Source: Candidatus Woesearchaeota archaeon (GTDB lineage: Archaea > Nanobdellota > Nanobdellia > Woesearchaeales > SM23-78). Taken from it: a stretch of DNA of 46,411 nt. Position numbers and translations under genes: made by a program. The notes beneath the pieces were generated by a model. It was not told the DNA's origin. It made no database searches and saw only the letters and a program-made list of their open reading frames with translations. The stretch is taken from NCBI GenBank assembly GCA_016930415.1, contig JAFGGS010000017.1, positions 1-46,411 of the forward strand, read 5' to 3'. Shown here piece by piece: positions 1-46,411 of this stretch; the stretch's first letter is position 1; the number at the start of each line of letters is the position of its first letter.

Positions 1-2
1 AC

Positions 3-89
3 GCCAACACACAGAACATGTACGACTACAAGCGCCTTGTCAAGATCGCAGGCAGGAGCTACTGGATGCACATACTAGTCTGGAGATGA
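3..89 (+). CDS. C-terminal end of an unidentified protein (partial)
   Basis: Frame 3 is open from the window edge to TGA at 87-89 and encodes about 28 residues ending in SYWMHILVWR. The other two forward frames here read like noncoding sequence. The start lies outside the window. The aromatic, basic tail does not identify a family. About 40 nt after the stop comes the TATA-like element of the next gene, so this gene is probably a separate transcription unit. Confidence 0.5.
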   Translation, partial: ANTQNMYDYKRLVKIAGRSYWMHILVWR

Positions 90-173
90 AGAGCTATAAG
101 AGGCTTCTTAAAAGATAAAAGTTTTTATATATCCCTTGCTAGTCTTGAGCTTTAAAGAGGTGTTTTTTGCATT

Positions 174-953
174 ATGCCGCATACTATAGCGATTGCCAGC
201 GGGAAGGGCGGGGTCGGCAAGACTACGAGTGCGATCAACCTGGCTCACGCCATGAGCAGGCATGACAAGCGGGTCCTGTTGATCGACGGAAACTTGTCCA
301 CCCCTAACGTGCACGTCTACCTCGGCTGGCCCATATTGAACAAGACATTAGTCTCTGTCCTGAAACGCGAAGCCACCCTTAAGGAGGCGATCTACAAGCA
401 CCACTCCGGCCTGAGGATCCTTCCCAGCATAAGCTCTGCTTCAGAGCTTAGAAGCCTGAAGAGCGATAGGCTCTCTGAACTGGTCCAGGACCTGGACGGC
501 GAGGCTGACATAATACTTCTTGACAGCGCAGCAGGCCTTGGCCGCGAGACCCTAGGCGCGTTAGACGCCTGCGACGAGGTCTTGATAGTCACTAATCCTG
601 AGCTTGGCGCAGTACTTGACGCGCAGAAGACAGTCCAGTTAGCTCACGAGCTTGGCAAGACCGTCCTTGGCGTAGTCCTCAACAAGGTGAGGCGTGATAA
701 GCACGAACTTCCCATCGAGGAGGTTGAGAAGCTCCTCGATCTTCCTGTCATCGGCGTAGTTCCTTTTGATGATAACATCAGGAAGGCGCTAAGAAAGAAC
801 GAACACCCGATCACGCATTCCAGGCCTTATAGCAAGTCTGCTAACAGCTACGAGGAGCTTGCCGAGATACTCCTTGGCCACAAGTACTTGGAGAAGGTCA
901 TGAGGAAGAAGGGCGTCAAGGAGAGAGTCCTTAGGCTTCTTGGCTTGGCTTGA
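174..953 (+). CDS. minD: MinD/ParA-type ATPase
   Basis: P-loop ATPase of the MinD/ParA family, 259 aa, which is normal length. The deviant Walker A motif GKGGVGKTT lies at residues 10-18, and the MinD-type Walker B region reads LLDSAAGLGRE near residue 120. Known family members hydrolyse ATP on the membrane and position division sites, flagella or other machinery; archaeal copies often have unknown cargo. The last ~20 residues (KGVKERVLRLLGLA) could form a basic amphipathic helix like the MinD membrane-targeting sequence. A TATA-like TTTTTATATA at 122-131 and a GAGGTG at 158-163 precede the ATG. No minC or minE is adjacent, so the partner is unknown. The family is certain; the role in septum placement is inferred. 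Confidence 0.9.
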   Translation: MPHTIAIASGKGGVGKTTSAINLAHAMSRHDKRVLLIDGNLSTPNVHVYLGWPILNKTLVSVLKREATLKEAIYKHHSGLRILPSISSASELRSLKSDRLSELVQDLDGEADIILLDSAAGLGRETLGALDACDEVLIVTNPELGAVLDAQKTVQLAHELGKTVLGVVLNKVRRDKHELPIEEVEKLLDLPVIGVVPFDDNIRKALRKNEHPITHSRPYSKSANSYEELAEILLGHKYLEKVMRKKGVKERVLRLLGLA

Positions 954-1026
954 ATCCCTTTTCTATAAGCATATGCGCATCTATTCATCCTAAATCTTTA
1001 TAAGCAAGCCTCTGGTCCTGGGAATC

Positions 1027-2223
1027 ATGGCTGATGAAACCAGGAAAACTATAAGAGCCCTTGCAGTCACTGATAGGGGCGTCGAGAACGTGCTTGTCTC
1101 TGAGATAGAAGAGATCGTAGGCGCCAAGGCCTTGGCTCTTGATTCCTGCGCCTCTTTCGAATCCAGCATAGATGATGTCCTCAAGTTCACTTACTTGACT
1201 CAGGCCAGCGACAGGGTGATGGTACTCCTTGGAGGCTTCAAATTCGAGGGCTTGGATGACTTGCTTGAGAAGACAAAGGAGTCTCTTAAAGGCGCGAACC
1301 TAAGCGAGTGGTTCCCTAAAGGTTACCCTGATTGCTCTTTCAAGGTCACGTGCGAGCGCAGGGGTTTGCATGACTTCGGGAGCCAGGGAGTGGAGCCTGA
1401 GATCGGCGGCTTGATCATCGAAGCCGTGAAGAGGGACTCTGGCTTTGAGCCAAGGGTTGACTTGAAGGACTCTGACGTCACTGTCTTCTTGTTCATCAAC
1501 AACGACCTGGCGCACGTCGGGATTGACCTGGCTGGCAGGGATTTGAGCAAGAGGACCTACAGGATATTCTCTGGACCCGGCACTGTGAACGCAAAGATCG
1601 CGTTTGCGATGTCTAGGATCGCTGGCTACAAGAAGAAGCTCAAGATGATCGACTTGTACGCGAGGACCGGCATCATCCCTATAGAGGCCGCGCTTCATGA
1701 GAGCGGGTTTAGCGTGAATTTCCATGCAAAAGACTTCTCGTTCAAGAAGCTTCCAAGCCTGAAAGAGCGGGATTGGGATTCCTTCTTCAGGAAGATCGAT
1801 TCCAAGAGGAGTGATGAGAAGCTAGATATCACAGGATTCGACCCTCTTCTTAGGAACGTCGAGGCTTCTAACAAGAACGCGAAGCTCGCAGGCATCGACA
1901 AGCTGATCAGGTTCTCCAAGATGGACTTGGAGTGGATGGACGTCAAGCTTGACGAGAACACTGTTGACCTGGTCGTCTCAAGGATCCCTTGCCCTTCAAG
2001 CCACCAGGCAGAAGCCACTGTGCGGAAGGCTTACAAGGAGCTCTTCCACCAGGCAGAGTACTTCCTTAAGAGCGGCGGAAAACTATGCGTCTTGGGTGAG
2101 AACCTAAGCCTCTTGCAGGAGATGATCACCAAGGACTTCAAGCTCAAGGATGAGGAGAGGCTTTGGGCTGGTCAGATGGAGTACGAGCTAGTTATCCTCT
2201 GCCGCGTTGAGAAGGTGGAATGA
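1027..2223 (+). CDS. THUMP-domain RNA methyltransferase-like protein with altered catalytic motif
   Basis: 398 aa. Residues ~1-160 fit the N-terminal ferredoxin-like plus THUMP RNA-binding region of archaeal tRNA (guanine-N2) methyltransferases (Trm14/Trm11/RlmL group), and residues ~165-395 fit a Rossmann methyltransferase. The SAM-binding loop, usually DPFCGTGTIPIEAA, reads DLYARTGIIPIEAA. The (N/D)PP(Y/F) catalytic motif is replaced by SRIPCP at about residues 319-324. Downstream similarity continues (KELFHQAEYFLKSGGKL), so the frame is intact. It may be an RNA-binding paralogue with reduced or no methylation activity. TATA-like CTTTATAAG at 995-1003 lies ~25-30 nt before the ATG, suggesting a leaderless mRNA. 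The 3' end overlaps the convergent next gene by 32 nt. Confidence 0.75.
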   Translation: MADETRKTIRALAVTDRGVENVLVSEIEEIVGAKALALDSCASFESSIDDVLKFTYLTQASDRVMVLLGGFKFEGLDDLLEKTKESLKGANLSEWFPKGYPDCSFKVTCERRGLHDFGSQGVEPEIGGLIIEAVKRDSGFEPRVDLKDSDVTVFLFINNDLAHVGIDLAGRDLSKRTYRIFSGPGTVNAKIAFAMSRIAGYKKKLKMIDLYARTGIIPIEAALHESGFSVNFHAKDFSFKKLPSLKERDWDSFFRKIDSKRSDEKLDITGFDPLLRNVEASNKNAKLAGIDKLIRFSKMDLEWMDVKLDENTVDLVVSRIPCPSSHQAEATVRKAYKELFHQAEYFLKSGGKLCVLGENLSLLQEMITKDFKLKDEERLWAGQMEYELVILCRVEKVE

Positions 2224-2662
2224 CTCGTTTTGAGAGCCGCCCATACTCGTTCGGTTTCCCTGCTATTATGTCTGTTATGTCCTTCTCTGTGCCGTAGATG
2301 GTGAAGCCAGCGTTCTGACCTGCGAACCTTGCGTATTCTGCGAGCAGTAGGCCGTCGAAGAGCTCGTTTGGACCGCGCTCTTGAACAGTATATATGTGGA
2401 GGTGTTCAAAAAGCGAGTCTATGGTCCAAGGCACATGGGAGGTCACCATCTGCTGGTTAGCCAAGAGATTCCCAGGGACTGGCGTTACGTGGCCTGAAGC
2501 AAGGTAATAGAACCAGTACCAGAACATCGGGTGAGTGGACCTGGAAGCGTCAATCTCCTTTGGCAGATCTGTTGAAACAGAGAAACCCCTTCCCTTGTAC
2601 TCTGGGAAGACAGCGTCCACGACTTCCTTCACCCGAGGAGTCTTGCTTATTTCCTGCTTCAT
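2192..2662 (-). CDS. hypothetical protein, 156 aa
   Basis: Soluble-looking protein of unknown family. Its centre is rich in aromatic residues and histidine (HPMFWYWFYYLASGHV near residue 43), and the C-terminus is basic. There is no signal peptide. The hydrophobic aromatic stretch is too short and polar for a confident membrane span. A TATA-like CTTATATAT on the minus strand at ~2682-2692 sits about 25 nt before the ATG. The stop lies inside the last codons of the convergent methyltransferase gene. Codon choice resembles the neighbours. I cannot assign a function. Confidence 0.65.
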   Translation of the reverse strand: MKQEISKTPRVKEVVDAVFPEYKGRGFSVSTDLPKEIDASRSTHPMFWYWFYYLASGHVTPVPGNLLANQQMVTSHVPWTIDSLFEHLHIYTVQERGPNELFDGLLLAEYARFAGQNAGFTIYGTEKDITDIIAGKPNEYGRLSKRVIPPSQRGRG

Positions 2663-2773
2663 GAGAACAGGGGAAGGCAGCGCAATATATAAGCTTTATG
2701 AACCAGGTTTCCTGAAAGAAAAAATTTATAATCCCGCTCAGACTTATCAGTACTGGTTTGTGAGGTGTAAACT

Positions 2774-3247
2774 ATGCTGTGTGAGATGTGTTCTTCGCCA
2801 AACGCCGAGCTTAAGATAGAGCTTGAGGGCAGCAGGCTCACTGTCTGCCAGAACTGCTCAAGGTATGGCCGCGTCATTGGGAGGGTGTCAGTCCCGCTCT
2901 CCCAGAAAGAGCTAAAGAGGCCGGAAGCAAGGGAGGAGTTCCACAAGGCGACTGAGAGCATCCAGCTCATAAGGAATGACTTCGCCAACGTCCTTCGTCA
3001 GGCTCGCGAGAAGGCAGGACTCACCCAGAAAGAGTTCGCGAACAAGTTGATGGAGCGGGAAAGTCTCATCCACAACTTAGAGTCAGGCCACATGAAGCCC
3101 TCCATCGACCTTGCGAGGAAGCTTGAGAAAGCCTTGAAGGTGAGCTTGATAGAGCAGGTAGAGGTCGAGAGCACGGGCGTCTCAGGCTCAGGGGAGAAGA
3201 AGGGCGCTGGGCTCACAATAGGGGATCTCTTGTCAAAAAAGAAGTAA
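2774..3247 (+). CDS. mbf1: archaeal multiprotein bridging factor MBF1
   Basis: 157 aa, the usual aMBF1 length. An N-terminal zinc ribbon has paired CxxC motifs (C3-C6 and C25-C28). A Cro/C1-type helix-turn-helix spans about residues 72-128 (LRQAREKAGLTQKEFANKL), followed by a glycine/lysine-rich tail. In eukaryotes MBF1 bridges TBP and activators; archaeal MBF1 is conserved, with a reported link to ribosomes and translation. A TATA-like AATTTATAAT at 2722-2732 precedes a leader of ~20 nt with GAGGTG shortly before the ATG. It stands alone in transcription orientation. Confidence 0.92.
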   Translation: MLCEMCSSPNAELKIELEGSRLTVCQNCSRYGRVIGRVSVPLSQKELKRPEAREEFHKATESIQLIRNDFANVLRQAREKAGLTQKEFANKLMERESLIHNLESGHMKPSIDLARKLEKALKVSLIEQVEVESTGVSGSGEKKGAGLTIGDLLSKKK

Positions 3248-3289
3248 GAATTAAAATTATAGTTGATATGACTTCCAGAAGCGACGGTT

Positions 3290-3982
3290 CTAATTGATGG
3301 CGTATCTCTCACAAGCGGAGTTGTTGTTAGACTCGCACATCTTCCTTATGATGAAGCTCTTGTCCTGCATGCCGCAGAAGGGCTGCTCGTTCACGACGAC
3401 GCATGGGAACTCTGTAATCTCGTAATACTGCTGGAGGAGGCCTATGTTAGTGATTTCAAGGTCTACGTCGAATGAGAATATCGACACCTCGTCATTCAGC
3501 TCTCGTTTTAGGTCTGTTAGCACGAATGATTGGGCGTCGCACTTAACGCATTCTTCTGAGTTCTTGTAGAAGAAGGACACTATGCTGACATCGAACTCGC
3601 AGTCCTTCTTGGCCTTGGTAAGAAAGGCCATGTATAGCACCTGGTTCTCGTTGAACCTCTTCTTCTGGTCAAGGTAGAAGGGGTCTTTCTGGAACTCTTC
3701 TGTAGCTGCCCTATAGCGTTCGAGCTTCAGGCCTAAGTCCCAGAGGGTCTTGTCCCACTCTGTGAGCTTCTTCTTGAACGCCAGGCATGCGAGCCTGTTG
3801 CCGTACACGTCTGAGAGCATGGAATAAGTCTGGATCTCATTGAGGTCGCTTAGGATGCTCATCTTCTCCTCGATGTAGTCCTTCCGCTCAAGGTTCATGA
3901 CCGATCCCAGGAAGAGTATGGTCACTAGGAGGAATGCTGTTATCAGGAAGGCTGCTCCGAATATCCTTCTTCTTATCTTCAT
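3290..3982 (-). CDS. membrane-anchored thioredoxin-like protein
   Basis: 230 aa. One N-terminal membrane segment (residues ~8-27) is followed by a polar helical region and then, from about residue 125, a thioredoxin-like module. That module has a redox-type CVKC motif near residue 147, an FDVD strand, and a TEFPCVVVNEQPFCG stretch where the cis-proline of thioredoxins would sit. It probably faces the outside and acts on thiols or disulfides. The gene begins 4 nt after the stop of the glycosyltransferase, so the two are co-transcribed. Extra cysteines near the C-terminus (FCG, KMCES, ACERY) could form structural disulfides. The fold is inferred from motif order, without a profile search. Confidence 0.6.
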   Translation of the reverse strand: MKIRRRIFGAAFLITAFLLVTILFLGSVMNLERKDYIEEKMSILSDLNEIQTYSMLSDVYGNRLACLAFKKKLTEWDKTLWDLGLKLERYRAATEEFQKDPFYLDQKKRFNENQVLYMAFLTKAKKDCEFDVSIVSFFYKNSEECVKCDAQSFVLTDLKRELNDEVSIFSFDVDLEITNIGLLQQYYEITEFPCVVVNEQPFCGMQDKSFIIRKMCESNNNSACERYAIN

Positions 3983-3986
3983 GGTT

Positions 3987-5228
3987 TCATCTCCATTTGA
4001 TCTTGTTCTTTCCTCGAATCAGGCCCCAGATGGATATTATCCAGAACCATTGGTAGAAGAAGAACAGGAACGGGTATCCTATGACTCCCATCTTCTTCCT
4101 GACCCAGTCTGTCTTGGTGAAGTATAACCCTATGATCAGGACTACGAGCGTGAATATCAGGGCGAGCGATCCTAGGATCGAGGACCTGCTGAGCATCAAG
4201 AAGTCTAATTCTATATATTTAAGCTGCTCTAGGATGTTGAAACCAGTGTATTGCAGGTATAACAGGTTCTCTACCGCATTTAAGAGCAATAAATAGAGTG
4301 AGTATAGGAACAGGAACAACCCTAGGAATATCAGGGAGTAGTTGAAGAAGACGAAGTATCCGAAGAGGCCGTACTTGCTGTTCAGGACCATGTCCTTGTG
4401 CTTTGCAAGGGTCATGAGCGCCCCAGAATACCACCTCTTCCTCTGGATGCACACCTGGCTGAACGTGGGCGGGATTATGGTGTACACCTTGGCATCCATG
4501 CAGTTCTCGATCCTGTACCTCTTCTTCTGGATCCTATAGGCGATCTCCATGTCCTCTGTTATGTTGTGGATGTCGAATCCTCCTATCTCGTCGAGCACGC
4601 TCTTCCTGTAGATCGAGAATGGTCCTGGAGTGACGAACACGCCGTCGAAGAACGAGAAGACCTTTAGCATGAGCGATAATCCTATTATGTATTCGAGCTC
4701 GAATATCCTGTGGAGCATGGTTTTTGGGTTCTTCACCCGGACAGCGACTGTCACCGCGCCCACGCTCTCGTCCTCGAAGTAGGGCAGGACTTTCGGGAGT
4801 ATTTTCGGCTCGATCATCGAGTCTGCGTCAATCGTGGCTATGAAGGCTCCTTTGGCGCGGGTAATCCCCTCGTTCAGGCTTGCCGCCTTGCCCTTGTTCT
4901 CCTTCCGGTCTATGAACCTGAACCTCGAGTCTCCCTTTATGCTTGCCATGATCTCTTTTGAGGTGTTATCTGTGCTTCCGTCGTTTAGGATTATGAATTC
5001 TACCTTGTCGTAAGTCACTTCCTTCAGCGACTCTATGGTGTGCCTTATCTTGCCTTGCTCGTTGTAGGCAGGCACTATCACCGAGACGCTTGGCCGGTGT
5101 TTGGTGCCGAATCTCTTGCATTCATAGAGCTTGTCTTTCCCTAGGAACATTATGAGCAGCACCAGGACTACGTAGTACGTGGCGAAGAACCACGTAGAGT
5201 ATAGGAATAAGCTGTATGCCAGGTTCAT
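3987..5228 (-). CDS. family 2 membrane glycosyltransferase
   Basis: 413 aa processive-type GT2. It has an N-terminal membrane segment (~8-28), a GT-A domain opening with SVSVIVPAYNEQGKI (~48-62), the metal-binding IDADS motif (~134-138), the acceptor-side TEDME motif, and QRKRW, matching the Q-x-x-R-W signature of hyaluronan, cellulose and poly-GlcNAc synthases. Three or four C-terminal membrane spans follow (FGYFVFFNYSLIFLGLFLFL and later). It likely uses a nucleotide sugar on the cytoplasmic face to build or extend a surface glycan. The promoter is probably the minus-strand ATAATTTAAA near 5283-5293. The thioredoxin-like gene follows directly. Confidence 0.88.
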   Translation of the reverse strand: MNLAYSLFLYSTWFFATYYVVLVLLIMFLGKDKLYECKRFGTKHRPSVSVIVPAYNEQGKIRHTIESLKEVTYDKVEFIILNDGSTDNTSKEIMASIKGDSRFRFIDRKENKGKAASLNEGITRAKGAFIATIDADSMIEPKILPKVLPYFEDESVGAVTVAVRVKNPKTMLHRIFELEYIIGLSLMLKVFSFFDGVFVTPGPFSIYRKSVLDEIGGFDIHNITEDMEIAYRIQKKRYRIENCMDAKVYTIIPPTFSQVCIQRKRWYSGALMTLAKHKDMVLNSKYGLFGYFVFFNYSLIFLGLFLFLYSLYLLLLNAVENLLYLQYTGFNILEQLKYIELDFLMLSRSSILGSLALIFTLVVLIIGLYFTKTDWVRKKMGVIGYPFLFFFYQWFWIISIWGLIRGKNKIKWR

Positions 5229-5348
5229 GTTTTCATCATCGCTTTAATCACTGGTTAATAGGCATTAAGGAGGCTCTTCTCTTTTTAAATTATGTGCATC
5301 AGAACACCAGAATCAATGGTTCCGGAGGATGAGGTTGGGAGCGATCTT

Positions 5349-6815
5349 TCATCCGCTCAAAGACCAGAGCTCGACTCCCTCGTCAGAGCCGGCCAGCCTA
5401 CTGAAGCGCTCGCTGTTCTTGAGAAGGAATAATAGCTCCTCCTCCCTGCCCTCCCAGAGGGTTTCTTTCATCTCAGAGGTGATCAGGAAGTATCTCGCGT
5501 GAGTCTCCTGCAGGATTGGATCCGCGTCTATTATCCTGGAAGAGTTTATCAGGCCTGCCTGGGCGGACAATCGCTGGCTAAAATCATCAGAATATTTAGT
5601 TGCCTCATCGAGCAAGGTGGGCTTGGCAGAGTATTCCTGGACCAGGAAGCCATACTCTGGAGGGGAGAGGACTACTCCGGAAGGCAGGCTTTTTAGCCGG
5701 GCGAGGATCGGCTCGAGCTCTTCTCCTGGCTGGGCTGATATGAGAGCGTCCGCTTGGTTCAGGGCTGAGAAGAGGAGTGCGCATGCAAGCAGGAGCAATG
5801 TTCCGGTCTTCACGATCTCCAGCTCCCACCTGCGGTAATACAGGAATTTTATGGCGACGACGCAGTAGACTATTATCAGCATGTTCGCATACACCCTCAT
5901 GATCGGGCTGAAGAACGAGAAGATTACCAGGAGCAGGGTCAGGAAGTGGTACATCCTTAAGTCCTTCATGAGCGACCAGATGATTATGAGGCCTGTGAAG
6001 AAGAGCATCAGTATGAAAAGCCCCAGGCCAAGGGATGCTCCGAATATCGAGAACGTCTCTTTGAGGTCCAGCGCGTGGATGTCGAAGCTTTGGAGGATTA
6101 CGTCCAGGAACGGCGTGAAGATGGCCAGAGGCACGACTAGCATGAGCGGTATGAGTGTCGCGGGGATCAGGCTCTTTAGGCTTCTTCGCTCGTATATGGA
6201 GAAGACCGCTATGAATACTAGTGTCATGATGAACGCGAAGAATGATGTGAGCGATAGGAGCGAGAGCAGCAGTATCGACGCCGCGAATGATAAGTTGCCC
6301 ATCTTCTTCCAAGGAGTCTCCCAGTATTTCCTTGAGAAATACGTGTTGAGCGCGAATAATGATAGGAAGACTACGAATCCAGTGGTGGAGAGGGAGGTGT
6401 ATAGCACGATGAACAAGGGAGTCATGGATAGCAGCATGACTGCGAAGCTCGCGTTCTTCTCTGGGAAGCCTAGCCTGACCAGCAGGGAGTGGAACAGGAT
6501 TGCCGAGGCGAGCCCCAAGAGTATCGGGAAGAGCACAGGGGTCTTGTCCTTGAGGATGTCTTTTGCCGCTGCAAGGAAGTAGTGGAAGGGATTTGGGTAG
6601 TAATAACGCTCCTGGAGCTTGTCCTCTGAGAACAATATGTCGTCGTGTATCTCGCCCGCGATTCTCAGGTTGTAGTATGACTCCCCGTTAGGGTATGGGA
6701 ATCCTGAGGTGTGAGCCCTTATCGAGAGGACTGCTGAGAGCACTAGGACTGCTAGGGTGATGCTCGTCAGGAAGTTGAGCGCGACTCCATGCCTCTTCTC
6801 AAGGTCTCGTCTCAT
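5349..6815 (-). CDS. polytopic GT-C/STT3-like membrane protein
   Basis: 488 aa with about 11 predicted membrane spans and a C-terminal soluble part of ~110 residues. The first external loop carries PNGESYYNLRIAGEI, and the C-terminal domain starts LARLKSLPSGVVLSPPEYG. This layout (acidic first loop, spans, terminal domain opening near a substrate-binding motif) is that of GT-C glycosyltransferases such as oligosaccharyltransferase STT3, but no canonical WWDYG is present. It is a divergent sister of the gene just upstream, whose stop overlaps this start by 4 nt (ATGA). The pair probably transfers or modifies lipid-linked sugars outside the cell. The exact reaction cannot be read from sequence. 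Confidence 0.7.
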   Translation of the reverse strand: MRRDLEKRHGVALNFLTSITLAVLVLSAVLSIRAHTSGFPYPNGESYYNLRIAGEIHDDILFSEDKLQERYYYPNPFHYFLAAAKDILKDKTPVLFPILLGLASAILFHSLLVRLGFPEKNASFAVMLLSMTPLFIVLYTSLSTTGFVVFLSLFALNTYFSRKYWETPWKKMGNLSFAASILLLSLLSLTSFFAFIMTLVFIAVFSIYERRSLKSLIPATLIPLMLVVPLAIFTPFLDVILQSFDIHALDLKETFSIFGASLGLGLFILMLFFTGLIIIWSLMKDLRMYHFLTLLLVIFSFFSPIMRVYANMLIIVYCVVAIKFLYYRRWELEIVKTGTLLLLACALLFSALNQADALISAQPGEELEPILARLKSLPSGVVLSPPEYGFLVQEYSAKPTLLDEATKYSDDFSQRLSAQAGLINSSRIIDADPILQETHARYFLITSEMKETLWEGREEELLFLLKNSERFSRLAGSDEGVELWSLSG

Positions 6816-8290
6816 ATCTTGCAGCCTCTCAGCTCGTATATAACTGCACCCTTATCATATACCTTCCTGATGCACGCTCCCTCCTCATAGAAGAGAGAGG
6901 TCATGTTCCTGGATTCCTGCACCCTCTTGGAGAGCAGGACGTAGTCTACGTCGTAAGCGTTGATCAGCCTTATGGCTTCTGACTTCAGGCGAAGAGAGTA
7001 CATCCTTGAAGTGTCCTCGTATACCTGGTTTGCGTTCTTCACGAAGAGGAAGTTCGAGTCAGCCACGTTCCTCCTCTCGGCAAGGTAGTTTAGCATGAAG
7101 CCTTCTTCGACTCCTGCAAGCACGACCGCGTCCTCGTTGGTGTTCTCCTTTAGCCAGGCCATGGCTTTCAGGTCCTCTGGGTGCTGGGGTTCGATGCGCG
7201 TGTACGTAAAGAACGGGCTCATGGTCGTGAGCAGGAAGAGCAAGACCACTATGAAGCCTAGTATTGTCGAGAGGCTTTCCATCTTGGTCTTGGCGATCCC
7301 TAGCTGGGTGACCCTCATGGTGTAGGCTGACAGTATTATCGTGTTGACGCTCAGGAATAAGAGGCCTGTGCTTAGCGGCACGAGCTTGAGCCAAAGGGCT
7401 AAGAATGACGATATGGCGAATCCCATGAAGAGGTGCGCTCCCCTGTTCTTCGCGTCAAACACGAGGTTGTAGATCGCGTATATGCCTAGCAGCAGCGGGA
7501 TGACCCCGACAGAGTATAGTATGCCTACGAAGCTGACGTCCTGGAAGTAAGTCGATAGGATCGCTGATGGCATGTTGCTCCATAGGACTCCTGCGCCGTG
7601 GAGGAAGAGGGCTTTCTTGTATAGGATTATGTTGAACCATATCGCCAGGAAGAATAAGAAGACTGTGAGCTCCACCTCTCTCTTTGTAGGCTTCTGCTTC
7701 TCCAGGAAGAGTATTATGAAGTAGAACGCTAGGCCGAACAGGAATATGAACACGTCCTGGGATGTGAGCAGCAACAGTATTGACGTGATCACTGCGAAGG
7801 ATGCTGACTTCTCCTCGTCAAGCCTTAGGAAGAAGTAGCTTAGCAGGAACACCAGAAGGAGGCTTAATGATTGGCTTGAGAAACTGTCGGTCGTGAAGTA
7901 CATCACAGGTATGAATCCTGTGAAGAGGGCTGCCACGAGCGGGATGGTCTTGTTCTTGGTCACTTGCCTTGACAGAAGGTAGGCTAGTATTGTTATTGAT
8001 GCGAACGAGAGGCTAGTTACCAGCTTTGCCGCGACTTCCACGCTGAATACCAAGGCGAAGAGCGCTATCACGTATTCGAAGAGTGGGGGGAAGAGATAGG
8101 TCCTGCCAGAGTAGCTTAAGGGGTCCTGGAAGTAGGGCGTTCCTGTATGCCTTATGGCGTCTGCCTGCCTGAGGGCGAAGTAGGCGTCGTAGCTGTAGGA
8201 GTCCAGCGGCAGGGTATACGCCAGCCTTATGCCCAGCACTAAGAGGAAGATTATCCCTAGCGCCACTTGCTCCCTTGTCAGCCTTGCCAT
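6812..8290 (-). CDS. polytopic GT-C/STT3-like membrane protein
   Basis: 492 aa, ~11-12 membrane spans. The first loop after TM1 reads SYSYDAYFALRQADAI and then FPPLFEY, typical of GT-C enzymes that use polyprenyl-phosphate sugars. The C-terminal domain begins LKAMAWLKENTNEDAVVLAG and continues with LAERRNVAD. This aligns with the STT3 stretch around WWDYG, but that motif is replaced by AGVEEG. It is therefore STT3-related without the usual acceptor-site signature. It is first in a two-gene operon with the 488-aa homologue. A minus-strand CTTTTTAAGC at 8313-8322 lies ~25 nt before the ATG. Confidence 0.72.
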   Translation of the reverse strand: MARLTREQVALGIIFLLVLGIRLAYTLPLDSYSYDAYFALRQADAIRHTGTPYFQDPLSYSGRTYLFPPLFEYVIALFALVFSVEVAAKLVTSLSFASITILAYLLSRQVTKNKTIPLVAALFTGFIPVMYFTTDSFSSQSLSLLLVFLLSYFFLRLDEEKSASFAVITSILLLLTSQDVFIFLFGLAFYFIILFLEKQKPTKREVELTVFLFFLAIWFNIILYKKALFLHGAGVLWSNMPSAILSTYFQDVSFVGILYSVGVIPLLLGIYAIYNLVFDAKNRGAHLFMGFAISSFLALWLKLVPLSTGLLFLSVNTIILSAYTMRVTQLGIAKTKMESLSTILGFIVVLLFLLTTMSPFFTYTRIEPQHPEDLKAMAWLKENTNEDAVVLAGVEEGFMLNYLAERRNVADSNFLFVKNANQVYEDTSRMYSLRLKSEAIRLINAYDVDYVLLSKRVQESRNMTSLFYEEGACIRKVYDKGAVIYELRGCKI

Positions 8291-8384
8291 GAGGGGAGAA
8301 TACTGGATTGATGCTTAAAAAGGTTGCTAAAAACAAGACTGAGGCCTATTTGGTAAGATAGAAAAATAAGAGTGTGAAAAGATT

Positions 8385-8651
8385 CTACTCGTCGTCTGCG
8401 CCGTAGTTTGGCACTGCGCTTCGGCTGATTATCATGATGTCTCCCATGCTCTTGACTAGCTGGTGAGGGACGATTACGCCTTTCGCGCTTCCGAGGACCT
8501 TGTTTAGGAAGCTGTTCCTGGTGGATTTTATCCTCCAGCCGAATATCTTGTTGTTGGTCAGGATCGCTTCTTCCACGTCTCCGAAGTAGTCGCCGTGGTC
8601 TGTGAAAACCCTCATCTCGTAGGCTTCTGAGATCTTCTTCATCTTAAGCAT
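8385..8651 (-). CDS. PRC-barrel domain protein
   Basis: 88 aa from the ATG at 8651. A longer frame reaches 8762, but I prefer 8651 because AAAGGTGGTGC lies just upstream and a minus-strand TATA-like CTTTATAAA at 8719-8727 falls inside the longer frame. The sequence MKKISEAYEMRVFTDHGDYFGDVEEAIL and the later GVIVPHQLVKSMGDIMIIS fit the PRC barrel, a small beta-barrel found in the ribosome maturation factor RimM, photosynthetic reaction centres and many archaeal stand-alone proteins (some linked to cell division, CdpB type). It ends with an acidic tail. The nearest relative in the window is the PRC gene at 34400. The specific role is unknown. Confidence 0.8.
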   Translation of the reverse strand: MLKMKKISEAYEMRVFTDHGDYFGDVEEAILTNNKIFGWRIKSTRNSFLNKVLGSAKGVIVPHQLVKSMGDIMIISRSAVPNYGADDE

Positions 8652-8728
8652 ATGTGCACCACCTTTAACTTGTTTTGAAATATTATCTTCTCGTGAGTGA
8701 AACATAGAGTAAGCAAGTTTATAAAGAT

Positions 8729-8827
8729 TGCGTTTTGGTTCAGGGCCTGCTTTGCCTGCCATCGGGTGCCTGCATGTTTAGCAGCGAGCAGGCCGGAGCT
8801 TGCGATTCCTGGAAATAGCGGATTTTA
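8729..8827. other. divergent intergenic spacer with inverted repeat
   Basis: This spacer separates the promoters of the PRC-barrel gene (minus) and the small membrane protein (plus). It contains an inverted repeat GGCCTGC (8744-8750) / GCAGGCC (8788-8794) enclosing further TGCCTGC copies. No ORF or tRNA is apparent. It could hold regulator sites or form RNA structure if read through. Confidence 0.35.
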
Positions 8828-8900
8828 GAAAAATATATAAACCTAGCCAGGCAAATTGTCTTTTATCATATTATCTTAGAAAAGGAGGGTGAGATTTAAG

Positions 8901-9110
8901 ATGGGCTTGGATTCGGTTATACTAGCGATTATTATTGGAACCTTGGCAGCGATAGTCTATTCCTTGAGGGTCCTCGTGCTCATGGAGAGGAGGATCGCGA
9001 AGATCGACCTCAACCTTGAGCGCATCGTGCTTAAGATTGCGCGTGAGGAGATCAAGATCGAGGAGGATGAGAAACGCATAGAATCTATGCTCCGCAAGAA
9101 GAGGAGATAA
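8901..9110 (+). CDS. small single-span membrane protein with charged coiled coil
   Basis: 69 aa from ATG 8901. A GTG at 8889 is in frame but overlaps the strong GGAGGGTGAG ribosome site (8884-8893), so the ATG is chosen. Residues ~4-24 form one membrane span (SVILAIIIGTLAAIVYSLRVL). Residues 25-69 are a highly charged, predicted helical coiled coil (RRIAKIDLNLERIVLKIAREE) ending in KKRR. The TATA-like AATATATAAA lies at 8832-8841. The topology, a membrane anchor with a cytoplasmic coil, suggests a scaffold or partner protein. No family is recognised. Confidence 0.7.
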   Translation: MGLDSVILAIIIGTLAAIVYSLRVLVLMERRIAKIDLNLERIVLKIAREEIKIEEDEKRIESMLRKKRR

Positions 9111-9171
9111 ATCCAAAAGTATATAAAAACTCTTTTCAGCCTTTTTCTTCTTAGAGTTTTTACAGATAGTG

Positions 9172-9834
9172 ATGGTTATGATACAGCAGGTCAGCTTGAA
9201 CCACGGCGCAGTGCCTTACGAGTACATGATCCACAAGGCAAAGCTAGACTCTCTTACAGCCGAGAGGTTCTCGTCGCTTAAGAGCTTTCTTCGCGAGATG
9301 ATGGGCTCTTGCCCGTCAGAGCCTTTCTTCGAGGGTCCTAGGAGCAGCAAGCTGAAGTTCAGTATGGGAATAGAGCCTCGAAGGGTAGAGAACCACGAGG
9401 TCATCCACTTGGCCAGGAGCGGCCTTGAGTGGAACCGTTTCAGGACTGCGCATTCGAACGTGCAAGGGTTCATGCTCTCGCATGATCACAAGACAGTGGC
9501 TGTCGAGGTCCCCTTATGGCTCAGCCCTTTTGAATGTGACGAGGGCTTGCAGGCGAAGTTTCGCGAACGCTTCCAGGAAGAAGGGCCTCTCTCTGGCCAC
9601 ATCGACGTGCTGCGTATCGAGGATGGCAAGATATGGATTTGGGATTATAAGCCAAAGGCTGACAAGGAGAAGTACGCGACGACGCAAACCTACTTCTACG
9701 CCCTCATGCTCTCCAAGAGGACAGGCATCCCGCTCGACAACTTCATGTGTGGATACTTCGACGACAAGTCATGCTTTGTCTTCAAGCCGGACGTGAAGTA
9801 CTTGAGAGAGCGGCAGCTGGTGATAAAGCAGTAA
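9172..9834 (+). CDS. RecB/Cas4-like PD-(D/E)XK nuclease
   Basis: About 220 aa. The C-terminal half carries the nuclease core: GHIDVLRIEDGKIWIWDYKPK supplies the D...D-x-K catalytic residues, followed by TTQTYFYALML, the Q-x-x-x-Y motif of the RecB/Cas4 branch of PD-(D/E)XK nucleases. A histidine in the N-terminal part may act upstream of the core. Cas4 normally has four iron-sulfur cysteines; only scattered cysteines (PFEC, FMCGYF, KSCF) are visible, so an Fe-S cluster is not supported. There are no cas genes or CRISPR repeats in the window. The start is GTG 9169 or ATG 9172, after TATA-like GTATATAAAA (9119-9128). It is likely a DNA repair or processing nuclease. Confidence 0.75.
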   Translation: MVMIQQVSLNHGAVPYEYMIHKAKLDSLTAERFSSLKSFLREMMGSCPSEPFFEGPRSSKLKFSMGIEPRRVENHEVIHLARSGLEWNRFRTAHSNVQGFMLSHDHKTVAVEVPLWLSPFECDEGLQAKFRERFQEEGPLSGHIDVLRIEDGKIWIWDYKPKADKEKYATTQTYFYALMLSKRTGIPLDNFMCGYFDDKSCFVFKPDVKYLRERQLVIKQ

Positions 9835-9846
9835 TTTTCTCTAGTC

Positions 9847-9926
9847 GTTGTTATTTGCTAATCCTCTGCCCTAACGGACGAGAATCGGATCGTCTCTAGA
9901 AAAAAATAAAAAAATCAAATAACAAT
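9847..9926. terminator. convergent-gene spacer with long inverted repeat and A/T tracts
   Basis: Located between two convergent genes. GTTGTTATTTG (9847-9857) pairs with CAAATAACAAT (9916-9926), with one wobble or mismatch at the end. An internal GACG...CGTC pair lies near 9878-9894. The A-rich stretch at 9900-9914 becomes a T-rich tract in the minus-strand transcript of the 59-aa gene, as expected for archaeal termination. Confidence 0.45.
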
Positions 9927-9929
9927 ATC

Positions 9930-10109
9930 CTAGTTGGTGGGCGTCTGTGCAGGCGCCGCGGCGGGTTCTTTCTTATCCTCTGCTACAGGCTCTTCCTTCT
10001 TCACTTCTTCCTTATTCTCTTCTTTATGCTCTTCTTTCTTCTCTTCTGCAGGAGCCGCGGGGGCCTCTGCTGCAGGAGCTTGTTCCGGTTTTTTGTTTTC
10101 TTCTTCCAT
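9930..10109 (-). CDS. 59-residue E/K/A/P-rich small protein
   Basis: Short ORF from ATG 10109 to TAG 9930. The protein begins MEEENKKPEQAPAAEAPAAP and continues as alternating acidic/lysine runs and A/P blocks ending APAQTPTN. Support comes from position and signals: a minus-strand TATA-like CTTATAAAAG at 10131-10140 lies ~26 nt before the ATG (leaderless arrangement), and a T-rich tract follows the stop. The composition resembles disordered charged tails of archaeal ribosomal or chaperone-associated proteins, but no family is recognised. The long plus-strand frame over the same bases is serine/alanine-rich and is judged its shadow. Confidence 0.6.
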   Translation of the reverse strand: MEEENKKPEQAPAAEAPAAPAEEKKEEHKEENKEEVKKEEPVAEDKKEPAAAPAQTPTN

Positions 10110-10199
10110 TGTAAATACTCCAGCGGACCCGACTTTTATAAGTCTTTCGGGTAATCTTCGTCGAAAACTATTTGAAGAAGAGAGTCTTCGCTAAAAGTC

Positions 10200-10583
10200 A
10201 TGATAACGGATGAAGTCGCAAAGATGATTCTCAAATCTTACGAGGAGGCTTGGGTGGAGCAGGACACGAGGAAGATCCTCAGCATCTTCGCCGAGAACGG
10301 CTCATACCAGGAGGGCTTGAGAGAAAAGTTCATTGGCCATGATGAGATTGCCAAATACTGGGATAAGAAGGTTTGCGAGGAACAGTCGAATATCGAGTTC
10401 GACCTCGTCTCTTATCACATCAGCGGCGACTTCTTGATAGCGGAGTGGAAGGCTTCTTTCGACAGCGACATAGAGAAAGCCAGAATAACAGTGGAGGAAG
10501 TCGCCATCATGAGGATAGAGGACGGGAAAATAAAGACCCTCAAGGAGTATTGGAGGTCCAAGAAGGCTCCGCACAAGCCTTAA
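10200..10583 (+). CDS. NTF2/SnoaL-like protein
   Basis: 127 aa, typical for the SnoaL/NTF2-like cone fold. An N-terminal helix (VAKMILKSYEEAWVEQDTRKI) leads to a LSIFAENGSYQEG turn, then FIGHDEIAKYWDK, and a C-terminal sheet (FLIAEWKASF, AIMRIEDGKIKTLKEYW). The final two strands match the common 'r..dGkI....eyw' ending of the superfamily. Members are enzymes or small-ligand binders; catalytic residues cannot be assigned here. Transcription probably starts from the A/T-rich AAAACTATTTG at ~10164-10174. The stop overlaps the convergent hjc stop by 4 nt. Confidence 0.8.
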   Translation: MITDEVAKMILKSYEEAWVEQDTRKILSIFAENGSYQEGLREKFIGHDEIAKYWDKKVCEEQSNIEFDLVSYHISGDFLIAEWKASFDSDIEKARITVEEVAIMRIEDGKIKTLKEYWRSKKAPHKP

Positions 10584-11005
10584 GTCAGCCTCTTCTGCCT
10601 GTACTTCCCTATCAGTTCTTCGAAGGTGAGGGCTTTCTTCTTCGCGAGCTCGTAGTTCACGGCGAAGCCTTTAGGCGTCTCTTTCAGGTCTGGTATCGTG
10701 ATGAAGTACCATTGCTCGTTGTCGAACCTTATCGCGACGATGGCCCTCGCCCCGAAGCTATTCGCGAAGAGGTCTAGCTGGCTTATCTCGTCCTTGTCAA
10801 GGTACTTCGTGAGCTTGTGGCTCGCCTTGCACTCGATCGCAAAGAATAAGTGGCCGTTGCCTGCTACTATGTCCGGCGAGGGGTGCTTCGTCGAGCCGCT
10901 ACCAGCTGCCCTCATCGCTGCGAAGCCGTTCTCCCATAGAAGGTGTATGAGCTCGCGCTCTGCCTTGCTGCCCTTGGCCTTGCGGCCGCTAAAACTAAGA
11001 CCCAA
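10580..11005 (-). CDS. hjc: Holliday junction resolvase Hjc
   Basis: 141 aa; cleaves four-way DNA junctions during recombination and fork repair. The archaeal Hjc nuclease core is intact: KGSKAERELIHLL with the conserved Glu, GSGSTKHPSPDIVAG with the catalytic Asp, and FFAIECKAS with the E-x-K pair. The start is TTG at 11005, chosen because AGGGGG (11013-11018 on the minus strand) lies at ideal spacing and the protein then opens MGLSFSGRKAKGSKAE, like family members. TATA-like ACTATATAAA lies at ~11046-11055. It converges with the NTF2-like gene. Confidence 0.93.
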   Translation of the reverse strand: MGLSFSGRKAKGSKAERELIHLLWENGFAAMRAAGSGSTKHPSPDIVAGNGHLFFAIECKASHKLTKYLDKDEISQLDLFANSFGARAIVAIRFDNEQWYFITIPDLKETPKGFAVNYELAKKKALTFEELIGKYRQKRLT

Positions 11006-11130
11006 ATATCAACCCCCTTTAGCAAACAGTTAGTGCTTTGGGTTTTATATAGTTTGTCAAGAATCGCATTTCAGAAAGAACTTATTCGTATCTTAGCGCA
11101 ACAGAAACATCCTGTTCCTGAGCTTTGCGT

Positions 11131-12378
11131 TCATTCGTAACGCAAAGCGTCTACTGGTTTTAACTTGCTTGCTTGGTATGCGGGGATGGCTCCTGCGCCC
11201 ATGCCTATTATGAGCGAGATGCCTATCGCCATCAATACGCTGCTCAGGCTCACGATAGACCCTAGTGACCCGAATCTTCCGAACATTCCGCCTGTGCCGC
11301 TGATTATCGAGGGCAATATTCCTGAGAGCAGCGTTCCTATGATTATCCCTATTATGCCGCCGATCAGTCCTATGAGCGCTGCATTTAGCAGGAAGATTAT
11401 CATGATGTCCTTGTTCCTAGCGCCTATCGCCTTCATTATTCCTATCTCCTTGGTCTTCTCAAGGACTGAGGTGAACATGGTGTTTGCAACGCCGACTGCA
11501 CCTACTAGGAGTGCGACTGCCGCGATTGCAGTGAGGAAGGTTGTTAGGGATGCTAGCATGCTGGTCCTCTGCGCTTGCCGCTCCTTGTTAGAGGTCAGGG
11601 TGAAGTCTAGCTTGCCTGAGATCACGTGCCTTGCTATTTTTAGCTTGTAGTTTATGTCGTCCATGGTCTGGTTCAACTCGTCCTCGTCCTTCACTTTAAT
11701 GATGACCTGGTCGTAGACGTCTTTTGTCTTGTCTGTGAGGACAGTGTAGGCTTGGGTTATTGGCATGTAGATGTTGCTGCTGCTATCGTCCAGTATGCCT
11801 ACTATGCGAAAGAGTCGATCCTCTATTGTAACCATATGGTTCACTCCTAATTGCTTGCTAAAGAAGCTGTCTGCAAACCTTCCGCCTACCACAATGACGT
11901 TCGTGTCTGCAGGTCCTAGCATCCTGCCGTCCCTTATCGTTGAGGTTGTTATCTGGGACCACACTGCGGGGTCCACGCCAGTGACTGTGGTGGAGCCTTT
12001 CTCTGCGACGTAATACGCGTCTGCCCTGCCGCTTATCTCAGTCGCTATGAGCTTGATGCCGCTGATTCCCTTAAGCACTTGGACGTCTGTCTTGTCGATG
12101 ACTATCTCTTCCTTGCTGGCAGAGGCGCTTCCTCCAGAATCGAATCCTCCCGGTCCTGCAAATCCCCCTGCCCTTGAGGCTCCGGCTCTTAGCGTCAACA
12201 AGTCTCCTCCGAGCTGCCCTAACTGGCTCGTCACCTCTGACTTGAGGGCGTTGCCTATCGAGACTATTGATATCACCGCAGCCACGCCTATCACTATGCC
12301 GAGTATCGTCAGCCAGCTTCTCAGCCTGCTGTGCATCACCATGTTGAAGGCGTACTTGAAGGCTTTTATGAACTTCAT
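11131..12378 (-). CDS. MacB/FtsX-type ABC transporter permease
   Basis: 415 aa permease of the MacB/LolC/FtsX class. One N-terminal span follows MVMHSRLRSWLTILGIVIGVAAVISIVS, then an external MacB periplasmic-core-like domain (~45-265), then three C-terminal spans with EKTKEIGIMKAIGARN, the coupling helix typical of this class, at ~305-325. MacB-type proteins use mechanotransmission instead of carrying substrate through the membrane. The operon order is ATPase (14579), secreted subunit (13860), permease. The external domain carries a Gly/Ser-rich insertion (GASRAGGFAGPGGFDSGGSAS). The substrate is unknown. Confidence 0.9.
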   Translation of the reverse strand: MKFIKAFKYAFNMVMHSRLRSWLTILGIVIGVAAVISIVSIGNALKSEVTSQLGQLGGDLLTLRAGASRAGGFAGPGGFDSGGSASASKEEIVIDKTDVQVLKGISGIKLIATEISGRADAYYVAEKGSTTVTGVDPAVWSQITTSTIRDGRMLGPADTNVIVVGGRFADSFFSKQLGVNHMVTIEDRLFRIVGILDDSSSNIYMPITQAYTVLTDKTKDVYDQVIIKVKDEDELNQTMDDINYKLKIARHVISGKLDFTLTSNKERQAQRTSMLASLTTFLTAIAAVALLVGAVGVANTMFTSVLEKTKEIGIMKAIGARNKDIMIIFLLNAALIGLIGGIIGIIIGTLLSGILPSIISGTGGMFGRFGSLGSIVSLSSVLMAIGISLIIGMGAGAIPAYQASKLKPVDALRYE

Positions 12379-12414
12379 GTGATTCTCTCGCGTCTTCTCT
12401 TTTTACGTCTTGGC

Positions 12415-13860
12415 TTATCTCTTCTTTTTCTTCCCATTGCCGCTGAACAAGTCCTTCAACGCATCGCCGTAGCCATAGTCAGGGTCGTCAAGCCTCTTGT
12501 TGTTGCGCTTCCTTCTGACAGCGACCAATAGCGCTATTGCAACGACTGCAAGGATCATCCATCCTGCATTGCTCCAGATCGAGGTCAGGGGATTTGCGGC
12601 AACAGTCTTTCTCGCCCCAAAACCGTTGGTGGTTGTTACTGATGCAGATGCGGCTGTTGCTCCTGAGGAGAAGCTTGCAGCGTCGACAGGAACCTCTTTT
12701 GTTATCGTGTTCCTGTTCCCTCTCGAGTCGGTGTATACTATGTCTATCAATATCTTCGTGTTAGTGACGTTCGCTTGGCCAAATTGCCTTGTGAAGTTCC
12801 CTCCCGTCATGGGAATGGTTCCTGCGGATGTTCCGGCATTCACGGGTCTTGCGCCTCCCATTGGCTGGAGCGTGAATCCTGCAATAGTGTAGTCTCCCTC
12901 GTTGAGGTTTCCAATGATGACAGAGTCGCTTCCAGACACCCTCCATCCTGGCTGGCCTGGTATCTTTACAGTTACTGAGCTTGCAGAGACGCTTCCCACG
13001 TTTGAGATCGAGAAGGTTGACTCGCCGTTCGTGGTGCCTGAGAACGCGACGTCAAAGTCAGTCGCTCCGCCGACGTACACTCCTGCCTTCGTGTTTATCT
13101 CCTTCTCCACGTTGTTGAGTGGATCTGTGTATGTCAACGTAAGGTCTAGCTTGTAGAGGTCTGGGGCCGCGTTCGTGCTTGCTATCACGTTGAACAAGAG
13201 GTCTGCGCTGTCTCCGACGTCTATGTACTTCACGTATTTGGTGTTGTCAGAGCCGACTGGCAGGATTATGTCGTCTTCGTTCTCCCAGTGGAAGGTCAAG
13301 TCCCTTAAGGGTGTCGATCCCACGTTGTTTATCGTGAACTTCAACGGGATTATCTTTCCAGGCACTAACTCGACCTGGTCGATGTAGATTATCTCTGCGC
13401 TGTCCTGGCTGTTGACATCCAGAGTGAGAGTGGTTGTTGAGGTGATTGATGGGTTGTCTTGCTGGTAAGTCTTTATCTTCAAGGCGTAGCTTCCTGCAGA
13501 TACGTCTTTGTCGACTTTCAGCTGGAACTTGATTATCTTGGCGTTGTCACTGTAGAAGCCTTGTCCTCCAAGTATCGTGCCAAGGCTTTGGCTTGCGCTC
13601 GTCCCGGGGAGTATCTCGAACGGATAAGTCGGCTCGATCGCCACTACCATATTGTTGGTGGAGATGTCGCCCACGTTGGCGATGCTAAGTCTCACTTCCA
13701 TCAAGTCGCCTGCAATCGCAGGGTCAGGGTCCTGGCTTACTAGGGACACGACGATCGATGGTTGGACCTGCGCAGACTGGCTACTACTGGTCGCTGCCGC
13801 CGCCATTGAAGCTAGCATCAAGACCATGATTACTGATATGACACCTGTTTCCTTTCTCAT
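12415..13860 (-). CDS. secreted, C-terminally anchored CARDB/NEW3-like ABC-associated protein
   Basis: 481 aa. It has a signal peptide (residues 1-22, ending AAAATSS), then three beta-rich repeats of the CARDB/NEW3 or S-layer-adhesin type, seen as 'N-x-G' turns: VRLSIANVGDIS, LKFTINNVGSTP and STFSISNVGSVS. A C-terminal span (~442-458, WMILAVVAIALLVAVRR) and a cytoplasmic tail rich in K/R/D end in GKKKKR. It sits between the ATPase (4-nt overlap at 13857-13860) and the MacB-like permease, taking the place of the MacA-type adaptor. It therefore probably works outside the cell with the permease, but a direct interaction is inference. Confidence 0.8.
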   Translation of the reverse strand: MRKETGVISVIMVLMLASMAAAATSSSQSAQVQPSIVVSLVSQDPDPAIAGDLMEVRLSIANVGDISTNNMVVAIEPTYPFEILPGTSASQSLGTILGGQGFYSDNAKIIKFQLKVDKDVSAGSYALKIKTYQQDNPSITSTTTLTLDVNSQDSAEIIYIDQVELVPGKIIPLKFTINNVGSTPLRDLTFHWENEDDIILPVGSDNTKYVKYIDVGDSADLLFNVIASTNAAPDLYKLDLTLTYTDPLNNVEKEINTKAGVYVGGATDFDVAFSGTTNGESTFSISNVGSVSASSVTVKIPGQPGWRVSGSDSVIIGNLNEGDYTIAGFTLQPMGGARPVNAGTSAGTIPMTGGNFTRQFGQANVTNTKILIDIVYTDSRGNRNTITKEVPVDAASFSSGATAASASVTTTNGFGARKTVAANPLTSIWSNAGWMILAVVAIALLVAVRRKRNNKRLDDPDYGYGDALKDLFSGNGKKKKR

Positions 13861-14579
13861 TTTTGCACCTCATTCTCTCTTGTGGATATTACTTTTCCAT
13901 CTTTTAGTTCTATTATCGTGTGAGCGTATCTTGCGATGTTGATGTCGTGGGTCACCATGATTATGGTCTTCCCCTCGTTCTTCCAGAGTTTTCTCAAGGT
14001 CTCCAGGACTTCGTTGCCTGTGACGCTGTCAAGCGCGCCAGTCGGCTCGTCTGCCAGGATGATCTCGGGATTGTTTGCAAGGCTCCTTGCTATCGAGACT
14101 CTTTGCTGCTGGCCGCCTGAAAGCTGGGTTGGCCTATGATGTATCTTGTCCCCGAGGCCCACCAGTACCAGTATCTCCCTGGCTCTTCTTCCGGCTGCTG
14201 CGTCGTCGACTTCCAGGAGCTCTAATGGCAGGAGCACGTTCTCGAGCGCGCTGATCGAGGGTATAAGGTTGTATTGCTGGAATATGAAGCCGATTGTGTG
14301 TCCTCGAAGGGATGATAGGTCTGACTCGCTCATCATGCTGATATCCCTGCCTTTTAGCAGTATGCTTCCCTTGCTTGGAAGGTCAAGGCAGCCTATAAGG
14401 TTCATCATGGTAGACTTTCCGCTGCCAGACGCGCCCATTATCGCCACAAAGTCTCCTCGCCTTATCTCGACAGAGACTCCGCGGAGCGCAGGGACTTCTA
14501 CCTCTCCCATCTGGTATATCTTCCAGACGTTCTCAAGCTTGAGAATCGTCTCTTGGCTGCTTGTCTTCTTTGATGCCAT
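13857..14579 (-). CDS. MacB/LolD-type ABC transporter ATPase
   Basis: 240 aa, complete. Walker A GASGSGKST (~48-56), Q-loop FQQYNLIP, signature LSGGQQQR (~152-159), Walker B ILADEPTGALDS, and H-loop VTHD are all intact, and 'TGALDS' is typical of the MacB/LolD branch. It powers the permease at 11131. It is the first gene of a three-gene operon. The minus-strand TATA-like GCTTATAAAG (14656-14665) gives an estimated start of transcription near 14634, leaving a ~55-nt leader that opens on a palindrome at 14622-14637. Confidence 0.95.
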   Translation of the reverse strand: MASKKTSSQETILKLENVWKIYQMGEVEVPALRGVSVEIRRGDFVAIMGASGSGKSTMMNLIGCLDLPSKGSILLKGRDISMMSESDLSSLRGHTIGFIFQQYNLIPSISALENVLLPLELLEVDDAAAGRRAREILVLVGLGDKIHHRPTQLSGGQQQRVSIARSLANNPEIILADEPTGALDSVTGNEVLETLRKLWKNEGKTIIMVTHDINIARYAHTIIELKDGKVISTRENEVQK

Positions 14580-14621
14580 GGTTCTTTTCCTTAAGACTGT
14601 CGCGAATAAGAATCTAGCCTT

Positions 14622-14637
14622 CTAATTCATGAATCAG
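14622..14637. promoter_or_regulatory. palindrome over the predicted transcription start of the ABC operon
   Basis: CTAATTCATGAATCAG is a 16-bp near-perfect palindrome with a perfect ATTCATGAAT core. The TATA-like GCTTATAAAG on the minus strand (14656-14665) places the transcription start at about 14634, inside the palindrome. A dimeric regulator bound there would block initiation. No regulator gene is adjacent. Confidence 0.45.
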
Positions 14638-14718
14638 GTCAATATCAGGGATTGCCTTTATAAGCTGGGTGGATTATCAGTCTACTTTCAGAAGATTGAC
14701 TCATCCAGATGTTGAGAG

Positions 14719-14740
14719 AATAAAAAAAAAATAAAGAATT
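14719..14740 (-). terminator. T-tract terminator of the small secreted protein gene
   Basis: The plus strand has a run of nine A (14722-14731), which gives a T tract in the minus-strand transcript about 25-35 nt after the stop at 14754. Archaeal terminators need little more than such a tract. Confidence 0.55.
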
Positions 14741-14753
14741 TGCCTTGGCAAGC

Positions 14754-15254
14754 CTATTCCTGATGTGGACAGCCTCCTAGGCCTCGTCCTTGACCAGTAC
14801 CCTTGCCATTGCCGCCGTGCTGGCCTTTCATCATTACATCTCCTTGGCCTCTTCCAAAGCCTGGTCCTTGGATGCCTAGCTCGTCTGCGATCGCTCGCGC
14901 ATCATCCATGGATCTTCCAGCGTCTTGCATCAGCTTGTGCATCTCGACGAAGCGGTCGAAGTTGCCTTCGTTGATGACACTCGTCAATCGCTCTTCCATC
15001 GGGCTTCCCTTGACTGTGTCTAGCCACGCGTCGTAGTCACTAGCGTCGATCGCTGCGTCCACGGCTTCCCTGTGCTCTTGCATCTGCGTCCAGTTCAATC
15101 CCCAAGTCTGTGCTTGGCCTTGTCCTCTCATGGCTTTTCCCTTGCCAAAGAGTCCAGTAGCGTTCCCGTCTCCTGATGGGATGGCAAAGGCGCTTATCGC
15201 GACTAGCCCGATCAGCATGACTGCGGCGAGTCCGAACATTGTTGCTTTCTTCAT
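14754..15254 (-). CDS. small secreted protein with Gly/His/Met-rich tail
   Basis: 166 aa. There is a clear signal peptide (MKKATMFGLAAVMLIGLVAISAFA), a helical middle (~55-125; WTQMQEHREAVDAAIDASDYDAW), and a low-complexity tail rich in G, Q, M, H and K ending GGCPHQE. The helical part loosely resembles small extracytoplasmic proteins of the Spy/CpxP kind, but similarity is only in style. The His/Met/Cys-containing tail could bind metal, which is inference. GGAGGTG sits 7 nt before the ATG, and the likely TATA is minus-strand CTTATAAAG at ~15305-15313. A second A/T-rich element at 15275-15285 is closer. Confidence 0.75.
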   Translation of the reverse strand: MKKATMFGLAAVMLIGLVAISAFAIPSGDGNATGLFGKGKAMRGQGQAQTWGLNWTQMQEHREAVDAAIDASDYDAWLDTVKGSPMEERLTSVINEGNFDRFVEMHKLMQDAGRSMDDARAIADELGIQGPGFGRGQGDVMMKGQHGGNGKGTGQGRGLGGCPHQE

Positions 15255-15367
15255 AGTATTTCACCTCCGTGCTGTTTTATATTATGTTGGCATCAGGCAG
15301 AGTTCTTTATAAGCAGGAAGAAGCAGGAATGTACACTTCAAGTCCACATTTTTTATAACTACGAACC

Positions 15368-15382
15368 AGCCTGGCCCAGGCT
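15368..15382. promoter_or_regulatory. palindrome next to the TATA box of the 15433 operon
   Basis: AGCCTGGCCCAGGCT is a perfect 7+1+7 inverted repeat ending about 5 bp before TATA-like CTTTAAATA (15387-15395). The first gene starts at 15433 after GGTGAT. The operon encodes its own winged-helix protein, making autoregulation through this site plausible. Confidence 0.5.
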
Positions 15383-15432
15383 ATAACTTTAAATAGGTAT
15401 GAGACCATCCTGGCCTCGAAGGTGATTTTAAG

Positions 15433-16089
15433 ATGCCCCCGCCGATGTTTGACCCATCAAGGTTCGGAAGCGAACTCGCATACACGCTGATAGTCGTCTT
15501 CCTGTTCGTATTCGTGTATTTCAGGACCAGGGAGATGTATGACCTGACCAAGCACAAGGGGATTCATTATTTCAGGAACGCGTTCCTCTTCTTCGGACTA
15601 GCATACGCGGCGAGGTTCCTCTTCCACCTGGTCCAGCTCGGATTCATCGTGCTCGACTACAGGCGCCCCGGCATGATGCTCTTTCCGCTCGTGTTCCCGA
15701 TCGTCGGCTACCTCGGGACGATAGCGATATTCTACCTCGCTTACAGCACTTATTGGGAGCGCATAAGGTATTCTTACTTTCTGATAGTCTCGAACTTCGT
15801 GGCGCTCATCGTCGCGGTCGCGGCATTCATCTCAGGCTCTCCCTTCGTCGTGGCGCTGGTCCAGTTGCCGCTCATAATCTTCACGCTGGTCAAGACCTCC
15901 AAGGTAGCCCATAAGAAGAAGTCGCATGTCAAGGCATTGTACTTCCTAGTGTCGCTCTTCTGGCTCCTCAACCTCTTCGTGCTAACACCTCGGTGGTTCG
16001 TGCCTTTCGAGGCTAAGGTCGCGCTCCAGCTCGTGTCAACGGCAGTCTTCATATTCTTAGCATACAAGGTCTTAAGATGGACAAGGTGA
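15433..16089 (+). CDS. seven-span membrane protein of unknown function
   Basis: 218 aa with about seven membrane helices (for example YTLIVVFLFVFVYF, LVFPIVGYLGTIAIFYLAY, LIVSNFVALIVAVAAFI) and short loops. Conserved-looking polar residues include RTREMYDLTKHKG after TM1. It resembles archaeal 7TM sensor-like proteins without a soluble domain; no family is certain. Its 3' end overlaps the winged-helix gene by 13 nt, so the two are translationally coupled. This membrane-plus-HTH pairing suggests a membrane signal passed to a DNA-binding partner. A GGTGAT ribosome site precedes the ATG. Confidence 0.7.
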   Translation: MPPPMFDPSRFGSELAYTLIVVFLFVFVYFRTREMYDLTKHKGIHYFRNAFLFFGLAYAARFLFHLVQLGFIVLDYRRPGMMLFPLVFPIVGYLGTIAIFYLAYSTYWERIRYSYFLIVSNFVALIVAVAAFISGSPFVVALVQLPLIIFTLVKTSKVAHKKKSHVKALYFLVSLFWLLNLFVLTPRWFVPFEAKVALQLVSTAVFIFLAYKVLRWTR

Positions 16090-16361
16090 GCAGGAAGCGG
16101 GACAGGCTGGAAGTGATTCATGACATCCTCAAGATAGTCAGGGACCGCCACAACTCGATAAAGCCCACCCCCCTCCTGCGATACTCCAACCTCTCGTCCT
16201 CGAGCTTCAGCGACTACTACAAGGAGCTCGTCTTGAAGGAGCTTGTCAGGGAGGAGAGCGACAAGAAGGGGAGGAAGTTCGTGACCCTGACAGACAAGGG
16301 ATTCAAGTTCCTCGAGAAGTACAAGTACATCCTGGGATTCATAGAAGAGTTCGAGCTTTAG
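16077..16361 (+). CDS. winged-helix DNA-binding protein
   Basis: 94 aa, a single winged helix. RDRLEVIHDILKIVRD forms helix 1, TPLLRYSNLSSSSFSDYYKELV helices 2-3, and KKGRKFVTLTDKGFKFLEKY the wing and dimer helix. This is the standard layout of small archaeal regulators (COG3432-like), in which 'T.kG..fL.ky' precedes the C-terminal coil. It starts within the end of the upstream 7TM gene. Its likely target is the palindrome at 15368. Confidence 0.82.
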   Translation: MDKVSRKRDRLEVIHDILKIVRDRHNSIKPTPLLRYSNLSSSSFSDYYKELVLKELVREESDKKGRKFVTLTDKGFKFLEKYKYILGFIEEFEL

Positions 16362-16406
16362 GATTCTTTCACAACGCTTTTATAGCGTCTTTCGCTTCCC
16401 GCATCT

Positions 16407-16766
16407 ATGGAGCGCTGCGATTCCAGCAGGTCACTGTACAGCAGAGAAGAGCCTTTTGTCTCGTACATGAGATACGTCGGAAAGCCTCTTTACAAGGGTG
16501 CTCGAAGGCTTGGATTGTCCGATTATCTCTCTCTTGCAGCTGCAAACTTGCCGGGGTCGCTCGTGCACGCAAGCCCTTTCTTCGCATTCGGACTCTTCGA
16601 GGCAGGTACGGCCGCCTTTGTGATCAGTGAGGTCATAATGGTTAACAGGTTTTATAGTCGCCACAGGCAATTCCAGAGGGCCAGGAGATTGAAGGAGACT
16701 GAGAAGAGCAGGCCAGAGCCAACTAGTGAGAGGATTGAGAAGATAGTTGAGAGACTATATTCTTAG
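16407..16766 (+). CDS. hypothetical protein with one or two membrane segments
   Basis: 119 aa. An N-terminal polar part (MERCDSSRSLYSREEPFVSY) is followed by a hydrophobic stretch at ~45-80 (YLSLAAANLPGSLVHASPFFAFGLFEAGTAAFVI, positions approximate, one or two spans) and a strongly basic then charged C-terminus. TATA-like CTTTTATAGCG at 16375-16385 is ~27 nt before the ATG. The stop overlaps the convergent RNase Z stop by 4 nt. No family is recognised. Confidence 0.55.
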   Translation: MERCDSSRSLYSREEPFVSYMRYVGKPLYKGARRLGLSDYLSLAAANLPGSLVHASPFFAFGLFEAGTAAFVISEVIMVNRFYSRHRQFQRARRLKETEKSRPEPTSERIEKIVERLYS

Positions 16767-17671
16767 AGCTTCACCTTCATGAAGTCGTACGCCGTCTCTG
16801 AGTTCGGGAAGAACGTCTTTATCTCTTCTGCGAGTTCTTTCGTGCCCTTGTATCTTTGGCTGAAGTGCGTGATTATTAGTTTCTTCACGTTTGCGTTCGT
16901 GGCTATCAGCGCTGCTTGTCTCGTGGTCATGTGTTTGTATTCGCGTGCTTTCTCTTCGTGCTCTTCTGTATAGGCTGATTCGCATACTAAGAGGTCTGCT
17001 TCGCGTGCGAGTTCGTAGGCGTTCTCGCATGGTTGGGTATCCATGATGATCGTGAGTTTCTTTCCTTTCTGTATTGTGGCTACGTCTTCTGGTTTGATCG
17101 TCTGTCCTTTGTGTTCGACTGCTTGTCCTCGTTGCAGTTTGCCTATCAGGGGTCCTTCGCGTAGTCCTAGTTTCTTTGCTTTCGGCATCTGGATCCTTAG
17201 TTTGTCTTTCTCGACTAGCGAGTATCCTAGGCATCTTGGCTTGTGGTCTAGGTATGCGCATTCGACGTAGTATTCTTCGTTCTCGTATGCTTTTTCTATG
17301 TGTACGGGGTCTAGTTCTTTTATCTCGATGTTTAGCCTGCTGGATTCGAAGCTCACGCTTTGCATGAGGTGTCCTATCCTGTCTTTTGTTTCTCGTGGTC
17401 CGAAAATCGTGACTTTCTGTGGGTTCTCGTTGTTGGTCACTGTTTGTAGTAGTCCTATCAGTCCTGAGACATGGTCTCCGTGCCAGTGGCTGATGAATAT
17501 CTTCCTGACGCGGTTCCTGTTCAGACCTGCGATGTTCATCTGTCTCTGGGTGCCTTCTCCGCAGTCGAATAATATGCCTTCTCCGTGCATGTCTACGAAT
17601 ATCGCTTGGACGTTCCGTTCTTTTGTCGGTACCATGCAGGCGGTGCCTAGCATGGTTATCTCGATTGCCAT
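16763..17671 (-). CDS. rnz: ribonuclease Z
   Basis: 302 aa; the metallo-beta-lactamase nuclease that cuts tRNA precursors 3' of the discriminator base. It shows GEGTQRQ, the metal motif HWHGDH (~61-66), the later IIMDTQPC and LVCESAYTEEHEEKA region, and the closing histidine box ITHFSQRY. Length and start (MAIEITMLGTACMVPTKERN) match family members. The tRNA-Val in this window lacks an encoded CCA, which fits the need for RNase Z. TATA-like TTAAAAACAG lies ~25 nt before the ATG on the minus strand (17692-17701). Confidence 0.95.
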   Translation of the reverse strand: MAIEITMLGTACMVPTKERNVQAIFVDMHGEGILFDCGEGTQRQMNIAGLNRNRVRKIFISHWHGDHVSGLIGLLQTVTNNENPQKVTIFGPRETKDRIGHLMQSVSFESSRLNIEIKELDPVHIEKAYENEEYYVECAYLDHKPRCLGYSLVEKDKLRIQMPKAKKLGLREGPLIGKLQRGQAVEHKGQTIKPEDVATIQKGKKLTIIMDTQPCENAYELAREADLLVCESAYTEEHEEKAREYKHMTTRQAALIATNANVKKLIITHFSQRYKGTKELAEEIKTFFPNSETAYDFMKVKL

Positions 17672-17799
17672 TGTGGTTTTAAGGGTGTATGGGCTGTTTT
17701 TAATTGTTTTTAAAAAAACATTAGTTTCAATATAGAAAACAACTACTTGCTAAAAAGCTTTTTAAACAACCACCCCTTCCAAGGAAACAGCATAGGAAC

Positions 17800-18540
17800 A
17801 TGGCAAAAACCAGGAAAACAGCACTGAAAACCGAGAAGACTCCAAAAGCAAAGCCTGCAATAAAGAAGAAAGCAGACGCTGAAGCCAAGAAAGAGATAGA
17901 AGCCATTAAGCAGGAAGAATCGCCAGAAGGCACGCTGACCAAGTGGACTGACGGCGAGATACTGGCGCCTGTAGTGGAAGAGAAAGGTGAAGCAGAAAAG
18001 GAAGACAAGAAGAAGTCCTCAGTCGTGAAAGCCATGTTCGCCAGGGAGAGAGTCATCACCGAGGCCTCAGACGAGGCAAGGACGTTCTACGCAAAAAGCG
18101 TTTTTGGCACGATAATAGAAGGCGGGCGCGTACAGCTCTCGCTCCTCGAAGCATTATACCTGCTTGAAAAGGGAAAGCTCGAGATCACTGAGAAAAAGAA
18201 GAAGATCACGCCTGAAGAGTTCATCAGGAGAGCGAGGAAGGTAGAGCCCAATTTCTGGATAAGATACTGCGTCTTCAAGGACATGAGAAGCCGCGGCTAC
18301 ATCATCAAGACCGCGCTCAAGTTCGGAGCAGATTTTCGCGTGTACGACCGAGGCATAAAACCAGGCCAGGACCACGCGAGGTGGATCATATTCCCAGTCC
18401 ACGAAGGAGAGACGCTTACGTGGTATGAGTTCGCAGCCAAGAACAGGGTGGCTCACTCCACGAAGAAGAGGCTGATGATGGGCATCGTCGACGACGAGGG
18501 AGACGTCACGTATTACGAGATCAAGTGGATGCGGCCTTGA
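17800..18540 (+). CDS. endA: tRNA-splicing endonuclease EndA with charged N-terminal extension
   Basis: 246 aa; removes introns at bulge-helix-bulge sites in archaeal RNA. The core starts at about residue 85 (AKSVFGTIIEGGRVQLSLLEALYLLEKG). The catalytic triad is visible as Y in FRVYDRG, H in DHARW, and K in STKKRL. The last three residues of the strand VTYYEIKWMRP fit the dimer interface. Typical homotetrameric EndA is ~180 aa; here a K/E/A-rich N-terminal extension of ~75 residues is added, apparently disordered. TATA-like CTTTTTAAAC at 17756-17765 lies upstream. The minus-strand serine/phenylalanine-rich frame over the extension is a shadow. Confidence 0.93.
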   Translation: MAKTRKTALKTEKTPKAKPAIKKKADAEAKKEIEAIKQEESPEGTLTKWTDGEILAPVVEEKGEAEKEDKKKSSVVKAMFARERVITEASDEARTFYAKSVFGTIIEGGRVQLSLLEALYLLEKGKLEITEKKKKITPEEFIRRARKVEPNFWIRYCVFKDMRSRGYIIKTALKFGADFRVYDRGIKPGQDHARWIIFPVHEGETLTWYEFAAKNRVAHSTKKRLMMGIVDDEGDVTYYEIKWMRP

Positions 18541-18590
18541 ATGATATATCTACGCAATAATTATATAAACCACTCCAAGTTCTATCTAGG

Positions 18591-19625
18591 ATGATGGTCT
18601 ACAAGCCGATCGACAAGGATTACGTTCTCAAGCTCGTCCAGGAGAAAGGCCCTCTTATCCCTATTCATCTGAGGAAGGACCTTGACACTGACACGATCAT
18701 GATAGGCGCAGTCTTGTCCCAGCTGGTCTCTGAGGGCAAGGTGAAGGTGACTAGCGTCAAGATCGGCGGCACACCACTCTACTACACCCCAGGATCCGAG
18801 GATAAGCTCGCGAACTTCATGAGGTATCTTAACGAGAAGGATAGGCGGGCCGCTGAGCTCTTGCAGGAGCAGAAGGTCTTGAAAGAGGTTGACCAAGACC
18901 CTTTAGTCAGGGTGTGCCTTAGGAACATAAAGGACTACGCAAAACCCCTGGAAGTCAACGTCAAGGGCCAAAAAGAGATCTACTGGAAGTGGTACCTCAT
19001 GCCGACGCAAGAAGCAGAGGCGATGATACTCAAGAACCTGAAGGAGGAAGAGGCAAGACAAGCGCCTCCTGTGGAACAAACGCGTGCAGCGCCAGAACAA
19101 AAGCCCGTGCAAAAGCAGGCTCCAGCCAGTGAGAAAGCAGTCATCCAAGCCGCGCCTTCATCCGGCAATCATCCCATCCAGGCGCGGGTTGATGAGAAGA
19201 AGAAAGAAACAGTTGCTGAAAAGCCTAAGACTCACAAGAGGGATGTCAAGGAGGATCGTAAGGCTGAGGAAGTGCAAGAGCGCCTCGGAAAGCCCAAGGA
19301 ATCGCTTGATGCCGAAAAGGATTCTTTCTTCCAGGAAGTGCGAAGGTATCTTTATGACAACAGCATAGTCATAAGCGATTACAAGATCCTGAGGAAGACT
19401 GAGATTGACCTCTACGTCTCGGTACCTACGAGGCTTGGCAGCCAGGAGTATTTCTGCAAGGCAAAGAGCAAGAAGAGGGTGAACGATGGCGACTTGTCAA
19501 GCGCCTACATCCAGGGCCAGAACACGAAGCTCCCAATTCTCTTCTTGACGCCAGGAGAGCTCACAAAGAAAGCAAAGGACATGCTGGATAAGGAGTTCAA
19601 GGGCATGACTGTGAAGAGGATATAA
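18591..19625 (+). CDS. winged-helix protein with C-terminal nuclease-like domain
   Basis: 344 aa in three parts. Residues ~8-65 form a winged helix (YVLKLVQEKGPLIPIHLRKD..LSQLVSEGKVKVTSVKIGG). A linker at ~145-245 is rich in A, P, Q, K and E. Residues ~248-344 look like a PD-(D/E)XK fold (FFQEVRRYL..KTEIDLYVSV..YFCKAKSKKR..GQNTKLPILFLTPGEL), similar to restriction-endonuclease-like archaeal proteins. The conserved Asp (EIDLYV) is present, but the E of the E-x-K motif is replaced (FCKAK), so activity is doubtful. It may bind DNA non-catalytically. TATA-like ATTATATAAA lies at 18560-18569. Start is 18591 or 18594. Confidence 0.7.
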   Translation: MMVYKPIDKDYVLKLVQEKGPLIPIHLRKDLDTDTIMIGAVLSQLVSEGKVKVTSVKIGGTPLYYTPGSEDKLANFMRYLNEKDRRAAELLQEQKVLKEVDQDPLVRVCLRNIKDYAKPLEVNVKGQKEIYWKWYLMPTQEAEAMILKNLKEEEARQAPPVEQTRAAPEQKPVQKQAPASEKAVIQAAPSSGNHPIQARVDEKKKETVAEKPKTHKRDVKEDRKAEEVQERLGKPKESLDAEKDSFFQEVRRYLYDNSIVISDYKILRKTEIDLYVSVPTRLGSQEYFCKAKSKKRVNDGDLSSAYIQGQNTKLPILFLTPGELTKKAKDMLDKEFKGMTVKRI

Positions 19626-19644
19626 GAATTCTTGTTTCTCGCGC

Positions 19645-20136
19645 TCAATCTTGAAGCGGCTGCAGGTCTGCTGCGCTTTTAGTGTAGCACATCAAGACGC
19701 GATCCTTTGAATAGTCAGTCCGAAGAATCACGGCTCTTCGGCGCGACCCTGAGAAAGATTCTAAAAGGCCACCCCATTCTCCGCCGTTGAGTAGGTCTGC
19801 GAACATCCTCGCATTAGGCACAGGCACGCCCATCGCTCCAAGCAAGTCCCTGTACGCAGGGTTTAGCTCTGCCAATCCGAACTCGAGCCAGCCCCTGGTG
19901 GTCAGGAACAGGCTGTAACGCTCTGAGGGCACTGAAGGCTCTACTGACCTGAAAACTACGCCTACGACTGACTCTGGCCTGACGCGCAGGTCATCCAAGC
20001 GGAGGACTGCCTCTAAGGTGTACATCTCCTCGTCGTTGTTTGGCCGGTATGCTGGTTGCGCGCCAAAAGCATCATATCTTCTGAAGAATCCCTCTAGCTC
20101 GTCCAGCCCATCTGATCGCTGCAAACCTTCTGGCAT
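19645..20136 (-). CDS. hypothetical protein, 163 aa
   Basis: A longer frame starts with TTG at 20205 inside the FEN1 promoter. I chose ATG 20136 (MPEGLQRSDGLDELEGFF) because a minus-strand TAAAGCTTAAAAG at ~20158-20170 lies ~27 nt upstream. The protein is soluble, mixed alpha/beta (ERYSLFLTTRGWLEFGLAEL, RRRAVILRTDYSKDRVLMCY), with no recognised motif. It is convergent with the winged-helix/nuclease-like gene, 19 nt away. Confidence 0.6.
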   Translation of the reverse strand: MPEGLQRSDGLDELEGFFRRYDAFGAQPAYRPNNDEEMYTLEAVLRLDDLRVRPESVVGVVFRSVEPSVPSERYSLFLTTRGWLEFGLAELNPAYRDLLGAMGVPVPNARMFADLLNGGEWGGLLESFSGSRRRAVILRTDYSKDRVLMCYTKSAADLQPLQD

Positions 20137-20240
20137 GCCTGCGGGGAAGAGAGCCTGGCTTTTAAGCTTTACGCTGGTCTTAAGGAAGCGGCTTGTCAGG
20201 CTCAAAAACTATTAAAATACGCGCAGACATCCTCAAGGCC

Positions 20241-21272
20241 ATGGGAGTGCAGATCACAGAGCTTATCGGGGGCGAGGAGGTAAAGGTCGAGGACCTGAAG
20301 AACAAGGTCTTTGCTGTTGACACGTACAACCTCCTCTACCAGTTCTTGTCCAGTATCAGGCAGCAGGACGGATCCTTGCTAACAGACAGCAAAGGGCGCG
20401 TCACGTCTCATCTCGCCGGGCTCTTCAACCGCATCACCAGGCTCATGGGCTACAACATGCGCTTCATATTCTGCTTTGACGGCCAAGTGCCTGATCTCAA
20501 GAGGAAGGAGCGGGAGCGGCGAAAAGACCTAAAGGTCGAGGCTGAGAAGAAGTACGAAGAGGCCGCTGCTAAGGAAGACTTGGATGACATGAAGAAGTTC
20601 GCTGCAAGGACCAGTAAGCTCACTCCTGAGATGGTCGAGGATGCAAAGGAGCTCATAAGAGCATTGGGCCAGGTGATCGTGGAGGCGCCTAGCGAGGGAG
20701 AAGCTCAGGCGTCTTACATCGTGAAGAAGGGCGACGCTGACTTTGTCTTGAGCCAGGACGCTGACTGCTTGATGTTCGGAGCGAATGCCATAGTCAAGAA
20801 CCTGACGCTTAGCGGCAAGCGGAAGAGGCCTGGCGCGTTCGCTCATGACGAAGTCTCCCCAGTGATAATCAGGCTAAAGGACGTCTTGAAAGTCCTTGAC
20901 GTCTCAAACGATCAGCTCATCGCCTTAAGCATCCTTGTCGGGACCGACTACAACGTGGGAGGCGTCAAGGGGATCGGTCCTAAAAAGGCCTTGGCCCTTG
21001 TGAAAAAGCACGGCGACGACTTCGAGGCCGTCTTTGACGAGGCCAAGTGGAGCGAGCACTTCGAGACGTCGTGGAAGGATATATTTGACACCATAAAAGG
21101 CATGAAGACTACTGACGACTACGAGCTCAAGTGGAAGAGTATAGACCAGAAGGAAGTGCTGCGGGTCCTGGTAGAGGAGCACGAGTTTTCAAAAGAACGC
21201 ATAGAAGCCAGCCTCTCAAGGCTCGAGGAGAGCAGCGAGAGGAAGCAGAAGGGGTTGGGAGAGTTCTTCTGA
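20241..21272 (+). CDS. fen: flap endonuclease FEN1
   Basis: 343 aa; removes 5' flaps in Okazaki fragment maturation and repair. I start at MGVQITELI (20241), matching family N-termini, rather than the upstream frame at 20193. TATA-like ACTATTAAAATA (20208-20219) supports a leaderless start. N-domain acids are in FAVDTYN and FCFDGQ, the I-domain acids in APSEGEAQAS and LSQDADCL, and the helix-hairpin motif in GTDYNVGGVKGIGPKKAL. The C-terminus QKGLGEFF is a perfect PCNA-interacting PIP box (Q-x-x-L-x-x-F-F). Confidence 0.96.
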   Translation: MGVQITELIGGEEVKVEDLKNKVFAVDTYNLLYQFLSSIRQQDGSLLTDSKGRVTSHLAGLFNRITRLMGYNMRFIFCFDGQVPDLKRKERERRKDLKVEAEKKYEEAAAKEDLDDMKKFAARTSKLTPEMVEDAKELIRALGQVIVEAPSEGEAQASYIVKKGDADFVLSQDADCLMFGANAIVKNLTLSGKRKRPGAFAHDEVSPVIIRLKDVLKVLDVSNDQLIALSILVGTDYNVGGVKGIGPKKALALVKKHGDDFEAVFDEAKWSEHFETSWKDIFDTIKGMKTTDDYELKWKSIDQKEVLRVLVEEHEFSKERIEASLSRLEESSERKQKGLGEFF

Positions 21273-21349
21273 AAGTTTTGTCTCTTGAAAAATAGCAAAT
21301 TATAAAAGCACGGTTTACGGATTCTTTTCAATAAAAGAGGGAATGACTT

Positions 21350-22231
21350 ATGTGGGCCTTGCTTGCTTTGGGTAGCGCGCTCCTTGAGAGCGCAGGCATG
21401 ATTGTCGAGAAGAAGACTCTTCTTAAGGAGCACGCCATGGAGTTCTGCTCGAGCGTCAGCCTCTTTGCCATGCTGTTCTCGACGCCGCTGTGGTTCTTTG
21501 CAAGGGCAGACCTGGTCCCGCTGGGAGCGGTTGGCTGGATATTCCTTGCTAGCATCGCTTACGCTCTGACAATGCTCTTCTTTGCTAAGGCCCTCCGCCA
21601 CATGGCGATCTCTTACACGACGCCCTTCCTTGCTTTCGGACCCCTGGTCACAGCAATCCTTGCATTCCTGTTCTTAGGAGAGCGCCTTAACATGGTGCAG
21701 TGGCTTGGCGTCGCAGTAATCCTCTTGGGGGCGTATCTTCTCTACAGCCACTCTCACAAGGACTTGCTTGAGCCGTTCAAGAAGGCTCATAAGCTCCCGC
21801 ACATGAAATATGTCTGGCTAGGGATATTATTCTACGCGATCACAGGCATCCTTGACAAGAAGATAGTGGGGGCGTCCGAGCTTGCAGTCCCGGTCATATC
21901 GTACCTTACGATCATGTTCTTCTTCATAGGGGTCATCTTCATCGTGATGATGCTCTTGTTCCACGACGGCTTCCACGGCATAGGCAACGGTATGAGGAAC
22001 AACACCAAGTGGCTCTCTAGCGTCGCCATCCTCACAATCGGCTTCAAGATCATGGTGATGTATGCCATCGCGACTCCCGGAGTCCTCTTGAGCCTAGTCA
22101 TTCCCATCAAGAAGCTATCAGCGCTCTTCTCCACGATCATAGGCGGGGAGCTATTCCACGAGGATCATCTGCTCAGGAAGACTGCCGCGGCGCTGATCAT
22201 GATCATAGGCGCGGCGATCCTAGTCCTCTAA
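21350..22231 (+). CDS. EamA/DMT-family transporter
   Basis: 293 aa with about ten membrane spans in two repeats, as in drug/metabolite transporters. The first repeat ends with LAFLFLGERLNMVQWLGVAVILLGAYLL and the second with FSTIIGGELFHEDHLLRKTAAALIMIIGAAILVL, both the EamA signature. The first spans carry an AGMIVEKKTLLKEH loop. Substrate not deducible. GAGGG lies 11 nt before the ATG, and TATA-like AATTATAAAAG is at 21298-21308. It is flanked by unrelated informational genes. Confidence 0.88.
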   Translation: MWALLALGSALLESAGMIVEKKTLLKEHAMEFCSSVSLFAMLFSTPLWFFARADLVPLGAVGWIFLASIAYALTMLFFAKALRHMAISYTTPFLAFGPLVTAILAFLFLGERLNMVQWLGVAVILLGAYLLYSHSHKDLLEPFKKAHKLPHMKYVWLGILFYAITGILDKKIVGASELAVPVISYLTIMFFFIGVIFIVMMLLFHDGFHGIGNGMRNNTKWLSSVAILTIGFKIMVMYAIATPGVLLSLVIPIKKLSALFSTIIGGELFHEDHLLRKTAAALIMIIGAAILVL

Positions 22232-22301
22232 GACAGTATCTTTGCATTCCCTTGCTTCTCTCGGCAAATATTTAAAATAGCGTTCCAACCCAGGAAGCGT
22301 T

Positions 22302-23306
22302 ATGCTAACATTGAAGGTGCCTTTGAAGGAGGCTGAGAAGACAAAGAAGAGCCTGATAGTCAAGGACTTGCTAGACCACTTCTTCATCGCCTCAAAGGAT
22401 AAGTCTCACATATTCTTTCCTGTGAAGAAAAGGTTCTCTTCAGGCTTTGAGTTCGTGGAGAGGTCCCTCAAGCCAAAGGAGGAGCGAAAGAGCCTGAAAG
22501 AAGCCCTAGGATCAAAACTTTCAAAGCAGGAGATGGAAGTCTTGAACACGTCCATGGACGTGACTGGTCAGATAGCGATACTCGAGATCCCTGACGAGCT
22601 CGGAAGCAGGATCAAAATCATTGCCAGGGAAGCCTTGAAGGCAAATCCTCAGCTGAAGACGGTCTTGAAGAAGGGAAAGCACGAAGGGGTGTTTCGCACC
22701 CAGAAACTCGCCTGGCTTGCCGGCGAGAAGACAAAAGAAGCAGTCTACAAGGAGAACGGCGTCACGCTCAGGTTTGACGTCGAGAAGGTCTATTTTTCTC
22801 CCAGGCTCTCTAATGACCGCAAGAGAGTGGCTGGCCTTGTCAAGAAGGATGAGGACGTCCTTGTCATGTTCTCTGGCTGCGGGCCTTATACCTGCGTCAT
22901 CGCAAAGAACTCGGCCGCGAAGAGGGTTGTCGGCGTCGAGATAAACCCTGAAGGCCACAAGTACGCCCTTGAGAACATTAAGGCTAACAAGCTCAGGAAT
23001 GCAGAGGCTGTTCTTGGAGATGCAAAAAAAACAGTGCTTGGACTCAGTACCAAGTTCGACAGGATACTCATGCCCTTGCCGGCGAGCTCCCAGGAATTCC
23101 TGCAGACAGCCTTGGCAGCCGCCAAGAAGGGCGCAACCATCCATTTCTACCAGTTCCAGGACGAGGACAAGACTGAGGAGAGCGTCAAGATGCTAAGAGA
23201 GGCATGCAAAGAGGCAGGATTAAAGTTCAAGCTTCTCAGGATCATCAAGTGCGGCCAGAACTCACCTAGGAGCTATCGTTTCTGCTTTGACTTCAGGGTT
23301 GATTGA
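22302..23306 (+). CDS. trm5: Trm5-type tRNA (guanine-N1)-methyltransferase
   Basis: 334 aa, archaeal Trm5 length. N-terminal recognition region ~1-165 (TGQIAILEIPDEL is the D1/D2 signature; VLKKGKHEGVFRTQKLAWLAG precedes the enzyme core). Methyltransferase core: VYFSPRLSNDRKRV, SAM loop MFSGCGPYT (~192-200), VVGVEINPEGHKYA, and the active-site region DRILMPLPASS, which corresponds to the NLP/MPLP motif of the family. It makes m1G37 (and possibly wyosine-related chemistry), preventing frameshifts. TATA-like AATATTTAAAAT at 22267-22278. Confidence 0.9.
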   Translation: MLTLKVPLKEAEKTKKSLIVKDLLDHFFIASKDKSHIFFPVKKRFSSGFEFVERSLKPKEERKSLKEALGSKLSKQEMEVLNTSMDVTGQIAILEIPDELGSRIKIIAREALKANPQLKTVLKKGKHEGVFRTQKLAWLAGEKTKEAVYKENGVTLRFDVEKVYFSPRLSNDRKRVAGLVKKDEDVLVMFSGCGPYTCVIAKNSAAKRVVGVEINPEGHKYALENIKANKLRNAEAVLGDAKKTVLGLSTKFDRILMPLPASSQEFLQTALAAAKKGATIHFYQFQDEDKTEESVKMLREACKEAGLKFKLLRIIKCGQNSPRSYRFCFDFRVD

Positions 23307-23374
23307 GAACGCGTCCTGAAAGGGTTTTGCGCAGAGAAATCTTTTTATATCCGCTTCAGAAGAATGCACTGAAA

Positions 23375-23719
23375 ATGATCATAGGATACGTCCTCGGTTT
23401 CGTCTTCCTGCCCCTGAGCATTCTCTTGTTCTCGAACGCGTTAGGCTTCACGAGCGTATCAAGCCTGCTAGGCATCCCAGTCCTGCTCATCGGAGCGATA
23501 GGTATAATCGCTGTCGAGATCGGAGACATAATCGACTCTCACATCCATGGCAGCCCCTTGCTGATGTATTTTACAGGCACTATCCTCGCGCCCCCGGGCT
23601 TATTGTACCTACTCTCGCTCGCAGTCAAACTCCCGGCAAGAATGACCGCTGCCATGCCAATCATGATAGCGTCCTTCCTCTTCGTAGAGGGAGTGTCAAG
23701 CTTCCACATAGGAGAATAG
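23375..23719 (+). CDS. small membrane protein, four spans
   Basis: 114 aa from ATG 23375; the frame extends to 23303 but TATA-like CTTTTTATAT (23341-23350) falls inside that extension, so the internal ATG (MIIGYVLGFVFLPLSILLF) is chosen. Four membrane spans, glycine-rich, with a small hydrophilic loop IGDIIDSHIHGS in the middle. It could be a transport or sensory subunit; no family recognised. Confidence 0.6.
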   Translation: MIIGYVLGFVFLPLSILLFSNALGFTSVSSLLGIPVLLIGAIGIIAVEIGDIIDSHIHGSPLLMYFTGTILAPPGLLYLLSLAVKLPARMTAAMPIMIASFLFVEGVSSFHIGE

Positions 23720-23727
23720 TTATAAAC
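23719..23727 (+). promoter_or_regulatory. TATA box of the C/D box sRNA
   Basis: GTTATAAAC-type TATA element (23718-23727), centred ~26 nt before 23749, the predicted 5' end of the guide RNA. It overlaps the stop codon of the membrane protein gene. Confidence 0.55.
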
Positions 23728-23746
23728 CCTCGAATTCTACTTGGTC

Positions 23747-23814
23747 TTGCGCGATGAAGAAGTGAACACCCACTGACCGCAAGGGATGATGAACGGAAAA
23801 GTAACTTCTGAGCG
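23747..23814 (+). ncRNA. C/D box 2'-O-methylation guide RNA
   Basis: All four boxes are present in order. C: GCGATGA (23751-23757, one mismatch to RUGAUGA). D': CTGA (23773-23776). C': ATGATGA (23786-23792, perfect). D: CTGA (23808-23811). The guides are AGAAGTGAACACCCA before D' and ACGGAAAAGTAACTT before D (15 nt each), and the D'-C' spacer is 9 nt. Flanking TTGC and GCGT can form a short terminal stem. A TATA element lies ~26 nt upstream. Such RNAs assemble with L7Ae, Nop5 and fibrillarin and direct methylation of the target base paired 5 nt upstream of D or D'. The targets are not checked. Confidence 0.72.
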
Positions 23815-23885
23815 TATTCATATATTCTATTAGACAGTGAGGAAGTTACTTCAAAAACTACGTTTTTGTTAGTAACTTCTGAGCG
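23800..23885 (+). repeat. duplicated guide/D-box segment with intervening anti-guide hairpin
   Basis: AGTAACTTCTGAGCG occurs at 23800-23814 (end of the sRNA) and at 23871-23885. Between them, GAAGTTACT (23842-23850) is complementary to both copies. With the second copy it forms a hairpin of 9 bp (GAAGTTACT/AGTAACTTC), a small internal loop, then 7 bp (CAAAAAC/GTTTTTG). A weak C-box-like GTGAGGA is at 23837-23843. Confidence 0.65.
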
Positions 23886-23924
23886 CGTTTTCTTATCATT
23901 AGAAAAATTGGAAAAGGATGCTCT

Positions 23925-25061
23925 CTATCCGAACATGTGCTCGAAAGTCGTGCCTTTCTCTTCTTCGCGCCTGACCTTCTCGACTGCCTGCAGCAAGTCT
24001 TCTTGTGTCACGATGTGCCTCTTGCTTCTTATCGCGAAGTAGCCTGCTTCTGTGCAGACTGCCCTAACCTCTGCTCCTGAGAACCCGTCCATCTTCTTTA
24101 TGAGGACGCCCAGGTTTATCTTGCCGTCAAGGTTCATACTGGCGGTATGTATCTTGAATATCTCCCGCAGGCCGTCTGTGTTTGGAAGGGATACTTCTAT
24201 CAGGCGGTCAAGCCTGCCTGGCCTGGTCACTGCAGGGTCTAGTATGTCTAGCCTGTTCGTGCACCCCACTACTTTAACGTTTGACAATGACTTGAAGCCG
24301 TCGATCTCTGCGAGGAACTGCATGAACGTCCTCTGGACTTCCCGCTCACCGGAGGTGCCCATGTCGACTCTCTTAGCTGCTAGTGCGTCTATCTCGTCTA
24401 TGAATATTATCGCGGGCGCTTTCTCTCGCGCGAGCGCGAACACTTCCTTCACGAGCTTGGCTCCTTCTCCTATGAACTTCTGCACTAGCTCGCTTCCGAC
24501 GATCTCTATGAACGTGCTCTTGGTAGAGTTCGCGACTGCCTTTGCAAGCAAGGTCTTGCCAGTGCCTGGCGGACCGTGCAATAAGATTCCTTTCGGGGGA
24601 TTGATCCCGACTTTCTTGAATAGGCCCGGATTCTTGAGCGGCAGCTCCACGACCTCCTTTATCTCCCTGATCTGGTCCTGAAGTCCTCCGACCTGGCTCC
24701 ACCTGGTCTCTGGCTTCTCCATGATCACGAACTTCTCCACGTTGAACTGTTTTGATGAGTTAACGCGGTCGACCACTGTAAGGTTTCGCTGCTCGACTAT
24801 GACAGACTCGCCAGGGATCAGGTCCTTGATCGTCGATGAGACGTTGACGAAGAACTTGTTTCCGTTAGGCAGGCTTATGACTGCGTTCGGGTGCTGCAAG
24901 TCCACGACTTCCGCCACCATCAAGGCAGGTGTGCGGAACCTTGACAGCTCCTCTCGAAGCTCGTTTAGCGTCTCTCGCAGTACGCGGTTCTCCTCTTCTA
25001 GCTGGCTTGAGCCAGTAGTATATGAGAACATAGAATCCTTAAAATCATCCTCACTCGCCAT
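23925..25061 (-). CDS. pan: proteasome-activating nucleotidase (PAN)-like AAA+ ATPase
   Basis: 378 aa. N-terminal coiled coil (~17-42, SQLEEENRVLRETLNELREEL), OB domain (~45-110), then the AAA module: Walker A GPPGTGKT (~162-169), pore-loop region TFIEIVGSELVQKFIGEG, Walker B IIFIDEIDAL, sensor/arginine-finger TRPGRLDR. PAN unfolds proteins for the 20S proteasome. It lacks the C-terminal HbYX docking motif: the protein ends GTTFEHMFG, where most PANs end in hydrophobic-Tyr-X. It is otherwise intact, and the start follows TATA-like TTTTATATA at ~25083-25091 by ~24 nt. Confidence 0.88.
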   Translation of the reverse strand: MASEDDFKDSMFSYTTGSSQLEEENRVLRETLNELREELSRFRTPALMVAEVVDLQHPNAVISLPNGNKFFVNVSSTIKDLIPGESVIVEQRNLTVVDRVNSSKQFNVEKFVIMEKPETRWSQVGGLQDQIREIKEVVELPLKNPGLFKKVGINPPKGILLHGPPGTGKTLLAKAVANSTKSTFIEIVGSELVQKFIGEGAKLVKEVFALAREKAPAIIFIDEIDALAAKRVDMGTSGEREVQRTFMQFLAEIDGFKSLSNVKVVGCTNRLDILDPAVTRPGRLDRLIEVSLPNTDGLREIFKIHTASMNLDGKINLGVLIKKMDGFSGAEVRAVCTEAGYFAIRSKRHIVTQEDLLQAVEKVRREEEKGTTFEHMFG

Positions 25062-25132
25062 TATGGAGGGGAATAATCGAGGGTATATAAAACTTGCTGT
25101 TCACCGACGAATAAGAAAAAAAGTTGTTTTTA

Positions 25133-25150
25133 AGTAAAAAAAATATTTTA
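25133..25150 (-). terminator. T-tract terminator of the M29-like peptidase gene
   Basis: The plus strand carries A8 at 25136-25143 just beyond the stop at 25155, giving a T8 tract in the minus-strand transcript. Confidence 0.5.
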
Positions 25151-25154
25151 AATC

Positions 25155-26915
25155 TCAAACCGTCAGCTTTCCTTTTCTCATCATCCAGTTCTTGTGTCCT
25201 CGCTTGTCTACGCCGTAGATATCCAGCATCTGTTTCTTCGCGTTGATGACGATGTCGTAGTGGTAGAGCCCTGCCCTGTCTGCTTCGAATCCTGAGCCTA
25301 GGGCTATGTGCATCATGCCTGCGATCTTCTCGTTGACGATGAGGTAATTGCAGAGCCTTGCCTTGGGATTGGTGTTGACTGCGAACTCTCCGATGTTTAG
25401 GAAGTTGCTCTTCTTGAGCAGGATCACTTCTTTTGGCAGGGATTTGTTCTTCTCCTGCTTCTTCAAGAGCTTCAGCCCTTCGTTCCTCTTCTCTTTGAGC
25501 TTCGCCACTATCTTCTTTGGCCCGCGCAAGATGTCGTACTTGTTGCCGTTGCAGCTGATCACCAAGGGATCCTTGGAGCTGAGGACGTAGCTCTTGTCTA
25601 TGTTTATCACGACGTCGCCGTAGAACGTCCCCTTGATGTATTCTGGCGTGAAGAACATCTCTCCGCCGGGGATGTTGGCCATGGTGCCAGCTTTAATCCC
25701 TTCCTTGAGAGAGTCAGGGTCTAGCTTCTCTCGTATGTCGACGTCTGAGTTCATGGGCTTCCTCCTGCCACCGTCCTTCTTGACAAGGCCTACCTCGAGC
25801 CTTGTCCTCTTGGATTCCACGAATATCCTGTCAGACTTCCTGGCGAGCGCGACGAGCGCGTCGTTCTTCTTCTTCATCTGAAGCCAGTCTATCTTGCAGC
25901 TGTCTATGTAGATGTCTATCGGGAGCGTGTCTGTGAATCCCACCCTGCACAGGGGCGCTCTTGAGTCCAGTTTTGTCTGGGGATACCATGGCAGCTTGTA
26001 TATTATCCCGCCTGGAGAGTCCCACCTGCTCTTCTTGTTAGGAGTCGGGTAGCCTATGGTTTCTCCGAAGATGTGCTTTCCACCGTAGCCCTCTCCTTTG
26101 ACGAAGAAGGTCGCATCGTTCGACCTGAACCTGTCGAGTTTCAGGAGCTTTGATATCATCTTGAACTTCTTGAAGATAGGCTCGCTTATGCCTTTCTCAA
26201 GCTCACAGCCAAGAAGCGTCGCGGATAACTCTCCTATCCGTTCTCCTTTCTCGAGCATGGTCTTCCTGCTAGTCGAGGTCTTCATGGTCTTCTTGTCTGC
26301 AGGGCATGCGAGGTACATCGTCCTTGCGATGGCGTAGCTGTCAAGATAATCCTCGAGGGGGTACTCCATGTCTTTCGCTTTCATTATGAGGTCGAATCCT
26401 ATGCCTACGCGCTCGTGTTTCTTCAGGTCGTAGACTTGGCTCCAGATGATCTTCGCAGTAGCAAGCAAGTCGTTCCACTTATACTTCCTGAACCACTCTG
26501 TCTTGAACAACATGTCGAAGCCGCCGTTCGTGACGTAGCACTCGTCGCTCGCGTCTATCATGAGCTCTGGCCGCTTCCATATCCTCCTGAACTCTCCCTT
26601 GGCCTTCTTGTCGACCAAGGTTATGAACTCGTCAAGCACCTTGGTGAGGGGGCTCTTCACGCCTGCCTCTAGCTGCTCGTACGAGTCCCAGACCTCGAGC
26701 ATCGCTGCAATTGGCTTGCTGGGTTTCTGGACGAGACTCACGTTCAGGTCGCAATCCATGTTGTGCGCAGCCCTGCTCAAGGGAGCGAGGGAGAAGAACG
26801 CCTTCTCGTTCCTCGCGTCAAAGACGATGAATATCGTCTTCCCAGAATACCTCTTTAATTGCTGCTCATAGTATTTCACGGCGTCACCAAACGCCTTCAG
26901 GTTGTATTTGCTCAT
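25155..26915 (-). CDS. M29-like leucyl aminopeptidase (thermophilic metalloprotease family)
   Basis: 586 aa from ATG 26915. The frame reaches 26978, but the TATA-like TTCTTATAAGC (26952-26962) lies in that extension, and GGTGAG is 4-5 nt before MSKYNLKAFGDAV. C-terminal metal-site motifs match M29 aminopeptidases: NIPGGEMFFTPE (first Glu), NIGEFAVNTNP (second Glu), EKIAGMMHIALGSG (His), and GLYHYDIVI (His-x-Asp). The enzyme removes N-terminal residues with two zinc or cobalt ions. Typical M29 proteins are ~400 aa; here there is a ~180-residue N-terminal extension including KTIFIVFDARNEKAFF. A substrate is not deducible. Confidence 0.75.
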   Translation of the reverse strand: MSKYNLKAFGDAVKYYEQQLKRYSGKTIFIVFDARNEKAFFSLAPLSRAAHNMDCDLNVSLVQKPSKPIAAMLEVWDSYEQLEAGVKSPLTKVLDEFITLVDKKAKGEFRRIWKRPELMIDASDECYVTNGGFDMLFKTEWFRKYKWNDLLATAKIIWSQVYDLKKHERVGIGFDLIMKAKDMEYPLEDYLDSYAIARTMYLACPADKKTMKTSTSRKTMLEKGERIGELSATLLGCELEKGISEPIFKKFKMISKLLKLDRFRSNDATFFVKGEGYGGKHIFGETIGYPTPNKKSRWDSPGGIIYKLPWYPQTKLDSRAPLCRVGFTDTLPIDIYIDSCKIDWLQMKKKNDALVALARKSDRIFVESKRTRLEVGLVKKDGGRRKPMNSDVDIREKLDPDSLKEGIKAGTMANIPGGEMFFTPEYIKGTFYGDVVINIDKSYVLSSKDPLVISCNGNKYDILRGPKKIVAKLKEKRNEGLKLLKKQEKNKSLPKEVILLKKSNFLNIGEFAVNTNPKARLCNYLIVNEKIAGMMHIALGSGFEADRAGLYHYDIVINAKKQMLDIYGVDKRGHKNWMMRKGKLTV

Positions 26916-27005
26916 CAATCTCACCATTCCTTGTTCTTGATAATCAAAAGATAGCTTATAAGAAAACAAAATTGACAAGACTATTAATAAAGGTTGCGCT
27001 TGATA

Positions 27006-27386
27006 TCAAAAACTTTGGCCTGGAACAGGCGAGTTTGCAAGCGCTCCCTTGTATCTCTCGCTTAGCGCTTGCAGGAAGAAGGCGGTCTCTCTCCTGGATT
27101 CCAGGCTCGAGGTCCTTCTCATGAAATCAGTTAGTGTCCTTACATGGTGGCTTAAGTCAGAGGTCAAGTCCCTGTGGCGGGCTTCCGGGAGGACTTGCAC
27201 GAGCGCTTCCAGCGCAGCCTCGTCATCTAAGGATAGTCCTGAGGAGCGTTGCTGGAGCAGGCCTAACGCTTTTTGGAGCTCTTGCCTTGCGCTTTGCACG
27301 CACAGGAGCGGGTAGCCTGTCTGGGCGTATTCCTGGAGCGCCCTTGCGGCGGTGGCGTAAGCGTTTGCCTTGGATAAGTTGTCCAT
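27006..27386 (-). CDS. hypothetical helical protein, 126 aa
   Basis: Almost wholly alpha-helical by eye, rich in A, L, Q and R (QSARQELQKALGLLQQRSSG, ALVQVLPEARHRDL). No signal peptide or membrane span. TATA-like GATTTAAAT at 27411-27419 lies ~28 nt before the ATG on the minus strand, so this is likely an independent leaderless gene. No family recognised. Confidence 0.6.
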   Translation of the reverse strand: MDNLSKANAYATAARALQEYAQTGYPLLCVQSARQELQKALGLLQQRSSGLSLDDEAALEALVQVLPEARHRDLTSDLSHHVRTLTDFMRRTSSLESRRETAFFLQALSERYKGALANSPVPGQSF

Positions 27387-27460
27387 CGGAGAAGGTAATG
27401 GATGGCAGGATTTAAATCTATGCTCTTAGAAGAGGTCTTAGAAACCCTGAAGCGCTCTGC

Positions 27461-28492
27461 TCATCCCCTGATTATCATCAGGTTCTTGGTGCTCTTGGTC
27501 AAGACTTCCTTCTTCTTGCCGAAGTAGATGTCATCCTCTATCCTGATGCCTATTCCTGTCTTCTGGTTGTAGTAGCCTGGCTCTATCGTGATGACTGATC
27601 CTTTCCTGATCCTGTCTTTTGACTTCGGGCTGCTGCTTGGTGCCTCGTGGATCTCTATGCCAAATCCGTGGCCGAGGCCGTGCAGGAAATACTTGGCGTC
27701 GCCTCCTAAGCATTTGACTGCGTGATCGAAGAGCTCCCCGCAGTTCATGCCGATCCTTGCCTTATCTATGCACGAGAGCTGGGCTCTTAGCACTTTCTCG
27801 TATATCTCGACCTCCTTCCTTGAAGGATTGCCGACGTAGACTGTCCTAGTCATGTCTGAGCAGTACCCTTTGTACTTGGCGCCGAAGTCGAGCACCATGA
27901 ATCCCTTGTTGATCTTCGAGTCCTTGTTGTGATGCGCAGTCACCGCGTTCTTGCCGCTCGCGGTTATCGGCTCGAAAGCCATCTCTGCCCCTCGCTCAAG
28001 GGCCGCCATCTTGATATGCCTGGCGACGTCGCTCTCCTTCCTGAAAGACTTGAAATTATTGACTATGCCCTTGAAGATCTCATCTGTTATCCGGCAAGCC
28101 TTCCTTATGCGGGCCATCTCTTCAGGCGTCTTGGTCTCACGAAGCGCGGAGAGGAGTGCTCCGACGTCTTTTGCTTTCAAGTATTTCGACAAGAATCTCT
28201 TCTGGCGCAGGAGGACGCTGCCCGCATCGTAGCCGACTCTCCTTATCCTCTTATCCTTCATCAGCTTTAGCCAGTCATCCTTGAACTTCTTCCACTGTAC
28301 GACCTTGAAGCCCTTGAACCTTGGCCCGTAGAGCGGGCTTAGGAAGAGCAGGTTCTCCTTGCGGGTTATGATCATGATTCCGTGATCGAAGTCCTCTGCT
28401 ATGAAGTACTTGAAACCAGGGCTCTTGTTGAACAAGACCACTGCGTCGAGCTTCTCCTTTAGAAGTATCTTCCGAACCTCACCCGTCTTCAT
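27461..28492 (-). CDS. pepQ: Xaa-Pro aminopeptidase (M24)
   Basis: 343 aa, pita-bread fold. N-terminal creatinase-like domain (~1-120) and catalytic domain with all five metal ligands: D in VLDFGAKY, D in CSDMTRT, H in HGLGHGFGIEIHE, E in ITIEPGYY, E in IRIEDDI. It removes N-terminal residues before proline. Family assignment is firm; prolidase versus aminopeptidase P is not settled. Minus-strand CTATTTAAAC at 28518-28527 lies ~27 nt before the ATG. Confidence 0.93.
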   Translation of the reverse strand: MKTGEVRKILLKEKLDAVVLFNKSPGFKYFIAEDFDHGIMIITRKENLLFLSPLYGPRFKGFKVVQWKKFKDDWLKLMKDKRIRRVGYDAGSVLLRQKRFLSKYLKAKDVGALLSALRETKTPEEMARIRKACRITDEIFKGIVNNFKSFRKESDVARHIKMAALERGAEMAFEPITASGKNAVTAHHNKDSKINKGFMVLDFGAKYKGYCSDMTRTVYVGNPSRKEVEIYEKVLRAQLSCIDKARIGMNCGELFDHAVKCLGGDAKYFLHGLGHGFGIEIHEAPSSSPKSKDRIRKGSVITIEPGYYNQKTGIGIRIEDDIYFGKKKEVLTKSTKNLMIIRG

Positions 28493-28599
28493 AGAGAGGT
28501 ATAACTTTTTGCGTGTTTAAATAGTTAATGATAAAACGAACGGTCATCCGCCGCGATGGCCGATTGGTGTGCGAGTGACGCGGCGTCTTGAACCTGGAA

Positions 28600-28612
28600 A
28601 AGCTTTATAAAA
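28600..28612 (+). promoter_or_regulatory. TATA box of tRNA-Val
   Basis: AGCTTTATAAAAC lies 27-38 nt before the tRNA 5' end at 28639, the usual archaeal RNA-gene promoter distance. Confidence 0.6.
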
Positions 28613-28638
28613 CACCTGCCACTCTTTCAAGCCAAGAC

Positions 28639-28711
28639 GGGCCCTTGGTCTAGTGGCTATGATATCGCCTTCACACGGCGGAGGTCGCCGGTTCGAATCC
28701 GGCAGGGCCCA
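28639..28711 (+). tRNA. tRNA-Val (anticodon CAC)
   Basis: 73 nt, all arms fold: acceptor GGGCCCT/AGGGCCC, D arm with GGTCTAGTGGC, anticodon stem TCGCC/GGCGG with loop TTCACAC (anticodon CAC), T arm GCCGG-TTCGAAT-CCGGC, discriminator A. No intron and no encoded CCA. The promoter is the TATA at 28600. A partial second copy follows within 40 nt. Confidence 0.95.
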
Positions 28712-28748
28712 TCCCATTTCTTGTGCAAGCAAGCAGAGCTTGCTTTGC

Positions 28749-28885
28749 ATCGCCTTCACATGCGTTCTTGCAGCGCGTCCAAAAAAACATGACTTTTTTG
28801 AGAACGGTGGAGGTCGCCGGTTCGTGCTCAGAAGCCAAAGGCTTCTGGCACCTCGGGCTTCGCCCTACGGAATCCGGCAGGGCCA
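28749..28885 (+). pseudogene. interrupted partial copy of tRNA-Val(CAC)
   Basis: Three exact or near-exact blocks of the tRNA above occur in order. ATCGCCTTCACA (28749-28760) carries the 5' anticodon stem and loop to position 37. CGGTGGAGGTCGCCGGTTCG (28805-28824) carries position 38 through the T loop, and AATCCGGCAGGGCCA (28871-28885) the rest. The inserts are 44 nt after base 37, the canonical intron site, and 46 nt in the T loop. GGTGG can still pair with TCGCC through wobble. The acceptor 5' strand and D arm are missing, replaced by a 28712-28748 spacer with an AAGCAAGC/GCTTGCTT hairpin. Confidence 0.6.
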
Positions 28886-28894
28886 AGTCTTCTC

Positions 28895-29377
28895 CTATCC
28901 TCTCAGGTTCCGTTCCAGATGTCTCAGTATCGCTTCTGAGACTGTTTTCACGCAGTGCCTGTTTGGAAGTATGATTCTTGCCGGTTCGAGTTCGCTCTTG
29001 TAGCCTGGCTCTATTGACCATTTGAGTCTTGGGTCTGCAAGGGTTTCGTCGATCCTATGCTCATCTTCCAAGAGGCTGGCTATGGAGAAGGCGTGTTTTG
29101 CCAGGGGCGAATATTCGTTGAAGTAGTGCGCTGCGTGAAACGATTCCTTGTGAAAACTCGAGTATGCTACGGGCCCGACTCCGTATATGCCCCCGATCCC
29201 GTCTCTTGACTTGAACACTGTTTCAAAGTCTGCGGATCTTAGGGCCTGGTCCAGGACTGCATATGATCTTTGTATGTCGAACTGGCATGGCCCAGGGGGT
29301 TCATCCATGTACTTGTGGGCAGGGGTTGCTCTCCAGGCGGCTGTCTCCACGAATCCTTTTACTAGGTAAGTCTTCAT
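28895..29377 (-). CDS. hypothetical protein, 160 aa
   Basis: Soluble mixed alpha/beta protein (YLVKGFVETAAWRATPAHKY at the start). Histidine-rich middle (FHKESFHAAHYF) and a cysteine near the end (NRHCVKTVSEAIL). No known motif, no signal peptide. It follows the next minus-strand gene by 21 nt and is probably in one operon with it. Both are unfamiliar and may function together. Confidence 0.6.
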   Translation of the reverse strand: MKTYLVKGFVETAAWRATPAHKYMDEPPGPCQFDIQRSYAVLDQALRSADFETVFKSRDGIGGIYGVGPVAYSSFHKESFHAAHYFNEYSPLAKHAFSIASLLEDEHRIDETLADPRLKWSIEPGYKSELEPARIILPNRHCVKTVSEAILRHLERNLRG

Positions 29378-29398
29378 CTTCTAGTCTCACTCTTTTTC

Positions 29399-30283
29399 TC
29401 ATGGCCGTTTAAGCCCTGGCTCGATCCACTCAGGGTCGTATATGAGGATCGGCTCTCCGACTTTCAGGACTCTGCGCTCGGTCGATGTCAGCTTGCCATG
29501 CCTAGATTCCCTGCTCTCGTCCAGGTCTCTCTGGTCTTCTGATTCACATCTTTCCTGCAGGAATTTCTCCAATGGACCTGATCCAGGGTAGTCTGTAGAG
29601 AAGAACAGGGCGTCGCAGCAATACTTCACGTGGGTCGTCGTCTCCATCGTGAAGTGCAAAGCTGATTTGTTGTAGGGATCGTCTTTCTTCTCTGTCCTGA
29701 TGGTCCAGATATGCCTCCACCAGTAAGGCGCTGCGAACAGGTTCCTGTTGAATACGACGTATTGGTGGTAGCTGGGTAGCTGGCATGGGTCGTAAGTGTC
29801 TACCCTCCAGCCGTAAGGCACGACTATCCCTGAATCTAGCTCTCGCTGGTTGTCCAGCAGCTTGCCGTATGCGGGCCTAAGCCTTATCGGCAGGTCGTTC
29901 TTAACGAATATCTTCAGTATCTTGTTTAGGTTGTTCTCTGTAGTTACGTGCATCGCGCCGTCCGACATGAAGTTGCTCTGCCACCTGTGATGATCTGTCT
30001 TAGGAGGCTTCTCGTCCGGGTCAAATCCGGTCAGGGGATAGTCTCCGCTTGGGAAGGCGAGCGGTATCGACATCTTGAATACCTGCTTTTGGTGATGAGC
30101 AGGCATCCTGGAGATGGTCTTTGCCTGTTTCCACGCCGCAGGATAGTGCTTTTGCATGTATTCCTCGTTGGAAGAAGGTATTCCTGCCGCTTTTAGCCTG
30201 TACGCTTGCATCGCCCTAGTGTCTGGTATGTCCTCGCATACGAGCGTCTCTAGGACTTCGGCCTCGTTGACTTTCTGTTTCAT
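29399..30283 (-). CDS. hypothetical protein, 294 aa
   Basis: Start taken at ATG 30283 (MKQKVNEAEVLETL): the minus-strand TATA-like TTATATAA at 30307-30314 is ~27 nt upstream, whereas the longer frame to 30331 would begin before it. Soluble, with many aromatic and histidine residues (APYWWRHIWTIRTEKKDD, HHRWQSNFM). It is upstream of a second unknown gene (28895) with a short gap and diverges from the TrmB regulator. It shares a single TATA region with that regulator (TTTATATAA is usable in both directions). Its function is unknown. Confidence 0.65.
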   Translation of the reverse strand: MKQKVNEAEVLETLVCEDIPDTRAMQAYRLKAAGIPSSNEEYMQKHYPAAWKQAKTISRMPAHHQKQVFKMSIPLAFPSGDYPLTGFDPDEKPPKTDHHRWQSNFMSDGAMHVTTENNLNKILKIFVKNDLPIRLRPAYGKLLDNQRELDSGIVVPYGWRVDTYDPCQLPSYHQYVVFNRNLFAAPYWWRHIWTIRTEKKDDPYNKSALHFTMETTTHVKYCCDALFFSTDYPGSGPLEKFLQERCESEDQRDLDESRESRHGKLTSTERRVLKVGEPILIYDPEWIEPGLKRP

Positions 30284-30299
30284 GGGGATTGAGGCTTCG

Positions 30300-30347
30300 G
30301 CAAGCTTTATATAAGATTCCTTACTTCTCACACTAGGTTGGTGTGAA
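30300..30347. promoter_or_regulatory. shared divergent promoter with inverted repeat TCACAC/GTGTGA
   Basis: TTTATATAA (30306-30314) sits between divergent genes. Just downstream on the plus side TCACAC (30328-30333) and GTGTGA (30341-30346) form a 6-bp inverted repeat with a 7-bp spacer, ending 1 bp before the regulator ATG at 30348. Binding there would cover the regulator's own transcription start, and may affect the 29399 operon. Confidence 0.5.
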
Positions 30348-31112
30348 ATGATAGATAATCTTAGGTCTTTGGGTTTGTCGACTTATGAAAGCAGGGCGTT
30401 GCATGCCATCCTGAAGAAACAGCACACTCTAAAGGAGTTAATAAGGTCTGCGAGGGTCCCTGCCGGGAAGGCTTATTCCGTCTGCAAGTCCCTTGTGGCT
30501 AAGGGCCTTGTGAAGGAGTCTGATTCAAGGCCTAAAGTGCTATTCGTGGAGAGCGCTTCAAACACAGTCAGGAAGCTCATAGATAAGCATCAGGGCGAGA
30601 GGGACTCAGTGGTTTCGCAGCTGCAGTCTTTCGCCACAGGGCTTGACCGCTCCCAGGGAAGAAGCACCCTTTTTTTTGAGGCAGGCTCCACCAACGAGGA
30701 CAACCAGCGCATCCAGCTAAGGGTGTTCCGCGAGGCCAAGAAGGAAGTCTTGCAGGTCATGAACATGCACCACAAGCCAAGGTCCAACAGGGGTAGCAAG
30801 CTCTTATGGGAGCATGAGATCGAAAAGGCTATCGGCAGGGGCGTGTCTTTCAGGTGCATATACCCTGTGAAGGCAGTCCTCCCGGAGATCCTTGAGAGCC
30901 TCTCAAGGAATAAGACTGAGAGTTTTCAGGTGAGAAGGCTTGACCTTGATTATCCGCGCTTCGACGTGGTCGATGGAAAGAAGTCCTTGGTGAAGTTAGT
31001 CCATGAGGATACCTTGGCCTTCGGTGGAGTGGTCTTCCTTGAAGACAAGGCATTCTCGCAGAATCTGAGGAGCGTATTCTTCAAGTTCTGGAACGAGGCC
31101 AAGAAGCGGTAG
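30348..31112 (+). CDS. TrmB-family transcriptional regulator
   Basis: 254 aa. N-terminal winged helix (SLGLSTYESRALHAILKKQ, then ELIRSARVPAGKAYSVCKSLVAKGLV) typical of TrmB, a helical linker (~75-95), and a C-terminal domain (~105-254) with sensor-like blocks EVLQVMNMH, IGRGVSFRCIYP and LKVLVHEDTLAFGG-type strands of the PLD-like TrmB sensor family. Such proteins often sense sugars. The start is at ATG 30348, which overlaps the inverted repeat. Possible targets are the divergent hypothetical operon and its own promoter. Confidence 0.88.
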   Translation: MIDNLRSLGLSTYESRALHAILKKQHTLKELIRSARVPAGKAYSVCKSLVAKGLVKESDSRPKVLFVESASNTVRKLIDKHQGERDSVVSQLQSFATGLDRSQGRSTLFFEAGSTNEDNQRIQLRVFREAKKEVLQVMNMHHKPRSNRGSKLLWEHEIEKAIGRGVSFRCIYPVKAVLPEILESLSRNKTESFQVRRLDLDYPRFDVVDGKKSLVKLVHEDTLAFGGVVFLEDKAFSQNLRSVFFKFWNEAKKR

Positions 31113-31177
31113 GTCGTCTGGATTTCTGAAGGGATGAAGGAATAGTTTGAAATAATTTGTGCAGGAAAGATTGATGC

Positions 31178-32080
31178 TCACTTCTTCTTCCTGCCTAGCT
31201 TCTTCACGCCTTTCACTATGAGCGCTATCAGCCCGATCGCGACCGCGTATGGCAGGACCGCGAATATCAGGTATAGCAGGCTGTTGAAGCTTGCAACGAG
31301 CGTCTTTACGAGCGATGAGAGCTTGGCGACGGCGATCCCTGCGTAGCCTGACCTCTCCTCTGTCAGCGAGACTGTGACTGTCGAGTAAGCTACTCGCTGA
31401 CCCGCGTTCTTGATGGCGTCTTCCAGCGCCGCTATCTGGCGTTCCTCGTCAAATATCCTGTCTGAGAGAGTTATCTTGTCCTCTATCTTCGTGGCTTGTG
31501 AGAGCATGGTGTTGTAGCGTGCTAGCCTGTCTTTCTCGGTCCTCAGGCTCGTCTCCAGGCTGACGTAGGAGCCTGTTATGTCGTCTGTCGATTCGTGGAA
31601 CGACTTGACTTTCCCTAGGGCTTTTAGCCGTGCCATGACGTCATCGTATTTAGACACGTCCACTTTCAGGACGTAGCTTCCAGAGTAGTACGAGCTTAGG
31701 CCTGCGCCGTTGTTGTTGACGTTCTCGTTTAGGATGAACGATCCGCTATCGGAAGCGATCTCTTTTAGCTTGGCGTCCGCTTCCTGGAACGTTCCTCGTT
31801 CCACTTCAGCACCTAGGCTCGCGGTCCTCGTCATCTTTCGCGAGTTCTCTTCAGGCGCGAACCCGTCCTGGATCGGCCAGATCATCCCTCGCGAATTCGC
31901 GGCTCCCGCGTATCCCATGCTCTCCTCTGCGTAGTCCGCAGCGTACATCATCTTTGACGATGCGCTAAGCAAGGGCGAGACTCCTCCCCCGATTCCGGTC
32001 ACTGCCAGGACCAGCACTAACGCCAGAACGATTATGAGCCAGTTGTCTCCTAGCTTCCTGAATTGGTCTTTCAAACCCAT
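31178..32080 (-). CDS. DUF4349 membrane-anchored protein
   Basis: 300 aa from ATG 32080 (GTG at 32089 is in frame, but GAGGTGGT sits there and serves as ribosome site). N-terminal membrane anchor (~17-35), external DUF4349 region: TASLGAEVERGTFQEADAKLKEIASDSGSF, YVLKVDVSKYDDVMARLKALG, then a helical LETSLRTEKDRLARYNTML coil, and C-terminal span (~272-292) with basic tail GRKKK. DUF4349 proteins are widespread in bacteria and some archaea; the function is unknown. TATA-like ATTTAAATA is at 32130-32138. Confidence 0.85.
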   Translation of the reverse strand: MGLKDQFRKLGDNWLIIVLALVLVLAVTGIGGGVSPLLSASSKMMYAADYAEESMGYAGAANSRGMIWPIQDGFAPEENSRKMTRTASLGAEVERGTFQEADAKLKEIASDSGSFILNENVNNNGAGLSSYYSGSYVLKVDVSKYDDVMARLKALGKVKSFHESTDDITGSYVSLETSLRTEKDRLARYNTMLSQATKIEDKITLSDRIFDEERQIAALEDAIKNAGQRVAYSTVTVSLTEERSGYAGIAVAKLSSLVKTLVASFNSLLYLIFAVLPYAVAIGLIALIVKGVKKLGRKKK

Positions 32081-32092
32081 AAGTACCACCTC

Positions 32093-32107
32093 GAGGCTTA
32101 AAGCCTC
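32093..32107. promoter_or_regulatory. palindrome in the DUF4349 leader
   Basis: GAGGCTTAAAGCCTC is a perfect 7+1+7 inverted repeat between the predicted transcription start (~32108, from TATA at 32130-32138) and the GAGGTGG ribosome site. It could act as an operator or as an RNA hairpin near the ribosome site. Confidence 0.4.
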
Positions 32108-32218
32108 CGGATGGGTTGGTAGCGGTTTATTTAAATATTGTCAAGGCTTCATCCAGGGTTGAAGCTTTGCTGCGCTTGAAGGCTTTGCTTTGTCAGGTCT
32201 TGCTTCTGCATGGCCCTT

Positions 32219-32407
32219 CATCCGAACGTGTAAGTGTATATCTGTACGCCAGCGGGCACTTTGAGCAGCAGCGTGTGCGTAGCGGGGGCAGGGAAGTGTT
32301 TGTATGAGGTCAAAGTCAGTATACTTCTCTATGTTGTATTTCTTGTTTTGCTCCGCGGCCACGTCATCGATGTAGATGTTTCTTGTTTTGTATGGCGTGG
32401 CTAGCAT
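32219..32407 (-). pseudogene. small gene with a probable frameshift
   Basis: From ATG 32407 one frame gives a protein-like sequence (MLATPYKTRNIYIDDVAAEQ then NKKYNIEKYTDFDLI). It then turns into low-quality sequence to 32141. Moving one frame at about 32301, the remainder reads KHFPAPATHTLLLKVPAGVQ then IYTYTFG and stops at TGA 32221-32219, also protein-like. Removing one C would join them into ~62 aa. It is either a broken gene, an assembly error, or chance. Three 13-bp repeats lie just upstream on the minus strand. Confidence 0.35.
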
Positions 32408-32439
32408 TTCATTCAGCTCTTGATAAGGTATTACTTGGG

Positions 32440-32478
32440 ATAAGCTTTTGCTATAAGCTTTTGATATAAGCTTTTGCT
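32440..32478. repeat. 3 x 13 bp tandem repeat at the 3' end of the CYTH gene
   Basis: Units ATAAGCTTTTGCT / ATAAGCTTTTGAT / ATAAGCTTTTGCT, running into the stop codon TAA (minus strand, 32480-32478) of the CYTH gene. Each contains AAGCTT. Another 3 x 13 bp array abuts the stop at 41612. Confidence 0.85.
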
Positions 32479-32990
32479 TATTCCTTGTCGTAGTGCTTCA
32501 GAAGTTGTCTTCCGCTCCAGGGTTTTGAGTCTTTCATAGAAAACCCCAGCCTCTCGACTGCTTTCTTCAGATCCTCAAAGCTTTCTGCTTCCACTTCAAG
32601 GTATGGCGGCAGTCCTTCGTAGGTATCGATCTCATAATGAGCGTGCTCGGTCGCGTAGCTTATCCTCTGTTTTGGTTTCCTGGCGACTTCTTTCATGCCT
32701 AGTCTTAGCAGTATCTGCCTCATGGTTTCGAAGTCATCCACGTTGAGTTCTGTCTCTTCTGCTACCTTGGCTTCAGGGTATTGCTTCTTCTGCTTGAAGG
32801 CGAGTTCTGTCTCGTCTCCTCTCTTGCGGAGCCGTAGGATCTGATCTTTTTTTCGCAATGAGTCGTCCGGGTAGTCGAAGAATGAGGGTACTATTCGGCC
32901 TTCAAAGACCTTCTTTGCTCCAATGGATTCTAGTTTTCCTATGATCTCTGCCTTGTTTATCTCTAGAAATTTTACTTCTACTTCTTCCAT
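32478..32990 (-). CDS. cyaB: CYTH-domain (CyaB-like) protein
   Basis: 170 aa. The N-terminal EVEVKFLEI is the ExExK motif of the triphosphate tunnel metalloenzymes. Other matching blocks are FFDYPDDSLRKKDQILRLRKRGDETELAFKQKK and ISYATEHAHYEIDTYEGLPPYLEVEAES (E-x-E). Members include class IV adenylate cyclases and thiamine triphosphatases. In archaea the activity is usually unknown; cyclase activity is not claimed. TATA-like minus-strand GGTTTATATTC is at ~33012-33022. Confidence 0.9.
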   Translation of the reverse strand: MEEVEVKFLEINKAEIIGKLESIGAKKVFEGRIVPSFFDYPDDSLRKKDQILRLRKRGDETELAFKQKKQYPEAKVAEETELNVDDFETMRQILLRLGMKEVARKPKQRISYATEHAHYEIDTYEGLPPYLEVEAESFEDLKKAVERLGFSMKDSKPWSGRQLLKHYDKE

Positions 32991-33100
32991 GTGAGGAGGG
33001 TCATTAGGCGCTTCTAGAATATAAACCTATGCAAAAAAAGCCGGTATTATTCTGAAAAAGACAACCGACCAAAAGAAAGTATGACGAAGTATTACTCATT

Positions 33101-34153
33101 CTATTCGTTGACTGTGAGCCTCTTAGCGTGCTGACTCGCCTGCCAGAGCTGCTGACCCTTGGACTTTCCAGCGCGAGAAACCCCTTTCTTTCTCCTTAAG
33201 GACTTGACCAAGGCCTGAGCCTTAGTCCTCGAAAGCTTGAACTCTTCTGCGAGCTGGACGAAAGTCTTAGGCTCAGCCATGAGCGAGGAGATGACACCCT
33301 GCTCTTCCTTAGAGAACCTCTTGTTGAACTCCTCAAGGCCCCTCTTCTTCTCATCAGGCGAAAGGTAGATGTAAGAATTCGTGTTTATGCCATTGGCGCT
33401 TAGTATATCCCTCGCGCCGTAGTAGTTTATGAGATAAGCCCTGTTAGTGAGCAGAGGATTATGATCCCCGAACTTCCTGTGATGGAAGTCAAAGAGAATG
33501 TCTGCATACTCCAGTAAGCGGCGAGGATTGCCATCAGCGCAAGCGACCAGCAAGTTTATGGTCTCGTTATGGAGCCTGTTATAGAAGTTCCCCCTCTTAT
33601 TCTCGAGGCGGAGCTTGAGGATCTCCTTCATCTCAGAGTCATCAAGCGTCGGCAAGGTTATTATCCTGTTGCCAAGACGCTCCTTGAAAGCAGGCGTCAC
33701 GTTCTTGAGCTGCTTGCTTATCTGGGCGAAGATAATAGATTTTATCTTGCGCTCATTCGGGTTCTCCCACTTAGCCCTAGCCTCCAAGACCAGGGTCGGC
33801 GTGGTCGCTTGGAATTCGTCTATTATCAGGACGGCGGGCTTTGAAGGGTATTCCTTCAGGGAGATGCGGTCGATCAAAGTCCTCGCATCCTTTAAAGCCT
33901 CTTCAAGGTCGAAGGTGAGCGGCAACTCCTGGGCGTCGACGTAGATGAAGGCGTGATCCAAGAGCTTCTTCTGGACACGCATCAGGAGGGATGACTTTCC
34001 GCTTCCAGTGAGCCCTTGGAGGAAGCAGATCTCACCCTTCTCAATATGATTGAGCACAGTCTCTTCCTGACGCTCCAAACCTACCAGCTTGGTGTTAGGC
34101 CGCAAGTCCAAGGGGTTCTCCTTGAACCCTAGCTGCTTATACCATATATTCAT
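33101..34153 (-). CDS. ORC/ExeA-like AAA+ ATPase with C-terminal winged helix
   Basis: 350 aa from ATG 34153 (a 405-codon frame begins at 34318, but the minus-strand TATA-like AAGTTTATAAAAG at ~34176-34187 lies inside it). It opens WYKQLGFKENPLDLRPN, a typical ExeA/TniB/ORC-type lead. Walker A GLTGSGKSS (~38-46), Walker B VLIIDEFQ, sensor-2-like GNPRRLLEYAD. Residues ~265-350 form a winged helix (ISSLMAEPKTFVQLAEEFKLSRTKAQALVKSL). It is not a canonical Orc1/Cdc6: the initiator loops and order differ. A role in replication, DNA partition or mobile-element defence is possible. Confidence 0.78.
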   Translation of the reverse strand: MNIWYKQLGFKENPLDLRPNTKLVGLERQEETVLNHIEKGEICFLQGLTGSGKSSLLMRVQKKLLDHAFIYVDAQELPLTFDLEEALKDARTLIDRISLKEYPSKPAVLIIDEFQATTPTLVLEARAKWENPNERKIKSIIFAQISKQLKNVTPAFKERLGNRIITLPTLDDSEMKEILKLRLENKRGNFYNRLHNETINLLVACADGNPRRLLEYADILFDFHHRKFGDHNPLLTNRAYLINYYGARDILSANGINTNSYIYLSPDEKKRGLEEFNKRFSKEEQGVISSLMAEPKTFVQLAEEFKLSRTKAQALVKSLRRKKGVSRAGKSKGQQLWQASQHAKRLTVNE

Positions 34154-34399
34154 TCCAGAGGAGTATTTGGGATGCTCTTTTATAAACTTTGCTTTCAGGA
34201 GAAGACGTGTTTTAAAAAGGCGCAGGCGCGCCAAGAGCAAACCAAAACTGGCCTGCGACCAGCCCGTGACCGAGGCCAAGGAGGATGCCTGAGTGGATAC
34301 ATCACGAAACTTATGCAAAAACTTTAAATACTACAACGGATTTAATGAGAACCATAATTGTCACGCTAAGACAAGGGTTATAGACAGGAGGGATTTATT
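34154..34399. other. intergenic region between divergent genes
   Basis: Holds the ATPase promoter (34176-34187), a GC-rich segment of ~34208-34290 containing GGCGCGCC, and the PRC gene promoter TTTAAATAC at 34322-34330. I see no stable RNA motif. A plus-strand CTGAG at 34290 lacks a matching C box. Confidence 0.4.
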
Positions 34400-34663
34400 A
34401 TGGCTGATGATGAGAAGAAATTTTCCAAGCAACTCTTGGGAAAGATGGTTGTTTCTAAGACCGGGAAGAGGTTCGGCGAGCTAGGCGACGTCATATTCGA
34501 GACGGGCTCAGGCGAGCTCATCCACATCGTGCTCAAGAATCCGACTCCCTACACAGAGCGCCTCGAACTCGAGAGGACCAAGGACGGAGAGCTCCTGATA
34601 CCTTTCAGCGCGGTCATGGCCGTAGGCGACTTCGTCGTCGTGGCTGAAGAGGACATTGTTTAA
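34400..34663 (+). CDS. PRC-barrel domain protein
   Basis: 87 aa. ADDEKKFSKQLLGKMVVSKTGKRFGELGDVIFETGSGELIHIV and the later LLIPFSAVMAVGDFVVVAEEDIV are classic PRC-barrel blocks (GK.V..k.G...G.v.D....l.I..V..vgd..vv). AGGAGGG lies 8 nt before the ATG. It is better preserved than the PRC gene at 8385. Archaeal stand-alone PRC proteins include cell-division factors CdpB1/2; this is a possible role, not shown. Confidence 0.9.
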   Translation: MADDEKKFSKQLLGKMVVSKTGKRFGELGDVIFETGSGELIHIVLKNPTPYTERLELERTKDGELLIPFSAVMAVGDFVVVAEEDIV

Positions 34664-34758
34664 AAATATTTTAAGATCTTTTTCTGATTTTTCCTTATTA
34701 ACTTAAGAGGATAGCTTTTTATATCCTTGCGCATTTCCCAGGCCCAGGTGATGCATTA

Positions 34759-35169
34759 ATGGAAGGAGATAATGAGCAGAAGTACGTCCTCGAGATGGTC
34801 AAGTTCGAGCTTGGGGGAAGGCGATACCGCCTTATGCATGATGACAAGCAGTTCTTTGTGAAAAGAAGAAGATTCCTGAATATGACCAAAGACGTTTTAG
34901 GCCTACCGATACCAGGATTGTATAACACAGCCGCTCCTGGCAGCGCAGATGATGAAAGGGGAGTCAGACGACTCCAGGTCGTAGGGATTAACTCTGGCAG
35001 GGACGCTATTACAATAGATTTCTTGGCATCCCATACTTGTGTCGAGACTTCGAGAAGGGATAGCCTTGATGGCAGATGGGGCTCTTCACCCGACTACTGT
35101 GTGAAGTATCGCGTGGAAGGAGTGGTGGTTGACGGCAAGCCAGTTTTTGAGACCCGACCCGGCGTATGA
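34759..35169 (+). CDS. hypothetical protein, 136 aa
   Basis: Mixed alpha/beta, soluble, with a beta-rich first half (EMVKFELGGRRYRLMHDDKQFFVKRRRF) and a KYRVEGVVVDGKPVF ending. Two central cysteines (SHTCVETS, DYCVKY). TATA-like CTTTTTATAT at 34709-34718 is ~45 nt upstream, with GGTGATG before the ATG. No family recognised. It is separated from RFC by ~50 nt with its own promoter. Confidence 0.65.
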   Translation: MEGDNEQKYVLEMVKFELGGRRYRLMHDDKQFFVKRRRFLNMTKDVLGLPIPGLYNTAAPGSADDERGVRRLQVVGINSGRDAITIDFLASHTCVETSRRDSLDGRWGSSPDYCVKYRVEGVVVDGKPVFETRPGV

Positions 35170-35220
35170 ACGTGAACGTCGCAACTTTTTTAAAGAGCTT
35201 AAGTGTCCTCTCGATCTAGG

Positions 35221-36216
35221 ATGGTTGAGGATAAAGGCAAGGGTGAGAAGGCAGTCTCGGAGGACGTCGCTATCTGGACTGAGAAGTATCGTCCTAAGTC
35301 GTTTTCTGAGGTCAAGGGACAGGATGACATAGTTTCCAGGGTGAAGGCTTTTGTCGAGAAAAGGAATATGCCTCACATCCTATTCGCTGGCCCTGCCGGC
35401 GTCGGCAAGACCACTCTTAGCCTGGTAATCGCGAGGCAGCTGTTCGGTGATGATTGGAAGGAGAACTTCCTGGAGCTCAACGCGTCTGATGAACGAGGTA
35501 TCGACGTCGTGCGTGTCAAGGTCAAGGACTTCGCCCGTACGAGAGCCATCGACGGCGTCCCTTTCAAGATCATCTACATGGATGAGTGCGACGCGCTTAC
35601 AAAGGAGGCCCAGCAGGCTCTCAGGCGCACCATGGAGAATTACACCCAGACCTGCAGGTTCATCTTGTCGTGCAATTACAGCAGCAAGATCATCGACCCT
35701 ATCCAGTCGCGTTGCTCTATCTTCAGGTTCAAGCCTCTTCCTAAGGATGAGATCTTCAGGATCATCGACAGGATCGCCAAGGAAGAAGGCTTATCCGTCG
35801 ATGAGAAGGCTAAGGAGGCCTTGTTTATCATCAGCGAGGGTGATTGCAGGAGGCTTGAGAACATATTGCAAAGCTGCGCTGCCATGGAGCCTAAGATCAC
35901 TGAGAAGGTCGTCTATACTATCGCGAGCGCTGCCAGGCCTAAGGAGGTCAAGGACGTCCTTTCCTTATGCGTCAAGGGCGAGTTCATCAAGGCCAAGGAC
36001 AAGCTTCTTGATACCATGCTAAATCACGGCCTTGCAGGGCTTGACGTAATCAAGCAGGTCCAGGCAGAGATCTGGAATGTCGAGGGCATCGACAATCGCA
36101 AGAAGCTTGAGATGATCAAGGAGTGCGGAGAGGCAGAGTTTCGCATGATCGAGGGCAGCGATGAGTTCATCCAGCTCGAGGCAATGCTTGCCAAGTTCAT
36201 ATTGTTGGCGAAATAA
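35221..36216 (+). CDS. rfcS: replication factor C small subunit
   Basis: 331 aa from ATG 35221. An in-frame ATG at 35203 is possible, but the TATA-like TTTTTTTAAAG at 35184-35194 suggests 35221. Clamp-loader motifs are complete: WTEKYRPKSFSEVKGQ (RFC box II), Walker A GPAGVGKTT (~45-53), Walker B IIYMDECDAL, the SRC arginine-finger motif QSRCSIFRF, and GDCRRLENIL sensor 2. It loads PCNA with the large subunit (not in the window). No intein is present. Confidence 0.96.
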   Translation: MVEDKGKGEKAVSEDVAIWTEKYRPKSFSEVKGQDDIVSRVKAFVEKRNMPHILFAGPAGVGKTTLSLVIARQLFGDDWKENFLELNASDERGIDVVRVKVKDFARTRAIDGVPFKIIYMDECDALTKEAQQALRRTMENYTQTCRFILSCNYSSKIIDPIQSRCSIFRFKPLPKDEIFRIIDRIAKEEGLSVDEKAKEALFIISEGDCRRLENILQSCAAMEPKITEKVVYTIASAARPKEVKDVLSLCVKGEFIKAKDKLLDTMLNHGLAGLDVIKQVQAEIWNVEGIDNRKKLEMIKECGEAEFRMIEGSDEFIQLEAMLAKFILLAK

Positions 36217-36242
36217 GAACAAGGTAAGAGAATTTTTCTTCT

Positions 36243-36668
36243 TTATCGGTTGGTAGTCAGGTAGTAGTGTAGCGCGTCTGCGAAGAAGTCTCGTGCTGCC
36301 TTTCCGACAGGGGTGCATCTCCTGGTTTTCTTTCCGCGCAGCAGGGGTTCTCCTGATATGGATACTCTCTGCTCCAGTCCATGCGCAGCCCTGTAACCGT
36401 CGCGCACTGAAAAGAAACTGCACTGGGCGTCTTGATCTTTTCTTGCGTCTCTTGCGATCTGCGCTGCGGCATCGTGAAAGCACCTGTCAGCATCTTTGCC
36501 TTGGTACCTGAACTCGTAGCATAGTATCCCGCTCTTGAAGATTGAGAACGTGATGGTCATCTCTGGCGGATTTTCTGGATTGTACGCTGGCAGGCTGTCT
36601 TTTCCTATCAGTACGTGCATGTAGAATTCTACTGGCTGGGTTTTTGTCTCGTCTCTCATGTTTATCAT
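36243..36668 (-). CDS. hypothetical protein, 141 aa
   Basis: Soluble. N-terminal beta strands (VEFYMHVLIGKDSLP, MTITFSIFKSGILCYEFRYQ), helical middle (ADRCFHDAAAQIARDARKD), and a C-terminal basic RGKKTRRCTPVGKAARDF stretch. Four cysteines. Follows the small secreted gene by 25 nt and may be its last operon member. No family recognised. Confidence 0.5.
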   Translation of the reverse strand: MINMRDETKTQPVEFYMHVLIGKDSLPAYNPENPPEMTITFSIFKSGILCYEFRYQGKDADRCFHDAAAQIARDARKDQDAQCSFFSVRDGYRAAHGLEQRVSISGEPLLRGKKTRRCTPVGKAARDFFADALHYYLTTNR

Positions 36669-36693
36669 CTTCTTTTTATTGGTTGGAATACTG

Positions 36694-37146
36694 TCAGTAT
36701 GTAAATCCTTGCGGCCTTATGTTGGGTATATATCTTTGGTGGTTGTTCATGTATCTTGGCACGAGCATGCTTGGGTTGGTGTAGTACGCGTGGTCTTGAG
36801 CGTTGTCTAGGTAGATATGGCTGTTGTATGTGGTCTTGCATCCTAAGAGCGCGTTGCAGCTGTAGCTTGGTATGTATCTTATATTGTTTGCGTATCTTGA
36901 GTTTCTGATCTGGGTGTTGAGGTAGAATGGCTGTCCTATTCGTCCGCTGGCCGCGACAGGGATGTAGTCCTTGCCTGTGTAGATTGAGTTGTATCTGTAG
37001 TCATATTGGCCGTGGCTGCTTGGGTTGTTGTACGCGTAGGTCTGGCCTGCGTAGCTTCCGTGGCCATTGTAGGCGTTGATTGGGAATGCGAGGAGCACGA
37101 GCACTAGGATTGTGGCTGTCAGGAGGGTCGTCTTTGCTCTGCTCAT
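36694..37146 (-). CDS. small secreted Tyr/Asn-rich protein
   Basis: 150 aa. Clear signal peptide (KTTLLTATILVLVLLAFPINA); the mature part is rich in Y, N, S and H (YNGHGSYAGQTYAYNNPSSHGQYDYRY) with a likely disulfide CNALLGCKTTYN. No repeat period was found. The composition resembles extracellular matrix or adhesive proteins. It lies 84 nt downstream of the similar 37231 gene and may share its transcript. Confidence 0.7.
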   Translation of the reverse strand: MSRAKTTLLTATILVLVLLAFPINAYNGHGSYAGQTYAYNNPSSHGQYDYRYNSIYTGKDYIPVAASGRIGQPFYLNTQIRNSRYANNIRYIPSYSCNALLGCKTTYNSHIYLDNAQDHAYYTNPSMLVPRYMNNHQRYIPNIRPQGFTY

Positions 37147-37230
37147 GTTCTGTCGCTCCGGTTTATTGTTTTTTCCAGACGTTAATAGTTTTTAACAGTT
37201 TTAAAAAAATTTTTTCTTGTTTTCGTAGGT

Positions 37231-37668
37231 TTACAGGGTCCCGAAGACCGCGTAGTTGGGTGCTTGGGTTGTTCCTGGGCTGCCGCCGTACACAAAGGTT
37301 CCTGGTCTCAAGTTGTAGTAGCCGCTGTTGCCGAACCATCCGCCGACTCTGGCCTGCGGGTAGTATCTGCTTGCGACGGTGTTTCTGGCTCCCGTATTCC
37401 AGACTGGGCCGCCGTACACTCCTGGTTTTAGCCCTATCAGGAATGCGCTGTTCTGCCCGTAGAATCCGCCCACTCTTACTGGTTGGCTTTCGTAGGGGTA
37501 GTTTATCGCGTTCATGCTTGGGTTTACAGGGTAGCTACCGTAGCTTGCGTATCCATAGGCTATGCCGCCTGCGTAGGGTGCATTGTTTGGCACGATTGCT
37601 GAGGCCATGCTTACGCATAGGAACGCAGTGATGGCGAGCATCGCCAAGATTAGTGCTTTGTTCTTCAT
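37231..37668 (-). CDS. small secreted Gly/Tyr-rich protein with two internal repeats
   Basis: 145 aa with signal peptide (~1-24, ALILAMLAITAFLCVSMASA). The mature part contains two related segments: VRVGGFYGQNSAFLIGLKPGVYGGP and ARVGGWFGNSGYYNLRPGTFVYGGSP (each quoted in part). A matching 'VGG(F/W)(Y/F)G...(L/N)(K/R)PG.(V/F)YGG' pattern recurs at ~26-residue spacing or more. AGGAGGAAC sits 8-9 nt before the ATG, and TATA-like minus-strand GATTTATAAAG lies at ~37733-37743. It may be a structural surface protein. Confidence 0.7.
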   Translation of the reverse strand: MKNKALILAMLAITAFLCVSMASAIVPNNAPYAGGIAYGYASYGSYPVNPSMNAINYPYESQPVRVGGFYGQNSAFLIGLKPGVYGGPVWNTGARNTVASRYYPQARVGGWFGNSGYYNLRPGTFVYGGSPGTTQAPNYAVFGTL

Positions 37669-37779
37669 TTTGAGTGTTCCTCCTGGTTTAGAGGGTTGTT
37701 TCTCCTCTTTTTAGGCTTAGGATGGTTAGCCTCTTTATAAATCTTGTGGTTTTGTTATCACTAAACAATAGTAATAAAT

Positions 37780-37795
37780 AAACCCTTTCGGGTTT
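37780..37795. terminator. AAACCC/GGGTTT hairpin
   Basis: AAACCC (37780-37785), TTTC loop, GGGTTT (37790-37795) followed by T residues. It lies ~70 nt beyond the stop of the minus-strand lipoprotein gene at 37864 and could end that transcript, or stop readthrough toward 37668. Confidence 0.45.
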
Positions 37796-37863
37796 TCAAA
37801 GGAGAATAAATCAACTAGAAGACAACAACACCCCAAAAAAAACTCGAAAAGAAAACGCCAATC

Positions 37864-38901
37864 TCAAGGATGTGCTTGTATAAGCAGAGGAACTTCCACG
37901 AACTCACCATACCTGTACCTCAGGGTGAACTTCAGCAGATCCTCATATATCCTCTGCTCTGTCGGCTTGGTGCGCTTTATGAAGCAGCTCAAAGGCAGGG
38001 GTGCATCAAGGTTGGTGCGCACGACTCCCTTCACGCCCCCCTCAGGAGTGGCCTCGTCAAGGCGCATGCATTTTATCTCATAAGTCCCCTTCTGTACCGG
38101 CTCGACGATCACCTCTAGCTTATACATGTTAGGGTTCATGTCGTTGAACTCGCAGGCGTCATAGTCGTCCTTTGGCTGATTCCTGTAGAAATATGCTCCG
38201 TTCCCGAAGTGCTCTATCACGAAGTTGATCTGGATGGTATCCTTGTTTATAGGAGCTTGCTGCACGCCTGTGATGTGCAGGGGCGCTCCGCTGTTGCCAT
38301 AAGGCCTGGGTCCTCTTAGCATGCAGATGCTCGCATCCTCTGCGCTCTCGACAAAATCTTTCTTCATGCAGAACTTCGCAGTGGCGTAGCTCTCGTAGTC
38401 GTAGCATAGCTCTCCTCTGAGCGTGAGGGAGGCTGTCGTTTCCAGATCGTGGATGTATGCAAGGTTGTCGAATGCGACATGAGTAATCTCACCCATGGTT
38501 ATCGACCCGTCGATGTTCCTCTTTGCGTTCTCAAGGCCGTCTTTTAGCCTCTGGGTCGCTGAGTCCAGCGTGAGACTGAAATCCTTCGGGTTGATGCCCA
38601 TGAGCCTTGCTATTATCAAGGGGTTGTCTGTCTTTGGGCCTATCTTTGCCTCGCCCAAGTTCTCGATGGCGAACACGACCGAGAATGGTGTGAGTGACGC
38701 GTCTTGTATCACGCTTGGAGGCGCCCCGTCGATGAGCTGGATCGCTAGTCCGCGGTCTCCACCTAAGAATCCTCCGATCTCCCCTCCGCCGACCTCAGGA
38801 TTGTTTGAGGAGCAGCTGGTGAAGAGAGAGCATGAGAAGAGTATGAGCGCAACTAAGATCAGCTTCACATAAGAATCATTCTGCCTCACCTGCTTTTTCA
38901 T
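37864..38901 (-). CDS. lipoprotein with shared two-domain architecture
   Basis: 345 aa from ATG 38901 (GTG 38910 in frame; AGGAAG precedes the ATG). Signal peptide and lipobox SLFTSCSS. Mature protein: GLAIQLIDGAPPSVIQDA...FAIENLGEAKIG, then LCYDYESYATAKFCMKKD, a third Cys before GAPLHITGVQQAP, then IQINFVIEHFGNG, and finally the paired-cysteine block EIKCMRLDE...LPLSCFIKRT ending in LRYRYGEFVEVPLLI. Its closest relative is the 39085 gene (335 aa). Likely an extracellular lipid-anchored protein of CARDB/Ig-like folds; ligand or partner not deducible. Minus-strand TATA-like TTTTTAAAC is at ~38968-38976. Confidence 0.85.
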   Translation of the reverse strand: MKKQVRQNDSYVKLILVALILFSCSLFTSCSSNNPEVGGGEIGGFLGGDRGLAIQLIDGAPPSVIQDASLTPFSVVFAIENLGEAKIGPKTDNPLIIARLMGINPKDFSLTLDSATQRLKDGLENAKRNIDGSITMGEITHVAFDNLAYIHDLETTASLTLRGELCYDYESYATAKFCMKKDFVESAEDASICMLRGPRPYGNSGAPLHITGVQQAPINKDTIQINFVIEHFGNGAYFYRNQPKDDYDACEFNDMNPNMYKLEVIVEPVQKGTYEIKCMRLDEATPEGGVKGVVRTNLDAPLPLSCFIKRTKPTEQRIYEDLLKFTLRYRYGEFVEVPLLIQAHP

Positions 38902-39084
38902 AAGGTCCACTTCCTGGCTGGGAAAAGATGCATCCTGGAACTGATGCTTCCAGACAGGTTTAGGAATTCGGGAGTTTAAAAATCTTTAGAAAAAAAAATC
39001 GCTGCGTGAGATGCAGAGATGATGGGGGATAAAAAGAGAATCTGGAAAGAATTTGGAAAGATCTTGAGAAGGTCAGAAAAATCC

Positions 39085-40092
39085 TTACTTCCCGTCGTCG
39101 TTCGTGACGTCCTGTATAATTATAGGCGTCTCTATGAACTGGCCATACCTGTATTTGAGCTTAATGTTGAGGAGGTCCTGGAAGACTCGTCCTGCGCTTC
39201 CCCTAGTCCTCTCGACAGTGCAGCTAATGGTCGTTGGAGCTCCCTGGTATAGCTTGACGTTCCCTATCCTGTTGCCATTGAAGCGAGCGCAGCTTATAGT
39301 CAGTCCTGAGTCTGAGAGCGGCTCGACCTCGACGTCGACCACGTACTTGTTCGTGTTCCTCACGCTGAAGTCGCATATTTCAGGCTCATTAGTCCCGGAG
39401 GGGTCTCTTCCGAAGAACTCACCGATGCCCACGTGCTCTATCACAAAGTTGATCTGGATCTTGTTCGCTGACATAGGGTTCTCTATCACGCTCGTGACTT
39501 GGACTGGCCCGCCTGAATTCTGAGGCGGTTTTGGTCCTGTGAGGCTGCATATGCTCGTGTCCTGTATGTTCTCAAGAACTTCGTCTTTTATGCAGATCTG
39601 AGCGGTCGCCAAGGTCTCATAATCATAGCAGATGTCTGCGCGGATCGTGAACTGGGTGTTGCCGTGGATGTTTGGCCTGTAGGTCAAGGGCTCGAAGTTG
39701 AAGTTCGTGATCTCTCCGGGAAAAATCGTGCCGTCGAAGTTCCTCCTGGCTCCTCTCAATGGCTGGGCAAGATACTGCTTTATGAATTCATCATTCACTC
39801 CGAACTGCTCAGGATTGATGCCTTCAAGTCTCACCATCACGAAAGGATTGTTGGTTCCTGGTCCCACGTCAGCTTCTCCCTGGTTCTCGATCGCGAGACC
39901 GACCCCGAAAGGATATAGTCCTGAATCATGGATCATGGGTGGCGGCATTCCCTCTATGAGGTAAGCGTTCAGCCCCACTGTCCCTCCGATGTATGACCTT
40001 GAAAGGTCGACTGTTCCGTCTCCTCCTGCGCAGCCAGATAAGAGTGCCAGCGCGCTCAATAGGATTATCACATTAATAAGTCTTCTTGACAT
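39085..40092 (-). CDS. lipoprotein, close paralogue of the 37864 gene
   Basis: 335 aa, signal peptide with lipobox LLSGCAG. It keeps the same order: GLNAYLIEGMPPPMIHDSGLYPFG, AIENQGEADVGPGTNNPF, ICYDYETLATAQICIKD with a third Cys in TSICSLTGPK, then GGPVQVTSVIENP, IQINFVIEHVGIGEFFG, and the terminal pair LTISCARFNG...TTISCTVERT with LKYRYGQFIETPIII. Similar to the 348-aa neighbour over its whole length; both probably arose by tandem duplication. No promoter stands out in the 84-nt upstream gap. Confidence 0.85.
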   Translation of the reverse strand: MSRRLINVIILLSALALLSGCAGGDGTVDLSRSYIGGTVGLNAYLIEGMPPPMIHDSGLYPFGVGLAIENQGEADVGPGTNNPFVMVRLEGINPEQFGVNDEFIKQYLAQPLRGARRNFDGTIFPGEITNFNFEPLTYRPNIHGNTQFTIRADICYDYETLATAQICIKDEVLENIQDTSICSLTGPKPPQNSGGPVQVTSVIENPMSANKIQINFVIEHVGIGEFFGRDPSGTNEPEICDFSVRNTNKYVVDVEVEPLSDSGLTISCARFNGNRIGNVKLYQGAPTTISCTVERTRGSAGRVFQDLLNIKLKYRYGQFIETPIIIQDVTNDDGK

Positions 40093-40176
40093 ATTCTCGC
40101 CTCCGAATGGTGTTCTTTTCGATTAAACACTCTCTTTTATTGCTGCGCCATTATTTTGGTGCAGACTATTGATCAA

Positions 40177-41484
40177 CTATATCGCTCTCTTGATCGTTAC
40201 TGACTTCTCAATAGTCTTCTCATAACCGTACCAGAGTTCCACGACTAGCGGAGCTTCGTAAGCTGATTTCAGGCCTGAGAATGGAAGCTCATACCTGCAA
40301 GTGACTACTCCCTCGTTCGTCTTGGGGTCCAGCCTTATGAAGTCTCCTGGCGTGCAGGTAAGCCTCTGGAGGTCTCCAGACACTCTGATGTCCCCTAGGA
40401 GGACTATGTTCAGGTCATTGTTGGTCACCCTTACGGGCGAGTATGGACTGCATATCTCAGCTGCGCCAGGCGCATACACTCTGCCGCCTCCAACATTCTT
40501 CACGTGGATCTGGAAAATCGATTCCCTGGGAGTGTTCTCCTGCTCGACGTAAGTCACGGCTACAGGAGCTCCTTGTCCGCTCGTGCCAGTATAAGTCTTT
40601 GGCACGCACACCTTCCTGCTCTCTGAGAAAGGCGAGGGGTCTATGCATACAGTAGGCGACGCATAAGTCGTGTACATGTAGCAGTTCGTTATCAGGAACT
40701 TCTGTTGGGTCTGGTCAAGCCCTGGCGGCCAGTTGACTATGTTGCCGTTGAAGGGGATGTATGTCGTCTCTCCGCCCGGGAAGAGGTAGTCGTCTGCGTC
40801 CAGGATGTATTCCTGACCCATGTTCTTCTCGAAGTTGACTATCTGCGAAAGTGATATGAATAGCCTTCCATGGTTTGCGTATTCCACGTCAATGTCCTTG
40901 TTGTAGAAGTTGTAGCTGAAAGAGTTGCCGCCGGCGTTCGCATCCCTTGTGAATCTCATGTCTCCGCAAAGCGCGCTTCCCAGCCTCCCGACGTCTATCT
41001 TGCTGCCTGCGCAGAGGAAGTTGTTTATGCTTAAGTCTATTGCATCCAGGTCACTGTCCATACCGAGGTATCCTCCATCGCATCTGAGCGTCAGGTCATA
41101 CTTGCCAGTTCCCATGTTGCCGAAGTTGAGCTGACAGGCCCTGCCGTTGCTGGACGGGTCCGGCCTTATGCCTTGTATCTCTATCATGTTAGGATCATAA
41201 CCTGAGAGGAATATGCCGCCTCTTGCCATGCTGCTTCCCTTATTCGCCACCTCGACCTCGACTATGAATTCGTTGTGCTCTGAGTTGCCGTAGTAATAGA
41301 GCTTGTTTAGAGCGGATGACTGGCTGAACCTGACATCTACGCCTTCATATCCCTGGTAGTACTTGTTGTCCTCGAAGTTCTTGTTCGCGCTCTTCGAGCC
41401 CTTGAAGTTGGAGCACGCTGAGAGCGTCAGTGCCATTATCAGAAAGACTGCCAGGAATGCCTTGCTCTTTGATATTCGGTTCAT
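40177..41484 (-). CDS. lipoprotein of the cluster family
   Basis: 435 aa, signal peptide with lipobox LTLSACSN. N-terminal block YYQGYEGVDVRFSQSSALNK and EVEVANKGSSMARGG (CARDB-like 'N-x-G'). Middle: insert of ~90 residues, then CYMYTTYASPTVCIDP and GAPVAVTYVEQENTPRES, IFQIHVKNVGGGRVY, then LQRLTCTPGD...GVVTCRYELP and C-terminal YGYEKTIEKSVTIKRAI. The same two-domain core as its neighbours but longer. TATA-like minus-strand CTTTATATACAAT is at ~41507-41519, ~25 nt before the ATG. Confidence 0.85.
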   Translation of the reverse strand: MNRISKSKAFLAVFLIMALTLSACSNFKGSKSANKNFEDNKYYQGYEGVDVRFSQSSALNKLYYYGNSEHNEFIVEVEVANKGSSMARGGIFLSGYDPNMIEIQGIRPDPSSNGRACQLNFGNMGTGKYDLTLRCDGGYLGMDSDLDAIDLSINNFLCAGSKIDVGRLGSALCGDMRFTRDANAGGNSFSYNFYNKDIDVEYANHGRLFISLSQIVNFEKNMGQEYILDADDYLFPGGETTYIPFNGNIVNWPPGLDQTQQKFLITNCYMYTTYASPTVCIDPSPFSESRKVCVPKTYTGTSGQGAPVAVTYVEQENTPRESIFQIHVKNVGGGRVYAPGAAEICSPYSPVRVTNNDLNIVLLGDIRVSGDLQRLTCTPGDFIRLDPKTNEGVVTCRYELPFSGLKSAYEAPLVVELWYGYEKTIEKSVTIKRAI

Positions 41485-41530
41485 GTTGATACCTCTTTTC
41501 TTATTCTATTGTATATAAAGCTTTTTATTG

Positions 41531-41548
41531 GATCGGATCGCGCCGATC
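41531..41548. repeat. GATCGG/CCGATC inverted repeat
   Basis: GATCGG (41531-41536), loop ATCGCG, CCGATC (41543-41548). It lies between the stop-side repeats of the 41612 gene and the TATA region of the 41484 gene. It may be part of a terminator or an operator. Confidence 0.5.
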
Positions 41549-41571
41549 GACGCGTGTGAACGCATAATAAG

Positions 41572-41610
41572 CAGGTTCAGTATACAGGTTCAATATACAG
41601 GTTCAATATA
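41572..41610. repeat. 3 x 13 bp tandem repeat at the 3' end of the cysteine-rich lipoprotein gene
   Basis: Units CAGGTTCAGTATA, CAGGTTCAATATA, CAGGTTCAATATA, one base from the stop codon at 41614-41612 (minus strand TGA). Different sequence but same unit length and copy number as the array at 32440-32478, which also abuts a stop codon. Confidence 0.88.
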
Positions 41611-41611
41611 T

Positions 41612-43177
41612 TCATGATGACGTCGCAGTGGTTCTGGCCGCTGCAGCAGCCGCGGCCGCCGCAGCTGTTTCCTGCTCGCACGCGACCTTGCAGGTCTCCT
41701 CGTCAGTGAAGGGCCTCTTCTCCTTTGAGCAGCACTGGCCTTCTTCAAGTATAGTGTAGCCGCTCTCGTCTGTCCCGCAGGCGCATTTCTTCTTCGTGAC
41801 AGAGCACGTCGAGCATTTAGGATAGCAATTGCCATCCCCTTCATACCTGATCTCTGTCGACTTGCACACGTCGGAGCAGCAATAGCTTGCCGGCGGGCAG
41901 TAGTTCGCCATGGGCAGGCATAATCCTTGCGGGTAGAGGGTCTCGCATGACTTGTAACTGCATTTGCATCCGAAGTCAGGGTTCCATTGTATCTGGAACG
42001 CTGCTGTCGATGGGTTGCAGGAGGCGTCCGTCGGGTTGGCTGCGCAGTAGTCACACTTGTTGATGCAATTCTCTTCTCCTTCCTTTCCCTCGCTTCCGCT
42101 CCCTGAAGCGATCTGGTACGGGAAACAGCCTTCGTTTTCCATGGATGACAAGTCACCGTACTGGTTTATGCGCTTTATCTCCATGTCCTTCTTGAGTGTG
42201 TTCATGTAGAAGTATGTCAGGTTCACTGTCAACGGCGCCTCGTAGTTCTGGCGCCAGGCAAGCGCGCGGTTTAGGTCTTCTCCTGAGACAGAGCACCTCA
42301 CGATTCCCTCATCCAGTGTGAGGCGGACCTCGTCAGGGGCGCAGTCGAGCTTTATGTTGTTCGAGAGCCAGGCCTCTATCTTCAGCCTGTTGAAGTCTTG
42401 CTTGTCCAGTTCCTGGATCATGCACGCCTTCTCCATCTCTAGGCCGCTATCTGAGGGGCTTAGGACTGTTCCTCCGCCTACATTCTCTATGTGTATCGTG
42501 AAGAACGGCCTGACCAGGCCGTTCCCTACGGGCTGGTTATCCACCTCCACGAGGGTCACTGCTACTGGCGCTCCTTGGTCTGAAAGCGAGATGTCCTGCT
42601 GTTTGCAGGCTTGGTTCCTGGCGTTGTCATCGTATATGTCGAAGTCTATGCATACTAGCTGCGACAATGTAGTGGAGTAGGGGTAGCATAGCGATGCGAA
42701 GAGTTGGGTCTCTGGTTTTGATCTCTGGCCAGTCACGTTCTTGGCCATCAGGTAGGGGAAGTGGAAGAAGAGCTTTGATCCTGTAGGGTAATATCTTGAC
42801 TTCCCGACCAGGTTCAGTCCTTTTATCACGACGCTGCTCGCTCCGAACAACATGTTCTCCTTTGCGCCTTCCTTGCTTGCAGACACGTAGAACGGGTCGT
42901 ATCCGAGGGTTAGTATCGCCTGGTCGTTCCCGACTATGCTATGGGCTCCCCTGTTCTCTATGAAGAGGCTCATGGCAAAGGATGATCCCTCGTAGACTTC
43001 GTCAAGGCTTTGCTCGTTCATGAAGTCCATAACCAATCCATCTGAGCCTTTGTAATAGTTCACGTCCTTGAACTTTGGGGCGTAGCTTCCGTCGCCGCAG
43101 CCTGACAGCAGGAGCAGCGCTGCCGCGAGGGCGATCATGATAACTGACAGTTCCCGATTGGCTTTTCCTCTGCTCAT
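41612..43177 (-). CDS. lipoprotein of the cluster family with cysteine-rich C-terminal domain
   Basis: 521 aa. Signal peptide with lipobox LLLSGCGD. The family core runs to about residue 345: YYKGSDGLVMDFMNEQSL, SLCYPYSTTLSQLVCID, QGAPVAVTLVEVDNQ, FFTIHIENVGGG, LDCAPDE...GIVRCSVSG, LTYFYMNTLKKDMEIKRI. Residues ~350-505 then carry about 22 cysteines (CINKCDYC, CSTCSVTKKKCACG, and others), consistent with a disulfide-rich module. The end is a 10-alanine run before RTTATSS. The start overlaps the stop of the polytopic gene (43174-43177, ATGA), indicating coupled translation. Confidence 0.85.
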   Translation of the reverse strand: MSRGKANRELSVIMIALAAALLLLSGCGDGSYAPKFKDVNYYKGSDGLVMDFMNEQSLDEVYEGSSFAMSLFIENRGAHSIVGNDQAILTLGYDPFYVSASKEGAKENMLFGASSVVIKGLNLVGKSRYYPTGSKLFFHFPYLMAKNVTGQRSKPETQLFASLCYPYSTTLSQLVCIDFDIYDDNARNQACKQQDISLSDQGAPVAVTLVEVDNQPVGNGLVRPFFTIHIENVGGGTVLSPSDSGLEMEKACMIQELDKQDFNRLKIEAWLSNNIKLDCAPDEVRLTLDEGIVRCSVSGEDLNRALAWRQNYEAPLTVNLTYFYMNTLKKDMEIKRINQYGDLSSMENEGCFPYQIASGSGSEGKEGEENCINKCDYCAANPTDASCNPSTAAFQIQWNPDFGCKCSYKSCETLYPQGLCLPMANYCPPASYCCSDVCKSTEIRYEGDGNCYPKCSTCSVTKKKCACGTDESGYTILEEGQCCSKEKRPFTDEETCKVACEQETAAAAAAAAAARTTATSS

Positions 43178-45129
43178 TCCCTAACCCTCACGCTGATAGT
43201 CTTCTCAAGGGTGTAATCATACGTCGCCTGGACCACGAAGGTCCGTTGGACTTTCTGTTGGCCTGCAAGGAACTCTTTTGGATTCTTTATATGCACCCTG
43301 CAAGTGACTGAGCTAAACCTTGACCTGACGTCCCCAATCTCTTCTTTTGAGAACTCGTAGAAGTCATATCCTTCCTTGTCCTTCTCTTTTGGCTCCTTTG
43401 TCTTCTCAGGATACCACCTGTCGCAGTTGAGCAGCTCGAAGTCTGAGGGCACCTGGAGGACGAACTTGTGGACGCCCTCTATCCTTCCTTCAGTCCAGAC
43501 GTTGTCCAGGGTTATCCCTATGATAGCGTCCCTGTTGTTATTGTCCACGTCCACGCCTACAGGCTGGTCTACCTGCGCGCCCATCCCTATCATTGCAGGG
43601 CCGTTGGTGTAGACCGCCTCAGGATACCTTGGCACGTCCAGCTCGTGGTTGACGTTCTTGCCTTGCAGCTCCATGGCCCTTTTGAGCTCGAGGTCCACGA
43701 AGGTGTACGTGACGTATGCCCAGGTCTCGAAGTTGAAAGCAGCGGTCACCCGCGACCTGTATGATCCTGGTTCGAGTCCTAAGAACGTGCATTGGAGCGT
43801 GTCGTGCTCTTCCCCGAGGAATTCGAAGACTATTGGATCCGCGTCTCCGTCCTCGCTCTTTGACTTGGTGTCGATGTAGCAGTGAGGGTGGACTCGTATA
43901 GGCTCGTTGAAGCTCTTGCCTCTCAGGTCCGCATATATTATTATAGGGTCTCCTTCGAAGAAGTAAGGGTCTGCTGTCCGCAGGTTATCCATGTATAATC
44001 CCACTGGCGCCTTCTCGTTCTCATCCACCGTTCCGGTGTAGTAGTTGAGGCCTGAGGCGTTGATCAGACGCTCTATAGTGACTGTCGGGTCAAGCCCCTT
44101 CCACATGTTCTTGAAGGTGTCCGCTGTCTTCTCGACGAGGAACTGCCCGACTGATGCGAATTCCAGGGTCTCTGGCCTTGCGCCGAGCGCCCCGAGGTTT
44201 CCGGTTCTTAGCTGGAACGAGAAGTAGAATAATGCGAGGAATATCAGGAAGAATATCCAGAAGTTGACGTACCTGTGCACCCACTTCTTTATCTCAGGAT
44301 CATCTATGTGCATGCCGATGTAGATCGGCCAGAAGGGTATTATCGCAAGGAAGAAAGATGCCCAGCTTGCAATGCTTGGCCCTCCTATGAAGCTTCCTTG
44401 CGGGAATATCCACATGTAGCCTGGGATCAGCACGTAGAAGAAGGCCATTGAAAAGAAGAATATCAGGCGCTTTAATTTTTCAGCTATCCCAATCTCTGCG
44501 AAACTAAGCAGACGCCCTCCCCGATGGTCTTTTAAGAAGATAAAAGCTCCTAGTGCAATGCTGAAATAGCCTATGATGGCCAATGGAAGGTATGCCCTAT
44601 TGAATTGGAGATAGAACGCGTCAAAGGCCTGCACTAGGATGGCCCACACGAACAGCATCTTCATCCAGGATTCTGAGTCGCCCTTAAAGCCTGCTCCGCC
44701 TACGGATTTACCGCCGCCTCCGCCGCCGCCAGCCGCGAGTCCTCCCATCAATCCTCCTGAGTTTGCCATGTTTCCAATTCTACTCGCATCCTCTGCAGCG
44801 TTGGCTGCCTTCTTCGCGGCATCAGCCGCGTCTGCCGCTTTCTTTGCGGCTTCTGCGTTCCTTCCAAGCTCCTTGTCAAGACTTTTCTTGACGTCTGCTG
44901 CGAGGTCAGCTCCTGCTGCAAGCGCGGCAGGGTCGCCAAGACCACCAGAAAGCAACACACCAGTCTTGATCGGGTGCTTGATTGCCTCTTTAACCGCGAC
45001 TCTAAGAGCATCTTTAGGATGCCCTTCCATCTCGCCGACAGTCTCCTGGATGCCTGAAACGACGCCCTTGGCTTTTTTCCCTTTGCGCACGAGCGAAAGC
45101 ACTTCTTCCGCTGTTTCTATCTTTGACAT
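43174..45129 (-). CDS. polytopic membrane protein with extracellular family domains
   Basis: 651 aa. Residues 1-75 are cytoplasmic and basic; an alanine-rich coiled-coil-like segment (~90-120, AEAAKKAADAADAAKKAANA) follows, then a glycine-rich linker (AAGGGGGGG). Five or more membrane spans occupy ~155-310. The extracellular part (~320-651) resembles the lipoproteins: NYYTGTVDENEKAPVGLYMD, AAFNFETWAYVTYTFVD, GAQVDQPVGVDVDNNN, then NCDRWYPEK...VTCRVHIKN and YDYTLEKTISVRV at the end. Some cysteines of the lipoprotein core are lost. It probably anchors or scaffolds the lipoproteins. Promoter: minus-strand CATAAAAAC at ~45162-45170. Confidence 0.8.
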   Translation of the reverse strand: MSKIETAEEVLSLVRKGKKAKGVVSGIQETVGEMEGHPKDALRVAVKEAIKHPIKTGVLLSGGLGDPAALAAGADLAADVKKSLDKELGRNAEAAKKAADAADAAKKAANAAEDASRIGNMANSGGLMGGLAAGGGGGGGKSVGGAGFKGDSESWMKMLFVWAILVQAFDAFYLQFNRAYLPLAIIGYFSIALGAFIFLKDHRGGRLLSFAEIGIAEKLKRLIFFFSMAFFYVLIPGYMWIFPQGSFIGGPSIASWASFFLAIIPFWPIYIGMHIDDPEIKKWVHRYVNFWIFFLIFLALFYFSFQLRTGNLGALGARPETLEFASVGQFLVEKTADTFKNMWKGLDPTVTIERLINASGLNYYTGTVDENEKAPVGLYMDNLRTADPYFFEGDPIIIYADLRGKSFNEPIRVHPHCYIDTKSKSEDGDADPIVFEFLGEEHDTLQCTFLGLEPGSYRSRVTAAFNFETWAYVTYTFVDLELKRAMELQGKNVNHELDVPRYPEAVYTNGPAMIGMGAQVDQPVGVDVDNNNRDAIIGITLDNVWTEGRIEGVHKFVLQVPSDFELLNCDRWYPEKTKEPKEKDKEGYDFYEFSKEEIGDVRSRFSSVTCRVHIKNPKEFLAGQQKVQRTFVVQATYDYTLEKTISVRVRE

Positions 45130-45175
45130 AACATGAATCTCTGAATATAGATTACCTTAAGTTTTTATGATCTCA

Positions 45176-45185
45176 ATTCGCGAAT
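45176..45185. promoter_or_regulatory. palindrome ATTCGCGAAT next to the TATA of the polytopic gene
   Basis: A 10-bp perfect palindrome located ~5 bp upstream of the minus-strand TATA-like element (45162-45170). This is the usual place for archaeal activators, and overlaps the BRE region. Confidence 0.4.
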
Positions 45186-45213
45186 CTGATCGCTCTGGCC
45201 AGGATCACTGCCG

Positions 45214-46401
45214 TCATATAACGTCGACCCGAAGCTCTACGACGTCGAGCGCCCCTGACAAGGGGATGATCTTCACTCCGTTTGAGCCTTCCAGGACTGA
45301 GTCCGGATCCAGTGGCGTCTGGTATACGTAGTCTGTGGTGTCAAAGTAGTTCTTGAAACCGTTGACTATTATCGTACCTCTTTTTACTGATGATGCGTCT
45401 GCGAATCTCATTGATAACAGCAACCCTCTCTGCCCGCGGTATATCGCGTCTATGAGCGCTGGCGGCGCGGTAAAGTAGTACACTGGCTGGCTCTCTTCTT
45501 TCATGAAGGTCGTGACTTTTGGAGCGTCTAGCAGAAATGATCCTGTGCTTGTAAGCGCGACTAGCGCGTTGTCGCCAGGCCTTAGGAAGTCTTTGCTCAG
45601 CTCTATCGTCGCTTTTATCCCGCAATCAGGGAAGCTAGTGTATACTGGCCTTCCGTTTAGAAGTATCTGGAGCTGACCTGTCTCTCTTGGCGGGCAGTCC
45701 GGCAGGAAGTCTAGCTGGGCTTTCTCGAGCTTCTCGAACTCGGTGTCTGCGATTGAGAAGTGCTGTTCGCTCCTGGCACCAGTGTAGTCTGTCACTTTCC
45801 CTGATATGATTACGCTCTCAAGTGAATACTCGTGTATCCTCCAGAAGAACACGCCTGGGCTTGATGTCGTTAGTACCAGGACGTTCCTTGGCTTGAGCTG
45901 TTCTTTAGGCAGGGTTATGGGCGGGGGGCTTCCCTCGTTTATCTCTCCCTCGTAGAGGTCGTATCCGTTCAAGGATATCTTGAGCCTGCCTTCATGGCTT
46001 ATCACGTTGAACGAGAGCTTGAGGTCTTCCATCGTGTTCTCGTCGTAGAAGAACTGCACCTCTGCTTCTTTCAGGCTGAAGGCGGAGTTCTTTATGTATA
46101 ACGAGTCGAGGTGCTTGAGCTCGTTGGCGTTGGTGACCGTGAACACTAGAAAGGACGGCATCTGGTGCTCTACCAGGTTGCTGCCCGAAGGGTATAATCG
46201 TCCTGGCGTTTTTGCCATGAGCACGGTCTTGACTCCGCTCACGCTGCCGCCTCCTCCGCCAGGATAATCTTCTCCAAGAAGAGCCGCCCTGTCTGCCAGG
46301 GGGATGAACAAGATGTAGAGTATGATCATTACTGCGATTATGATGATTACTATAGCGGCCATGCTACCGCTTTGAGCGCTCTTAGGCCTTAACCCTTTCA
46401 T
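45214..46401 (-). CDS. pilin-like anchored protein with three jelly-roll-like repeats
   Basis: 395 aa. The N-terminus MKGLRPKSAQSGSMAAIVII, then an uninterrupted hydrophobic helix to about residue 38 (IIAVMIILYILFIPL), resembles archaeal type IV pilin-like signal anchors, although the processing residue is uncertain. After a GGGGG linker (~46-50) come three related repeats: LKISLNGYDLYEGE...LPKEQLKPRNVLVL, LQILLNGRPVYTS...LSKDFLRPGDNALV, and GTIIVNGFKNYFD...LEGSNGVKIIPL. Each has the 'NG ... (L/I)..(L)+PG.N.(L/V)' pattern of galactose-binding-like beta domains. The upstream part of the operon is outside the window. Confidence 0.75.
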   Translation of the reverse strand: MKGLRPKSAQSGSMAAIVIIIIAVMIILYILFIPLADRAALLGEDYPGGGGGSVSGVKTVLMAKTPGRLYPSGSNLVEHQMPSFLVFTVTNANELKHLDSLYIKNSAFSLKEAEVQFFYDENTMEDLKLSFNVISHEGRLKISLNGYDLYEGEINEGSPPPITLPKEQLKPRNVLVLTTSSPGVFFWRIHEYSLESVIISGKVTDYTGARSEQHFSIADTEFEKLEKAQLDFLPDCPPRETGQLQILLNGRPVYTSFPDCGIKATIELSKDFLRPGDNALVALTSTGSFLLDAPKVTTFMKEESQPVYYFTAPPALIDAIYRGQRGLLLSMRFADASSVKRGTIIVNGFKNYFDTTDYVYQTPLDPDSVLEGSNGVKIIPLSGALDVVELRVDVI

Positions 46402-46411
46402 TTATCTTCTG

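Follow-up and report, generated by a model that had tools for sequence, protein, structure and literature searches.

A conserved, co-inherited set of five to six envelope genes is present in Woesearchaeales and can be followed across the phylum Nanobdellota, tiny archaea that live as symbionts. Its products are anchored by lipid or by transmembrane segments, and those of certain lineages end in wall-cutting tips. The window, the stretch of DNA analysed here, is a whole contig of 46,411 bases from a 1.3-Mb genome that has Woesearchaeota MAGs as its closest named relatives, and the genes of its cassette span positions 37864-46401 on the minus strand. They encode an anchored jelly-roll protein (UP), a polytopic membrane protein (POLY) and four homologous lipoproteins, transcribed in the order UP, POLY, LIP1, LIP2, LIP3, LIP3b (Table 1). 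The first-pass annotation of this DNA had described the genes as adjacent on one strand with at least one overlap, and all of them lie as described, POLY and LIP1 sharing four bases (43174-43177). The features that go beyond that reading are the C-terminal peptidoglycan hydrolases of relatives and the spread of the cassette across the phylum. Two small secreted Tyr/Gly-rich proteins encoded after the lipoproteins (36694-37668) are conserved within the genus only.

Table 1. Features of the cassette and its downstream neighbours in the window.
Feature	Coordinates	Strand	Description and basis
UP	45214..46401	-	N-terminal membrane anchor and tandem galactose-binding-like jelly-roll domains; AF2, Foldseek, phylum-wide conservation
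POLY	43174..45129	-	N-terminus in the cytoplasm, membrane segments, C-terminal half with two domains outside the cell; conserved in the order
POLY membrane region	44200..44664	-	aa 156-310; 4-5 hydrophobic segments by hydropathy
POLY ectodomain	43177..44067	-	aa 355-651; lipoprotein homologue by hhalign with controls
LIP1, position-1 paralogue	41612..43177	-	Lipobox LSGC, two beta-sandwich domains, Cys-rich tail; tree clade
LIP1 Cys-rich C-terminal module	41615..42172	-	186-aa tail; a similar module precedes SLT in family f2
LIP2, position-2 paralogue	40177..41484	-	Closest relatives are position-2 lipoproteins, 51-55% identity
LIP3, position-3 paralogue	39085..40092	-	AF2 pLDDT 91.7, two beta domains
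LIP3b	37864..38910	-	Genus-level duplicate of LIP3, 41% identical
Small secreted Tyr/Gly-rich protein	37231..37668	-	Downstream of lipoproteins; phmmer 1.7e-30 to locus L003
Second small secreted Tyr-rich protein	36694..37146	-	phmmer 3.6e-17 to locus L005
RFC small subunit	35203..36216	+	Pfam; usual 3' neighbour, outside the cassette

A lipobox was found in all four of the proteins annotated as lipoproteins, and the motifs that had been proposed to unite them, CY.Y...C[IM] and G[AG]P[VL].[VI]T.V, are present in four of four and in none of 2529 non-family ORFs of the same loci. Iterated profiles place all four in one family (E <= about 1e-67). Exactly three lipoproteins are encoded by 71 of the 85 operons that are complete at the 3' end; the four operons with a fourth lipoprotein (the window, L003, L004 and L005) all belong to the window's genus, and the lipoprotein tree identifies LIP3b as a genus-specific duplicate of the LIP3 type. 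In this tree of 226 lipoproteins the operon positions form pure clades (69 of 70 for position 1, 64 of 70 for position 2 and 70 of 70 for position 3), the deep branches of positions 1 and 2 having moderate support, and all but one of 210 lipoproteins (209) have their nearest relative at their own operon position. Judged by their sequences, the three lipoproteins are ancient paralogues held in a fixed order and the fourth is a recent duplicate. The long retention of distinct paralogues in a fixed order implies a hetero-oligomer, the members of which would bind one another.

The extracellular part of POLY had been read as sharing the architecture of the lipoproteins, and the homology stands by profile-profile comparison, but both sequence motifs are absent from POLY. 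Alignment by hhalign of the second domain of the POLY ectodomain with the second domain of the lipoproteins gave 92% probability and E=6e-7, and an end-to-end alignment of the POLY ectodomain with a lipoprotein gave 67% and E=6.5e-6, compared to E-values of about 0.02 or worse for reversed controls and ten column shuffles. Trimmed profiles with these controls were used because the comparison of whole-protein LIP and POLY profiles was noisy and uninformative. An early match of a LIP1 profile to the POLY of locus L041 (2e-22) was discarded as evidence of homology because SLT forms the tail of that POLY and an SLT-bearing LIP1 had been absorbed into the profile.

Comparison of the core cassette proteins with Pfam, NCBIfam and PDB sequences gave no convincing match, only sporadic weak Pfam matches, which agrees with the earlier statement that no described system is recognisable. 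CARDB of Pfam is matched by one of 84 lipoprotein family members (E=0.0013), too little for an assignment. The AF2 model of LIP3 consists of an N-terminal helix followed by the beta domains, and no entry among PDB structures matches the whole protein. The AF2 model of UP (pLDDT 91.8) consists of an anchor helix and then the tandem jelly-rolls, and its resemblance, by Foldseek against the PDB, to the sugar-binding jelly-rolls of beta-galactosidase, to reelin and to BcsB does not go beyond the fold. The CARDB/Ig-like and galactose-binding jelly-roll folds are of the same fold class as the lipoproteins and UP, respectively, but the Pfam matches are weak and scattered and there is no global structural match. 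A structure search of UP against viral proteins returned just generic jelly-rolls.

Searching with one sequence detected POLY in 39 of the 59 relatives, and a POLY profile detected it in 248 of the 353 genomes of the order. A second search with a UP profile detected UP in 41 of 52 genomes of the order that were mostly POLY-negative, so that the true share of genomes with the cassette is above the POLY count; the cassette is near-core in Woesearchaeales. The order UP-POLY-LIP-LIP-LIP is nearly constant, usually between the genes of Pelota and the RFC small subunit. At 97 of the 110 loci UP is immediately 5' of POLY (at four more a small ORF lies in between), and POLY overlaps the gene that follows it at 76 of 104. 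The POLY of family f62 is divergent and matches weakly, but it still lies next to UP and at least one lipoprotein. Across the phylum, the jelly-roll gene was found in 273 of 371 sampled genomes. Loci of other orders encode UP, a POLY that crosses the membrane once or twice and a pair of lipoproteins, of which one clearly belongs to the position-3 type; more divergent loci keep the gene order, their POLY having up to five segments. Pelota served to locate the cassette in two closed genomes that the UP profile had failed to detect, and in both a reduced version lies beside that gene: the genome of Nanopusillus acidilobi (G358; contig of 605,887 bases) encodes UP, a POLY fragment of 92 aa and a single recognisable lipoprotein, and a single contig of 668,961 bp (G370), presumably Nanobdella aerobiophila, encodes UP, POLY and two lipoproteins. 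Homology in these two genomes is based on synteny, on UP at E about 4e-7 and on pairwise matches to an intermediate genome. The profile search for co-located copies that had been suggested at the outset therefore found the family co-occurring across genomes, not a set of proteins assignable to unrelated known families.

A C-terminal extension of at least 80 residues is present on POLY in 61 of 110 loci. By Pfam, these tails contain SLT in 26 cases (E<=0.01), glucosaminidase in three, and Amidase_2, M23 and NlpC/P60 in one each; since the single NlpC/P60 tail also reads as SLT, the number of POLY proteins with a peptidoglycan hydrolase is counted as at least 31 of 110. The least frequent of these assignments are strong (Amidase_2 in L042, 1e-32; M23 in L051, 3e-17), as is one glucosaminidase (L139, 2e-17), and the SLT tail of L041 scores 38 bits against a Pfam cut-off of 21. 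In three loci of family f2, SLT (E<=0.01) is carried instead by LIP1, where it follows a Cys-rich module of the type seen in the LIP1 of the window and is accompanied in one locus by a DUF2272 domain. Overall, roughly one in three of the Woesearchaeales compared has a cassette with a peptidoglycan hydrolase on POLY or LIP1. Reading by eye indicates that the catalytic Glu and a GLMQ-like motif are kept in about 23 SLT tails, which are predicted to be GH23/SLT hydrolases, and that the catalytic motif is altered or weak in six SLT-like tails of a single family (L081, L083, L088, L096, L097, L107), which perhaps bind instead of cutting. The POLY tails of L039, L051, L056 and L084 have in common a Pfam-less domain that resembles a divergent lysozyme-like domain, and the tail of POLY at L123:6134-7189 resembles beta/gamma-crystallin, an assignment made by reading, one tail having matched that family.

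No hydrolase was found in the cassette of the window, where POLY stops at the ectodomain and the LIP1 tail has no Pfam match, and the fusion is mostly missing from the window's genus, family f62 and other orders. On a weakly supported POLY tree the presence of a hydrolase changes about 17 times, which indicates that the tips have been gained, lost and exchanged and that they are an accessory and not the core function of the cassette. The window's own genome has SLT genes outside the cassette. On contig C12 a secreted SLT protein with a SPOR-like N-terminal half (L152:4542-5999) adjoins a lysozyme-like protein (6119-6856), and on contig C17 a membrane-anchored SLT protein (L153:4720-5640) lies amid N-terminally anchored Cys-containing proteins, a cluster that is possibly a separate surface apparatus. 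In another genome of the genus (G002), a protein of 1444 aa (L156:4613-8947), read as an NlpC/P60-like part plus SLT, is encoded among small anchored proteins.

The proposed function of the cassette, which has about an even chance of being correct, is that of a hetero-oligomeric envelope complex by which Nanobdellota make contact with other cells and which is armed with hydrolases in several lineages of Woesearchaeales. The complex would sit at the outside of the cytoplasmic membrane, UP and POLY being anchored by transmembrane segments and the two or three homologous lipoproteins by lipid. As the lipoproteins and the POLY ectodomain are each a tandem pair of beta-sandwiches, their homology and fixed order make a pseudo-symmetric ring or patch possible. 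The complex would mediate contact with another cell, and in the hydrolase-bearing lineages the enzyme at the C-terminal tip of POLY or LIP1 would loosen, where the cells touch, the wall of a bacterium that serves as host or prey, in analogy to the muralytic parts of conjugation machines and phage tails. In the window's lineage, the complex would have no fused hydrolase; SLT proteins are encoded elsewhere in the genome. Assembly into one complex, the role in contact and the bacterial target are suggested by comparison of sequences. Hydrolases of several unrelated folds, fused at one place on POLY, speak for this proposal. The reduction of POLY and the lipoproteins in N. acidilobi is a counterpoint to it, as are the POLY proteins that have no tail or other tails, the lineages that mostly lack the fusion and the six degenerate SLT tails.

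A general envelope scaffold, which would tether or organise the S-layer or envelope and to which accessory domains including hydrolases would have been fused owing to its exposure at the surface, is somewhat unlikely but agrees with much of the evidence: the cassette is near-core and vertically inherited next to housekeeping genes, many tails are not hydrolases (23 POLY proteins have other tails, such as fn3, PKD, Ig and crystallin) and many lineages have no tail (46 of the 110 POLY proteins). However, hydrolases are the largest class of tails with known activity, and they recur on two homologous subunits, which would not be expected of a neutral scaffold.

A more specific form of the contact complex concerns the Nanobdellota attachment organelle. 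Where the symbiont touches its host, cryo-tomography shows this organelle as a cone built of repeated densities at the outside of the cytoplasmic membrane, and it has been proposed to occur throughout the phylum (PMC11420986, PMC11104419). The cassette is of the same phylum, and its products, predicted to sit on the same side of the membrane, are candidates; as to organisms in which the organelle was imaged, UP, POLY and two lipoproteins are encoded by G370, presumably N. aerobiophila. That it encodes the structural subunits of the organelle and that these form the cone, with ancestral versions meeting archaeal hosts and Woesearchaeales having added interchangeable wall-cutting tips for bacterial hosts or prey, is a doubtful proposition; membrane-anchored proteins of repeated beta-sandwiches match the description of the cone, but other proteins would too.

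The first-pass annotation had proposed a surface machine or fibre made from duplicated modules, with a pilin-like jelly-roll protein upstream. A surface system of duplicated, co-inherited modules with a jelly-roll partner is upheld, but no assembly genes for a fibre were found in the cassette. A type IV-pilus-like or other surface fibre, in which UP would be a pilin-like subunit and the lipoproteins its cap or tether, would account for the jelly-roll head of UP and for the class III signal-like motif ([KR][GA]Q-type) that 61 of the 94 UP proteins have before their hydrophobic segment. It is improbable, given that the mapped cassette neighbourhoods contain no recognised gene for an assembly ATPase, a platform protein or a prepilin peptidase and that the anchor helix of UP is short and followed by a kink. 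The AF2 model agrees with the jelly-roll of the original label; the term pilin-like is uncertain, the motif being missing from the UP of the window.

A translocation channel is a very improbable alternative. POLY would then form a VirB6-like pore for secretion or uptake, the lipoproteins would make up its outer components and the hydrolase would take the role of VirB1. The combination of a polytopic protein, lipoproteins and a muralytic domain does resemble a simplified type IV secretion system, and the muralytic parts VirB1 and PrgK of such systems in Patescibacteria (PMC12102498) are likewise wall-cutting enzymes on a membrane complex at cell contacts, but no sequence homology to them was found, POLY has no sequence match to VirB6 or to any solved protein (Pfam, PDB), and the cassette neighbourhoods contain Pelota, RFC-S, PheRS and regulators and no VirB4-type ATPase. 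The number of membrane segments also counts against a pore, because it is not fixed across orders: the polytopic form belongs to Woesearchaeales, most of the loci examined in other orders have one or two segments, and some deep-branching loci have up to five. Matches of POLY to presenilin and GPCRs were dismissed as noise due to membrane composition. At L006:8039-9937, the membrane region of POLY is seemingly swapped for a DUF4112-like segment, an assignment made by reading, one member having matched DUF4112.

An autolytic function, for which the tethering of the hydrolases to the producer's own membrane could be cited, was rejected as extremely improbable, since 33 of the 35 genomes tested have no PBP transpeptidase and the Mur-ligase-type matches, at most one per genome, are FolC-like (FolC was found in all four genomes examined). 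No peptidoglycan synthesis set was seen in the genomes tested, which are MAGs and partly incomplete. Thus, to judge from these absences, these archaea are unlikely to have a wall of their own, and peptidoglycan outside the producer is the natural substrate. PBP1A-like transpeptidase/transglycosylase genes occur at L204:25-2403 (G312) and L205:16-2556 (G130), both from Woesearchaeales MAGs with one Mur-ligase-type match each (FolC in the case of G130); each could be a lateral gene, a weapon or contamination.

The contact complex with exchangeable hydrolases can be compared to archaeal enzymes that have been described before. Proteins with a murein transglycosylase domain (fam00969) were reported in Woesearchaeota and Pacearchaeota with the suggestion of attachment to bacteria (Castelle et al. 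2021, PMC8204110), and this view is shared by Vigneron et al. (2022) and others, with further reports in PMC9723730 and PMC10936187. Large extracellular proteins of these archaea carry the SLT domains in question, for which the binding or cutting of bacterial walls has been proposed, but, as compared by description, the domain there is part of single proteins, whereas here it is an interchangeable tip on a predicted multi-gene membrane complex. Archaeal peptidoglycan hydrolases, prominent in Nanoarchaeota, can kill bacteria (Strock et al. 2025, PMC12352652); these too are archaeal and have no target in the producer, but they are modular with peptidoglycan-binding domains, whereas the hydrolases of the cassette are membrane-tethered and operon-encoded. 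No description of a Woesearchaeales lipoprotein complex was found in the open-licence papers searched. What is new is the putative complex that displays the hydrolases, with its parts, their paralogy and order, its reach and its exchangeable tips; the SLT proteins themselves had already been reported.

The cassette probably serves these archaea for contact with other microbes and, in certain lineages, for breaching them. It provides named genes to test for two questions, namely which proteins make up the attachment organelle and which partners most Woesearchaeota have. The predicted envelope complex is phylum-wide and is probably present in a cultivable host-symbiont system, and the hydrolase tips point to the lineages that are likely to meet walled bacteria. 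If the proposed function is true, the cassette would be a device for contact and wall opening that has no described homologue.
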